This document shows positions 1 through 44,347 of a stretch of 44,347 bases of DNA, piece after piece. Position numbers and translations under genes: made by a program. Position 1 is the first letter of the stretch. Each line of letters starts with the position of its first letter. Below the pieces are notes generated by a model. That model was given only the letters and a program-made list of their open reading frames with translations, was not told the DNA's origin and made no database searches. Origin of the DNA: Peptococcaceae bacterium (lineage in GTDB: Bacteria; Bacillota; Peptococcia; Peptococcales; Peptococcaceae); the NCBI GenBank assembly GCA_017399005.1, contig JAFQEO010000019.1:1-44347 (forward strand), given 5' to 3'.

Positions 1-1
1 A

Positions 2-199
2 TTACGCTTCAACAGCTTTGTTCAGTGCTTCGATTAAAGCTGGTACATTGATACCGTGGCCTAAAGCACCCTGTTCAATATTTTCAAAATGAGCAGCAGC
101 ACAGCCTAAGCAGCCCATGCCGAATTCCATGAATACAGCAGCAGTTTTTGGATATTTCTGCACACATTCTTTAATTCCCATTTCTTTTGTGATTACCAT
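2..199 (-). CDS. DUF1858-domain small redox protein
   Basis: A 65-residue protein with the DUF1858 / hybrid-cluster-protein-associated disulfide domain signature: CVQKYP near the N terminus, then GMGCLGCAAAHFENI with a CxxC pair, then a short helix ending in IEALNKAVEA. Members are small cytosolic proteins thought to carry a redox-active cysteine pair; their exact role is not established. I chose the ATG at 199 over an in-frame start at 235 because a GGGGGCGG ribosome site lies 9 bases before it. It is transcribed away from the next gene, and its own promoter is visible upstream. Family call firm, function open. Confidence 0.8.
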   Translation of the reverse strand: MVITKEMGIKECVQKYPKTAAVFMEFGMGCLGCAAAHFENIEQGALGHGINVPALIEALNKAVEA

Positions 200-242
200 G
201 ATTTCATTCCGCCCCCTTTGCCTAATACTTATCATAACTTAG

Positions 243-271
243 AGTATAGCAAAGTACTTATTTTTTTGCAA
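243..271 (-). promoter_or_regulatory. Promoter of the DUF1858 gene
   Basis: Reading the minus strand, TTGCAA (271-266) and TATACT (248-243) are separated by exactly 17 bases, a good vegetative sigma-A promoter. It lies about 45 bases upstream of the chosen start of the DUF1858 gene. Confidence 0.6.
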
Positions 272-330
272 ACTTTTAATGAAAAGAAATTTTTATTATG
301 ATAAACTATATAGATAATGGAGGCGAGTTT

Positions 331-666
331 ATGTTATTGTTCAGTTATATTATTTCGGCGGCGCTTGAGGCGGCCATTACCTACATACAGTATCAGGGTA
401 CCGGAGAATTTCCGTGCATTTATGCCCTGCTGGCTGCCAGCAGCCTGATGTCTATCGGGATTGAATTCAGTGCACCGGGTGAAGCGGCGCGGCAGGCGCT
501 GAAAGAGGCAGGCAAAAACCTGGAGCAGTATGATATGATATCCAACTTTGCACGAACCGGTATCTATTTTGGTGTGCTGTTTGGGATGATTGCTGCGGAT
601 AAAGGGGCGTTGATGGCCTGCGGCTGTATTGCAATGGCAATGATAATGGCAATGTTTAAAATGTAG
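331..666 (+). CDS. Small membrane protein of unknown function
   Basis: A 111-residue protein I do not recognise. Hydrophobic stretches cover residues about 1-20 (LLFSYIISAALEAAITYI), 30-45 and 75-111 (GVLFGMIAADKGALMACG and the methionine-rich tail AMAMIMAMFKM), so it is probably an inner-membrane protein with two to four segments. A polar, charged stretch (GEAARQALKEAGKNLEQYD) sits between them. The start at 331 is preferred over 298 because TGGAGGCGAG lies directly upstream. It stands alone, followed by a terminator. Confidence 0.6.
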   Translation: MLLFSYIISAALEAAITYIQYQGTGEFPCIYALLAASSLMSIGIEFSAPGEAARQALKEAGKNLEQYDMISNFARTGIYFGVLFGMIAADKGALMACGCIAMAMIMAMFKM

Positions 667-693
667 CGCAATTCTGAAAAACAGAAAGAAAAA

Positions 694-725
694 GAGGCTG
701 GAACGGAAAGCTCCAACCTCTGTGG
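694..725. terminator. Bidirectional terminator
   Basis: The arms GAGGCTGGA (694-702) and TCCAACCTC (712-720) pair with one mismatch and are flanked by A-rich sequence on the left and TGTGGTTTTT on the right. It lies between the convergent hypothetical gene and the OsmC gene and could serve both. Confidence 0.6.
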
Positions 726-751
726 TTTTTATGCAGCAAACGCTGTACAGA

Positions 752-1165
752 TTATTCGTACAGGGAATATACGATATCGTTTAATTCGTATGTTACATGT
801 TTTTTTGCAGTCATAGACAGTGCTGCAGCGCAGTACAGGTTCATGGATTCCTGCAGACATGCGCGGAAAATGGCAGGGTCGATGTCACCTTTTGCAATGT
901 AGTGCAGGTGTAAATCGGTGAAAGGCATTGGATAATCCGCTGCACGGTCACCGCGAACTTCTACTTTTAAGGAGTCCAGTTTCTGGCCGCGTTCTGCCAT
1001 GGTTTCTACAACGTCCATAGAAGAACATGCGCCAACGCCGCACAGCAGCAGTTCGGTAGGGCGTGGAGCGGTGTTGTCTTTTGGACCGTCCATTTTTACT
1101 TTATGACCGGATTCGGTAGCAGCTTCAAAAGCCATTTTCTGTTCCCAGTTTACAGATACTTTCAT
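752..1165 (-). CDS. OsmC family protein
   Basis: A 137-residue OsmC/Ohr-fold protein. Family members reduce organic hydroperoxides through two cysteines; one is visible in LLCGVGACSSMDVV (about residue 50) and the other in ESMNLYCAAALSM (about residue 110). The spacing and lack of an Ohr-specific Arg-Glu pattern place it nearer the YhfA-like branch, whose substrate is less certain. The ATG at 1165 follows a strong CTGGAGG ribosome site; the longer reading to 1258 has none. Cytosolic and monocistronic. Likely protects against oxidants, with the physiological substrate unproven. Confidence 0.85.
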   Translation of the reverse strand: MKVSVNWEQKMAFEAATESGHKVKMDGPKDNTAPRPTELLLCGVGACSSMDVVETMAERGQKLDSLKVEVRGDRAADYPMPFTDLHLHYIAKGDIDPAIFRACLQESMNLYCAAALSMTAKKHVTYELNDIVYSLYE

Positions 1166-1229
1166 GGTGAAAACCTCCAGGTATAATAAATGTTTAACCA
1201 GCCGCAGCAGAATTGCTGTGCCTGTATAT

Positions 1230-1258
1230 AGTTTAATGTTTTTTGCATAAGAGTGCAA
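1230..1258 (-). promoter_or_regulatory. Possible promoter of the OsmC gene
   Basis: On the minus strand TTGCAC (1258-1253) is followed after 17 bases by TAAACT (1235-1230). The -10 matches only four of six consensus bases, so this is a moderate candidate about 65 bases upstream of the start codon. Confidence 0.35.
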
Positions 1259-1300
1259 GGAATTTTACATAATTCGACAAATTATCCCGCTATACATTTG

Positions 1301-1329
1301 CCGGAAAATACGATATACTAATAGATAAA
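1301..1329 (+). promoter_or_regulatory. Promoter of the MBL-fold gene
   Basis: TATACA (1301-1306) and TATACT (1324-1329) are spaced by 17 bases. The spacer is nearly the same as that of the LysR-gene promoter at 18604-18632 (15 of 17 positions), which is reported separately as a finding. Confidence 0.55.
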
Positions 1330-1396
1330 AGTTGGAAATAAATGGACGATTATAGATGGTTGTACTGGAAATACGATTTAAAGGGGATGTTGCAAT

Positions 1397-2155
1397 ATGG
1401 TTGAACTGACAGTGCTGGGGAATTACGGGCCTTATGCTACCGCGCAAGGGGCGTGCAGCGGCTATGTAATCAATACGGACGGGTTTCAGATTATGCTGGA
1501 CTGCGGCCACGGAGTGTTCAGCAAATTACAGAAATATGCCGATTATACCACGCTGGGAATTCTGGTGATTACCCATCTGCATCCGGACCATTACGGAGAC
1601 ATCTACTGTCTGCGGCAGGCTCTGAAATACCAGATGCGGGAAGGAACCCGCAAAGATCCTCTGTTTGTATATATGCCGGAAGGGCCTCATCCGCTTGTGG
1701 AAGAAATGAAACAGTGGGATGATGTGTTCACCGTTGTCAGTCTGGAAGAAGCGCAGAAAGCGCTGAATGATTTCAGCCGGTTTCAGCTGAAGTTTTTTAA
1801 GGTGCAGCATCAGATTCCGGCCTATGGTGTGCAGTTTCAGGTAAACGGGGAACCGCTGCTGACCTATACCGGGGATACCGGGTGGTTTCCGCAGCTGGAG
1901 GAATACTGCCGGGGCAGCCGTTATCTGCTGGCAGAGGCATCGCTTAGAGAATACGAGGCGGCAGAACGGGGCATGTATCATATGACAGCACGGCAGGCAG
2001 GGCAGTTGGCTCAGAACAGCGGGACGGAATATCTGATTCTTACCCACTTTTTCCCGGAAAACAATCTGCATCAGCAGCAGCGGGAGGCCGAGCAGAGTTT
2101 TGATGGTAAAATCTATATGAGCGGCAGCGGAAAAAAATACATCCTGCAGCCGTAA
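1397..2155 (+). CDS. Metallo-beta-lactamase-fold hydrolase (YhfI-like)
   Basis: A 252-residue MBL-fold metalloenzyme. The metal motif is THLHPDHYGD (about residue 60), preceded by the family-typical GACSGY and LDCGHGVF segments; LTYTGDTGWF (about 155) gives the bridging aspartate and ILTHFFP (about 215) the last histidine region. The layout resembles RNase Z-related enzymes such as Bacillus YhfI, but the long exosite arm of RNase Z is missing and a canonical rnz is present at 33951. Likely a phosphodiesterase or other small-substrate hydrolase. The start is supported by AAGGGGATG upstream. rdgB follows 27 bases later, probably in the same operon. Confidence 0.8.
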   Translation: MVELTVLGNYGPYATAQGACSGYVINTDGFQIMLDCGHGVFSKLQKYADYTTLGILVITHLHPDHYGDIYCLRQALKYQMREGTRKDPLFVYMPEGPHPLVEEMKQWDDVFTVVSLEEAQKALNDFSRFQLKFFKVQHQIPAYGVQFQVNGEPLLTYTGDTGWFPQLEEYCRGSRYLLAEASLREYEAAERGMYHMTARQAGQLAQNSGTEYLILTHFFPENNLHQQQREAEQSFDGKIYMSGSGKKYILQP

Positions 2156-2182
2156 TTTTTGCGATAGAAAGGTTGAAATATC

Positions 2183-2785
2183 ATGATGACAGAAATGGTA
2201 CTTGCCACCGGCAATAAAGGTAAACTGGCTGAATTTCAGCGCCTGCTGGAAGGGCTGGATATTCAGGTGCATTCTATGAAAGAGTATCCGGAAATCGGTG
2301 AAATTGTAGAAGACGGCGACAGCTTTGCTGCTAATGCATTAATCAAGGCGCGTGCGGTTTGCAAGGCAACCGGAAAACCAGCTATGGCTGATGATTCGGG
2401 TCTGATGGTGGATGCACTGGACGGTGCGCCGGGCATTTTTTCGGCGCGGTTTGCCGGGGAACAGCGCAGTGATGCTGATAACAACGAAAAAGTTCTGCAG
2501 CTTCTGGAAGATGTAGCCGATGCTAATCGTACCGCACGGTTTTTCTGCGCCATTGCCATTGTGTTGCCGAACGGCGATGAATATACTGTGGAAGGCACCT
2601 GTGAAGGGGTTATTCTGCGGGCACTGCAGGGTGAGGGCGGGTTTGGCTACGACCCTCTGTTTTATGTGCCGGATATGGGCAAAACCTTTGCTGAATTATC
2701 TATGGAAGAGAAAAACCGCATCAGTCATCGGGGACATGCCAACCGGAAAGCGGTTGAAATTATCCGGGCAATTAAAAACGCATGA
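2183..2785 (+). CDS. rdgB: Non-canonical purine NTP pyrophosphatase (RdgB/HAM1)
   Basis: Hydrolyses dITP, XTP and ITP to the monophosphates, keeping deaminated purines out of DNA and RNA. At 200 residues it has the normal length and all the family landmarks: ATGNKGKLAEF near the N terminus (phosphate binding), ADDSGLMVDAL with the catalytic aspartate, GAPGIFSARFAG, GFGYDPLF and the C-terminal SHRGHA. The ribosome site is GAAAGG. The YfcE-like phosphodiesterase follows 32 bases downstream, a pairing common in Firmicutes and suggesting co-transcription. Confidence 0.96.
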   Translation: MMTEMVLATGNKGKLAEFQRLLEGLDIQVHSMKEYPEIGEIVEDGDSFAANALIKARAVCKATGKPAMADDSGLMVDALDGAPGIFSARFAGEQRSDADNNEKVLQLLEDVADANRTARFFCAIAIVLPNGDEYTVEGTCEGVILRALQGEGGFGYDPLFYVPDMGKTFAELSMEEKNRISHRGHANRKAVEIIRAIKNA

Positions 2786-2817
2786 ATGCAGAAATGGTTT
2801 TGACGGAGTGAACAGAA

Positions 2818-3327
2818 ATGAGAATTGCGATTGTAAGTGATACCCACGGTAACTGGCAGGTGGCGGCAGAAGCCATTCGGGAAACTATCCGGAAAGAAGG
2901 ATCTATTGATTGTCTGATGTTTCTGGGTGATTATGCCGGTGACGGCCGTCAGCTGGAAAAAGCGCTGCAGATTCCGGCCTATATTGTGCGCGGCAACTGC
3001 GACGGTTTTTGTGATGAAACAGAGGAGCAGGTTATTGAACTGGGCGAGTGGCGGTTTTTAATCTGTCACGGGCACCGGTATCAGGTAAAGCAGACCCTGC
3101 AGCATATTTATTATCGCGGGCTGGAACTGCAGGTGGATTTTGTGCTGTATGGGCATACGCATCAGGCAGTGTACGAAGAAGGCGATGTAACACTCATAAA
3201 TCCAGGCGCTGTCAGTGACATGAATCTGCGGTTTGATACGGCCTCCTGGGGGATTTTGACATTGTCTGAGAAAAAAAGTGAAAATTTTTTCAGGAAATAT
3301 GAAAAAAAGGCTTGCCAAAACCTGTAG
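2818..3327 (+). CDS. YfcE/MJ0936-family metallophosphodiesterase
   Basis: A 169-residue calcineurin-like phosphoesterase. The metal ligands are visible in order: SDTHGN (residue 8), FLGDYAGD (about 40), VRGNCD (about 60), ICHGH (about 83) and YGHTH (about 111), followed by INPGAVS. Related enzymes cleave phosphodiester model substrates in a Mn-dependent way, with the natural substrate unknown. It lies directly after rdgB. The tRNA-operon promoter begins inside its last codons. Codon use is like its neighbours. Confidence 0.9.
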   Translation: MRIAIVSDTHGNWQVAAEAIRETIRKEGSIDCLMFLGDYAGDGRQLEKALQIPAYIVRGNCDGFCDETEEQVIELGEWRFLICHGHRYQVKQTLQHIYYRGLELQVDFVLYGHTHQAVYEEGDVTLINPGAVSDMNLRFDTASWGILTLSEKKSENFFRKYEKKACQNL

Positions 3328-3340
3328 AATCTGATAGAAT
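3312..3340 (+). promoter_or_regulatory. Promoter of the tRNA operon
   Basis: TTGCCA (3312-3317) and TAGAAT (3335-3340) are 17 bases apart, about 30 bases before the first tRNA. The -35 box overlaps the end of the upstream phosphodiesterase coding region. Confidence 0.7.
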
Positions 3341-3368
3341 AACTTTCGTCGTCAGGACAAAGATGTAA

Positions 3369-3442
3369 CGGGGTGTGGCTCAGTTTGGTAGAGTACGTGG
3401 TTTGGGACCATGGGGCCGGGGGTTCGAATCCCTCCACCCCGA
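3369..3442 (+). tRNA. tRNA-Pro (UGG)
   Basis: Cloverleaf with acceptor CGGGGTG/CACCCCG, TTCGAAT in the T loop, and the anticodon loop TTTGGGA giving UGG. The 3' CCA is not encoded. First gene of an eight-tRNA operon. Confidence 0.95.
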
Positions 3443-3478
3443 TACTATTTTTTTTGACGTAAAGCAATGTGTGGTGTT

Positions 3479-3552
3479 GCGGGTGTAGCTCAATGGTAGA
3501 GTTCTGGCCTTCCAAGCCAGCTACGTGGGTTCGATTCCCATCACCCGCTCCA
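3479..3552 (+). tRNA. tRNA-Gly (UCC)
   Basis: Acceptor GCGGGTG/CACCCGC, anticodon stem CTGGC/GCCAG with loop CTTCCAA (UCC), T-loop GTTCGATT, encoded CCA. Confidence 0.95.
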
Positions 3553-3556
3553 ATGT

Positions 3557-3630
3557 GTGCCAGTAGCTCAGCTGGATAGAGCATCGGCCTTCTAAGCCGA
3601 GGGTCGGGGGTTCGAGTCCCTCCTGGCACA
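3557..3630 (+). tRNA. tRNA-Arg (UCU)
   Basis: Acceptor GTGCCAG/CTGGCAC, anticodon stem TCGGC/GCCGA with loop CTTCTAA (UCU), T-loop GTTCGAGT. CCA not encoded. Confidence 0.95.
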
Positions 3631-3645
3631 TGCTTTTTTGAATAT

Positions 3646-3719
3646 GGTGGATGTGGTGAAGTGGCTAACACACCGGATTGTGGCTCCGGCATTCGTGGGT
3701 TCGATCCCCATCATCCACC
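3646..3719 (+). tRNA. tRNA-His (GUG)
   Basis: Anticodon stem CCGGA/TCCGG with loop TTGTGGC (GUG). The acceptor GTGGATG/CATCCAC carries the extra G at -1 opposite C73, the histidine identity pair. CCA not encoded. Confidence 0.95.
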
Positions 3720-3767
3720 CTCTTATTTTTATTCTGGTAGCATCAGGTATGCGGATGTAACCTTCGA

Positions 3768-3842
3768 TGGGGTGTAGCCAAGTGGTAAGGCACGGGACTT
3801 TGACTCCCGCATTCGTAGGTTCGAGCCCTGCCACCCCAGCCA
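3768..3842 (+). tRNA. tRNA-Gln (UUG)
   Basis: Acceptor TGGGGTG/CACCCCA, anticodon stem CGGGA/TCCCG with loop CTTTGAC (UUG), encoded CCA. Confidence 0.95.
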
Positions 3843-3845
3843 TAT

Positions 3846-3918
3846 GCGCTATTAGCTCAGTCGGCAGAGCACCTGACTTTTAATCAGGGTGTCCCGCGTT
3901 CGAGTCGCGGATAGCGCA
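3846..3918 (+). tRNA. tRNA-Lys (UUU)
   Basis: Acceptor GCGCTAT/ATAGCGC, anticodon stem CCTGA/TCAGG with loop CTTTTAA (UUU), T-loop GTTCGAGT. It begins only three bases after the tRNA-Gln CCA. Confidence 0.95.
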
Positions 3919-3932
3919 TCTCTTTTTTATCA

Positions 3933-4016
3933 GCGGGTGTGGCGGAATTGGCAGACGCACCAGACTTAGGATCTGGCGGTTTTACCGTATGGGTTCAAGT
4001 CCCTTCACCCGCACCA
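3933..4016 (+). tRNA. tRNA-Leu (UAG)
   Basis: Acceptor GCGGGTG/CACCCGC, anticodon stem CCAGA/TCTGG with loop CTTAGGA (UAG), and the long variable arm (CGGTTTTACCG) of a class II tRNA. CCA encoded. Confidence 0.95.
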
Positions 4017-4032
4017 GTTTAAAACTTCATAT

Positions 4033-4107
4033 GCGGAAGTGGCTCAGTGGTAGAGCATCGCCTTGCCAAGGCGAGGGTCGCGAGTTCGAATCTCGTCTTC
4101 CGCTCCA
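4033..4107 (+). tRNA. tRNA-Gly (GCC)
   Basis: Acceptor GCGGAAG/CTTCCGC, anticodon stem TCGCC/GGCGA with loop TTGCCAA (GCC), CCA encoded. Second glycine isoacceptor and last gene of the operon. Confidence 0.95.
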
Positions 4108-4112
4108 GTAAA

Positions 4113-4141
4113 AAGCAGATTCTTCGGAGTCTGCTTTTTTG
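4113..4141 (+). terminator. tRNA operon terminator
   Basis: AAGCAGATTC and GAGTCTGCTT form a 10-bp stem (one G-U) capped by a TTCG tetraloop and followed by TTTT. A textbook intrinsic terminator just after the last tRNA. Confidence 0.9.
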
Positions 4142-4278
4142 TATTTCGCTATTTATTGCAATGTGGTGGTTATCAGTCAATTTATCTGTATAGTCCTTCT
4201 TTTCTGTTTTTCTTTTTCGCATAATAGGACAGCGCTTCCTCATAAGGTGGTAATAACACGAAAACAGGGGGGAGCAAG

Positions 4279-4962
4279 GTGTTTCTGGAACTGATAAAAC
4301 AGCTGGGCTTTTTTACAGGCTATCTGTCACAGAATGCGTTTCCGCAGCCGCTGAGTGAACAGGAGGAACGGCAATGTCTGCAACGACTGCAGCGGGGGGA
4401 TGCGGAGGCGCGGGATTTATTAATCCGGCATAATTTGCGACTGGTGGCGCATATTGCAAAGAAGTTTGAAAGTGCAGCCGAGGAACAGGATGATTTAATT
4501 TCTATCGGCACAATCGGGCTTATTAAGGGAATCAACACATTTAAGGCAGACAAAAAAGTAAAGCTGGCCACCTACGCCGCCAGATGCGTAGAAAATGAGA
4601 TTCTGATGCATCTACGGGCGCAGAAAAAACGGCGCTGTGAGGTATCGCTCAATGAACCCATCGGCATGGATCACGATGGCAATCAGATTAGCTTACGGGA
4701 TATTCTGGGCACCGACGGTGACCAGGTTGCGGAAACGGTGGAACTGAGCTGTGAATATCAGCAGCTGGTGGAAAAACTGAACTGTCTGACCGAGCGGGAG
4801 TACAAAGTGGTAGTTTTGCGGTACGGTTTAAGCGGTGCAGAGCCGCTGACCCAGAAAGAGGTTGGGGAACTGCTGAAGGTATCCCGGTCTTATGTCAGCC
4901 GGATTGAAAAACGGGCGCTGGAAAAGCTGACGGAAGCGGCAAAGCTGCGGGATGAAATGTGA
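4279..4962 (+). CDS. sigK: RNA polymerase sigma factor SigK (sporulation type)
   Basis: A 227-residue sigma-70 family protein close to sporulation sigma-K. The mother-cell signature QNAFPQPLS precedes region 2 (HNLRLVAHIAKKF, DLISIGTIGLIKGI, ATYAARCVENEILMHLR), followed by SLNEPIG and region 4 (LTEREYKVVVLRYGL, SRSYVSRIEKRALEKL) with the helix-turn-helix. A hydrophobic N-terminal segment (FLELIKQLGFFTGYL) is present, as in pro-SigK, but is several residues shorter than in Bacillus. The GTG start is backed by GGGGGGAGC upstream. The gene is uninterrupted: no skin-like element. No other sporulation gene is in the window, so whether the host sporulates cannot be told. Confidence 0.88.
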   Translation: MFLELIKQLGFFTGYLSQNAFPQPLSEQEERQCLQRLQRGDAEARDLLIRHNLRLVAHIAKKFESAAEEQDDLISIGTIGLIKGINTFKADKKVKLATYAARCVENEILMHLRAQKKRRCEVSLNEPIGMDHDGNQISLRDILGTDGDQVAETVELSCEYQQLVEKLNCLTEREYKVVVLRYGLSGAEPLTQKEVGELLKVSRSYVSRIEKRALEKLTEAAKLRDEM

Positions 4963-4970
4963 TTTTTTGC

Positions 4971-4999
4971 TTGATATTTCATGGGTTTTGTGCTATGAT
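4971..4999 (+). promoter_or_regulatory. Promoter of the rimP-nusA-infB operon
   Basis: TTGATA (4971-4976) and TATGAT (4994-4999) with a 17-base spacer, just after the sigK stop. The predicted start near 5006 leaves a leader of about 105 nt before rimP. Confidence 0.75.
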
Positions 5000-5026
5000 A
5001 AATACAACCGAAGAGAAATTTGCCAA

Positions 5027-5055
5027 AAGAGTGGGATTATCCCGCTCTTTCTTGT
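5027..5055 (+). terminator. Hairpin/attenuator in the rimP leader
   Basis: AAGAGTGGGA (5027-5036) and TCCCGCTCTT (5040-5049) pair over 10 bp around a 3-base loop, then TCTTGTTTAT. The broken U-tract is the kind described for NusA-dependent terminators. It lies between the promoter and rimP, so it could attenuate the operon. Confidence 0.65.
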
Positions 5056-5112
5056 TTATATCGAAGAATTTTTATAATAATATAACAGAACTGGAAATGT
5101 GAGGTGGAGAAC

Positions 5113-5574
5113 ATGGGCAAAATTGAAGATGCAATCTGGAAAATGGCCGAACCTCTGGTTGCAGAAAACGGTATGGAGCTTATTGATGTGGAGTACGTGA
5201 AAGAAGGGGCAGAATGGTATCTGCGCCTGTTTCTGGACAAAGAAGGCGATGAAGGCATCGATCTGGATGACTGTGAGTTAATCAGCCGCAAATTCAGTGA
5301 TGTGCTGGAAGAAAAAGACCCGATCACGCAGGCTTACCGGCTGGAAGTATCGTCTCCGGGGATTGAGCGTCCACTGAAACGCACAAAAGATTTTCAGCGA
5401 TTCCAGGGGGAAAAGGTTCAGGTAAAAACATTCTCGGAAGTAGAAGGCAAAAAACAGTTTATCGGGATTCTGCAGGAAACTACAGAAGAAACGGTAACAC
5501 TGGATGTAGATGGAGTAAATATTGTAATCCCGCGGAAACAAATCGGCAAAGCCAATCTGGTGTGGGAGTTTTAA
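5113..5574 (+). CDS. rimP: Ribosome maturation factor RimP
   Basis: Needed for assembly of the 30S subunit. The protein has 153 residues with the RimP layout: an N-terminal domain with GMELIDVEYVKEG and LFLDKEG, the DDCELISRKFSDVLE segment, the family motif LEVSSPGIERPLK (about 80-92) and a C-terminal Sm-like domain ending FGI/QIGKANLVWEF-like. The ATG at 5113 is chosen over GTG 5104 because GAGGTGG (5101-5107) is its ribosome site. First gene of the nusA-infB operon; nusA follows 18 bases on. Confidence 0.95.
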   Translation: MGKIEDAIWKMAEPLVAENGMELIDVEYVKEGAEWYLRLFLDKEGDEGIDLDDCELISRKFSDVLEEKDPITQAYRLEVSSPGIERPLKRTKDFQRFQGEKVQVKTFSEVEGKKQFIGILQETTEETVTLDVDGVNIVIPRKQIGKANLVWEF

Positions 5575-5592
5575 TAAGGAGGAGTTACCAAA

Positions 5593-6687
5593 GTGAGTAC
5601 AGAATTAATGCAGGCATTACATGACCTGGGCAAAGAAAAAGGGATTGAACCGGAAGTAATTCTGGAAGCAGTGGAAGCAGCACTGATTTCTGCATACAAG
5701 AAAAATTTCGGCGCTGCACAGAACGTTCAGGTGAACATTGACGAAGTGACTGGTGAATTCCATGTATTTACCTGTTACGATGTTGTGGAGGAAGTGCTGA
5801 ACGATAAAACAGAAATTTCTCTGGAAGAAGCACAGAAACGGAATCCAAACTACCAGATTGGTGAAGTTGTGATGGAAGAAGTAACTCCGCGCAATTTTGG
5901 CCGTATTGCTGCACAGACAGCAAAACAGGTGGTAGTACAGCGTATCCGTGAAGCAGAACGCGGCATGATTTACAGTGAATTCTCTGAACGGGAAAGCGAC
6001 ATTGTAACCGGTACCATTCAGCGTATCGAAAACCGCAACTACTATATCGACCTGGGCAAAATTGAGGCAGTGCTGGGGCCGAATGAACAGATTCCAGGCG
6101 AAAGCTATGAAATGTTTGACCGTATCAAAACTTATATCGTAGAAGTAAGAAAAGCAGCAAAAGGCCCTCAGATTATGGTGTCCCGTACCCATCCAGGCCT
6201 GTTGAAACGTTTATTTGAGCTGGAAGTTCCTGAAATTCAGGAAGGCGTGGTGGAAATTAAATCGGTTGCCCGTGAAGCCGGTTCCCGCTCCAAACTGTCT
6301 GTGTATTCTAATGATGAAAATATTGACTGCATCGGCGCATGTATCGGTGCAAAAGGCAGCCGTGTACAGGCGATTGTAGATGAACTGCGCGGCGAAAAAA
6401 TCGATATCGTAAAATGGAACGAAGATCCAGGCGTGTATATTGCAAGTGCATTAAGCCCTGCAAAAGTACTGGATGTACAAGTAAACGAGGAAGAGAAAAA
6501 AGCTCGTGTTATCGTTCCGGATTATCAGCTGTCGCTGGCAATTGGGAAAGAAGGTCAGAATGCACGTTTAGCAGCAAAACTGACCGGTTGGAAAATCGAT
6601 ATCAAGAGCGAAAGCCAGGCGCAGGAAGCTGGTATCGATTATGAAGATCAGGATTACGAAGAAGTAGAAGATTACCTGGAGGATTAA
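5593..6687 (+). CDS. nusA: Transcription elongation/termination factor NusA
   Basis: RNA-polymerase-binding factor that modulates pausing, termination and antitermination. The 364-residue protein has the N-terminal polymerase-binding domain (1-125), an S1 domain (GTIQRIENRNYYIDLGK, about 137-200), KH1 with IGAKG (about 255) and KH2 with AIGKEGQNARLAAKL (about 317). It ends in a short acidic tail and lacks the C-terminal repeats of proteobacterial NusA, as usual in Firmicutes. GTG start after GGAGGAG. A NusA-sensitive hairpin upstream of rimP would allow autoregulation. Confidence 0.97.
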   Translation: MSTELMQALHDLGKEKGIEPEVILEAVEAALISAYKKNFGAAQNVQVNIDEVTGEFHVFTCYDVVEEVLNDKTEISLEEAQKRNPNYQIGEVVMEEVTPRNFGRIAAQTAKQVVVQRIREAERGMIYSEFSERESDIVTGTIQRIENRNYYIDLGKIEAVLGPNEQIPGESYEMFDRIKTYIVEVRKAAKGPQIMVSRTHPGLLKRLFELEVPEIQEGVVEIKSVAREAGSRSKLSVYSNDENIDCIGACIGAKGSRVQAIVDELRGEKIDIVKWNEDPGVYIASALSPAKVLDVQVNEEEKKARVIVPDYQLSLAIGKEGQNARLAAKLTGWKIDIKSESQAQEAGIDYEDQDYEEVEDYLED

Positions 6688-6690
6688 TCT

Positions 6691-6948
6691 ATGCCGAAGA
6701 AAGTACCACAGAGAACCTGTATGGGCTGTCAGGCAAAGAAAGAAAAACGGGAACTGGTACGCATTGTTCGTTCTCCGGAGGGTGAAATTTCGGTAGATAT
6801 GACCGGCAAAAAACCGGGAAGGGGCGCGTATATCTGTCCTGATCTGGAATGCCTGAACAAAGTTGTAAAGAGCAAGAGACTGGAACGCAGTCTGGAAACT
6901 GCGATTTCCCAGGAAGTATATGAATCGTTAAAGGAACAGCTGTCATGA
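6691..6948 (+). CDS. rnpM: YlxR/RnpM family RNA-binding protein
   Basis: An 85-residue DUF448 protein. The conserved features are RTCMGCQAKKEK at the N terminus, LVRIVRSPEG, the GRGAYICPD motif and a basic patch KSKRLERSL. YlxR has been described as RnpM, which binds RNase P RNA and tunes its activity. The start lies three bases after the nusA stop, and the end overlaps the next gene by four bases, so it is translationally coupled within the operon. Confidence 0.9.
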   Translation: MPKKVPQRTCMGCQAKKEKRELVRIVRSPEGEISVDMTGKKPGRGAYICPDLECLNKVVKSKRLERSLETAISQEVYESLKEQLS

Positions 6949-7253
6949 ACGTAAAAGGAATTTTAACGCTGATGGGTTTTGCACAGAAGGCCGGGAAACT
7001 GGCCGGAGGCGATGCCGCTGTAGAAAATTTTCTGGAAAAAGACCGCCTTGCGCTATTAATCCTGTCCGATGAACTGTCGGAACAGCGCAGGGAATACTGG
7101 CAGCAGCAGGCCAAGCTACATGAAATCGAATCAATTACATTAAATGCAACAAAACTGGAAATGGGTCTGGCAGTTGGAATGTCACCCCGTGGAATTATTG
7201 GAATTATGGATCGGAACATGGCGGAGGCTATTATGAAGAAAATGCAGGATTGA
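6945..7253 (+). CDS. ylxQ: L7Ae-family ribosomal-type protein YlxQ
   Basis: A 102-residue L7Ae/L30e-fold protein that in related bacteria binds kink-turn RNA. Visible features are [30 protein letters not shown] and the C-terminal [15 protein letters not shown]. The ATG overlaps the rnpM stop (ATGA). It occupies the usual position between rnpM and infB. Its cellular role is not settled. Confidence 0.9.
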
Positions 7254-7275
7254 CATATCTTTTGGGGGTGGTTTA

Positions 7276-10083
7276 ATGAGTAAATCTCGCGTTTACGAAA
7301 TTGCCAAAGAATTGAATGTTGATAGTAAGTTAATTATAGAAAAATTAAAAGCAATGGATGTGGATGTGAAAAACCATATGAGTTCTATCACGGAAGCAGA
7401 AGCTGCAAAAGTAAAACAGGCTTTTCAGAAACCGGCTGCACCAAAACAGCCGGAAAAACAAAAAGCCGATAAACCGGAAGTGAAAACAGAAAACGCTGTA
7501 AAAAAAGAGCAGCCGAAAGAACAGCGTCCGGCCAGACCAAATGAGGATCGCCAAAGAAATAACGCAGGTGCTCAGAATAGAAATAGCAGCTACAGGGAGA
7601 ATGGAAAAAGAGATATGACACAGAAATCCGGCCAGAGACCGCAGAATAATCAGTCCAGACCTGCTGGCGGTGACAATAGAGAATTCCGTCAGAACCGCGA
7701 ACAGAGAGACAATCGGGAACACAGAGATAACCGCGACAATCGTGATAATAAAGAAAACCGTTACAACAACAACCGTGATAACAGAGACAATAACAGAGAC
7801 AACAGAGAAAATCGCGGCGGTTACAGTAAAGACGGCAAAGGCGATTTTAAAGGCCAGAACAGAAACGGCCAGGATAACCGCGGTGGCTATAATAAAGATG
7901 GCTATAACAAAGACGGGAAACGTCCAAATCGTGAAGGCGGTTATAACAGAGATAATCGCGATAACAGAGACAATCGTGACCGCGGGGATCGCGGCGGCGA
8001 TATGTTCCGCAAAAACAACCAGCAGCAGGATACTGTAAGCAACCGCAGAGTAGGTGTAAACGCAAACCGTGCTACCCCGTCTGCTCCGGTAAGAAATCAG
8101 GCTCCAAAAGTTGCGCCAACCGGGAAAAACAATAACGAAAACTTTACAAAAGATGCGGTGGAAGAACGTTATCAGGACTGGAACCACAATAACGACAGCG
8201 GTAAATCTAAACTGGAACAGACTGCTCGCTCCAAACGTAACGAAAACAGCAATTTCCATAAAAACAGCAACAAAGGAAAAGGCAAAAACAATAAAAATAT
8301 GAAAAAAGAACCGCCAAGAGAATTTGCGGAAGTAAAACATCACATTGTACTGGAAGATACCATCACTGTACAGGATCTGGCACATCAGATGGGTAAAAAA
8401 GCTACTGATGTTATCATGAAACTGATGGCTATGGGCGTTATGGCTACTATTAACCAGGAATTAGATGTGGATACTGCAACTATCATTGCGGAAGAATTCG
8501 GTGCAACAGTAGAAGTGAAAGTATCGAAAGAAGAAGAATTATTCACTGATGTTGAAGATAATCCGGAAGATCTGGAACATCGTCCACCGGTTGTTACCAT
8601 TATGGGTCATGTTGACCATGGTAAAACCTCTCTGCTGGATAAAATCCGTTCCACTCATGTTACTTCCACCGAAGCCGGCGGTATCACACAGCACATTGGT
8701 GCTTATCAGGTAGAAACCCGTGAACAGAAAATCACCTTCCTGGATACACCAGGTCACGAAGCGTTTACCGCAATGCGTGCACGCGGTGCTCAGATTACCG
8801 ACATTGCGATTCTGGTAGTTGCAGCCGATGATGGTGTTATGCCGCAGACCATCGAAGCAATTGACCATGCAAAAGCTGCCGGTGTACCAATTATCGTTGC
8901 AATCAACAAAGTGGATAAACCGGAAGCTGACCCTGAACGCATAAAACAGGAACTGACCAACTACGGTTTAGTACCGGAAGAATGGGGCGGCGATACCATT
9001 ATGGTACCGGTATCGGCGAAAAAAGGCATCGGTATCGATGATCTGCTGGATATGATTCTGCTGGTTGCTGAAATGGGCGAACTGAAAGCAAATCCAAACC
9101 GCAATGCAAAAGGGAAAGTTATCGAATCCAAACTGGATAAAGGCCGCGGTTCTGTTGCAACTCTGCTGGTTCAGACCGGTACTCTGCATGTTGGGGACTT
9201 CTTGATTGTAGGTACTACCCAGGGTAGAATCCGTGCAATGTTTGACTATAAAGGCCGTTCTCTGAAAGCAGCAGGTCCATCTGTTCCGGTTGAAATTCTA
9301 GGCTTGAATGAAGTTCCGGAAGCAGGGGATGATTTCATCGCTGTTGATAATGAAAAACTGGCAAAACAGGTAGCGGATAAACGTCAGAAAGAAAAACATC
9401 AGCAGGAAATCGCACGTAACACAAAAGTATCTCTGGAAGATCTGTTTGCACAGATTAAAGAAGGGGAAATTAAAGAACTGAACATCATCCTGAAAGCGGA
9501 CGTACAGGGTTCTATAGAGGCAATCCGTCAGTCCTTAGAAAAACTGGGTAATGCAGAAGTTCGTGTAAATATCATCCGTACAGCAGTAGGCGGTATCCGT
9601 GAAGCTGACGTAATGCTGGCAGCAGCATCCAATGCACTGATTATCGGCTTTAATGTACGTCCGGATGCTGGTGCTCGTAAACTGGCAGAAAAAGAAGAAA
9701 TTCAGATCAACACCTATCGTGTAATCTATGAAGCAATCGAAGATGTAAAAGCAGCGCTGTCCGGTATGCTGTCTCCAGATATTAAAGAAGTGGAACTGGG
9801 CCAGGCGGAAGTTCGCAGCACCTTTAAAGTGCCGAAAGTTGGCGTTGTTGCCGGCTGCTATGTAACTGAAGGGAAAATCACCCGCCATGCCCGTGTACGT
9901 GTGGTACGTGACGGCGTTGTAATCCATGACGGCAACCTGGGCTCTCTGAAACGTTTCAAAGATGATGTGAAAGAAGTAGCTACCGGTTATGAATGCGGTC
10001 TGGGTTTTGAGCGCTTCAACGATATCAAAGAAGGCGACATTTTAGAAGCATATACATTTGAGGAAGTAAAACGGGCATTATAA
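7276..10083 (+). CDS. infB: Translation initiation factor IF-2
   Basis: GTPase that brings initiator tRNA to the 30S subunit and promotes subunit joining. The 935-residue protein starts with an IF2_N helical domain (1-50) and a second near 365-410. G motifs are GHVDHGKT (about 443), DTPGHEAF (about 488) and NKVDK (about 544), followed by domains II, III and IV. Residues about 55-350 are an unusual low-complexity linker rich in Asn, Arg, Asp and Gly, with many NRDN-type repeats (about 7680-8010). The start follows GGGGGTGG. Well-conserved codon bias suggests high expression. Confidence 0.98.
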
Positions 10084-10101
10084 GCCTGAGAGGTGAGCAA
10101 C

Positions 10102-10464
10102 ATGAAAGTACGTCCAAACCGTGTTGGTGAGGAAATCAAAAAAGAACTGGTGCTGCTGATTCGCAATGGGATTAAAGACCCTCGTGTTGACAGTCTGATT
10201 AGTATTACCGATGTTGAAGTAACCGGTGACCTGAGCTATGCAACCGTATATATCAGCCGCTATGGTTCTGACAAACAGCGTCAGGATGCTCTGGACGGCA
10301 TGAAAGCTGCATCAAAATACATGCGCAGTGAACTGAGCAGACGCCTGAAACTGCGTGTAGTTCCAGAACTGATTTTCAAACTGGATGATTCGCTGCAGTA
10401 CGGTGCAAAAATTGAATCCATTCTGCATCAGATTAAACAGGAGCAGGAAACGGAGCAGGAATAG
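10102..10464 (+). CDS. rbfA: Ribosome-binding factor A
   Basis: Binds the 30S subunit near helix 1 of 16S rRNA during late maturation. The 120-residue KH-like protein shows RPNRVGEEIKKEL, DPRVDSLISITDVEVTGDL and the C-terminal LKLRVVPELIFKLDDS. The ATG at 10102 is preceded by GAGAGGTGAG; the GTG inside that site is unlikely to be the start. It sits between infB and nrnA as in most Firmicutes. Confidence 0.95.
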   Translation: MKVRPNRVGEEIKKELVLLIRNGIKDPRVDSLISITDVEVTGDLSYATVYISRYGSDKQRQDALDGMKAASKYMRSELSRRLKLRVVPELIFKLDDSLQYGAKIESILHQIKQEQETEQE

Positions 10465-10484
10465 AACGCACAGGAGGAAACATC

Positions 10485-11468
10485 ATGCAGCAGGTGATGT
10501 CGCAAATCAGAGAAGTTCTGCTCAGCCAGAAGTGTGTTGCTGTCATTTCACATAATAATCCGGACGGCGACACACTGGGCTCCCAGCTGGCGTTAGCTGC
10601 GGCACTGGGCAATGCAGGAATTGAAACCATTCTGTTAAATAACGATACAATATCGGAAAAATATCATTTTGTTGCCGGAAGTGAACGGATTCAGCCTTAT
10701 CGGGAGGGGATGGAACTGCCGGAAGTGGTTGTATTTGTGGACTGTGCCAGTCTGGAACTGGCTGGCTGTTCGGCAGATACACCATTTCTGCAGGGACGCA
10801 TCCTGATTAATATTGACCATCACACCAGCAACCGGCAGTACGGCAGCATTAATTATGTCAAAGGGGATGCAGCTGCAAACTGCCAGAACATGTATGAAGT
10901 GATTCGGGCACTGGGTGTGGAGATTACACCGGAGATTGCCACAGCACTTTATATGGGGCTGAGCACAGATACCGGTCATTTCCTGTTTGATAATGTATCC
11001 TCAGAAACACTGCGTATTGCAGCAGAACTGAAAGACAGAGGCGCAGATACCAACACGCTTCGTTTGAATATGTACGAAAGCTGTTCGCATAAGCGGATTG
11101 CGCTGATGAAATATATTCTGAATGACCTGCATATCTCGGTAAACGGGAAGTATGCGTGGAGTAAACTGCACTATGAAATGATGGAGCAGCTGAAACCGGA
11201 GAGTACAGATATTGATGGTCTGGTGAATACAATCAAGGATATTGACGGTGTTGAGATTGCCATGCTGTTCCGCGGTGTGGCACCTGACAAAACAAAAGTC
11301 AGTCTGAGAAGCAAAGCCTGGGCCGATGTAAATGCAGTTGCCGGACAGTTTGGCGGCGGCGGGCATGTACGGGCATCCGGATGTTCGTTTTCGTGCAGTG
11401 TGGAAGAGGCAGCTGAGCAGCTGGTGCCGGCTGTGAAAAAATATATTGAGGAAACGGAACAGCATTGA
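10485..11468 (+). CDS. nrnA: DHH phosphoesterase NrnA (oligoribonuclease / pAp phosphatase)
   Basis: Degrades short RNA oligonucleotides and dephosphorylates 3'-phosphoadenosine 5'-phosphate. The 327-residue protein has the DHH domain (SHNNPDGDTLGSQLAL, VVFVDCAS, INIDHHTSN, LSTDTGHFLF) and a C-terminal DHHA1 domain with GGGGHVRASG (about 295). Start after AGGAGG. It overlaps the start region of truB and is the normal operon member between rbfA and truB. Confidence 0.93.
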   Translation: MQQVMSQIREVLLSQKCVAVISHNNPDGDTLGSQLALAAALGNAGIETILLNNDTISEKYHFVAGSERIQPYREGMELPEVVVFVDCASLELAGCSADTPFLQGRILINIDHHTSNRQYGSINYVKGDAAANCQNMYEVIRALGVEITPEIATALYMGLSTDTGHFLFDNVSSETLRIAAELKDRGADTNTLRLNMYESCSHKRIALMKYILNDLHISVNGKYAWSKLHYEMMEQLKPESTDIDGLVNTIKDIDGVEIAMLFRGVAPDKTKVSLRSKAWADVNAVAGQFGGGGHVRASGCSFSCSVEEAAEQLVPAVKKYIEETEQH

Positions 11469-11470
11469 CT

Positions 11471-12361
11471 ATGGATGGAATTGTAAATGTAATGAAACCG
11501 GCAGGGATGACATCGCATGATGTGGTGGCAAAACTGCGGAGAATTTATCATACCAGAAAAGTTGGGCACACCGGCACATTAGATCCTGATGCGGTTGGTG
11601 TGCTGCCTGTTTGTATTGGACAGGCCACCCGTCTGGTGGAATATCTGACAGATAAAGAGAAAACCTATAAAACTGTGATGAAGTTCGGCAGTGAAACCAA
11701 TACACAGGATGCGTCTGGTGAAGTGACAGTCACCACCGAACTGCCGTCTCTGAGCCGGGAGGAATTTGTTGCAGTGACACAGCAGTTTATCGGTGAAATT
11801 CAGCAGATTCCGCCGATGTATTCGGCTATCAAAAAAGATGGCCAGCCACTTTACAAACTTGCCCGTCAGGGTATCGATGTGGAAGTGGAGCCACGTCCGG
11901 TTGTGATTCATGAAATCAAAGTGCTGATGTATCAGCCGGAATCGGCTATGCTGGAAATCCGCTGCGGCAAAGGCACCTATATTCGCACATTATGCCAGGA
12001 TATCGCACGCGCATGCGGAAGCAGCGGTCATATGGCCTATCTGATGCGTACAAAAAGCGGTGTATTCGGTGCGGATACCGCTGTAGCGCTGTCCAGGCTG
12101 GAAGAAAGTGAACATCCGGAACAGTTTCTGATGGATATGAATACCAGTCTGGCAGATATGCCGGCGCTGGCTGTGAAAGATGCAGCTATGCTGGTGCGTG
12201 TGCAGAACGGACTGGCGCAGCGTGTTCCTGGTGCTGCACAGCTGGCGGAAGGAACCGTGTGCCGGGCACTGGACAGCCAGGGGAACCTGGTTGCAATCGG
12301 CACAATTGAAAAAGAAAGTTTTCAGCCAAACAAAGTGTTTAAGAGTGGTGAGACCGTGTGA
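11471..12361 (+). CDS. truB: tRNA pseudouridine-55 synthase
   Basis: Isomerises U55 in the T loop of tRNAs. The 296-residue protein starts MDGIVNVMKPAGMTSHDVV, has the catalytic-aspartate motif GHTGTLDPDAVGVLP (Asp about 39), and the conserved KTYK, IPPMYSAIKKDGQPLYKLAR and CGKGTYIRTLCQDI blocks, then a short C-terminal PUA-like tail. A TTG at 11465 is also in frame; I prefer the ATG because MDGIVNV is the conserved N terminus. Probably translationally coupled to nrnA, and it overlaps ribF by four bases. Confidence 0.95.
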   Translation: MDGIVNVMKPAGMTSHDVVAKLRRIYHTRKVGHTGTLDPDAVGVLPVCIGQATRLVEYLTDKEKTYKTVMKFGSETNTQDASGEVTVTTELPSLSREEFVAVTQQFIGEIQQIPPMYSAIKKDGQPLYKLARQGIDVEVEPRPVVIHEIKVLMYQPESAMLEIRCGKGTYIRTLCQDIARACGSSGHMAYLMRTKSGVFGADTAVALSRLEESEHPEQFLMDMNTSLADMPALAVKDAAMLVRVQNGLAQRVPGAAQLAEGTVCRALDSQGNLVAIGTIEKESFQPNKVFKSGETV

Positions 12362-13269
12362 CAACCCGAAAATTCCGCACAGTTGTGCTGGGTAATTTTG
12401 ATGGCATTCATAGAGGACATCAGCAGCTGATTCATCTGGGACGACAGATTGCCGACCAGAATGATGAGGAACTTGCTGTATTTACATTTTATCCACAGAT
12501 TCATCAGGTACTGGATCCTGCATTCTGTTATCTGTTGAGTGAACAGCAGAAACTGGAGCGATTCGGGAATCTGCGGGTAGATGTGGTGGAAACGGTTCCT
12601 TTTGATGAAACCATTGCCACTCTATCGCCGGAGGAATTTGTAAAAACCATTCTGGCAGAAAAACTGCGTGCCCGTCATATTGTGGTGGGGTTTAATTATT
12701 CCTTTGGCCACAAAGGTGCGGGAAATCCGCAGCTTCTGCAGGAACTGGCAGAGAAATATCAGATTGCGGTTACCGTGATGGAACCTTATCAGCTGGATGG
12801 AGAACTGGTTTGCAGTACAGCTATCCGGCAGGCGCTGCGGGATGGCAATGTGGAACAGGCAAATCATCTGCTGGGTTATACCTACAGCATTGAAGGCCCT
12901 GTGGTGCACGGCAACCAGATTGGCCGGACCATCGGATTTCCAACAGCTAATATTCAGCCGCAGGAAGGGATCCTTCTGCCGGGCAACGGCGTTTACGCAG
13001 CACTGACCACGGTAGATGGAAAGGTATATCCTGGCATCCTGAATATCGGGCTGCGGCCAACCATCGAACGCAGTACAGGCGTAAATATAGAAGTAAATCT
13101 GTTTGGATTTGATGATGATATTTACGGAAAAACAATTCGCACAGAACTGCATTATTTTTTGCGCAGTGAAAAGAAATTTGAAAATCTGGATGCTTTGAAG
13201 GCGCAGCTGCAGCAGGATAAGGAACAGACCGCAAAACTTTTTGAAGAAGCGGGAATTTCTCTGAATTAA
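12358..13269 (+). CDS. ribF: Bifunctional riboflavin kinase / FAD synthetase
   Basis: Makes FMN and FAD from riboflavin. The 303-residue protein combines an N-terminal nucleotidyltransferase domain (VLGNFDGIHRGHQQLI, VGFNYSFGHKGAG, STAIRQALRDGN) with a C-terminal riboflavin kinase domain (GRTIGFPTANI, GVYAALTT, NIGLRPT). The GTG start overlaps the truB stop (GTGA), implying coupling. It is the last gene before rpsO, which has its own promoter. Confidence 0.95.
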   Translation: MTTRKFRTVVLGNFDGIHRGHQQLIHLGRQIADQNDEELAVFTFYPQIHQVLDPAFCYLLSEQQKLERFGNLRVDVVETVPFDETIATLSPEEFVKTILAEKLRARHIVVGFNYSFGHKGAGNPQLLQELAEKYQIAVTVMEPYQLDGELVCSTAIRQALRDGNVEQANHLLGYTYSIEGPVVHGNQIGRTIGFPTANIQPQEGILLPGNGVYAALTTVDGKVYPGILNIGLRPTIERSTGVNIEVNLFGFDDDIYGKTIRTELHYFLRSEKKFENLDALKAQLQQDKEQTAKLFEEAGISLN

Positions 13270-13272
13270 TAC

Positions 13273-13301
13273 TTGCAAAAGCTTTTTTATTCATGTATAA
13301 T
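13273..13301 (+). promoter_or_regulatory. rpsO promoter
   Basis: TTGCAA (13273-13278) and a perfect TATAAT (13296-13301) with a 17-base spacer. A start near 13308 leaves a leader of about 90 nt. Confidence 0.8.
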
Positions 13302-13307
13302 CATTAA

Positions 13308-13396
13308 TTGTGAGTGAACCGTTTGCCCGGTGGCTCGTTCTCCAGCGACAACTTGGCAGGCGGCGATTATAAAAATTTTTCAGGAGGTAACTCAAA
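13308..13396 (+). promoter_or_regulatory. Structured 5' leader of rpsO (possible S15 autoregulatory element)
   Basis: The leader opens with a two-step hairpin: GAG/CTC closing ACCG/CGGT around a TTTGCC loop (13312-13335 region). It continues with a G/C-rich stretch before the AGGAGG ribosome site. S15 represses its own translation through leader RNA in several bacteria. Here the function is inferred from position and fold only. Confidence 0.45.
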
Positions 13397-13666
13397 ATGG
13401 CATTAGATGCACAGACAAAACAGACTTTAATCAAAGAATTCCAGTTACATGAAACAGATACTGGGTCCCCAGAAGTACAGATTGCAATTCTGACAAACAA
13501 AATTGCGTACTTAACAGAACATTTAAGACAGCATCCAAAAGATCATCATTCCCGTCGTGGTATGCTGAAAATGGTTGGTCAGCGTCGTTCTCTGCTGAAC
13601 TACGTAAAATCCAAAGACATCGAAAGATATCGCAAAATCATCAACGTTCTGGGTATCCGTCGGTAG
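13397..13666 (+). CDS. rpsO: 30S ribosomal protein S15
   Basis: Primary 16S rRNA-binding protein of the small-subunit platform. The 89-residue length and the blocks [32 protein letters not shown] and [13 protein letters not shown] are typical. Ribosome site CAGGAGG. It has its own promoter and terminator and stands next to pnp, as in most bacteria. Confidence 0.98.
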
Positions 13667-13674
13667 TAACTTCA

Positions 13675-13704
13675 AAGAGCAGCCCAGTGGCTGCTCTTTT
13701 TTGT
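13675..13704 (+). terminator. rpsO terminator
   Basis: AAAGAGCAGCC and GGCTGCTCTTT pair over 11 bp around CAGT and run into a T tract. Confidence 0.9.
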
Positions 13705-13737
13705 TTATAGTCTGAACCCGTTATCTGATTCGGGGGT

Positions 13738-13817
13738 GTAATTAATAAACAGAAGCGAATCTGCGGCTTTTGATATGCAAGGCCGGCGATTCAGGTTGGT
13801 TCCTGTTTGTTAATTGC
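13738..13817 (+). promoter_or_regulatory. Long stem-loop in the pnp leader
   Basis: ATTAATAAACAG (13741-13752) pairs with CTGTTTGTTAAT (13803-13814) over 12 bp with one G-U, extendable by up to three pairs. An inner stem GAATC/GATTC (13757-13761 / 13788-13792) stacks inside. In E. coli a leader hairpin cut by RNase III lets PNPase repress its own mRNA; this could be an analogous element. No strong promoter was seen between the rpsO terminator and this stem. Confidence 0.55.
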
Positions 13818-13863
13818 TCCGCCGTAAACAGATAAAAATTAATTTATCACAAGGAGGAGCAAC

Positions 13864-15975
13864 ATGGGTAACATTTTAAGAAAATCCATCCAGGTAGGCG
13901 GTCGCGCCTTAACACTGGAAACAGGCCGTATGGCAAAACAGGCAAGCGGTGCAGTATTCTGTACCTACGGTGACACAGCTGTGCTGGTAACAGCTGTTGG
14001 TGCAAAAGAACCAAAAGAAGGGGTAGATTTCTTCCCTTTAACTGTTGACTACGAAGAAAAATTATACGCAGCAGGGAAAATTCCTGGCGGTTTCCTGAAA
14101 CGTGAAGGGAAAGCTAGTGAAAAAGCAATCCTGTCCAGTCGTCTGATTGACCGTCCAATCCGTCCGCTGTTCCCGAAAGGCTACCGCAATGACGTACAGG
14201 TAGTGGCTACTGTATTATCCGTAGATATGGATAATGCACCGGACTGCCTGGCTATGGTTGGGGCTTCTGCAGCACTGCATCTGTCCCAGATTCCATTCAT
14301 GGGTCCTATCGCAGGTGTTGTAGTAGGTCTGGTTGACGGTGAATTTGTAATCAACCCGAACCAGGAACAGGAAGAAAAAAGCATCATGCACTTAACCGTT
14401 GCAGGTACTGCTGATGCGGTTATGATGGTAGAGGCAGGGGCACAGGAAGTTCCTGAAATGACCATTCTGGATGCTATCATGTTTGGTCATGAAGAAATTA
14501 AAAAAATCGTTGCAGCAATCGAAGAATTCCGTGCAGAAGCACTGGCTCTGGAACTGGCAAAAGAAAAAGTTATGCCTGAGCTGAAAGTGATTCCGGAAGA
14601 AATCGAAGCAGCCGTAAAAGAATATGCTTACGACAATCTGTTAGAAGCGATTCGCATTAAAGAAAAACACACCCGTGACGCAGCGGCAGAAGCCGTAAAA
14701 GAAGAAGCGGTTCAGCACTTACTGGAACAGTTCCCTGAACAGGAAGCGGACCTGCGTGCAGCACTGGATGCATTAATGAAATACATTGTACGTCGTCTGA
14801 TTACCGTTGATAAAATCCGTCCAGACGGTCGTGCTATGACTGAAGTTCGTCCTCTGACCTGTGAAGTAGATATTCTGCCTCGCCCACACGGCAGTGCACT
14901 GTTCACCCGCGGTCAGACACAGATTCTGTCCACTGTTACTCTGGGTGCAGCCCGCGAAGAACAGATTCTGGACGGTCTGGATAACGAAAGCAGCAAACGT
15001 TATATTCATCACTACAACTTCCCTCCATACAGCGTGGGCGAAGCTCGTCCAATGCGTGGTCCTGGTCGTCGTGAAATCGGTCACGGTGCACTGGCAGAAC
15101 GCGCTCTGGAACCAGTAATTCCAAGTGATGAAGAATTCCCATATACCATCCGCGTTGTATCCGAAGCACTGGAATCCAACGGTTCCACTTCCATGGGCAG
15201 CGTTTGCGGCAGCACCATGTCTCTGATGGCAGCCGGTGTTCCAATCAAACGTCCGGTTTCCGGTGTTGCAATGGGTTTAATCCGTGAAGAAAACGAATTC
15301 AGCGTTCTGACTGACCTGCAGGGTCTGGAAGATGCGCTGGGCGATATGGACTTTAAAGTAGCAGGTACTACCGAAGGGGTTACTGCAATTCAGATGGATA
15401 TCAAAATTGCCGGTATCAACCGTGCAATTCTGGAACAGGCTCTGAAACAGGCTCACGATGGCCGTATGTTTATTCTGGACGCAATGCTGAAAGCAATCCC
15501 TGCTGTACGTCCAGAACTGTCTCCATATGCACCACGCGTAATCACTATGATGATTAATCCAGACAAAATCCGTGATGTAATCGGGCCTGGCGGTAAAGTT
15601 ATCAAGAAAATCGTGGAAGATACCGGTGTTAAAATCGATATCGAAGATGATGGCCGCGTAATGATTATGTCTAACGATGCAGAAGCTTCCGCAAAAGCAG
15701 TGAAAATCATTGAAGATATCGTTGCTGAAGTAGAAGTTGGCCGCACCTACATGGGTAAAGTTGTTCGTATCACGGACTTCGGTGCATTTGTAGAAGTGCT
15801 GCCTGGCAAAGATGGTCTGGTTCATATTTCTCAGCTGGCGCTGGAACGTGTGAAAAAAGTAGAAGACGTTGTCAACATCGGCGATGAAATTCTGGTAAAA
15901 TGCGTTGAAATCGACGAAAAAGGCCGTGTAAACCTGTCCCGTAAAGTACTGTTACAGGAAGAAAAAAATAAATAA
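13864..15975 (+). CDS. pnp: Polyribonucleotide nucleotidyltransferase (PNPase)
   Basis: Phosphorolytic 3'-5' exoribonuclease of mRNA decay. The 703-residue protein has two RNase PH domains ([13 protein letters not shown] near 75; [14 protein letters not shown] near 340 and the [12 protein letters not shown] active-site segment near 445), then KH ([12 protein letters not shown], about 575) and S1 ([18 protein letters not shown], about 635) domains. Ribosome site AAGGAGG. The structured leader upstream may serve autoregulation. Confidence 0.98.
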
Positions 15976-16042
15976 AACGATTCTTGTTCTGTCGAGCTGA
16001 GTCTGCTGGACTGTGCAAGTAATCGACAAAACCGAAAATCTG

Positions 16043-16080
16043 CAGCTGCCATGGAACCTGTTCTGTGGCAGCTGTTTTTA
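16043..16080 (+). terminator. pnp terminator
   Basis: CAGCTGCCA (16043-16051) and TGGCAGCTG (16066-16074) form a perfect 9-bp stem followed by TTTTTATT. Confidence 0.85.
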
Positions 16081-16137
16081 TTACATTAGCACAAAGAAAA
16101 TTTGTAGATGAAAAAATTATTTACAAATTTCTTTCGG

Positions 16138-16166
16138 TTGTCCGCCGGTTAAAAGCGAGATATAAT
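16138..16166 (+). promoter_or_regulatory. Orphan promoter in the pnp-phosphatase gap
   Basis: TTGTCC (16138-16143) and a perfect TATAAT (16161-16166), 17 bases apart. No open reading frame follows before the terminator at 16224-16273, which points to a non-coding transcript. Confidence 0.6.
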
Positions 16167-16172
16167 AAAAAA

Positions 16173-16276
16173 GCTTCTTAACATAAATATGTCTCCTGAT
16201 AGTTTTCGGCATATTTACCATCAATATAGAAAAACGGGTCATCTGTATAGACAGACGACCCGTTTTTCTATATGAG
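16173..16276 (+). ncRNA. Candidate small RNA of about 100 nt
   Basis: A good promoter, about 100 bases of non-coding sequence and a strong hairpin terminator form a self-contained unit in the 470-base gap after pnp. The predicted RNA has a 5' stem AAATATG/CATATTT (16185-16191 / 16210-16216) whose loop starts with TCTCCTGA. That loop is complementary to the Shine-Dalgarno core AGGAG, as in many sRNAs that block translation. It is then closed by the terminator hairpin. The unit could instead be an unused terminator with a chance promoter. Confidence 0.5.
16224..16273. terminator. Strong symmetrical terminator hairpin
   Basis: Seventeen-base arms, beginning ATATAGAAAAACGGGTC (16224-16240), are perfectly complementary to 16257-16273. 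An inner TCTG/CAGA stem adds to them. A-run and T-run in the arms make it functional in either direction. Confidence 0.8.
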
Positions 16277-16341
16277 ATAAAATACAAATTAGCTACAAGA
16301 AAAACTTGTGATAGGAAGTTTTTTTTGCAATTTATATTTGC

Positions 16342-16370
16342 TTGCGATAAACTGCATTCATAGGTAAAAT
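16342..16370 (+). promoter_or_regulatory. Probable promoter of the phosphatase-family gene
   Basis: TTGCGA (16342-16347) and TAAAAT (16365-16370) with a 17-base spacer, about 80 bases before the start codon. Confidence 0.45.
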
Positions 16371-16448
16371 AAAATTGATGAATATAAGATTGCAGCTTGC
16401 TGGCTGTAATCGAGAGAATATTTCAAATAACAGAAAGGATGAAAGTAT

Positions 16449-18530
16449 ATGTTAAGAACCAAAGGTTTAACTGACAAACTGATTGTACTGGGTATTGACG
16501 GTATGGACCCTCGTTTTTCCAAAGCAATGGTAGACGAAGGAAAAATGCCAAACCTGAAAAAACTGATTGATATGGGTGCAGCTCGTACAGACCTGATGCT
16601 GCTGGGCGGTATGCCAACTATCACCCCTCCAATGTGGGCAACACTGGCAACCGGCTGCTATCCAATGACTCACGGTATCGTGGACTATGCGATTCCAGTT
16701 CCAGGTGAACCAGATATGCGTATGGAAGCATTCCTGTCTCCATTCTGTAAAGCAGAACAGCTGTGGAATGTAACTGCAGAAGCCGGCAAAAAAACGCTTG
16801 TTTTCCACTGGCCAGGTGGCGCTTGGCCTCCAAGCTCCGACAGCGAAAACCTGTATGTAGTAGACGGTACCTCTCCAGGTGCTATGGGTAACACCACCCA
16901 CAAACGCGACGAAGAACGCGTTATCATTGCAACAACCAAATGTAAACATGGCGGCTGCGTACCTTACGGTGCAAAAGACAGCCATGTAGACTGCGATATC
17001 ACAGAAGTTCCAATGCCAGAACTGTTTTTTGCACAGCCACAGCCAAATGATCCTCGCGTAGAAGAATGGCTGCAGAATTTCCGTGACATGGGTACTGTAT
17101 TCCAGGATTACGATCCAACTACAGGCGGCAGTGTAATCCGTAACGGTGTATTCTGGGATAACAACAATATGTTCCATCTGGCAGACTGGCCAACATTCCT
17201 GTCTCTGTCTCCAATCAGTGAACCGGAAGGCTGGGCAAATGCACCTGCTGATGCAAAAGAATTCACCATTTACTATGGCTGGGGCAAAACTCTGCGTCCA
17301 GCACTGATTCTGAAAAATGACGGCAAATACAACCAGGTAGCGGTATATGCATCTAAAGATGCGGCAGAACCTTTATTCGTTCTGGATGAAGATGTTTATA
17401 CACCAAACTGCCCGGACACCATTGTGAAAAAAGGTGTAGAATACAATATCGTTCGTAACTTCCGTCTGCTGGAAATCGCAGAAGATGGTTCTTATGTACG
17501 TATGTGGGCAGGTAATGCCAGCGATGCAGACAACAGCGACTGCTGGTACCCAAGATGGACCTTCGATAAAATCAAAGCAGCTTGTGGCCCTCCAAGCGCA
17601 TCCTCCATGTCCGCATGTCAGGACCCTGATTTAATTATCAAATGTTCCGGCGAACAGTGGAACCAGTGTGCACAGTGGCAGGCTGATGCTATGATTTACA
17701 TGATGGAAAACGAAGGCGTAGAAGTTGTATTCAGCCACTTCCACGGCCCAGACTTATCCGGTCATGCATATATGAAATATCTGAAAAACCGTGACACTTC
17801 CCAACAGGATGAAAGCGTAGTACGTACCTGGCATGAAAATACCTACAGATGGACCGACGATTACATTGGTCGTTTCCTGCCATACATTGACAAAGGCTGG
17901 ACCATTCTGTTAGTATCCGACCATGCTCTGATTTGTCCGGAAGCAGAACCAAACTTAATTTGTGATAACAGCGGTGTTAATATTGGTGTTATGAAAGAAC
18001 TGGGCTTTACCGTTCTGAAAAAAGACGAAAATGGTAACGAATTACGGGAAATCGACTGGAGCAAAACTGTTGCAGTTCAGAGTGCAACCAACACCATTCA
18101 TCTGAATCTGAAAGGCCGCGACCGTTACGGTATCGTAGACCCTGCCGACAAATATGAAGTGGAAGAACAGATTATTACCGCTCTGTACGGCTATAAAGAC
18201 AAGAAAACCGGCAAACGTATTGTTGCTCTGGCTCTGCATGAAAAAGATGCTGTACTGTTAGGTATGGCAGGCGGCGATATCATGATGATGATTCATGAAG
18301 ATTACAACTTCGACCACGGTGAATCTTTATCTACCGCTTGCGGTCACAACGATACATCTGTATCCCCAATCTTTGTAGCAGCTGGTCCTGGTGTAAAACC
18401 TGGTCACACTATCAAAGGCTATGTGCGTGAAGTAGACGTGGCTCCAACCGCTGCGGTATTACTGGGCGTTGACATTCCAAAAGACTGCGAAGGTGCTCCT
18501 GCATATCAGATCTTTACAGAAAGAATGTAA
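16449..18530 (+). CDS. Alkaline-phosphatase-superfamily phosphodiesterase/nucleotide pyrophosphatase
   Basis: A 693-residue cytoplasmic enzyme with the type I phosphodiesterase/nucleotide pyrophosphatase core. Visible metal and catalytic motifs are VLGIDGMD (Asp17), the nucleophile region TITPPMW (Thr59), HFHGPDLSGHAY (about 430), LLVSDHAL (about 492) and ACGHNDTSVSP (about 635). No signal peptide or membrane segment is seen. The natural substrate is unknown; relatives act on phosphonoacetate, nucleotides or phospho-sugars. Proline codons are almost all CCA or CCT rather than the CCG common in adjacent genes, so it is probably highly expressed. It is monocistronic, between its own promoter and a terminator. 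Confidence 0.82.
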   Translation: MLRTKGLTDKLIVLGIDGMDPRFSKAMVDEGKMPNLKKLIDMGAARTDLMLLGGMPTITPPMWATLATGCYPMTHGIVDYAIPVPGEPDMRMEAFLSPFCKAEQLWNVTAEAGKKTLVFHWPGGAWPPSSDSENLYVVDGTSPGAMGNTTHKRDEERVIIATTKCKHGGCVPYGAKDSHVDCDITEVPMPELFFAQPQPNDPRVEEWLQNFRDMGTVFQDYDPTTGGSVIRNGVFWDNNNMFHLADWPTFLSLSPISEPEGWANAPADAKEFTIYYGWGKTLRPALILKNDGKYNQVAVYASKDAAEPLFVLDEDVYTPNCPDTIVKKGVEYNIVRNFRLLEIAEDGSYVRMWAGNASDADNSDCWYPRWTFDKIKAACGPPSASSMSACQDPDLIIKCSGEQWNQCAQWQADAMIYMMENEGVEVVFSHFHGPDLSGHAYMKYLKNRDTSQQDESVVRTWHENTYRWTDDYIGRFLPYIDKGWTILLVSDHALICPEAEPNLICDNSGVNIGVMKELGFTVLKKDENGNELREIDWSKTVAVQSATNTIHLNLKGRDRYGIVDPADKYEVEEQIITALYGYKDKKTGKRIVALALHEKDAVLLGMAGGDIMMMIHEDYNFDHGESLSTACGHNDTSVSPIFVAAGPGVKPGHTIKGYVREVDVAPTAAVLLGVDIPKDCEGAPAYQIFTERM

Positions 18531-18570
18531 GAAACCATATAGAATCGCAGTATAACATAGCGAAACCATT

Positions 18571-18600
18571 ACAGGGACACCGGTTATCCGGTGTCCCTGT
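18571..18600. terminator. Terminator after the phosphatase-family gene
   Basis: ACAGGGACACCGG and CCGGTGTCCCTGT form a perfect 13-bp stem with a TTAT loop. The U-tract is short (TGCTTTA). Confidence 0.7.
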
Positions 18601-18603
18601 TGC

Positions 18604-18632
18604 TTTACATTTACCGGAAAATACGCTATGAT
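18604..18632 (+). promoter_or_regulatory. Promoter of the LysR-type regulator
   Basis: TTTACA (18604-18609) and TATGAT (18627-18632) with a 17-base spacer that closely matches the spacer of the promoter at 1301-1329. Confidence 0.65.
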
Positions 18633-18664
18633 AAGCGAAACAGAGCAGAAAACGGGGGATTGAA

Positions 18665-19576
18665 ATGCGACTGGAACAATTGCGATGTCTGGTGGAGGTT
18701 GCAAAACATCATTCGCTGTCTAAAGCGGCAGAACAGATGTATATGACCCAGCAGGCGGTAAGTTTAAATATCAAACAGCTGGAAAAAGAACTGGATAGTA
18801 CACTTCTGGTTCGCAACAGCAAAGGGGTAATCCTGACAGAAGCGGGCAAGGAAACGGTGACTTTTGCGGAACAGGTGCTGCTGCAGAAAAATAATCTTAC
18901 CGATTTGCTGAATCAGCTGGAGCACCGCCAGACGGAGGTACAGGAGCAGCATATCCGTATCAGTTCTATTTCAACGGTAACCAATATTGTGCTGCCGAAA
19001 ATCATCGGGCAGATAAATAAGGAACAGAAGAATGTTAAAATCAGAATGGATATGGTGGATACACTGGAAACCGTTATCAAGAGTATTAGAAATCAGGAAA
19101 GCGATATCGGGCTTATCACATTTAACGAAAAAGAACTGATGCGTATTATGGAAGAGTTTCAGGGTGAAATTCTGCTGGATGTGCTGGCTCGTGATGAAAT
19201 GATTGGTGTGGTGAACCGGAAACATTACAACGGGGAAGTGGATTATATTCGCTCTGCGGACTGCTTCGGTCCTTCGCAGCTTCGTACCATCTATAATATT
19301 ACACCGGTAGAAAAAATGAGAGAACTTGCACAGAATAACCATATGATTGTTTCCAACGATGCGGATTTTCATCGCAACATGCTGAAATATGCCGATGCCA
19401 TCGTGATTATGGCGGGGTTTGCCTACGAATACTTCTTCTCGTCCAAAAATTTTATAGCACTTCCGGTGGAAGGTATTGATGTGCCGCTAATCCATGCAGC
19501 CATTTATCATAAAAATGCGGACAGCTGGGTTGAAGAATTTGTAAAAAGAATTCGCAAAGAGATGCGTATGAAATAA
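18665..19576 (+). CDS. LysR family transcriptional regulator
   Basis: A 303-residue LysR protein. The N-terminal winged helix-turn-helix (1-60) is clear: LRCLVEVAKHHSLSKAAEQM then QAVSLNIKQLEKELDS and LTEAG. The C-terminal ligand-binding domain starts near 90 (ISSISTVTNIVLPKIIG). The effector and targets are unknown. It follows the phosphatase-family gene on the same strand after a terminator, so it is not clearly its regulator. The 115-base gap after it holds only a dyad CTGCTGA/TCAGCAG (19611-19617 / 19657-19663). Confidence 0.92.
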   Translation: MRLEQLRCLVEVAKHHSLSKAAEQMYMTQQAVSLNIKQLEKELDSTLLVRNSKGVILTEAGKETVTFAEQVLLQKNNLTDLLNQLEHRQTEVQEQHIRISSISTVTNIVLPKIIGQINKEQKNVKIRMDMVDTLETVIKSIRNQESDIGLITFNEKELMRIMEEFQGEILLDVLARDEMIGVVNRKHYNGEVDYIRSADCFGPSQLRTIYNITPVEKMRELAQNNHMIVSNDADFHRNMLKYADAIVIMAGFAYEYFFSSKNFIALPVEGIDVPLIHAAIYHKNADSWVEEFVKRIRKEMRMK

Positions 19577-19691
19577 ATGATTTTTGCAGTACTAAAAAGA
19601 GAAAAAAGTGCTGCTGAATAAAGGGAATTTTTCCTTCGGTGTCATAATAAACTGTATCAGCAGACGGTTCTGACAGACTGGGGGAAATAAT

Positions 19692-20102
19692 ATGCGTCAA
19701 TGGCTGGAACAACTGAATAGACTATATACGGTCTGGATGCAGGGGCGGTATGGCAGGGATGAACTGAATCAGTTTCTGGTGCTAATCAGCCTGATACCGA
19801 TTTTCATTTCGTTTTTTGTGCCAAAAGTGCTTTATCTGGCTGCGTTTCCCATTGGCTTTGCCGTTTACCGGAACTGTTCCAGAGATTATGAAAAACGGCG
19901 TAAGGAGCGGGATATCTACATCCGTACTTTTGAAGATGCGGCGCAGTGGCTGAAGGTGCAGGAGCGTCGCTGGAACGACCGAAAAACCCATCGCTATTTC
20001 ACCTGTGAACAGTGCAAAGCAGTATTTCGTGTGCCGAAAGGAAAAGGGAATATTGAAGTAACCTGTCCAAAATGCGGTGATAAAAAAATTCGAAAAAGTT
20101 AA
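19692..20102 (+). CDS. Membrane-anchored zinc-ribbon protein
   Basis: A 136-residue protein with two adjacent hydrophobic segments (about 28-45 and 46-60: FLVLISLIPIFISFFV, LYLAAFPIGFAVY). A charged helix follows, then a C-terminal zinc ribbon with cysteines in FTCEQCKAVFRVPKGKGN and CPKCGDKK. The ribbon resembles those that bind nucleic acid or mediate protein contacts. I do not recognise a named family. The ribosome site GGGGGAAA supports the start. Followed by a terminator. Confidence 0.7.
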   Translation: MRQWLEQLNRLYTVWMQGRYGRDELNQFLVLISLIPIFISFFVPKVLYLAAFPIGFAVYRNCSRDYEKRRKERDIYIRTFEDAAQWLKVQERRWNDRKTHRYFTCEQCKAVFRVPKGKGNIEVTCPKCGDKKIRKS

Positions 20103-20116
20103 AAAAGAAAATCAGA

Positions 20117-20163
20117 AGCTGTTCTTTTTGCTGTTTTACAGTAGAATAGAGCAGCTTTTTTGT
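20117..20163 (+). terminator. Terminator
   Basis: AGCTGTTCT and AGAGCAGCT pair over 9 bp, enclose a second small CTG/CAG hairpin, and run into TTTTTTG. Confidence 0.75.
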
Positions 20164-20182
20164 ATCGTTCTTTCTCTGAAGA

Positions 20183-20191
20183 TGGTATAAT
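20183..20191 (+). promoter_or_regulatory. Extended -10 promoter before the P1 peptidase
   Basis: TGGTATAAT is a perfect -10 with the TGn extension. No good -35 box is present, as is usual for extended -10 promoters. Confidence 0.5.
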
Positions 20192-20260
20192 GAAGAAAAT
20201 AAGAAGACTGAATGAGAAGAAAATGCAAATATCGAAAAATGACAGTTTGAGGTGATATCG

Positions 20261-21247
20261 ATGAAACAGTGGAAAGAAATCAGCCTGCATGATATCAAAG
20301 GAATACGCATCGGCCATGCACAGGATGAGGAACATGCCACCGGATGCAGCGTAATCCTGTGCGATAAAAAGGCAGTCTGCGGTGTGGATGTGCGTGGCGG
20401 CGGCCCGGCTTCCCGCGAAACCGAACTACTGAATCCAATGATGAGTAATGACGGTATTAACGGATTACTGCTGAGCGGTGGCAGTGCCTACGGGCTGGAT
20501 GCGGCTGGCGGTGTTATGAAGTATCTGGAGGAAAAAGGCCAGGGCGTTAAAGTTGGCAGTGCGATTGTACCGATTGTGGTTGGTTCCTGTATTTTTGATT
20601 TAAACTGTGTGGATGGCAGCGTACGTCCTGATGCAGCAATGGGCTACGAAGCCTGTGCAGACAGTGAACGCCATCTGGAGCGAAACGGCAATGTGGGTGC
20701 CGGCATGGGAGCAACCGTTGGCAAACTGCTCGGCGATGCCACGGCTATGAAATCGGGACTCGGGTGTTATGCAGTGCAGGTGGGCAGTTTGCAGGTTGGT
20801 GCTATGGTAGTGGTAAATGCCATTGGCGATGTATTTGAACTGGATTCGGGCAATCAGCTGGCAGGGCTTCTGAACCGCAAAAAGAATAAAATGATTTCCA
20901 GCGAGGCAGAGGCAGTAAAACTTCTGCAGCTGGCAAGCAAATTTTCGTTTAATACAACAATCGGGGCTATTGTAACCAATGCAAATCTGGACAAGGCATC
21001 TATGAACAAAGTGGCGGCTATGGCCTCCAACGGTGTGGCCCGTACCATTCGACCGGTAAATACCTCTATGGACGGGGATTCTATTTATGCTATGTCGGTG
21101 GGAAAGGTAAAGTCCAGTGCTGATGTGGTAGGCACCCTGGCAGCCTATGTGCTGGGTAAAGCCATCAACCGTGCTGTACTGGAAACCGAAGAAAAATACG
21201 GCTATAAATCGGCGCAGAGTTTTCTGCCGAAAGTAAAGAGAAAATAG
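20261..21247 (+). CDS. P1 family (DmpA/S58) aminopeptidase
   Basis: A 328-residue member of the Ntn-like P1 peptidases, which release N-terminal amino acids or act on D- or beta-amino acid substrates after self-cleavage. Family marks are GIRIGHAQDEEHATGCSV, VRGGGPASRETELL, LLSGGSAYGLDAAGGV and GNVGAGMGATVGKL. The segment SFNTTIGAIVTNANL supplies the likely catalytic threonine at the cleavage point (about residue 230). The start at 20261 follows GAGGTG; the GTG within that site was rejected. Substrate unknown. Confidence 0.88.
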   Translation: MKQWKEISLHDIKGIRIGHAQDEEHATGCSVILCDKKAVCGVDVRGGGPASRETELLNPMMSNDGINGLLLSGGSAYGLDAAGGVMKYLEEKGQGVKVGSAIVPIVVGSCIFDLNCVDGSVRPDAAMGYEACADSERHLERNGNVGAGMGATVGKLLGDATAMKSGLGCYAVQVGSLQVGAMVVVNAIGDVFELDSGNQLAGLLNRKKNKMISSEAEAVKLLQLASKFSFNTTIGAIVTNANLDKASMNKVAAMASNGVARTIRPVNTSMDGDSIYAMSVGKVKSSADVVGTLAAYVLGKAINRAVLETEEKYGYKSAQSFLPKVKRK

Positions 21248-21275
21248 ACAGAAAACAGAACAGGGAGGAATGTTT

Positions 21276-21359
21276 ATGACTCGTCCTTATATTATCTGCC
21301 ATATGGTAACTTCTATTTATAAAACATTTCCAAAAGGAGGACAAGATTATGTCTATTAA
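21276..21359 (+). pseudogene. Remnant of a RibD C-terminal/dihydrofolate-reductase-like gene
   Basis: A 27-codon reading frame preceded by a good GGGAGG site begins MTRPYIICHMVTSI, which looks like the start of proteins with the RibD_C (DHFR-like) domain. After that point the resemblance stops and the frame runs over the ribosome site and start of the next gene, ending TAA at 21359. I read it as a gene that lost nearly all its body by deletion, leaving its start. It could also be a translated leader peptide for the hydrolase. Confidence 0.45.
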
Positions 21360-22278
21360 AGAAATCAGTTTCGCTTCTGCCAACGGCAGAGATACCATCA
21401 AAGCGTGGGCATACAGCCCGTTAGGAGAGCCGAAAGGGGTAATTCAGCTGATTCACGGCTACGGGGAACATTCCCGCCGCTATCTGCACATGATTGGCAA
21501 ATTCAATCAGGCTGGATATGTGGTATATGCCGATGACCATCTGGGTCACGGAAAAACCGGTTACGACAGTGGTACACTGGGTGATCCGCATTCCGGCGGT
21601 TACATGACCTATCTGAAAGACGAAAAACAGCTGCATGATATTGCAAAACAGGATTATCCGGATATTCCTTACTTTGTATTCGGTCACAGCTGGGGTTCCA
21701 TGCTGGCACGCGCTTATGCAGCCCATTACGGTGAAGACATCGCGGGGCTGATGCTGTGCGGTATCTGCTCGCAGTGGAAAGGCTGTGAACTGGCTTATGT
21801 AAACGAGGAATTCAAAGCGGCTTATGAGGCAGACCCTTACCAGCCGGCTGGTGAATGGTTCGGCAAAGTGTTCAGTGGCATGACGGACCGTATCGAAAAT
21901 CCAAACAGCCCATCCGACTGGATTGCCAACGACCCGCGCGTTGTGGCCGACCATGCAGGCGATATGTTCAACACCTTTGATACCACAATCGAACTGCCAT
22001 GGGATTTTGTACAGCTGTATCACTTTATCGAGAGTGATGAATGGGCTCCAATGGTTCCAGCCAGTATTCCAGTATATCTGATTGCCGGCGACCAGGACCC
22101 ATGCGGCAATTACGGCGAAGGCTTATACCATGTGGCAAATCTGCTGGCTAACAGTGGTAACAAAACTCAGGTGAAAGCATATTCGGGCTATCGTCATGAA
22201 ATTCACAACGAACTGGATATTCGTGATGAAGTAGAAGACGGGTTAATCCGTTTTGTGGATGAAGTATTAGGCAAATAA
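21349..22278 (+). CDS. Alpha/beta hydrolase, monoacylglycerol-lipase-like
   Basis: A 309-residue serine hydrolase. LIHGYGEHSRRY carries the oxyanion loop, FGHSWGSMLAR the nucleophile serine (about 118), IAGDQDPCG the acid (about 240) and SGYRHEIHNE the histidine (about 283). A lid region (about 150-200) lies between strands. The family (Hydrolase_4) includes monoacylglycerol lipases and lysophospholipases; the true substrate is unknown. No signal peptide. Start supported by AAAGGAGG. The coiled-coil protein follows 15 bases later and may be co-transcribed. Confidence 0.87.
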   Translation: MSIKEISFASANGRDTIKAWAYSPLGEPKGVIQLIHGYGEHSRRYLHMIGKFNQAGYVVYADDHLGHGKTGYDSGTLGDPHSGGYMTYLKDEKQLHDIAKQDYPDIPYFVFGHSWGSMLARAYAAHYGEDIAGLMLCGICSQWKGCELAYVNEEFKAAYEADPYQPAGEWFGKVFSGMTDRIENPNSPSDWIANDPRVVADHAGDMFNTFDTTIELPWDFVQLYHFIESDEWAPMVPASIPVYLIAGDQDPCGNYGEGLYHVANLLANSGNKTQVKAYSGYRHEIHNELDIRDEVEDGLIRFVDEVLGK

Positions 22279-22293
22279 AGAGGAGTTGCTGTG

Positions 22294-23229
22294 ATGCAGG
22301 AACTGGACAGAAAATTATACGAAATGAAAATGGCTATGCAGCGCAGAAAACAGCTGTTGAGCCGTATGAATACTCTGCTGGACCAGCGGGATTTGCTGCA
22401 GCAGAAAGAACAGCAGCTGTATGAAAAGCTGGAAAAAGAAGAAACGGATGTAGAAAAACTGGAAGGCGGAAGCCTCTGGAAATATTTTTATTATATCGCA
22501 GGCAATTACGATGAGAAACTGGATATCGAAAAACAGGAGGCTTATGAAGCACGAGTTCGTTATGATGCAGCTGTGAAAGAACTGGATGCAGTAATGGCCG
22601 ATCTGGATAAAACCGACCGGGAGCTGGATGCACTGGCTGATTGTGAAGAAGAATATCAGCGCCTTCTGCGGGAGAAAACCGATCGTATTCATGCAGTAGA
22701 TGCAGCGCATAGTGAAGCTATTGTGCGTCTGGACGAAACCATTCAGAATCTGGAGGGGCAGTATCGGGAACTGTCGGAGGCTATTGCTGCCGGAAATCGT
22801 GCCATGCAGGCGGCACAATCGGCTGCTCGTGAACTGGACAGTGCTTCTGACCTGGGCATGTGGGATATGCTGGGCGGAGGTTTGCTGGTGGATTTAGCGA
22901 AACATAGCCATCTGGATGCGGCACAGGCTCGAATAGAAACTCTGCAGGTACAGCTGCGCAGTTTCCGCACCGAACTGGCCGATGTATCGGTAGATGCTAA
23001 TGTACAGATTCAGATGGATGGCTTTTTATCCTTTGCCGATTACTTTTTTGACGGCCTCTTCGCTGACTGGGCAGTTATGGACCATATTGAAGACAGTCAG
23101 AACAAAGTTGGCAACGTAATCCGTCAGATTAGTCAGGTGCTGCAGACCTTAAACAACATGCTGCAGGAAAACGAAACCACCCGTGCCGATATTCAGCAGC
23201 AGCGGGATAAACTGATAGTGGAATATTAA
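22294..23229 (+). CDS. Coiled-coil protein of unknown function
   Basis: A 311-residue protein made mostly of long charged helices with heptad character (1-175 and 195-310). They are interrupted by a Gly/Trp-rich segment SDLGMWDMLGGGLLVDLAKH (about 189-208). A second aromatic patch near 45-55 reads SLWKYFYYIAGNYDEKL. There is no membrane segment or signal. Similar predicted coiled-coil proteins occur in Firmicutes, but I cannot name a function. The ATG at 22294 fits GAGGAG at eight bases. Confidence 0.65.
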   Translation: MQELDRKLYEMKMAMQRRKQLLSRMNTLLDQRDLLQQKEQQLYEKLEKEETDVEKLEGGSLWKYFYYIAGNYDEKLDIEKQEAYEARVRYDAAVKELDAVMADLDKTDRELDALADCEEEYQRLLREKTDRIHAVDAAHSEAIVRLDETIQNLEGQYRELSEAIAAGNRAMQAAQSAARELDSASDLGMWDMLGGGLLVDLAKHSHLDAAQARIETLQVQLRSFRTELADVSVDANVQIQMDGFLSFADYFFDGLFADWAVMDHIEDSQNKVGNVIRQISQVLQTLNNMLQENETTRADIQQQRDKLIVEY

Positions 23230-23252
23230 AATAAGAAATATGCAAAAACCAG

Positions 23253-23285
23253 GAGCTGTCACTTCAAAATGTGGCGGCTCTTTTG
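23253..23285 (+). terminator. Terminator
   Basis: GAGCTGTCAC and GTGGCGGCTC pair over 10 bp (two G-U) and run into TTTTG. Confidence 0.75.
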
Positions 23286-23325
23286 TCGTATCTTGTGTAT
23301 TTATTTTGTATTTGCACAGATTGTA

Positions 23326-23354
23326 TTGACGGGAAATCAGAGTACTGTTACAAT
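23326..23354 (+). promoter_or_regulatory. Promoter of the padR-DUF2812 operon
   Basis: TTGACG (23326-23331) and TACAAT (23349-23354), spacer 17 bases. Confidence 0.75.
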
Positions 23355-23384
23355 ATCATTAAACGATATCATATAACGATATTG
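23351..23384 (+). promoter_or_regulatory. Palindromic operator, probably for PadR
   Basis: CAATATC (23351-23357) and GATATTG (23378-23384) are inverted copies flanking a central GATATC (23365-23370). The site overlaps the -10 box and the expected start of transcription, so a bound repressor would block initiation. The adjacent PadR gene is the obvious candidate. Confidence 0.6.
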
Positions 23385-23413
23385 AAAAGATTAGCAGAAA
23401 GGAGTGCGTTTGT

Positions 23414-23743
23414 ATGCCGAAGAAAGCGCTGGAAAGTTTAACCGAATCCATGTTTTATGTGCTGATGGCTTTTCGGGGCGGAGCAAAATGCGGCATCGAT
23501 GTGGCCGAATTTGTAGAGCAGAAAACCGGCGGCCTGTGCCGTCTTGGCCCGGCAACACTGTATACGATTTTGGCCAAGTTCGAGAGTGAAAAATATATTA
23601 AAGAAATTAAAGTGGATGGCCGCAAACGCACCTATGAGATAACAGATAAAGGCTTAGAGGCTTATTATGGAGAAGTGGCGCGTTTACGCCGCTGCCTGGC
23701 CGATGCTGACAGTGAAAGGGGGGCTTGTGATGAAATGGAATGA
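23414..23743 (+). CDS. PadR family transcriptional regulator
   Basis: A 109-residue PadR-type winged helix protein: LESLTESMFYVLMAF, the recognition region GPATLYTILAKFESEKYI and the wing VDGRKRTYEITDKGLEAY. The C-terminal dimer helix is short. Ribosome site AAAGGAG. It overlaps the first DUF2812 gene by 14 bases, so the genes are coupled. PadR proteins usually repress their own operon until a ligand binds; a palindrome overlaps its promoter. Confidence 0.92.
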   Translation: MPKKALESLTESMFYVLMAFRGGAKCGIDVAEFVEQKTGGLCRLGPATLYTILAKFESEKYIKEIKVDGRKRTYEITDKGLEAYYGEVARLRRCLADADSERGACDEME

Positions 23744-24953
23744 AATTATGAAATATACGTTTCGCTTGGTACCTTGTTCGATTTATGATTATGAGATTAT
23801 GGAAAGCTGGCTTGAGGATTTAGCGTTACAGGGACTTGTGTTAGAGAATATCTCCCATGGCATTGCAAAATTCCGCAAACAGAAGATGCAGAATATACGC
23901 TATCGGCTTACGGTTATTCCGGCAGAACGAATGGATGTATATGAATGGATTCCAGGTAAATCGGAGTTAATAAATCTATGTGAGGCTGCTGGCTGGAAAT
24001 ATATCTGCCAGCGAGGACAGTTTGGGATATTTGTGACGACCGATGAAACGGTAGAGGAACTCCATACCGAGCCGGGATTACAGCATATGGATTACAAAGG
24101 GTATGTGAACTGGTGGAGTTTGTTAGGATATACATTCATGTTTTTATCTTTCTGTTATCTTTTCTGGAGTAGTTTTATTCGGTATGGTTTTTTTGTTACC
24201 TGGGCACAGCAGGGCAGCCATATTTTCTTAACATTGCTGGCAATGATGGCAGGAAATTTTCTTATGCTTATCCGGCAATGGATGTGTCCAGTCGTTTTAT
24301 ACCGAAAGCTGAAACAGGAAGGAATTTCGCATGAGAAAAAACCATGGCGTATTCATGCATTGGGTTATCGTATAGTGATGGTTGCGCTGATACTTCTTTA
24401 TACAGTCGGTTTTGGGAGTGTTTTGTGCAGTATTGCAGCTGGTCACGATTATTATGATTATGAAGAGTGGCCGCAAGCTGCGCTCATGGAATACCAGGAA
24501 TCACTTCCGCTTGCAACAATGGATGATGCTATGCGTTCGATGTTTTCGGATGCAGTGCCGCTAGAAAATGGAAGGGATGCTCGTGTTGTGACAGAGAAAC
24601 GATTCATAGCCCCTGTGATGTGCATTATGGATGCGGAAGGCAGTTATCAGATTTCAGATGGTACACGGGTACAGTGTAATACGATAATTGAATATTATGA
24701 AACCAGAAGTCCGTGGATAGCACAGCAAATGGCAAAAGAACAATATAAATGTGATCAACGGCTGAAATGGTATCATTCTGAGGAAACACCGGAACTAGGT
24801 GTGGAATATGCCGTAGCATATAATGCATTCTGGCCAACAATATTGCTGGTAGAGGACAATAAATATGTAAAAATCCAGTTATCTACCACTGCTGATGCGT
24901 ATTATAAACAGGTGAAACCATGGTGTTATGTGTATGCAGAGAGTCTGAAATGA
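23730..24953 (+). CDS. DUF2812 membrane protein (first of a tandem pair)
   Basis: A 407-residue protein with an N-terminal cytoplasmic DUF2812 domain (about 8-120: FRLVPCSIYDYEIMESWLED, CQRGQFGIF). Hydrophobic segments lie at about 135-160, 168-190 and 225-250. A C-terminal, probably external, domain includes EYAVAYNAFWPTILLVED near its end. The start at 23730 follows AAAGGGGGG. DUF2812 genes often sit next to PadR regulators; the function is unknown, though sensing or export of membrane-active compounds has been suspected. It is a diverged paralogue of the next gene. Confidence 0.78.
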   Translation: MKWNEIMKYTFRLVPCSIYDYEIMESWLEDLALQGLVLENISHGIAKFRKQKMQNIRYRLTVIPAERMDVYEWIPGKSELINLCEAAGWKYICQRGQFGIFVTTDETVEELHTEPGLQHMDYKGYVNWWSLLGYTFMFLSFCYLFWSSFIRYGFFVTWAQQGSHIFLTLLAMMAGNFLMLIRQWMCPVVLYRKLKQEGISHEKKPWRIHALGYRIVMVALILLYTVGFGSVLCSIAAGHDYYDYEEWPQAALMEYQESLPLATMDDAMRSMFSDAVPLENGRDARVVTEKRFIAPVMCIMDAEGSYQISDGTRVQCNTIIEYYETRSPWIAQQMAKEQYKCDQRLKWYHSEETPELGVEYAVAYNAFWPTILLVEDNKYVKIQLSTTADAYYKQVKPWCYVYAESLK

Positions 24954-24963
24954 GGTGACAGCG

Positions 24964-26160
24964 ATGCGTGATAAAGAAAGAAAAAGGTATACCATTCGTA
25001 TGTCACCGTGCCCGGTATACGATATCGCTGGAATGGAACAGTGGCTTAATGATATGGCAGCAAAAGGGCTCTGGCTCTGTCGCTATACCATGGGCCTTGC
25101 GGTGTTTGCAAAACGGGAACCGGCTAATTTACACTATCAGCTGGCGCTTTTACCCTATGAGCCGTTAATGGAAAAGGGGCTTCCTGCGGCGCAGGATGAA
25201 ATGATTGTATTTTGTGAGGAATATGGCTGGCAGTATATCACAAAACGTGGACGGTTCGGTATTTTTATGACAGAAGATGAAAAAGCGCAAACCCTTCATT
25301 CTGATGTCCAGCTGGAATCGGCTGAATATGAAGAACTGCGACGGCAGGAGAAATCAGCATTTCGAAGCAATCTCTTATGGCTTCTGATTATTGCACCGTT
25401 CATGCTTTTTGAAAAGAACGTGCTGCTAAACTGCCTGAGTGTGGGAACCGAATTGTATTTACTGGTGTTTGCTGCCATGGCATGGCATGTAATAAACAAT
25501 GCGAGGAATATCTCGCAGCTTCGCAGGCTGGAAAAACAGGTGCAAAGCGGGGAAAAACTTCGTACATGTCGGATGAAACTGCATCCGATGGCATACAGAT
25601 TATATGCGGTAGTGCCGGTTATATGTTTTATCCTGCTGGTGGTATTGCTGACTGTGAAGCTGGATTCTGTGTATGAAAATCCTTCGCCGGGTTATCAGCC
25701 GTTAGCGGCTTATGCGGAACCGCTCCCGTTTGCACGGCTTAAAGACGTGATAGAGGGTGTGGATATTGATACCGACACCAACGACACCATCAAAGTAGAA
25801 CATGATATTCTCGCCCCATTGATGCTGACTGTATCCCAGCACGACCGGTATCGTATGGAGGATGGCACAGCGAGAAATTATGGTGTGTATGTGCAGTACT
25901 ACAAAATGATTCACCCGGCACTGGCTATGCAGCTGGCTAGAGAACAGCATAATGAGGATAAAGAACGCTGGGAAAAATATTATACCGGGTATACACTTCC
26001 AGAATTGTCTGTAGATTATGCTATTGCTTATAAAGCCGTTAACCCGAAATTGATTCTGGTAAAAGACCGTCAGGTGCTGGTGGTATCTCTGGATTCTTAT
26101 GGAGAAGAAGCACTTCCGGTGGAAGAATGGAGCAGAGTATATGCCGACAGCCTGAAATAG
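24964..26160 (+). CDS. DUF2812 membrane protein (second of a tandem pair)
   Basis: A 398-residue paralogue of the preceding protein with the same order: DUF2812 domain (MSPCPVYDIAGMEQWLND, TKRGRFGIFM), three hydrophobic segments (about 135-150, 155-180, 215-240) and a C-terminal domain with DYAIAYKAVNPKLILVKD. The pairs RGQFGIF/RGRFGIF and YAVAY/YAIAY show the common origin. Start after GAGGTGA, ten bases beyond the first copy's stop. Two copies in one operon suggest a heteromeric membrane unit. Confidence 0.78.
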   Translation: MRDKERKRYTIRMSPCPVYDIAGMEQWLNDMAAKGLWLCRYTMGLAVFAKREPANLHYQLALLPYEPLMEKGLPAAQDEMIVFCEEYGWQYITKRGRFGIFMTEDEKAQTLHSDVQLESAEYEELRRQEKSAFRSNLLWLLIIAPFMLFEKNVLLNCLSVGTELYLLVFAAMAWHVINNARNISQLRRLEKQVQSGEKLRTCRMKLHPMAYRLYAVVPVICFILLVVLLTVKLDSVYENPSPGYQPLAAYAEPLPFARLKDVIEGVDIDTDTNDTIKVEHDILAPLMLTVSQHDRYRMEDGTARNYGVYVQYYKMIHPALAMQLAREQHNEDKERWEKYYTGYTLPELSVDYAIAYKAVNPKLILVKDRQVLVVSLDSYGEEALPVEEWSRVYADSLK

Positions 26161-26188
26161 CAAGAAAGGTAAAAGAAAGCAAAAGAAT

Positions 26189-26235
26189 AACCCGCTGTAT
26201 CGATTCACAAATAGAATCGGTGAAGCGGGTTTTGT
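26189..26235. terminator. Bidirectional terminator
   Basis: AACCCGCT/AGCGGGTT enclose a second stem CGATTC/GAATCG. T-rich sequence follows on the plus strand and A-rich sequence precedes it. It serves the convergent DUF2812 operon and HerA-like gene. Confidence 0.8.
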
Positions 26236-26243
26236 ATTATTAT

Positions 26244-27812
26244 TTATTTCTTAAATGTGCCTAATAAACCACGGACAATCTGTTTGCCAAGTTCACGGCC
26301 AATGGTGTTGGCAGCCTGGTTCAGGGTTTTGTTGATGCTCTTTTCTACAGCGGATTGTTTGCTGCGGCTGGAGGAACTTCTGGAAGAAGTGGTTTTTCGG
26401 GTACTGCTCTGGCGATATGCTTTTTCGCGAGCGGCCTGTTCTTTTTCCCATTCTTTGCGGAGTGCGGCTTCTTCTTTTTCCTTTGCTTTTGCCTCGGCTT
26501 CCTGCTGTTCTGCCAGTTCCTGTGCTTCGCGCATATCCTCAATGATTTCGTAGGCCGATTCACGGTCAATCACCTGACCGTATTTCTGATGCAGAGGGCT
26601 GGCAATGATAGCGGCCTGTACATTCTGCTCTGGTGCCGCTTTCATAGAACTGCGTGGCGGCATAATATTGGCTTTCTGCACGATGGACGGTACTCCATCG
26701 GCATCTAATACAGAGATTAATGCTTCGCCCACACCAAGTGCCTGTAAGGTTTCCTCGGTGTCAAAGGCCGGGTTTTCGCGGAAGGACTGTGCTGCTGCCC
26801 GTAAGCCTTTCTGGTCTTTCGGGGTATAGGCACGCAGTGCATGCTGTACCCGGTTACCAATCTGGCTTAATACGCTGTCTGGCAAATCCGACGGCTGCTG
26901 GGTAATAAACCATACGCTTACGCCTTTGGAGCGAATTAAACGAACCACCTGTTCCACTTTATCCACCAGTGCTTTTGGTGCATCGTCAAACAGCAGATGG
27001 GCTTCGTCGAAGAAGAATGCAATTTTCGGTTTGTCTAAGTCACCGGCTTCCGGCAGCATTTCGTATAATTCGGATAACATCCATAACAGGAAGGTACCGT
27101 ATAAAAGCGGATGCTGGAACAGTTCCTGACATTCCAGAATATTCATAGCGCCTTTGCCCGATTCATCCCAGTCAAACCAGTCTTCTAATTCCAGAGCCGG
27201 TTCGCCGAAAAAGATATCGCCGCCTTCATCTTCCAGTTTTAAGAGTGCACGCTGAATGGCACCTACCGACTGGCTGGAGATATTGCCGTAAGTCAGTTTA
27301 TAATCTTTGGCATTATCGCCCACATACTGCACCATACTGCGCAGATCTTTTAAATCCAATAATAATAAACCTTTTTCATCGGCAATGCGGAACACAATGT
27401 TTAAAATGCCGCTCTGGGTATCGTTTAGGCCAAGCAGACGGCTTAATAAATCCGGCCCCATTTCGGAAATGGTGGTACGCACCGGATGCCCCTGTTTGCC
27501 ATATACATCAAAGAAACGGACAGGATATGCTGTGTAGGTGAAATTTTCGATGTGCATATTGTCAATACTGCGGCGAATATGTTTGGTTTCTTCGCCCTGC
27601 ATACACATACCGGTTAAATCGCCTTTGATATCGGCCACAAATACCGGTACCCCCATCTCGCTGAACGATTCCGCCAGCACTTTTAAGGTGACCGTTTTCC
27701 CGGTACCGGTTGCCCCGGCAATAAGCCCGTGACGGTTTGCCATGGATGGTTCCAGATAAACCGGTGCCTCACCGGTAGCCAGCCAGACTTTATGAGATTC
27801 CTGCAGATACAT
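26244..27812 (-). CDS. HerA-like ATPase (DUF853/YjgR family)
   Basis: A 522-residue P-loop ATPase of the HerA/FtsK superfamily. Walker A is GATGTGKT (about 33-40), Walker B is [15 protein letters not shown] (about 262-276), and [12 protein letters not shown] (about 300) is the sensor region. The last 100 residues are a charged helix and a serine-rich linker, then a tail [19 protein letters not shown] that resembles glycine-rich tails of this family. Related proteins are HerA-like translocases with unproven function. A strong AAGGAGG site precedes the ATG. It is transcribed alone. Confidence 0.88.
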
Positions 27813-27847
27813 ATGAATACCTCCTTGAGGAAATAATTTCTGCTTTT

Positions 27848-27877
27848 ATTGTAGCACAGCATAAAAGGCAGTGTCTA
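27848..27877 (-). promoter_or_regulatory. Promoter of the HerA-like gene
   Basis: Minus strand: TAGACA (27877-27872) and TACAAT (27853-27848) with an 18-base spacer, about 35 bases before the start codon. Confidence 0.55.
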
Positions 27878-27915
27878 TCAGCAAATCGACTGTGTACGAT
27901 TATAAAAAGCCTGCG

Positions 27916-28470
27916 TTATTTCCAGTCTTCATAGTGCTGTGCAAACATACTGCCGGCATGGAACAGTGCAGGGAGCATATATTCTTTATTAAAGCGGATA
28001 ATCGGCAGACGTTCCAGCGGTGTCATCTTCATATGTCCAAGAGTTTCCTCCATAGTACGCAGACATTTTACAGCGCCGTTTCCGGTACCGCCGGCGCAGG
28101 CCACCAGCATGCATCGTTTGCCTTCCAGATAATGATTGGTGAACGGTTCACAGCGGCGCATTCTATCCAGAAGTGCCTTCATGTTTTCCGACATATCGTG
28201 CCAGTAAACCGGAGTAACCAGCACAATTGCTTCTGCGTTCTGAAAAGCTGCATAAACTTCTGCAAAATCATCGTTCAGGATGCATTTACCTTCCGACAGG
28301 CATGTGCCCCAGCCATTGCCGCAGCGTTTACACATCTCCATGCGTTTGCGGTTTAAATGAATTACTTCGGTTTCTTTACCGGCAGCTTCAATGCCGCTTA
28401 CAATCTGATTTTTTGCAGATGCAGTGAGCTCATCCATATTTGGACTGGACCATACAACTAAAATTGCCAT
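27916..28470 (-). CDS. Flavodoxin-fold NAD(P)H-dependent FMN reductase family protein
   Basis: A 184-residue flavodoxin-like protein: N-terminal VVWSSPNMDELTAS (FMN phosphate site), VLVTPVYWHDMSENMKALLD (flavin ring site) and ACAGGTGNG. The cysteine cluster CKRCGNGWGTC with a nearby GKCIL is typical of iron-sulfur-flavoprotein-like members, but only a cluster-binding possibility is seen here. The ATG at 28470 has a TCAGGAGGG site; the longer reading has none. Probably a redox enzyme; partner unknown. Confidence 0.82.
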   Translation of the reverse strand: MAILVVWSSPNMDELTASAKNQIVSGIEAAGKETEVIHLNRKRMEMCKRCGNGWGTCLSEGKCILNDDFAEVYAAFQNAEAIVLVTPVYWHDMSENMKALLDRMRRCEPFTNHYLEGKRCMLVACAGGTGNGAVKCLRTMEETLGHMKMTPLERLPIIRFNKEYMLPALFHAGSMFAQHYEDWK

Positions 28471-28634
28471 AAAAATTCCCTCCTGATAGATGAATAAAAA
28501 ATGATTTGGAGTATAAATTATTATGTGTTTAAAAGATTCTGTTAAATTCAATGTAGCATAGAGCATATTACTTGTCAATAAATCGGGAAAGGATGGATTC
28601 AACCACAGGTTGAATGAATTTCGGGAAAATTTAT

Positions 28635-28663
28635 TTGCTATTCTGTTACAATTGCGGTATAAT
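28635..28663 (+). promoter_or_regulatory. ssrA promoter
   Basis: TTGCTA (28635-28640) and perfect TATAAT (28658-28663), spacer 17 bases. The mature RNA starts about 15 bases after the expected transcription start, leaving a short RNase P leader. Confidence 0.75.
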
Positions 28664-28684
28664 CAATCCGTAACAACTGAATAC

Positions 28685-29034
28685 GGGGATGTAATGGTTT
28701 CGACGGGGGATATGCGGTAGCCCGGGAAGCGAGCCAAGGTCGCGCCAGCTTGTAAAACGGTGCACTTAAAATTAAACGCTAAAAATAACAATTTAGCTTT
28801 AGCTGCCTAGTTGCAGTTAACGCTCTGCCTGCTGTGTCTGCGGTGCGGGACAGAGTGTCACTCTAGCGGACTACTGTTTCGCCAGTGCGGGGTAACGAAA
28901 CAGGAAACTTACCTGGCTGGTCAGCAATAATCCTGTTTGTGGGAGTACTGCTGACGAGATGAAATCACAAACTACGCTCGTAGATGCCTGGGGTGTCGGT
29001 CTTTCGGACAGGGGTTCGACTCCCCTCATCTCCA
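28685..29034 (+). ncRNA. ssrA: tmRNA
   Basis: Rescues stalled ribosomes. The tRNA-like ends pair as GGGGATG with CATCTCC, and the T arm reads GGGGTTCGACTCCCC. The 5' part has the typical TAATGGTTTCGACGGGG. A reading frame at 28778-28810 (GCT to TAG) encodes the tag AKNNNLALAA, with the ALAA end that directs proteolysis. CCA is not encoded. About 350 nt, standard for one-piece tmRNA. Confidence 0.97.
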
Positions 29035-29037
29035 TAA

Positions 29038-29075
29038 AAAAGGGAGCTCTGATTTTTCAGGGCTCCCTTTTGCAA
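29038..29075. terminator. Bidirectional terminator of ssrA and the ClC gene
   Basis: A 15-bp stem (AAAAGGGAGC and GCTCCCTTTT outermost, with inner G-U) has a TTTT loop and lies between convergent genes. Confidence 0.85.
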
Positions 29076-29077
29076 TC

Positions 29078-30364
29078 TTATCTCGACCGTGTATTGATAT
29101 AGTGCGGGTGCAGTTTGTCGTACATGATTTTCTGGCTGGTGTATAAGCCGTAGTAGCCGGAGAATACATAGCTGACGGCGCAGGCTACGCAGAACAGCAG
29201 GGCACATTCATGGCCAAACAGTTCCACGCTGAACAGCACGGCTGCCAGCGGGCAGTTTACTACACCGCAGAATAGAGCAATCATGCCGATGGCAGCGCCC
29301 AGTGCCGGGTCAAGCCCTAGAAGAGATGCCACCACATTGCCAAGTGTGGCGCCCACAAACAGCGACGGTACAATCTCGCCGCCTTTAAAACCGGCCCCCA
29401 GTGTCAGGGCGGTAAACAGAATTTTCAGTAAAAAGGCAAAGGGCGGGCAGTCGCCTGTCAGTGCCTGCATAATCATGGCGGCTCCGTGACCGTTGTAATC
29501 CCGGGTGCCAACCAGTAGCGTCAGTGCTACAACAAGGCAGCCGCCTGCAAAAATACGGATATAATCGTTTGGAATGTATTTGCGGTACAGCCGCATAGAC
29601 TGGTGCATGGCAACGCAGAATAAAATGCTAACCAGGCCGCACACAATAGCTAAAACAATCACTTTCAGAAACACAAATACAGAGAGCTCCGGTGCAGCAA
29701 GAGCCGGATAAACAGCGTCGGAAATTTGCAGTTTCTGAGCAATGCCGTAAGCTACCGAAGCGGATACAATGCTTGGTACAAATGCGCTGTAGTGAATCAC
29801 GCCGATGGTGATAACCTCCATACTGAATACCACAGCGGCAATGGGAGTGCCGAACAGTGCCGCAAACACAGCGCTCATACCGCAGATAACAATAATGTTG
29901 ATGTCGGTATCTTTCAGGCCGAATATACGGCCCAGAGCTTCACCCAGGCTGCCGCCAATCTGTAGAGCTGCGCCTTCACGACCGGAGGAGCCGCCAAACA
30001 GATGGGTGATCACACTGCCAATGAAAATCAGAGGTGCCATACGAACCGGGATATGCCCTTTAGCCTGAATGGATGCCAGCACCAGATTGGTGCCGGGGTC
30101 GTTTGGTAATCCTACGATGTGATACATCCCCACAATCACAAGGCCGCTGAAGGGCAGCAGAAAGATGAGCCAGTCGCTGGCCTGGCGGGTTGTTGTGGCC
30201 CAGTCGATACACATATGGAACGCTACGCCGACAAGGCCGCAGATGATGCCGGTAATGGCACCAAATATCAGCCAGCGTAAAAACCACATTACATAGAGAC
30301 TGCTGTATTGAAACTGAAACTGTAATTTTTTCTTTACGGACTTCCAGTCCGGCTGCTGCATCAT
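29078..30364 (-). CDS. ClC family chloride channel/transporter
   Basis: A 428-residue polytopic membrane protein with about ten hydrophobic segments. The gating-glutamate motif is GGSSGREGAALQIGG (about 128-142) and the third motif is GAGFKGGEIVPSLFVGA (about 325). Alanine replaces the proline of the usual GREGP. ClC proteins conduct chloride or exchange it for protons; fluoride-exporting members exist, so the ion is uncertain. I use the ATG at 30364, since the GTG at 30373 lacks a better site. It has its own promoter. Confidence 0.88.
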   Translation of the reverse strand: MMQQPDWKSVKKKLQFQFQYSSLYVMWFLRWLIFGAITGIICGLVGVAFHMCIDWATTTRQASDWLIFLLPFSGLVIVGMYHIVGLPNDPGTNLVLASIQAKGHIPVRMAPLIFIGSVITHLFGGSSGREGAALQIGGSLGEALGRIFGLKDTDINIIVICGMSAVFAALFGTPIAAVVFSMEVITIGVIHYSAFVPSIVSASVAYGIAQKLQISDAVYPALAAPELSVFVFLKVIVLAIVCGLVSILFCVAMHQSMRLYRKYIPNDYIRIFAGGCLVVALTLLVGTRDYNGHGAAMIMQALTGDCPPFAFLLKILFTALTLGAGFKGGEIVPSLFVGATLGNVVASLLGLDPALGAAIGMIALFCGVVNCPLAAVLFSVELFGHECALLFCVACAVSYVFSGYYGLYTSQKIMYDKLHPHYINTRSR

Positions 30365-30400
30365 GCTAATCACTCTTTTTCGTTTAATTCTCTATTGTTC

Positions 30401-30429
30401 AGTATATCGGTATCGGGCTGCTGGTGCAA
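30401..30429 (-). promoter_or_regulatory. Promoter of the ClC gene
   Basis: Minus strand: TTGCAC (30429-30424) and TATACT (30406-30401), spacer 17 bases. Confidence 0.65.
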
Positions 30430-30570
30430 TGCTAAAGTCTGTCTGCATAAAAAATATGTATAAAAACTGCATAATTTTGTACGGATTTTTATTCAGATAC
30501 TGGCAGGGAATGGCATTGTGATGTAAAATACATACTAGAGAAACATAATGATAATTCAGGAGGCTTATTT

Positions 30571-31389
30571 ATGACCTTATTAAATCGTGTTGAGGAAACC
30601 GTTGCATATATTCACACAAAAACAGAAATGAAACCGGAAACTGCCATTGTGCTGGGTTCCGGGCTGGGGCAGCTTGGTGAGAAACTGGAAGATGCGGTTG
30701 TGATTCCTTATGAGGAACTGCCGCACTGGAAATCCAGTACAGCGCCAGGGCACAGCGGAAGATTACTGTTTGGGAAACTGGGCGGCAAACAGGTGGTTTG
30801 CATGCAGGGGCGTTTGCATTACTATGAAGGTTACAGCATGGAGGATATTACCTATCCGGTGCGTGTTATGGCGAAACTGGGTGTAAAAAATCTGCTGCTG
30901 AGTAATGCAGCAGGCGGTATCAATACAGACTTTGCTCCAGGCCAGCTGATGCTGATTACCGACCATATCAATTTTCTGGGCCGCAATCCGCTGATGGGGC
31001 CAAACGAGGCAGACTTCGGTGTGCGTTTCTGTGACATGAGCTATGCCTACCATCCGGAACTGCGCCGTATTGCGCTGGAAGCGGCAGAAGAACTGGGCCA
31101 GAATCTGGCACAGGGCATTTATGTTGCAACAACCGGGCCAAGCTATGAAACACCGGCTGAAATCCGCATGTTCCGCCTGTGGGGTGCCAGTGCGGTAGGG
31201 ATGTCCACCGTGCCGGAAGTGATTGTGGCAAACCATTGCGGGCTGCGTGTGATGGGCATTTCCTGCATCACCAATATGGCAGCTGGTGTTCTGGATCAGC
31301 CTCTGACAGAGGAAGAAGTTCTGGAAACCGGTGCAAAATCCGGTGCTGCATTCCAGGCACTGATGACTCGTATCGTAGAAAAACTGTAA
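30571..31389 (+). CDS. punA: Purine-nucleoside phosphorylase, type I
   Basis: Phosphorolyses (deoxy)inosine and guanosine to base and ribose-1-phosphate for purine salvage. The 272-residue trimeric-type enzyme shows VLGSGLGQLGEKLED, GHSGRLLFGKLGGK, MQGRLHYYEGY, LLLSNAAGGI, TGPSYETPAEIRM and VGMSTVPEVI. Ribosome site CAGGAGG. The vanY-type gene follows 15 bases after the stop, possibly co-transcribed. No convincing promoter box was picked out in the 180 bases upstream. Confidence 0.94.
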   Translation: MTLLNRVEETVAYIHTKTEMKPETAIVLGSGLGQLGEKLEDAVVIPYEELPHWKSSTAPGHSGRLLFGKLGGKQVVCMQGRLHYYEGYSMEDITYPVRVMAKLGVKNLLLSNAAGGINTDFAPGQLMLITDHINFLGRNPLMGPNEADFGVRFCDMSYAYHPELRRIALEAAEELGQNLAQGIYVATTGPSYETPAEIRMFRLWGASAVGMSTVPEVIVANHCGLRVMGISCITNMAAGVLDQPLTEEEVLETGAKSGAAFQALMTRIVEKL

Positions 31390-31404
31390 GGAGTGATTCA
31401 CAGC

Positions 31405-32247
31405 ATGAATACAGCTGTTACGGCAGCCGCTGCTGCGGCCATTGTGATTGCCAATCTCTTTGCACCGAATCTGCCGGTGCCGCTGAATCTGGATATTCCA
31501 GCCATTGTAGCAGTGGAGAAGAATCCTTACGCACAGTTATATTATTATGAAGCCGACAAACAGGCACGTTACGAGGCATATCAGGCACTGCATGCCGACC
31601 TGTCTGCCGATGAGGTGGTGTGGCGCGTGAATGCAGGGCTGGATTATGGATTTTATACAAATATTGAGCCGGTAGCCGATGTAAATGCACTGCCACTGAT
31701 TGTAAACAAATATCATCAGCTTCCGGCAGATTATGTACCTGCCGATTTAGCAAAGCTGCCGTCTGGCCGCCTTGCCACAAAAGATACCTGTGCTGCATTT
31801 AACGCCATGGCAGCGGATGCCCGCAAAGAAGGGCTGCGGATTTATGACACCTCGTCTTATCGCTCCTATGCTTTGCAGAAGCGGTTGTATAACGGCTATC
31901 TGCAGCGGGACGGAGGCAATGTGGAGCTGGTGGATACTTACAGTGCCCGCCCGGGACACAGTGAGCATCAGACGGGCCGTGCCATCGATTTATCCGGTTC
32001 TTTTGGCTCGCTGAATGACTTTATCCGCACACCGGAAGGGCCGTGGGTGAACGATAACTGCTACAAGTATGGCTTTATTGTGCGGTATCAGCAGGATATC
32101 GTGCCGCTGACCGGCTACAAATACGAGCCGTGGCATATTACTTATGTGGGCGTGGAGGTTTCCACGGCCATGCATGAACTGGGCATTACCTGCCTGGAGG
32201 AATATGTGGTAAAATATATTGACCATCAGCCGTCTGTGACGGTATAA
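31405..32247 (+). CDS. VanY-type D-alanyl-D-alanine carboxypeptidase
   Basis: A 280-residue M15B metallopeptidase that trims the terminal D-Ala of peptidoglycan stem peptides. The zinc motif is GHSEHQTGRAIDL (about 187-199) and KYEPWHITYVG (about 240-250) supplies the catalytic Glu and the third ligand. SSYRSYALQKRLY is also typical. An alanine-rich N-terminal hydrophobic stretch (1-25) serves as signal or anchor, though without the usual lysines. The ATG at 31405 has AAGGAG upstream. The promoter of the next operon overlaps its stop codon. Confidence 0.88.
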   Translation: MNTAVTAAAAAAIVIANLFAPNLPVPLNLDIPAIVAVEKNPYAQLYYYEADKQARYEAYQALHADLSADEVVWRVNAGLDYGFYTNIEPVADVNALPLIVNKYHQLPADYVPADLAKLPSGRLATKDTCAAFNAMAADARKEGLRIYDTSSYRSYALQKRLYNGYLQRDGGNVELVDTYSARPGHSEHQTGRAIDLSGSFGSLNDFIRTPEGPWVNDNCYKYGFIVRYQQDIVPLTGYKYEPWHITYVGVEVSTAMHELGITCLEEYVVKYIDHQPSVTV

Positions 32248-32248
32248 T
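32219..32248 (+). promoter_or_regulatory. Promoter of the panT-coaX leader
   Basis: TTGACC (32219-32224) and a perfect TATAAT (32243-32248), spacer 18 bases. It overlaps the end of the vanY-type gene and places the transcript start at the foot of the hairpin beginning near 32253. Confidence 0.65.
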
Positions 32249-32252
32249 AAAC

Positions 32253-32440
32253 GCGTATCGGAAACTGTCCGCGGGAGCCTGTGGCCCTGCAGGAGAAACC
32301 AGTTTTCGGATACGCAGGATTAAAATAAAAATGGGAGAGCCACCTGGATCCGAGAACGACCGGGATGGATGACAGGAAAGAATGTACCAGAGTTGTCCGG
32401 CAGGTTCACCATGACCATGCAGACAGCTCTTTTTCTTTGC
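32253..32440 (+). promoter_or_regulatory. Structured attenuator leader upstream of the ECF S component and coaX
   Basis: The leader begins with a long hairpin: GCGTATC and GATACGC close it (about 32253-32316), followed by GAAA/TTTC and CTG/CAG after a G-G mismatch. It ends in an intrinsic terminator (32389-32438). CTGG (32344-32347) can pair with CCAG (32387-32390), an alternative that would disrupt the terminator stem. The arrangement is that of a transcriptional riboswitch or protein-controlled attenuator. I could not match it to a known class. Confidence 0.5.
32389..32438 (+). terminator. Leader terminator before the ECF S component
   Basis: AGAGTTGTC (32389-32397) pairs perfectly (one G-U) with GACAGCTCT (32422-32430). 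An inner GCAGGT/ACCATGC stem extends it, and TTTTCTTT follows. It lies upstream of the reading frame, not after one. Confidence 0.7.
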
Positions 32441-32481
32441 TTCATTTGGGCTTTGCCGCAAAACAAATGAGGTGAAACATG

Positions 32482-33123
32482 ATGCAGAATCAATTACAGG
32501 ATGAACTGCAGAAACAGACAGACAATCTGGCAGAACAGAACAGAAACCTATCAGGAAACGTATCGGAAAAAGTGTCAGGAACAGCGGGGCATAATCGAGG
32601 CAGCGGTTATAAAAAACAGCGTATTACCACAAGACAAATGGCTGTATCGGGGATGCTTGGTGCAGTGGCTATTGTGCTCAGTGTGACAGGCCTCGGGATG
32701 ATTCCCATGCCGTCACTGGCGGGCAGAGCCACCATTATGCATGTGCCGGTTATACTGGCTGCTGTTCTGGAGGGGCCTGTGGTGGGTGCCTTTACCGGAT
32801 TTATTTTCGGGCTGTACAGTTTTATGACACCGGTTGGCGCCATTCCTGCCGACCCAGTTGTGCGAATTCTGCCGCGCATCTTAATCGGGGTAACGGCGTA
32901 TTACACCTATGTGCTGTTCCGTCGTTCCCGCGCCGGGGTTGCGGCCGCTGCCGTTATCGGCACACTGACCAATACCATCGGTTATCTGGGGCTGGCGAGT
33001 TTCATTGGCTATCTGCCGTGGGCGGCTTCGCTTACGGTGATGCTCATACAGATGCCATTTGAGATGATTCTGGCTGTAGCACTGCTGCTTGTGCTGGATA
33101 AAGCGTTTATACGTAGAGGATGA
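32482..33123 (+). CDS. ECF transporter S component, putative pantothenate type (PanT)
   Basis: A 213-residue membrane protein with the ECF S-component fold: about six hydrophobic segments from residue 52, with GMIPMPSLAGRATIMHVPVI, AVLEGPVVGAFTGFIFGLYS and ADPVVRILPRILIGV typical of the family. It has an unusual hydrophilic N-terminal extension of about 50 residues. The substrate is inferred as pantothenate only because coaX follows six bases later; folate, riboflavin or biotin cannot be excluded. Start ATG 32482 or 32479 after GAGGTG. It needs EcfA/EcfT from elsewhere. Confidence 0.75.
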   Translation: MQNQLQDELQKQTDNLAEQNRNLSGNVSEKVSGTAGHNRGSGYKKQRITTRQMAVSGMLGAVAIVLSVTGLGMIPMPSLAGRATIMHVPVILAAVLEGPVVGAFTGFIFGLYSFMTPVGAIPADPVVRILPRILIGVTAYYTYVLFRRSRAGVAAAAVIGTLTNTIGYLGLASFIGYLPWAASLTVMLIQMPFEMILAVALLLVLDKAFIRRG

Positions 33124-33129
33124 TGAACA

Positions 33130-33951
33130 TTGTTACTGGCTTTTGATATCGGGAATACCAACATTGTAATCGGTATTTTCCGCGATAATGAACTGCTTGC
33201 CGACTGGCGCGTTGCCAGCGACCGGCAGAAAACACATGATGAATACGGGCTGCTGGTGCAGCAGCTGTTTCAGACCAGCAACCTGAAACAGGAGGAAGTA
33301 AAAGATATTATTATTTCCTCTGTTGTGCCGAACCTGACGGATGTAATTAAACGAACCTGCGAGCAGTATTTCCATCTGGCTCCGATGGTGGTAGGGCAAG
33401 GGCTGAAAACCGGCATGCCGATTCGATACGATAATCCGAAAGAAGTAGGGGCAGACCGCATTGTAAATGCTGTGGCCGCCATTGAAGAATACGGGGCGCC
33501 GCTGATTATTCTGGACTTTGGTACCGCTACCACATTCTGTGTTATCAATGAAAAGGGCGAATATCTGGGCGGCGCTATTGCACCGGGAGTGGGTATTTCG
33601 CTCAATGCCCTGGTGGAACGCACTGCACAGCTGCCGAAAGTGGAAATGGTAGTGCCGGAGAAAGTAATCGGCAAAACTACAGTACATGCTATCCAGAGCG
33701 GTTTGCTGTACGGTTACTGCGGTATGGTGGACGGTATGGTTCGCCGCATCGCTGCGGAACTGAATCTGCCGCTGAATGAAATTAAAGTAATTGCCACCGG
33801 CGGGCTGGCGGAAGTGATTCATGCCAACAGCGAAACCATTCAGATTATTGACCAGATGCTGACCTTAAAAGGGCTGCTGCTTTTATATAACCGCAATGAA
33901 AAACTGCACAGCCGGGCAGAGCAAAACCGGGAAGAAAAGGGTGACTGCTGA
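33130..33951 (+). CDS. coaX: Type III pantothenate kinase
   Basis: First step of coenzyme A synthesis, phosphorylating pantothenate, insensitive to CoA feedback and needing a monovalent cation. The 273-residue protein begins MLLAFDIGNTNIVIG (phosphate-1 site) and shows VGADRIVNAVAAIEEYG, ILDFGTATTFC and GAIAPGVGISLNAL. TTG start after GAGGATG. It overlaps rnz by one base (TGATG). It is the second gene of the leader-controlled operon, which may respond to CoA-pathway demand. Confidence 0.94.
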   Translation: MLLAFDIGNTNIVIGIFRDNELLADWRVASDRQKTHDEYGLLVQQLFQTSNLKQEEVKDIIISSVVPNLTDVIKRTCEQYFHLAPMVVGQGLKTGMPIRYDNPKEVGADRIVNAVAAIEEYGAPLIILDFGTATTFCVINEKGEYLGGAIAPGVGISLNALVERTAQLPKVEMVVPEKVIGKTTVHAIQSGLLYGYCGMVDGMVRRIAAELNLPLNEIKVIATGGLAEVIHANSETIQIIDQMLTLKGLLLLYNRNEKLHSRAEQNREEKGDC

Positions 33952-34859
33952 TGCTGGATGTATGCTTACTGGGCTGCGGCGGAATGCTGCCGCTGCCGAA
34001 ACGGTTTTTAACATCGCTGCTGGTGCGTCACGGAGGCAAAAGTATCCTGATTGACTGCGGCGAGAGTACACAGGTGGCGCTTCATCTGTGCGGATGGAGC
34101 GTAAAACAGATTGACCATATTCTGATTACCCACTTTCACGGTGACCATGTGGTGGGGCTGCCGGGTTTACTGATGACCATGGGCAACAACAGCCGCACGG
34201 AACCGGTGCACATCTGGGGAAACCCGGGGCTGAAACAGATTCTGGACGGCCTGCTGGTGGTATGTCCGCAGCTGCCTTTCGAGGTAATCTGCCATGATGT
34301 CACCGAGACGAAGTATCAGTTTATGGCCGGGGAAATTCAGGTGCAGGCGGTGCCGGTGGAACACCGGGTGCCTTGTCTGGCCTATAGTTTATCGCTCTCT
34401 CGTGCCGGAAAATTTGATGCGGCACGGGCAAAAGCGAAACAGATTCCGCTGCAGTACTGGACACCGCTGCAGAAAGGGGAAATTATCATCGATGGTGACC
34501 GCACCTATTATCCGGAGGATGTGCTGGGAGCCCCTCGAAGAGGGCTGAAACTGACCTACGTCACCGATTGCCGTCCGAGTGAAAAAATTGTGGCACTGGC
34601 GCAGGACAGCGACCTGTTTGTGGCCGAAGGGTTGTATGGTGACCCGGAAAAACAGCCGGGTGCTGCCGAAAAAGGGCATATGGTATATGCAGAGGCTGCC
34701 GCTATGGCACGGGATGCCGGTGTGCGTGAACTGTGGCTGACGCATTACAGCCCGGCGATGCTGAATCCACCGGAACATCTGCACATTGCAAAAGAAATTT
34801 TTGAAAATACGCACTGTGGTGATAATCTGATGACCACAACCCTGAAATTTGACGAGTAA
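33951..34859 (+). CDS. rnz: Ribonuclease Z
   Basis: Endonuclease that removes 3' trailers from tRNA precursors lacking encoded CCA; several tRNAs here lack it. The 302-residue MBL-fold protein shows LLIDCGESTQ-like SILIDCGESTQVAL, the zinc motif THFHGDHVVGLPGLL (about 63-77), an exosite-like arm with SRAGKFDAARAKAKQIP (about 150) and LQKGEIIIDG, then VTDCRPS and WLTHYSP. ATG overlaps the coaX stop. Followed by a terminator. Confidence 0.88.
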   Translation: MLDVCLLGCGGMLPLPKRFLTSLLVRHGGKSILIDCGESTQVALHLCGWSVKQIDHILITHFHGDHVVGLPGLLMTMGNNSRTEPVHIWGNPGLKQILDGLLVVCPQLPFEVICHDVTETKYQFMAGEIQVQAVPVEHRVPCLAYSLSLSRAGKFDAARAKAKQIPLQYWTPLQKGEIIIDGDRTYYPEDVLGAPRRGLKLTYVTDCRPSEKIVALAQDSDLFVAEGLYGDPEKQPGAAEKGHMVYAEAAAMARDAGVRELWLTHYSPAMLNPPEHLHIAKEIFENTHCGDNLMTTTLKFDE

Positions 34860-34910
34860 AGCGGAAGACAGTTGAGCCGGAAGCAGCGCTATGAAATATG
34901 GAAGCGCAGA

Positions 34911-34952
34911 AAACAGCTTTGTGAAAAAAATTCCGCAGAGCTGTTTTTTATT
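34911..34952 (+). terminator. Terminator of the coaX-rnz operon
   Basis: AAACAGCT and AGCTGTTT with further G-U/G-C pairs form a 13-bp stem followed by TTTTATTTT. Confidence 0.85.
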
Positions 34953-35007
34953 TTCCGGCACCGGGTAAATATTGTATAGGATTGAATCAGCAAAGGGGAT
35001 TATAAAT

Positions 35008-36210
35008 ATGCATAACACTAGAAACATTCAGGAAGATATTATTTATTTAGGCGCCAACGACAGACGCCTGGCTTTATTTGAAAACCATTATCCGATTCCA
35101 AGAGGCGTTTCCTACAATGCCTACCTGGTACTGGACGAAAAAACCGTTCTGCTGGACACTGCCGATGCAGCCGTTGCCGACCAGTTTTTTGACAATCTGG
35201 CTTACGGTTTAAACGGCCGTCCGCTGGATTATATTATTGTAAACCACATGGAGCCGGACCACTGTGCCAGCCTGGGTCGTCTGCTGGAAGTTTATCCGCA
35301 GACAACCGTTATCTGCAACAGCAAAACTTTAACTATGATTCACCAGTTTTTCGGCAAAAATATTGAAGACCGCGTGATGATTGTAAAAGAAGGGGATACC
35401 TTCAGTTCCGGCCGTCATGTATTTACCTTTGTGATGGCACCAATGGTACACTGGCCGGAAGTAATGGTAACTTACGATACTACTGATAAAATTCTGTTCT
35501 CTGCCGATGCATTCGGCACATGGGGCGCACTGAACGGCAATCTGTTCAATGATGATGTAAACTTTGACCGTGAATGGCTGGAAGATGCCCGTCGTTATTA
35601 CACCAACATCGTGGGCAAATACGGCCCGCAGGTACAGGCACTGCTGGGCAAGGCTGCAGGGCTGGAAATCCGTATGATTTGTCCGCTGCACGGGCCGGTT
35701 ATCCGTAGCGATTTCGGTTACTTCCTGGATAAATACCAGAAATGGAGCACTTACGAGCCGGAAGAAAAAGCAGTTATGATTGCCTATGGTTCTATTTATG
35801 GCGGTACTGCAGCAGCTGCCGATATTCTGGCAAACAAACTGGCAGAACGCGGTGTAAAAAACATTGCGGTGTACGATACTTCCGCCACCCACTCGTCCTA
35901 CATTCTGGCCGATGCGTTCCGCTGCAGCCATCTGGTGTTTGCGAGTTCCACCTATAACAACGGTATTTTCTCCAGTATGGAGCATCTGCTGCACGAACTG
36001 AAAGCGCATAATCTGAGCAATCGTACTGTAGCGCTGATGCAGAATGGTTCCTGGGGGCCAAACGCCGGCAAACAGATGCGTGAACTGCTGGGAACCATGA
36101 AAAACATCAATATTCTGGACGGTATGGTAACCTTCAAATCCCGTCTGGCTGATGAACAGCTGAGCAATCTGGATGCACTGGCAGATGCTATCGTTGCATC
36201 GATGGAATAA
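35008..36210 (+). CDS. fprA: FprA-type A flavoprotein (oxygen/NO reductase)
   Basis: Diiron flavoprotein that reduces oxygen to water or NO to N2O with electrons from rubredoxin. The 400-residue protein has an N-terminal MBL-like diiron domain (1-245) with HMEPDHCASLGR and CPLHGPVIRSDFGY, and a C-terminal flavodoxin domain (255-400) starting with MIAYGSIYGGTAAAADILA. The ATG at 35008 follows AAAGGGGA. A rubredoxin gene follows 83 bases later, the expected electron donor. Typical oxygen-defence gene of strict anaerobes. Confidence 0.94.
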   Translation: MHNTRNIQEDIIYLGANDRRLALFENHYPIPRGVSYNAYLVLDEKTVLLDTADAAVADQFFDNLAYGLNGRPLDYIIVNHMEPDHCASLGRLLEVYPQTTVICNSKTLTMIHQFFGKNIEDRVMIVKEGDTFSSGRHVFTFVMAPMVHWPEVMVTYDTTDKILFSADAFGTWGALNGNLFNDDVNFDREWLEDARRYYTNIVGKYGPQVQALLGKAAGLEIRMICPLHGPVIRSDFGYFLDKYQKWSTYEPEEKAVMIAYGSIYGGTAAAADILANKLAERGVKNIAVYDTSATHSSYILADAFRCSHLVFASSTYNNGIFSSMEHLLHELKAHNLSNRTVALMQNGSWGPNAGKQMRELLGTMKNINILDGMVTFKSRLADEQLSNLDALADAIVASME

Positions 36211-36293
36211 AAACTGCAAGAAACAGGCATGTTTAAAACAAAAGAAAACATGGTAAAATAACTGTAAATCAGAACAAAAAAGGAGCGATTTTT

Positions 36294-36455
36294 ATGGACA
36301 ACTATAAATACGAATGCCCTTGCGGCTACATTTATGACCCTGCTGACGGTGACATGGAAGCCGGTATTGAACCTGGCACACCATTCTCCGAACTGCCAGA
36401 AGACTGGGTTTGCCCGCTGTGCGGCTTAGGCAAGGAAAATTTCTACAGACACTAA
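36294..36455 (+). CDS. Rubredoxin
   Basis: A 53-residue iron protein too short for routine calling: [20 protein letters not shown] at the start and [14 protein letters not shown] at the end. It supplies four cysteines for one iron atom and carries electrons, most likely to FprA, encoded just upstream. The first cysteine pair reads C-P-C-G, one residue shorter than the classic CxxCG. Ribosome site AAGGAGCG. Confidence 0.92.
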
Positions 36456-36474
36456 TTCAGGCAAAAGCATCTGG

Positions 36475-36520
36475 AACGGAAAACTGCTTTCATACAGGCG
36501 GTTTTCCGTTTTTTATTTTT
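36475..36520 (+). terminator. Terminator of the fprA-rubredoxin unit
   Basis: AACGGAAAAC and GTTTTCCGTT form a 10-bp stem extended by three further pairs, followed by TTTTATTTTT. Confidence 0.85.
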
Positions 36521-36528
36521 AAAATATT

Positions 36529-36597
36529 CTATTGTGATAGTATTGACAAATCTGTTCTATTGGGATAGACTAATAATGTAGTATTCTATTGCAATAG
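36529..36597 (+). promoter_or_regulatory. Triple operator for the BlaI-type repressor
   Basis: Three copies of a CTATTGNNATAG dyad lie at 36529-36540, 36557-36568 and 36586-36597, centred 28 and 29 bases apart. They lie before the -35 box, over the spacer and -10 region, and after the expected start of transcription. Perfect placement for repression by the BlaI/MecI-type protein encoded immediately downstream. Confidence 0.75.
36543..36571 (+). promoter_or_regulatory. Promoter of the blaI/M56 operon
   Basis: TTGACA (36543-36548, consensus) and TAGACT (36566-36571) with a 17-base spacer, interleaved with the three operators. Confidence 0.65.
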
Positions 36598-36618
36598 AAA
36601 AGCAAGGGGCGATATCGC

Positions 36619-36987
36619 ATGAAAGAAATCAAATTATATGATAGTGAACTGAATATTATGGAATATCTGTGGCGTGTGCAGGAGGCATCGGCAAAAGAGA
36701 TTGCTGCGGAAATGGCAGTGCAGGTTGGCTGGAGCAAAACAACCACTTATACTGTTTTAAAAAAATGCGTGGATAAAGGTGCTGTGGAGCGCAGAGAACC
36801 GGGGTTTCACTGCAAACCGTTAATCAGTCGGGAACAGGTGCAGGAATATGAAACCCGGGAACTGATTGACAAACTGTATGGCGGCTCTGCTGACCGGCTG
36901 GTGGCTTCACTGCTAGGCGGGCAGACATTATCCGGGCAGGAAATCGATAATTTAAAACGGCTGATTGACCGTCTGGAACAGGGGTGA
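36619..36987 (+). CDS. BlaI/MecI/CopY family transcriptional repressor
   Basis: A 122-residue repressor with the penicillinase-repressor winged helix: LYDSELNIMEYLWRVQEASAK-type N terminus, SKTTTYTVLKKCVDKG recognition region and ERREPGFHCKPL wing, then a dimerisation helix. In BlaI-like systems the repressor is cut or inactivated when the adjacent M56 sensor peptidase detects a cell-wall signal. Ribosome site GGGGCGAT. It precedes the M56 gene and probably binds the three dyads upstream. Confidence 0.9.
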   Translation: MKEIKLYDSELNIMEYLWRVQEASAKEIAAEMAVQVGWSKTTTYTVLKKCVDKGAVERREPGFHCKPLISREQVQEYETRELIDKLYGGSADRLVASLLGGQTLSGQEIDNLKRLIDRLEQG

Positions 36988-36992
36988 CCGGC

Positions 36993-38450
36993 ATGACATT
37001 TTTGCAGATAAGTGCAATGGGTGCGGTGCTGACTGGTCTTATTGTTTTGCTGCGTAAAGCCGCAGGGCAGAGGCTGCTGCCGGGCTGTTATCTGGCATTA
37101 TGGGCGCTGGCAGGTGCACGGTTTCTGTTTCCGGTGAATATTTCATCGGCCTTCAGTGTGTATAACCTGTTTGCAATACTGAAACCAGACAGCACAACAG
37201 TTGTTTATGAGCAGATACCAGGCACTGTAAATGGTGCATCGCAGTGGATAGATGACGGCGGTACAGCAACTGCCGGGGGGGCAGGTCTGGACTGGCTTTT
37301 TGTTCTGTGGCTGACCGGTGCGCTTCTCTGTTTTCTGTATATGGTGAGCAGTCACTGGCAGTTTCGCCGATGGTATGCGGCTTCTCTGCCGGTGGAGGAT
37401 AAATTTGTGAAGCACTGGCAGAACCGGCATTCATTGCGCAGAAATTATCAGATTCGAAAGAGCCGGATGGTGCAGACACCGCTGACATACGGGCTGTTCC
37501 GTCCTGTAATTCTGCTTCCGGCTGATAAGGTCATGCTGGAAGAGGAACTGCATCTGGTGCTGCTGCACGAATGGAATCATATCCGTCATCTGGATGTGCT
37601 TTGGCAGTGGGTTCTAGTAATAATCTGCAGTATTCACTGGTTTAATCCGGCGGTGTGGGTGATGCATCGCTTCTGCCGTCAGGATCTGGAACTGTTCTGT
37701 GATGCTGCTACAGCCAGAACGCTGTCAGCGGTTCAGAATCGCAGCTATGCCATGCTGCTTTTACAGCAGGCAGCCAGTGTCAGGCGCCCGGTGCCTGTGT
37801 TCAGTTCTTTCCGGTTTACCGGCTATCAGCGCATGGAGGAGAGGATACAGGTGATTATGAAACCGAAAAAATTCAGCTGGAAGATAGCAGTGATAACCGT
37901 ATGCCTGTTTTGCGCAGGAGGCATCGTATTTGCCACATCAGCACAGGCGGAAGAAAATCATGCGGATGTATGGATGAATGCCAGTCCGGCAGAAGAACAT
38001 GTATGGCCGGTAGCATCAGAAGATGCCAAACTGACTCTGGCCTATGGCACGCGGCAGCATCCGGTGACCGGTGAACTGCATAAGATTGACCATATCTCCA
38101 TTGGCGGGGCTGATGCCGAAGGCAGCGCTATTCTGGCTGCGGATGATGGCGTGGTAAAGGATGCAGGCTATGATGCGCGGAAAGGAAACTACATTCTGAT
38201 TGCTCACGATAACGATACGGAAACCTGTTACTGGCACTGTGATAAACTGCTGGTGGGAATCGGAGGAACAGTTCACGCAGGAGAGGCCGTTGCCACACTG
38301 GGAAAAACCGGGGATGCCACCGGGCCGTGTCTGAGCTTTGCCGTGTATCAGAATGGCAAAGCCTGTGACCCCGTTGCATGGCTGGAAGGCCGGGAAGAAT
38401 CCGAAAGAACCGTGCAGCAGCCGGCAGACGAGCGGGAAACTGAAAAATAG
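36993..38450 (+). CDS. M56 sensor peptidase fused to a degenerate LytM/M23 domain
   Basis: A 485-residue BlaR1-type protein: N-terminal membrane helices (to about 130), a cytoplasmic gluzincin loop with LLHEWNHIRHLD (HExxH, about 192), a further helix near 307-323 ending FATSAQA, then an external domain (about 345-470) resembling LytM/M23 peptidases (YGTRQHPVTGE, AADDGVVKDAGY, GEAVATLGKTGDATGPC). The usual HxH zinc pair is replaced by CLS and the first motif is altered, so this domain is probably not catalytic. It replaces the penicillin-binding sensor of BlaR1. ATG at 36993; GTG 36984 rejected. Coupled to blaI. Confidence 0.85.
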   Translation: MTFLQISAMGAVLTGLIVLLRKAAGQRLLPGCYLALWALAGARFLFPVNISSAFSVYNLFAILKPDSTTVVYEQIPGTVNGASQWIDDGGTATAGGAGLDWLFVLWLTGALLCFLYMVSSHWQFRRWYAASLPVEDKFVKHWQNRHSLRRNYQIRKSRMVQTPLTYGLFRPVILLPADKVMLEEELHLVLLHEWNHIRHLDVLWQWVLVIICSIHWFNPAVWVMHRFCRQDLELFCDAATARTLSAVQNRSYAMLLLQQAASVRRPVPVFSSFRFTGYQRMEERIQVIMKPKKFSWKIAVITVCLFCAGGIVFATSAQAEENHADVWMNASPAEEHVWPVASEDAKLTLAYGTRQHPVTGELHKIDHISIGGADAEGSAILAADDGVVKDAGYDARKGNYILIAHDNDTETCYWHCDKLLVGIGGTVHAGEAVATLGKTGDATGPCLSFAVYQNGKACDPVAWLEGREESERTVQQPADERETEK

Positions 38451-38487
38451 AAGAAACCTGATTCAGGTGCTGTATGTTTACAAACGA

Positions 38488-38516
38488 TTGACAAAAAATT
38501 TTTCAAATGATACTAT
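38488..38516 (+). promoter_or_regulatory. Promoter of the cobalamin-riboswitch operon
   Basis: TTGACA (38488-38493, consensus) and TACTAT (38511-38516) with a 17-base spacer. Start near 38523, giving an untranslated leader of about 540 nt. Confidence 0.75.
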
Positions 38517-38599
38517 GAAAAACAAATGTATGAAAACAATTTAATATGGCTCCGGCTTTTGTGGCAAATGCGCGACCGGACTTCACAGTTTCAAAAACT

Positions 38600-38870
38600 G
38601 AGGCTATGAGGAAAGACACGCATTCTTGTTCTGCTGAACAAGGGAATCAGGTGAAAGTCCTGAACACGGCCGCAGAATCATCGCTGCGATTATTTCGATG
38701 ATTCTGCGCGCAGTAGCTGTAAGTATGGAGTGCATTCTTTTTCTGCGAAAGCAGGTCATTGGTGAACAACTGAGAAGGCGAAGAATGTGCAATGATATCT
38801 GAATTTCAAACGGATATCGGGACATACAAGTCAGAAGACCTACAAATGGAGATGGACGCAGGTATTTTTG
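38600..38870 (+). promoter_or_regulatory. Cobalamin riboswitch
   Basis: The core is recognisable: GGGAATCAGGTGAAAGTCC (38642-38660), GCAGTAGCTGTAA (38710-38722) and a B12 box AAGTCAGAAGACCTAC (38828-38843). A perfect 13-bp hairpin CGCAGAATCATCG/CGATGATTCTGCG (38671-38708) lies in between, and a CTGC-GAAA-GCAG hairpin is at 38743-38754. The riboswitch binds a cobalamin and, with the downstream terminator, should switch the operon off when B12 is plentiful. Confidence 0.92.
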
Positions 38871-38912
38871 TGATGCTCTGTGTAATATCTCTATGCCTGA
38901 AATGTGTACAGA

Positions 38913-38947
38913 AGCGGTGGCATTTATGCTGTCGCTTTTTGTTTTTT
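38913..38947 (+). terminator. Riboswitch expression-platform terminator
   Basis: AGCGGTGGCAT and ATGCTGTCGCT pair over most of their length with G-U pairs, then TTTTTGTTTTTT. It lies between the B12 box and the first reading frame, fitting a transcriptional OFF switch. The remaining 115 bases to the GTG at 39065 hold only the ribosome site. Confidence 0.8.
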
Positions 38948-39064
38948 GTAAGATAAGTTTTGCTGATTTGTCGGAGAGATTCCCGTTGCCGGACAGCACA
39001 TTCGGCAATGTTTTCCCGTGTGAACGGTTCCATATAGAAAGAACAAGTCAAGGAGGCACAAATC

Positions 39065-42000
39065 GTGAAACAGTTTATGAAAAACAGAAAAGCAATCGCC
39101 CTTGTACTGCTGATTGCCATGATGTTCAGCATCATGCCGACAGCCGTGTGGGCAGAAACAACTGACAACAATCCAGATACAACAACAGCTTATGTGACTA
39201 TTGTAGACCAAGGCATAATTGTTATGGCACACCAGAAGGTGACCGTAACAACGAGCAGTGCTATTATTGATGATTTTTTAAAACAGGCACATGAGGATTC
39301 GTATGAAGACGGTGCTTCAGCCGGATATGCCACTTCTAATGGTTGGCTTAGTAAACTATGGGGTGATACCAGCGGTAATTTTGGTTACTGGCTAGAAAAT
39401 GTACCTGCTAACAGTTTAACAGATAAGGTATCTAATAATGCATATATAGTAGCTGCCATTAATCAACATATATATAGTCATGAGGAACCATGGCGAGACA
39501 CCTACAGCTATTTTAATGACGATACTGCTGTAATTGAAAACGGTCTCGCATTAGAACTTGAATTGCATGGAAGAGAATGGGCTGATCCGTATCCGCTTGC
39601 AGATGCCGTTATCACCATTGACGGTAAAGCAACAGGTTATACTACCGATGAAAACGGCAAAGCGGTAATCGCGTTACCGGAACTGAGCCAGTACGATGAA
39701 AACTGGAAGTTGCTGCCGGAGACACATATTGTTTCCGCCATTGCACCGACAGGAATAACAATTGTTCCACCGGTTTGCGAAGTAACTGTAAAGCCTTATT
39801 TAACAGAAGAGGATATTGCAGCAAATGAGACAGCTGGCAATGCCAGCAAAGTGTCGGCAGCGTTGTCTGCTATTCAGCTAAACAGCCCGTTTGTTGTGAA
39901 ATCTAATGATAACCTGCTGAATACGATTACTTCTCTGGTAAATGATGCTGAAGTGGTGAACGATGATGCAGTTGCGATTACCTTCGACGCAGTGTCCGGT
40001 ATTATTGACAGCAACGGTGTTATCATTGCGGACAGTGAAAAAGGCGCATATTCGGTTCCGTTCCAGCTGACTTGCGGTAATGTAACCAAAACAATCGATG
40101 TTCCGATTATCGTGAACGGTCTTCTGGCTGATAGTGATAAACTGCTGAAAAAGATCGCAGCCGGCTATACAGCAGCCGATAACAAATGGAATGTTATGGA
40201 CATGGGTACCTATACCAGACTGTATGGCACATCCAGCCTGACAGCTGCTGCAAAGCAGAAATACATCAACACCATAATCGAAAACGTACAGAAAGGCAAT
40301 TACGGCGAAAGCGATTATGCGACAGCGGTGATTCTGCCGCTGACTTCTATTGGCGTGGATGCTTCCCGTCTGTATCCGGTAAACAGCAATACACCGGTAA
40401 ATGCACTGACAAAACTGGCGAATACAACACCATACATCAGTGAATGGTCTACGCCATATACTTTAATGGCTTATAAGCAGGGCTATGGTGCAGGTGCTAA
40501 CGAAAAAGAACTGCTGACTGGGTTACTGGCATTACAGAAATCCGATGGCGGCTGGGGCTCTGTTGACCCTACCGGTGAAACACTGGCAGCACTGGCCTTT
40601 TATAAAGGTGATGAAGATGTCGATACTGCAATTAAAGAGGCAGTAGACTATCTGGAAGCACAGATGCGCACCGATGGGGTATATACAGACGGCCGGAACG
40701 GCTACAATGCAAACTCCACTGCAATGGTAGTTATCGGGCTTGCAGCTGTGTATGACACATTAGATTCTGACGAAAAGGCTGTATTTGATAAGTCCGTTGA
40801 AGGCTTATTATTCTTTGCAGTCAATGACAACAGCGGTTTCTGGAAAGCGCCGAATGTAACAACTGTAAATGCGAAAGCTACTGAACAGGGCTTCCGCGCT
40901 TTAATTGCAGCTTCTCAAGTGATGAAAACCAGCAAGGCGTTCAATGTGTATGATTTTAGCGGCAATACATTAACGCCAGGCCGTGCCACCGGTACCGGTG
41001 AGGTATCAAAACCATCGACTCCGTCCGGCAGCAGCAATGTTACCGTAACGGTCAGCATTAAAGGCTTAGACGGCTACTGGCTGAAAGATAAATCGGTAAC
41101 CTTAAAAGATGATGCTACTATGTACTGGGCGCTGGTGGGTGCGATTAAAGGCAGCGGCATTACCCAGACCGGCGCGGCAAACGGCTATGTAAAAGCTATG
41201 ACATACAATGGCAGCGAACTCGGAGAGTTTGATTACGGCCGCAATTCGGGCTGGCTGTATAAAGTAAACAACACACTGCCGCAGGTTGGGCTTTTACAGT
41301 ACACCGTGAAAAACGGCGATAAGATTGAATGGTACTACACCAGAGACTGGACAACCGATTCTCTGGCAGGCGGCCGTGTAAACGATACTGATAAAAAAGC
41401 AGCTGCATCGGTGGATGAACTGCTGGACAAGCTGTTAAAAGATCTGGGCAGTCTGGATGACATCACTGTGGAAGATGCTGAAACGATTGCCGAAATTCGT
41501 AAGGCTTATGATGCTTTAACCGATGAACAGAAAGCGCTGGTAGAAGGTTATGATGACTTAGTGGCAGCAGAGGCTATGCTGGAGGCGTTACTGGCAGAGC
41601 CGGAAGAATTGCCGTTTACGGATACGGATAATCACTGGGCAGCAGGGGCCATTCAGTATGTGTATGAGAACGGGCTGCTGCGCGGTGTATCAGATACAGA
41701 GTTTGCTCCGAATGCAACCTTCAGCCGCGCTATGCTGGTAACAGTGCTGCATCGTCTGGCTGGTTCGCCGGCATCCAGCGGGTATTATCCGTTTGCGGAT
41801 GTGCGTGATACAGCGTGGTATGCAAACCCGGTAGCGTGGGCACATCAGAATAAACTGGCAGGCGGTATAACCGAAACCCGGTATGCGCCGAACAGCCCGA
41901 TTACCCGGGAGCAGCTGGCGGTCATGCTGATGCGCTATGCACAGTATCAGGGCTGCGACACTTCCGACACCATCCGTCTGGTGCATTATAAAGATGCCGA

Positions 42001-42175
42001 CCAGGTGTCCGGCTATGCAGAAACAGCGGTGAAATGGGCGGTATCGACAGGTCTCCTGAAAGGCCGCACTGCAAATGAACTGAAACCGCAGGGCACTGCA
42101 ACGAGAGCAGAGGTAGCGGTTATCCTGCAGCGCTTTCTTGCAATGTACGATTCCGTTGCAGTATCGGATGTGTAA
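39065..42175 (+). CDS. SLH-anchored surface protein with alpha/alpha-barrel and DUF4430 domains (putative corrinoid binder)
   Basis: A 1036-residue secreted protein under the cobalamin riboswitch. Signal peptide 1-30 (cut after AVWA). A DUF4430-like domain lies at about 42-135, a carboxypeptidase-regulatory-like beta domain at 160-240, and an Ig-like domain at 265-350. An alpha/alpha barrel of prenyltransferase/cobalamin-binding type follows at 352-625 (QKSDGGWGSV, NSTAMVVIGLAAV, NAKATEQGFRALIAA). Then a DUF4430 domain (655-760, SGWLYKVNNTLPQVG), a helical linker (785-845) and three SLH repeats (850-1030) that anchor to the cell wall. GTG start after AAGGAGG. Barrel plus DUF4430 mirrors animal intrinsic factor. 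Corrinoid binding is inferred. Confidence 0.87.
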   Translation: MKQFMKNRKAIALVLLIAMMFSIMPTAVWAETTDNNPDTTTAYVTIVDQGIIVMAHQKVTVTTSSAIIDDFLKQAHEDSYEDGASAGYATSNGWLSKLWGDTSGNFGYWLENVPANSLTDKVSNNAYIVAAINQHIYSHEEPWRDTYSYFNDDTAVIENGLALELELHGREWADPYPLADAVITIDGKATGYTTDENGKAVIALPELSQYDENWKLLPETHIVSAIAPTGITIVPPVCEVTVKPYLTEEDIAANETAGNASKVSAALSAIQLNSPFVVKSNDNLLNTITSLVNDAEVVNDDAVAITFDAVSGIIDSNGVIIADSEKGAYSVPFQLTCGNVTKTIDVPIIVNGLLADSDKLLKKIAAGYTAADNKWNVMDMGTYTRLYGTSSLTAAAKQKYINTIIENVQKGNYGESDYATAVILPLTSIGVDASRLYPVNSNTPVNALTKLANTTPYISEWSTPYTLMAYKQGYGAGANEKELLTGLLALQKSDGGWGSVDPTGETLAALAFYKGDEDVDTAIKEAVDYLEAQMRTDGVYTDGRNGYNANSTAMVVIGLAAVYDTLDSDEKAVFDKSVEGLLFFAVNDNSGFWKAPNVTTVNAKATEQGFRALIAASQVMKTSKAFNVYDFSGNTLTPGRATGTGEVSKPSTPSGSSNVTVTVSIKGLDGYWLKDKSVTLKDDATMYWALVGAIKGSGITQTGAANGYVKAMTYNGSELGEFDYGRNSGWLYKVNNTLPQVGLLQYTVKNGDKIEWYYTRDWTTDSLAGGRVNDTDKKAAASVDELLDKLLKDLGSLDDITVEDAETIAEIRKAYDALTDEQKALVEGYDDLVAAEAMLEALLAEPEELPFTDTDNHWAAGAIQYVYENGLLRGVSDTEFAPNATFSRAMLVTVLHRLAGSPASSGYYPFADVRDTAWYANPVAWAHQNKLAGGITETRYAPNSPITREQLAVMLMRYAQYQGCDTSDTIRLVHYKDADQVSGYAETAVKWAVSTGLLKGRTANELKPQGTATRAEVAVILQRFLAMYDSVAVSDV

Positions 42176-42202
42176 CAACATAAAAATTTAGAAATCATTT
42201 CT

Positions 42203-42224
42203 GCGGGGACGGCTCTGTTCCCGC
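42203..42224 (+). other. Intergenic mRNA hairpin
   Basis: GCGGGGA and TTCCCGC form a 7-bp stem with no U-tract after it, so it is more likely an RNA processing or stability element between the first and second genes of the B12 operon than a terminator. Confidence 0.45.
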
Positions 42225-42281
42225 GGGTACATAACCGCATTATGAAAAAATTTTATTTTTACGGAAGAGAGGATATACCGG

Positions 42282-43313
42282 ATGTTCCAATTTCAGAAAA
42301 TAAAACAGATAACAGCAATCATTTTGTGTATTACATTTTTATGCAGTATACCAGTTTCGGCGTATGCTAGCGATACAAAACCGCTTTCGGCGGCAGAGGC
42401 GGCGGAATATGGGAAAATCTGCAGTGCCATTGATGATTTAGCTGTGCAACTTGTAAAAACAACACCGCAGGCAAGGCCGGGCAGCATTGGAGGCGAATGG
42501 CTGATTCTCGGCCTTGCCCGCTCTAATGAGGACGTATCGGCAAAATATTATAATCAGTATTATGCAATGTTGAAAAAACTGGTAAAACAAAAGAAAGGAA
42601 TTCTGCATCAGCGCAAATATACAGAGTATTCCCGTACCATTCTTGCTTTAACGGCTATGGGGAAAAATCCGGCTAAGGTAAATGGATATAACCTGCTGAC
42701 TCCGCTGGGCGATTATAAATCAACAGTACAGCAGGGAGTAAACGGCGCCGTGTTTGCACTGCTGGCACTGGACAGCGGCGACTATCCGGTTCCGAAACAT
42801 AAAACGGCAAAAATAAAGGCAACTCGCAATTTGTATGTGAATTATATTTTAGGAAAAGAGCTTTCCGGCGGTGGATGGGCTTTCAATGGAACTACTGTGG
42901 ATGTGGATATGACGGCGATGGTATTACAGGCGCTGGCACCATATCAAGATAATAAAAAAGTCGGTGCTGCAGTGGACAGGGGCGTTCAGAAACTGTCTGC
43001 CATGCAGAATAAGCAGGGTGGTTTTACCGCATATGGTATCACAAGTGCTGAATCTACAGCACAGGTCATCGTTGCACTTACGGCATTGGGCATAGATTTA
43101 AACGACAAACGGTTTGTAAAGAATGATAACAGCACCGTGGACCATCTGCTGCGCTATTACCAGAAAGGCAAAGGATTTGTGCATACGATTGGCGGAGAAA
43201 CCAATGCTATGACCACAGAGCAGGGGTTTTATGCGCTAGTGGCGGCCGAACGGTTTTATGCCGGGAAGAACAGCCTGTATGATATGACAGCGGAAGTGCA
43301 GATAAAAAAATAA
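42282..43313 (+). CDS. Secreted alpha/alpha-barrel protein, intrinsic-factor alpha-domain-like
   Basis: A 343-residue exported protein with a signal peptide (1-29, cut after SAYA). The rest is an alpha/alpha barrel of the squalene-cyclase / cobalamin-binding class: GGEWLILGLARSNEDV, YSRTILALTAMGKNP, GGWAFNGTTVDVDMTAMVL, QNKQGGFTAYGITSAESTAQ and TNAMTTEQGFYALVAAERF. It has no DUF4430 domain, SLH repeat or lipobox. The following gene supplies DUF4430 alone, so the two may form an intrinsic-factor-like sandwich around a corrinoid. Ribosome site GAGAGGA. Function inferred from domains, riboswitch and neighbours. Confidence 0.82.
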   Translation: MFQFQKIKQITAIILCITFLCSIPVSAYASDTKPLSAAEAAEYGKICSAIDDLAVQLVKTTPQARPGSIGGEWLILGLARSNEDVSAKYYNQYYAMLKKLVKQKKGILHQRKYTEYSRTILALTAMGKNPAKVNGYNLLTPLGDYKSTVQQGVNGAVFALLALDSGDYPVPKHKTAKIKATRNLYVNYILGKELSGGGWAFNGTTVDVDMTAMVLQALAPYQDNKKVGAAVDRGVQKLSAMQNKQGGFTAYGITSAESTAQVIVALTALGIDLNDKRFVKNDNSTVDHLLRYYQKGKGFVHTIGGETNAMTTEQGFYALVAAERFYAGKNSLYDMTAEVQIKK

Positions 43314-43363
43314 AGAGTTTCAGCTTTGCCTGCGAGGAAAGCTGTAAAGAGAGGGAGACAGAT

Positions 43364-43885
43364 ATGATATCGCATATCAAAAAGAAACCGTATTGCAAAG
43401 TGGGGCTGATGGTTGTTTTATTGTTTGTATCCATCCTGTTTAGTGGATGCAGTCAGAATCATCAGATAGCGTTAGAATCTGAAGTGCAGTGCAGTATTTC
43501 CATTTCCTGCAGTACAGCGCTGGAACATGCGGAGCAGTTACCGGACGGTGTATTGCAGATGCTGCCTGAGGATGGCTGGATTCTGGAAGAAATAACTGTG
43601 CCGATACAGGAAGGAGATACCGTATTTGATGTACTGCTGCGTACGGTGCTGGAGAATGATATTCATATGGAATATGTGGATACCCCTGTGTACGATTCTG
43701 CTTATATCGAAGGTATTGCCAATCTGTATGAGTTTGATGCAGGTGAGCAATCCGGCTGGATGTACAGCGTAAACGAGGAGTTCCCCAACTATGGATGTTC
43801 TTCATATCAGGTGAAGGATGGCGATGTTATCTGCTGGGTCTATACCTGCAATCTGGGGACTGATGTAAGGGGAGAAACGATATGA
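43364..43885 (+). CDS. DUF4430 lipoprotein, transcobalamin beta-domain-like
   Basis: A 173-residue lipoprotein: positively charged N terminus, hydrophobic stretch and lipobox LFSGC with Cys29, so it is anchored on the outer face of the cytoplasmic membrane. The remainder is one DUF4430 domain, with VFDVLLRTVLENDIHMEY and the signature SGWMYSVNEEFPNYG then YQVKDGDVICWVYT. This matches the DUF4430 segment of the SLH protein (SGWLYKVN, VKNGDKIEWYYT). Ribosome site GAGAGGGAG. Overlaps the next gene by four bases (ATGA). Probably presents a corrinoid to the transporter. Confidence 0.85.
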   Translation: MISHIKKKPYCKVGLMVVLLFVSILFSGCSQNHQIALESEVQCSISISCSTALEHAEQLPDGVLQMLPEDGWILEEITVPIQEGDTVFDVLLRTVLENDIHMEYVDTPVYDSAYIEGIANLYEFDAGEQSGWMYSVNEEFPNYGCSSYQVKDGDVICWVYTCNLGTDVRGETI

Positions 43886-44347
43886 CCCGGGATGTTTTTT
43901 CCAGTTATCATCCGTTGGTGAATCTTTGCTATTTTGTGCTGGTTTTGCTTTGTACAATGTGTTTCTGGCATCCGGTTATTTTGTTGATTTCTTTTGGTTC
44001 AGCCGCAGCTTATGCCATGCAGCTGAATGATGCGAAAAAAATGAAGCAGCAGGTTATGGGACTGTTGCCTGTAATGCTGATAGCGGCAGTATTAAATCCG
44101 ATGTTCAACCATAAGGGGGCTACAGTGCTGACCTACTTGCCCAGCGGTAATCCGCTGACACTGGAAAGCCTGCTGTATGGTCTGGCTGCAGCTGTTATGC
44201 TGGCAGCAGTAATCCTGTGGTTCGCCTGCTATACAGTGGTGATGACCTCGGATAAGTTTATTTATCTGTTCGGGCGAATCATTCCGGCACTGTCGCTGGT
44301 GTTATCTATGATATTACGGTTTATACCGAGATGTCAGGTGCAGCTGG
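43882..44347 (+). CDS. ECF transporter transmembrane subunit (EcfT/CbiQ-like), partial
   Basis: The first 155 codons of a membrane protein that runs off the window end. The start MTRDVFSSYHPLVNLCYFVL is typical of EcfT/CbiQ proteins (the HP-N motif). Helices lie at about 12-30, 32-46, 60-72, 95-120 and 130-147, and LSMILRFIPRCQVQ is in the region preceding the family's cytoplasmic coupling helices. ECF T subunits couple ATPases to a substrate-binding S component. Its place after the DUF4430 lipoprotein, with coupled translation, suggests a dedicated corrinoid importer; ATPases and S subunit would lie beyond the window. Confidence 0.85.
   Translation, partial: MTRDVFSSYHPLVNLCYFVLVLLCTMCFWHPVILLISFGSAAAYAMQLNDAKKMKQQVMGLLPVMLIAAVLNPMFNHKGATVLTYLPSGNPLTLESLLYGLAAAVMLAAVILWFACYTVVMTSDKFIYLFGRIIPALSLVLSMILRFIPRCQVQL

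Follow-up and report, generated by a model that had tools for sequence, protein, structure and literature searches.

Importers of the ECF type are thought to bind their substrate by the membrane S component alone, and an ECF importer equipped with outer binding proteins would be unusual. Among these transporters, ECF-CbrT of Lactobacillus delbrueckii (PDB 6FNP) is a proven importer of cobalamin and cobinamide (PMC5997447), and reconstructions of gut genomes list CbrUVT as a B12 uptake system (PMC6593275). Bacterial relatives of the animal B12 carriers enter the literature from a different side. In their account of this domain, Burroughs et al. (2007; PMC1796856) assign the beta-grasp domain of transcobalamin to the SLBB superfamily and report Gram-positive surface proteins in which an SLBB domain is joined to toroids; the respective operons encode CbiO-like ATPases and CbiQ-like membrane proteins, and B12 synthesis genes are absent. 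B12 scavenging was predicted for these operons, and the bacterial proteins were proposed to be the source of the animal carriers.

Here we analyzed a stretch of DNA of 44,347 nt (the window), which corresponds to the full length of contig C17 in a Peptococcaceae genome of 2.41 Mb (39 contigs, 99.8% complete). From the riboswitch, gene content, anchors, folds, CbrT identity, co-occurrence and missing synthesis genes, all computed here, we conclude, with a probability of about 0.8, that the end of the window carries a riboswitch-controlled corrinoid (B12) scavenging operon of a B12-auxotrophic Gram-positive gut bacterium, which would combine an SLH-anchored trap, a split carrier and ECF import. 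The features of the operon are the following.

38488-38516, plus strand: sigma-70-type promoter-like site with an extended -10 (consensus scan only; TTGACA-17-TACTAT, 10/12 matches plus TG)
38609-38861, plus strand: cobalamin riboswitch aptamer, RF00174 (cmscan score 48.8 bits, with the gathering score at 31.5; window E = 2.6e-9)
38829-38844, plus strand: B12-box-type motif (perfect pattern match; 0 expected in shuffles)
38910-38948, plus strand: intrinsic terminator-like hairpin with a T run, putative OFF expression platform (scan and RNA folding)
39065-42175, plus strand: SLH-anchored transcobalamin-like protein, 1036 aa (Pfam SLH 4.1e-32, three repeats; DUF4430 5.4e-12), with the toroid at ~40127-41000 (by homology to the 343-aa toroid protein), DUF4430 at ~41186-41341 and SLH from ~41612
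42282-43313, plus strand: secreted stand-alone alpha/alpha-toroid protein, 343 aa (N-terminal hydrophobic signal-like sequence)
43364-43885, plus strand: membrane-anchored stand-alone DUF4430 (beta-grasp) lipoprotein, 173 aa (PF14478 7.8e-21; lipobox LFSGC)
43882-44347, plus strand: EcfT, first ~155 of 297 codons (homology and operon context), the rest lying on contig C4, to C4:569
C4 ~542-2992, after EcfT: fused EcfA-EcfA'-CbrT protein (C4 ORFs)

The original prediction of a promoter and a cobalamin riboswitch followed by four co-directional genes, for an SLH/DUF4430 protein, a toroid protein, a DUF4430 lipoprotein and an ECF T subunit, agrees with these features in every element, down to the overlap of the last two genes, which amounts to 4 bases. 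Purine-rich sites resembling ribosome-binding sites lie upstream of all four genes of the window. EcfT gave no significant Pfam or NCBIfam match of its own. The N-terminal ~350 aa of the SLH protein (39065-40126) have no Pfam match.

The window ends within the EcfT gene, and the last 141 bases of C17 are identical to the first 141 bases of C4, a contig of the same genome. The closest named relative, and the single one recovered in the scan of genome contigs, is L005, a Peptococcaceae MAG obtained from the cecum of a water buffalo. In this congener, the entire operon lies on one contig, in unchanged order, downstream of a riboswitch. The toroid proteins of the two genomes are 87% identical; the L005 homolog of the SLH protein is shorter (745 aa) and lacks most of the N-terminal ~350-aa region. 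Elsewhere in the window there are a cluster of eight tRNA genes (3369-4104), a tmRNA (28685-29037) and, at 36619-38450, a gene for a BlaI-type repressor followed by one for a BlaR1-like M56 protein with a C-terminal M23 peptidase domain, a combination that is an unusual sensor fusion.

The operon shares with those of Burroughs et al. the toroid-fused DUF4430 surface protein, a second SLBB paralog, an ABC ATPase and a CbiQ-like protein, in a host without B12 synthesis, and is a variant of the class predicted, according to that account, in 2007 (PMC1796856). The original prediction, which largely holds and is supported here by the importer set, the CbrT identity, the folds and the missing synthesis genes, is accordingly less novel than it had seemed. 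Unlike in the operons as described there, however, the S component is of the CbrT type and forms a single protein with both ATPases, and a toroid and a DUF4430 domain each have a gene of their own; furthermore, a cobalamin riboswitch heads the operon, a feature of which no mention was found in the main text of that paper. The CbrT S component, the riboswitch control and the split toroid and beta genes beside the transporter are the additions made here. In the literature searched, which did not extend to the 2009 ECF survey (Rodionov), no report of CbrT together with a riboswitch and a split toroid/DUF4430 pair was found, nor was any experiment on such an operon or on the bacterial outer proteins.

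The aptamer scores above the curated gathering score of the RF00174 covariance model and is the only match to this family in the 2.41-Mb genome, so that the single cobalamin riboswitch of this bacterium is the one at the operon head. The terminator-like hairpin follows ~50 nt past the aptamer, and the same hairpin is found in L005 and in the related locus L039. Its position is consistent with an OFF switch, the direction of which we infer from the sequence.

The search for an S component and two EcfA ATPases beyond the end of the window, which the original prediction had proposed, recovered both, fused on C4 and intact in L005. In the fused protein, the two ECF ATPase domains are followed by the S component at the C terminus. 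When compared with all PDB chains, the S domain gave a sole significant match, to CbrT of ECF-CbrT (6FNP_A, 5e-10 with a single sequence); the S-domain profile matched 6FNP_A at 1.3e-21, and the next two S components, RibU among them, reached 0.0035 and 0.012. Sequence similarity, then, places the domain in the CbrT family above other S components, and an S component clearly dedicated to another substrate, which would have spoken against corrinoid import, was not seen: among the solved S components, the B12-specific CbrT is the closest. With a dedicated T subunit, two ATPases and an S component in one operon (C4, L005), the importer is of group I. It resembles ECF-CbrT (PDB 6FNP, PMC5997447) and the predicted CbrUVT group in its CbrT-type S component, EcfT and two ATPases. 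By contrast, CbrT of L. delbrueckii shares its ECF module with other S components, whereas here T and AA' are dedicated; also unlike in ECF-CbrT, A, A' and S form one polypeptide, and outer capture proteins are encoded in the same operon.

The same genome encodes a second, smaller DUF4430 protein at C22:35077-35755 (L074 6751-7762), the gene of which overlaps that of a 195-aa S component with CbrT as its sole PDB match (3.7e-11). This pair lies without a cobalamin riboswitch, and a shared ecfA1-ecfA2-ecfT module is located elsewhere, at C2; the pair may represent a second, group-II-style corrinoid route.

The genome encodes a MetH-like methionine synthase, and neither of the synthesis proteins CbiD and CobS was found in the 99.8% complete assembly. 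Because MetH is present and CbiD and CobS are absent, the bacterium appears, as judged from its gene content, to be unable to make vitamin B12 and would need an external supply. Many cobamides occur in the intestine, and the compound imported could be a B12 precursor or another cobamide (cobinamide, pseudocobalamin) instead of B12 itself, a possibility that we consider rather improbable yet the most serious of the alternatives. Cobinamide is indeed also taken up by ECF-CbrT (PMC5997447), but CobS, required for the conversion of cobinamide to cobalamin, is among the proteins not found in the genome, so that the cell could do little with an incomplete corrinoid; import of complete cobamides is compatible with the gene content, but this is a question of specificity rather than a different system. 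Uptake of B12 by the operon described here is similar to the BtuB/BtuG and BtuFCD routes in that surface capture would be followed by ATP-driven import. It differs from both, as initially proposed, in that the operon contains no TonB receptor and no BtuF. In the rest of the genome, there are two FecCD-type ABC importers, the binding proteins of which fall far under the BtuF cut-off and which have no riboswitch; hence, no BtuF-type protein with BtuC/BtuD under B12 control was detected.

Sequence and profile searches of the PDB did not by themselves assign the outer proteins to the B12 carriers. Queried as single sequences, the toroid and DUF4430 proteins yielded cyclases alone or no informative match; the toroid profile retrieved cyclases and alpha-2-macroglobulin-type toroids, with transcobalamin and intrinsic factor absent among the matches listed; and the DUF4430 profile gave no significant match to PDB. 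Structural models, in contrast to these searches, point to the carriers when compared by Foldseek. The AF2 model of the 343-aa toroid protein, which by sequence is related to the C-terminal domains of squalene cyclases, has a pLDDT of 93.6, and in Foldseek transcobalamin chains occupy ranks 2-6 and 8-13 of a list that also contains terpene cyclases and a glucuronyl hydrolase. For the toroid and DUF4430 domains of the SLH protein modeled together (40127-41401; pLDDT 84.8), Foldseek lists nothing but chains of transcobalamin, haptocorrin and intrinsic factor at ranks 1-15 (5.6e-11 to 3.5e-8), before an unrelated fold at 1.8e-5. The overall rmsd is high (~18), which suggests that the angle between the two domains differs in the model. 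Comparison with VIA-align gave Z of ~19-22, with rankings saturated by the common toroid, which terpene cyclases, glycosidases and epimerases also have, and therefore did not separate those folds from transcobalamin and intrinsic factor: for the toroid alone, these two were absent among the matches listed, and for the two-domain model, intrinsic factor was tied with unrelated folds, at an rmsd of ~17 that likewise suggests another hinge angle between the domains. The proposal that the domains are those of intrinsic factor and transcobalamin is supported by the Foldseek search with the two-domain model, in which the three carriers head the list, and the SLH protein has the architecture of these carriers, a toroid and then a DUF4430 beta-grasp domain in one chain.

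The animal carriers (transcobalamin, haptocorrin and intrinsic factor) and the bacterial protein have in common the alpha/alpha toroid with a C-terminal beta-grasp domain. They differ in that the identity is only ~14%, the bacterial protein has an SLH anchor, a second copy is split, and B12 binding is predicted; moreover, the proteins described here would feed an ECF importer, whereas the animal carriers are taken up by receptor endocytosis. Given that squalene-hopene cyclases are the best Pfam and sequence-profile matches of the toroid, the toroid proteins could instead be secreted terpene-cyclase-like enzymes that are under B12 control and unrelated to uptake. The cyclase DxDD acid motif, however, is not retained: in all 21 toroid sequences, the last D is replaced, by M, I, V, L or T. 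Furthermore, the toroid proteins are exported, and their association with CbrT is strict (see below), which makes an enzymatic role very improbable.

We compared 19 loci around toroid homologs, that of L005 and 18 others from related genomes. The arrangement that recurs begins with the riboswitch and continues with one or more large wall proteins containing a toroid and/or DUF4430 and often SLH, a DUF4430 protein anchored in the membrane by its N terminus, EcfT, the ATPases (fused or adjacent) and CbrT. The loci vary in how the same modules are split or fused, and in some of them the stand-alone toroid also carries SLH. In each of the 12 loci checked, the beta (DUF4430) protein has an N-terminal anchor, namely, a hydrophobic segment and in some cases a lipobox; its gene usually adjoins that of EcfT. 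In two loci, L030 (8880-9609) and L046 (2929-3420), a tandem pair of cobalamin riboswitches precedes an operon of this kind.

Of 31 genomes of the class, 17 have both DUF4430 and CbrT and the other 14 have neither, and toroid homologs were found in 16 of the 17 and in none of the 14; the genomes are related, so that nominal p-values are optimistic and independence is overstated. The system is present in 15 of the 26 genera. A same-strand cobalamin riboswitch lies at most 13 kb upstream of 28 of the 44 DUF4430 sites, compared with ~0.3 expected (a chance of ~0.7% each); six of the 17 genomes have no riboswitch upstream of DUF4430, several of these sites being at contig edges. DUF4430 on its own is no proof of a link to B12 because it is present also in Lactococcus lactis, in which no match to RF00174 was detected.

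These patterns bear on whether the outer proteins belong to corrinoid uptake at all. The operon could encode a corrinoid importer whose outer proteins bind another ligand, such as host glycans or B12-loaded host carriers, or only position the transporter: the toroid fold resembles also glycosidases and epimerases, and polymers are frequent ligands of SLH and Ig-like surface proteins. The occurrence of toroid and DUF4430 proteins nevertheless follows that of CbrT from genome to genome, and the combination of the two domains specifically retrieves B12 carriers, so we regard this alternative as unlikely.

For corrinoid scavenging through all three outer proteins, we infer the following route. When an adenosylcobalamin-type corrinoid is scarce, the leader would be read through the terminator, and the three exported proteins would be made along with the complete ECF importer. 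The SLH protein would act as a wall-held, transcobalamin-like trap, with the corrinoid bound between toroid and beta-grasp domain as in transcobalamin and intrinsic factor. The stand-alone toroid protein and the DUF4430 lipoprotein, each of which lacks the domain of the other, are encoded next to EcfT; they probably make up a second transcobalamin that is split in two and may close on the corrinoid in trans at the membrane. This split carrier would then hand the corrinoid to the CbrT-type S domain, and EcfT with the two fused ATPase domains would drive import. The outer proteins are not obviously needed, because CbrT binds B12 directly with nanomolar affinity. We give even odds to the specific scheme of an ECF importer fed by extracellular binding proteins, namely, a wall trap and a split transcobalamin assembled in trans, both of them present-day relatives of the protein ancestral to animal intrinsic factor.

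Roughly half of the genomes sampled in the class have a counterpart of this operon, and together these operons suggest that many anaerobic Gram-positive bacteria employ outer carriers resembling those of humans for B12 import. If so, this would be a further surface strategy in the competition for B12 in the gut, beside BtuB/BtuG and BtuFCD. The proposal, put forward in 2007 in the account cited above, that intrinsic factor and transcobalamin reached animals from Gram-positive bacteria becomes directly testable by biochemistry on the bacterial proteins.
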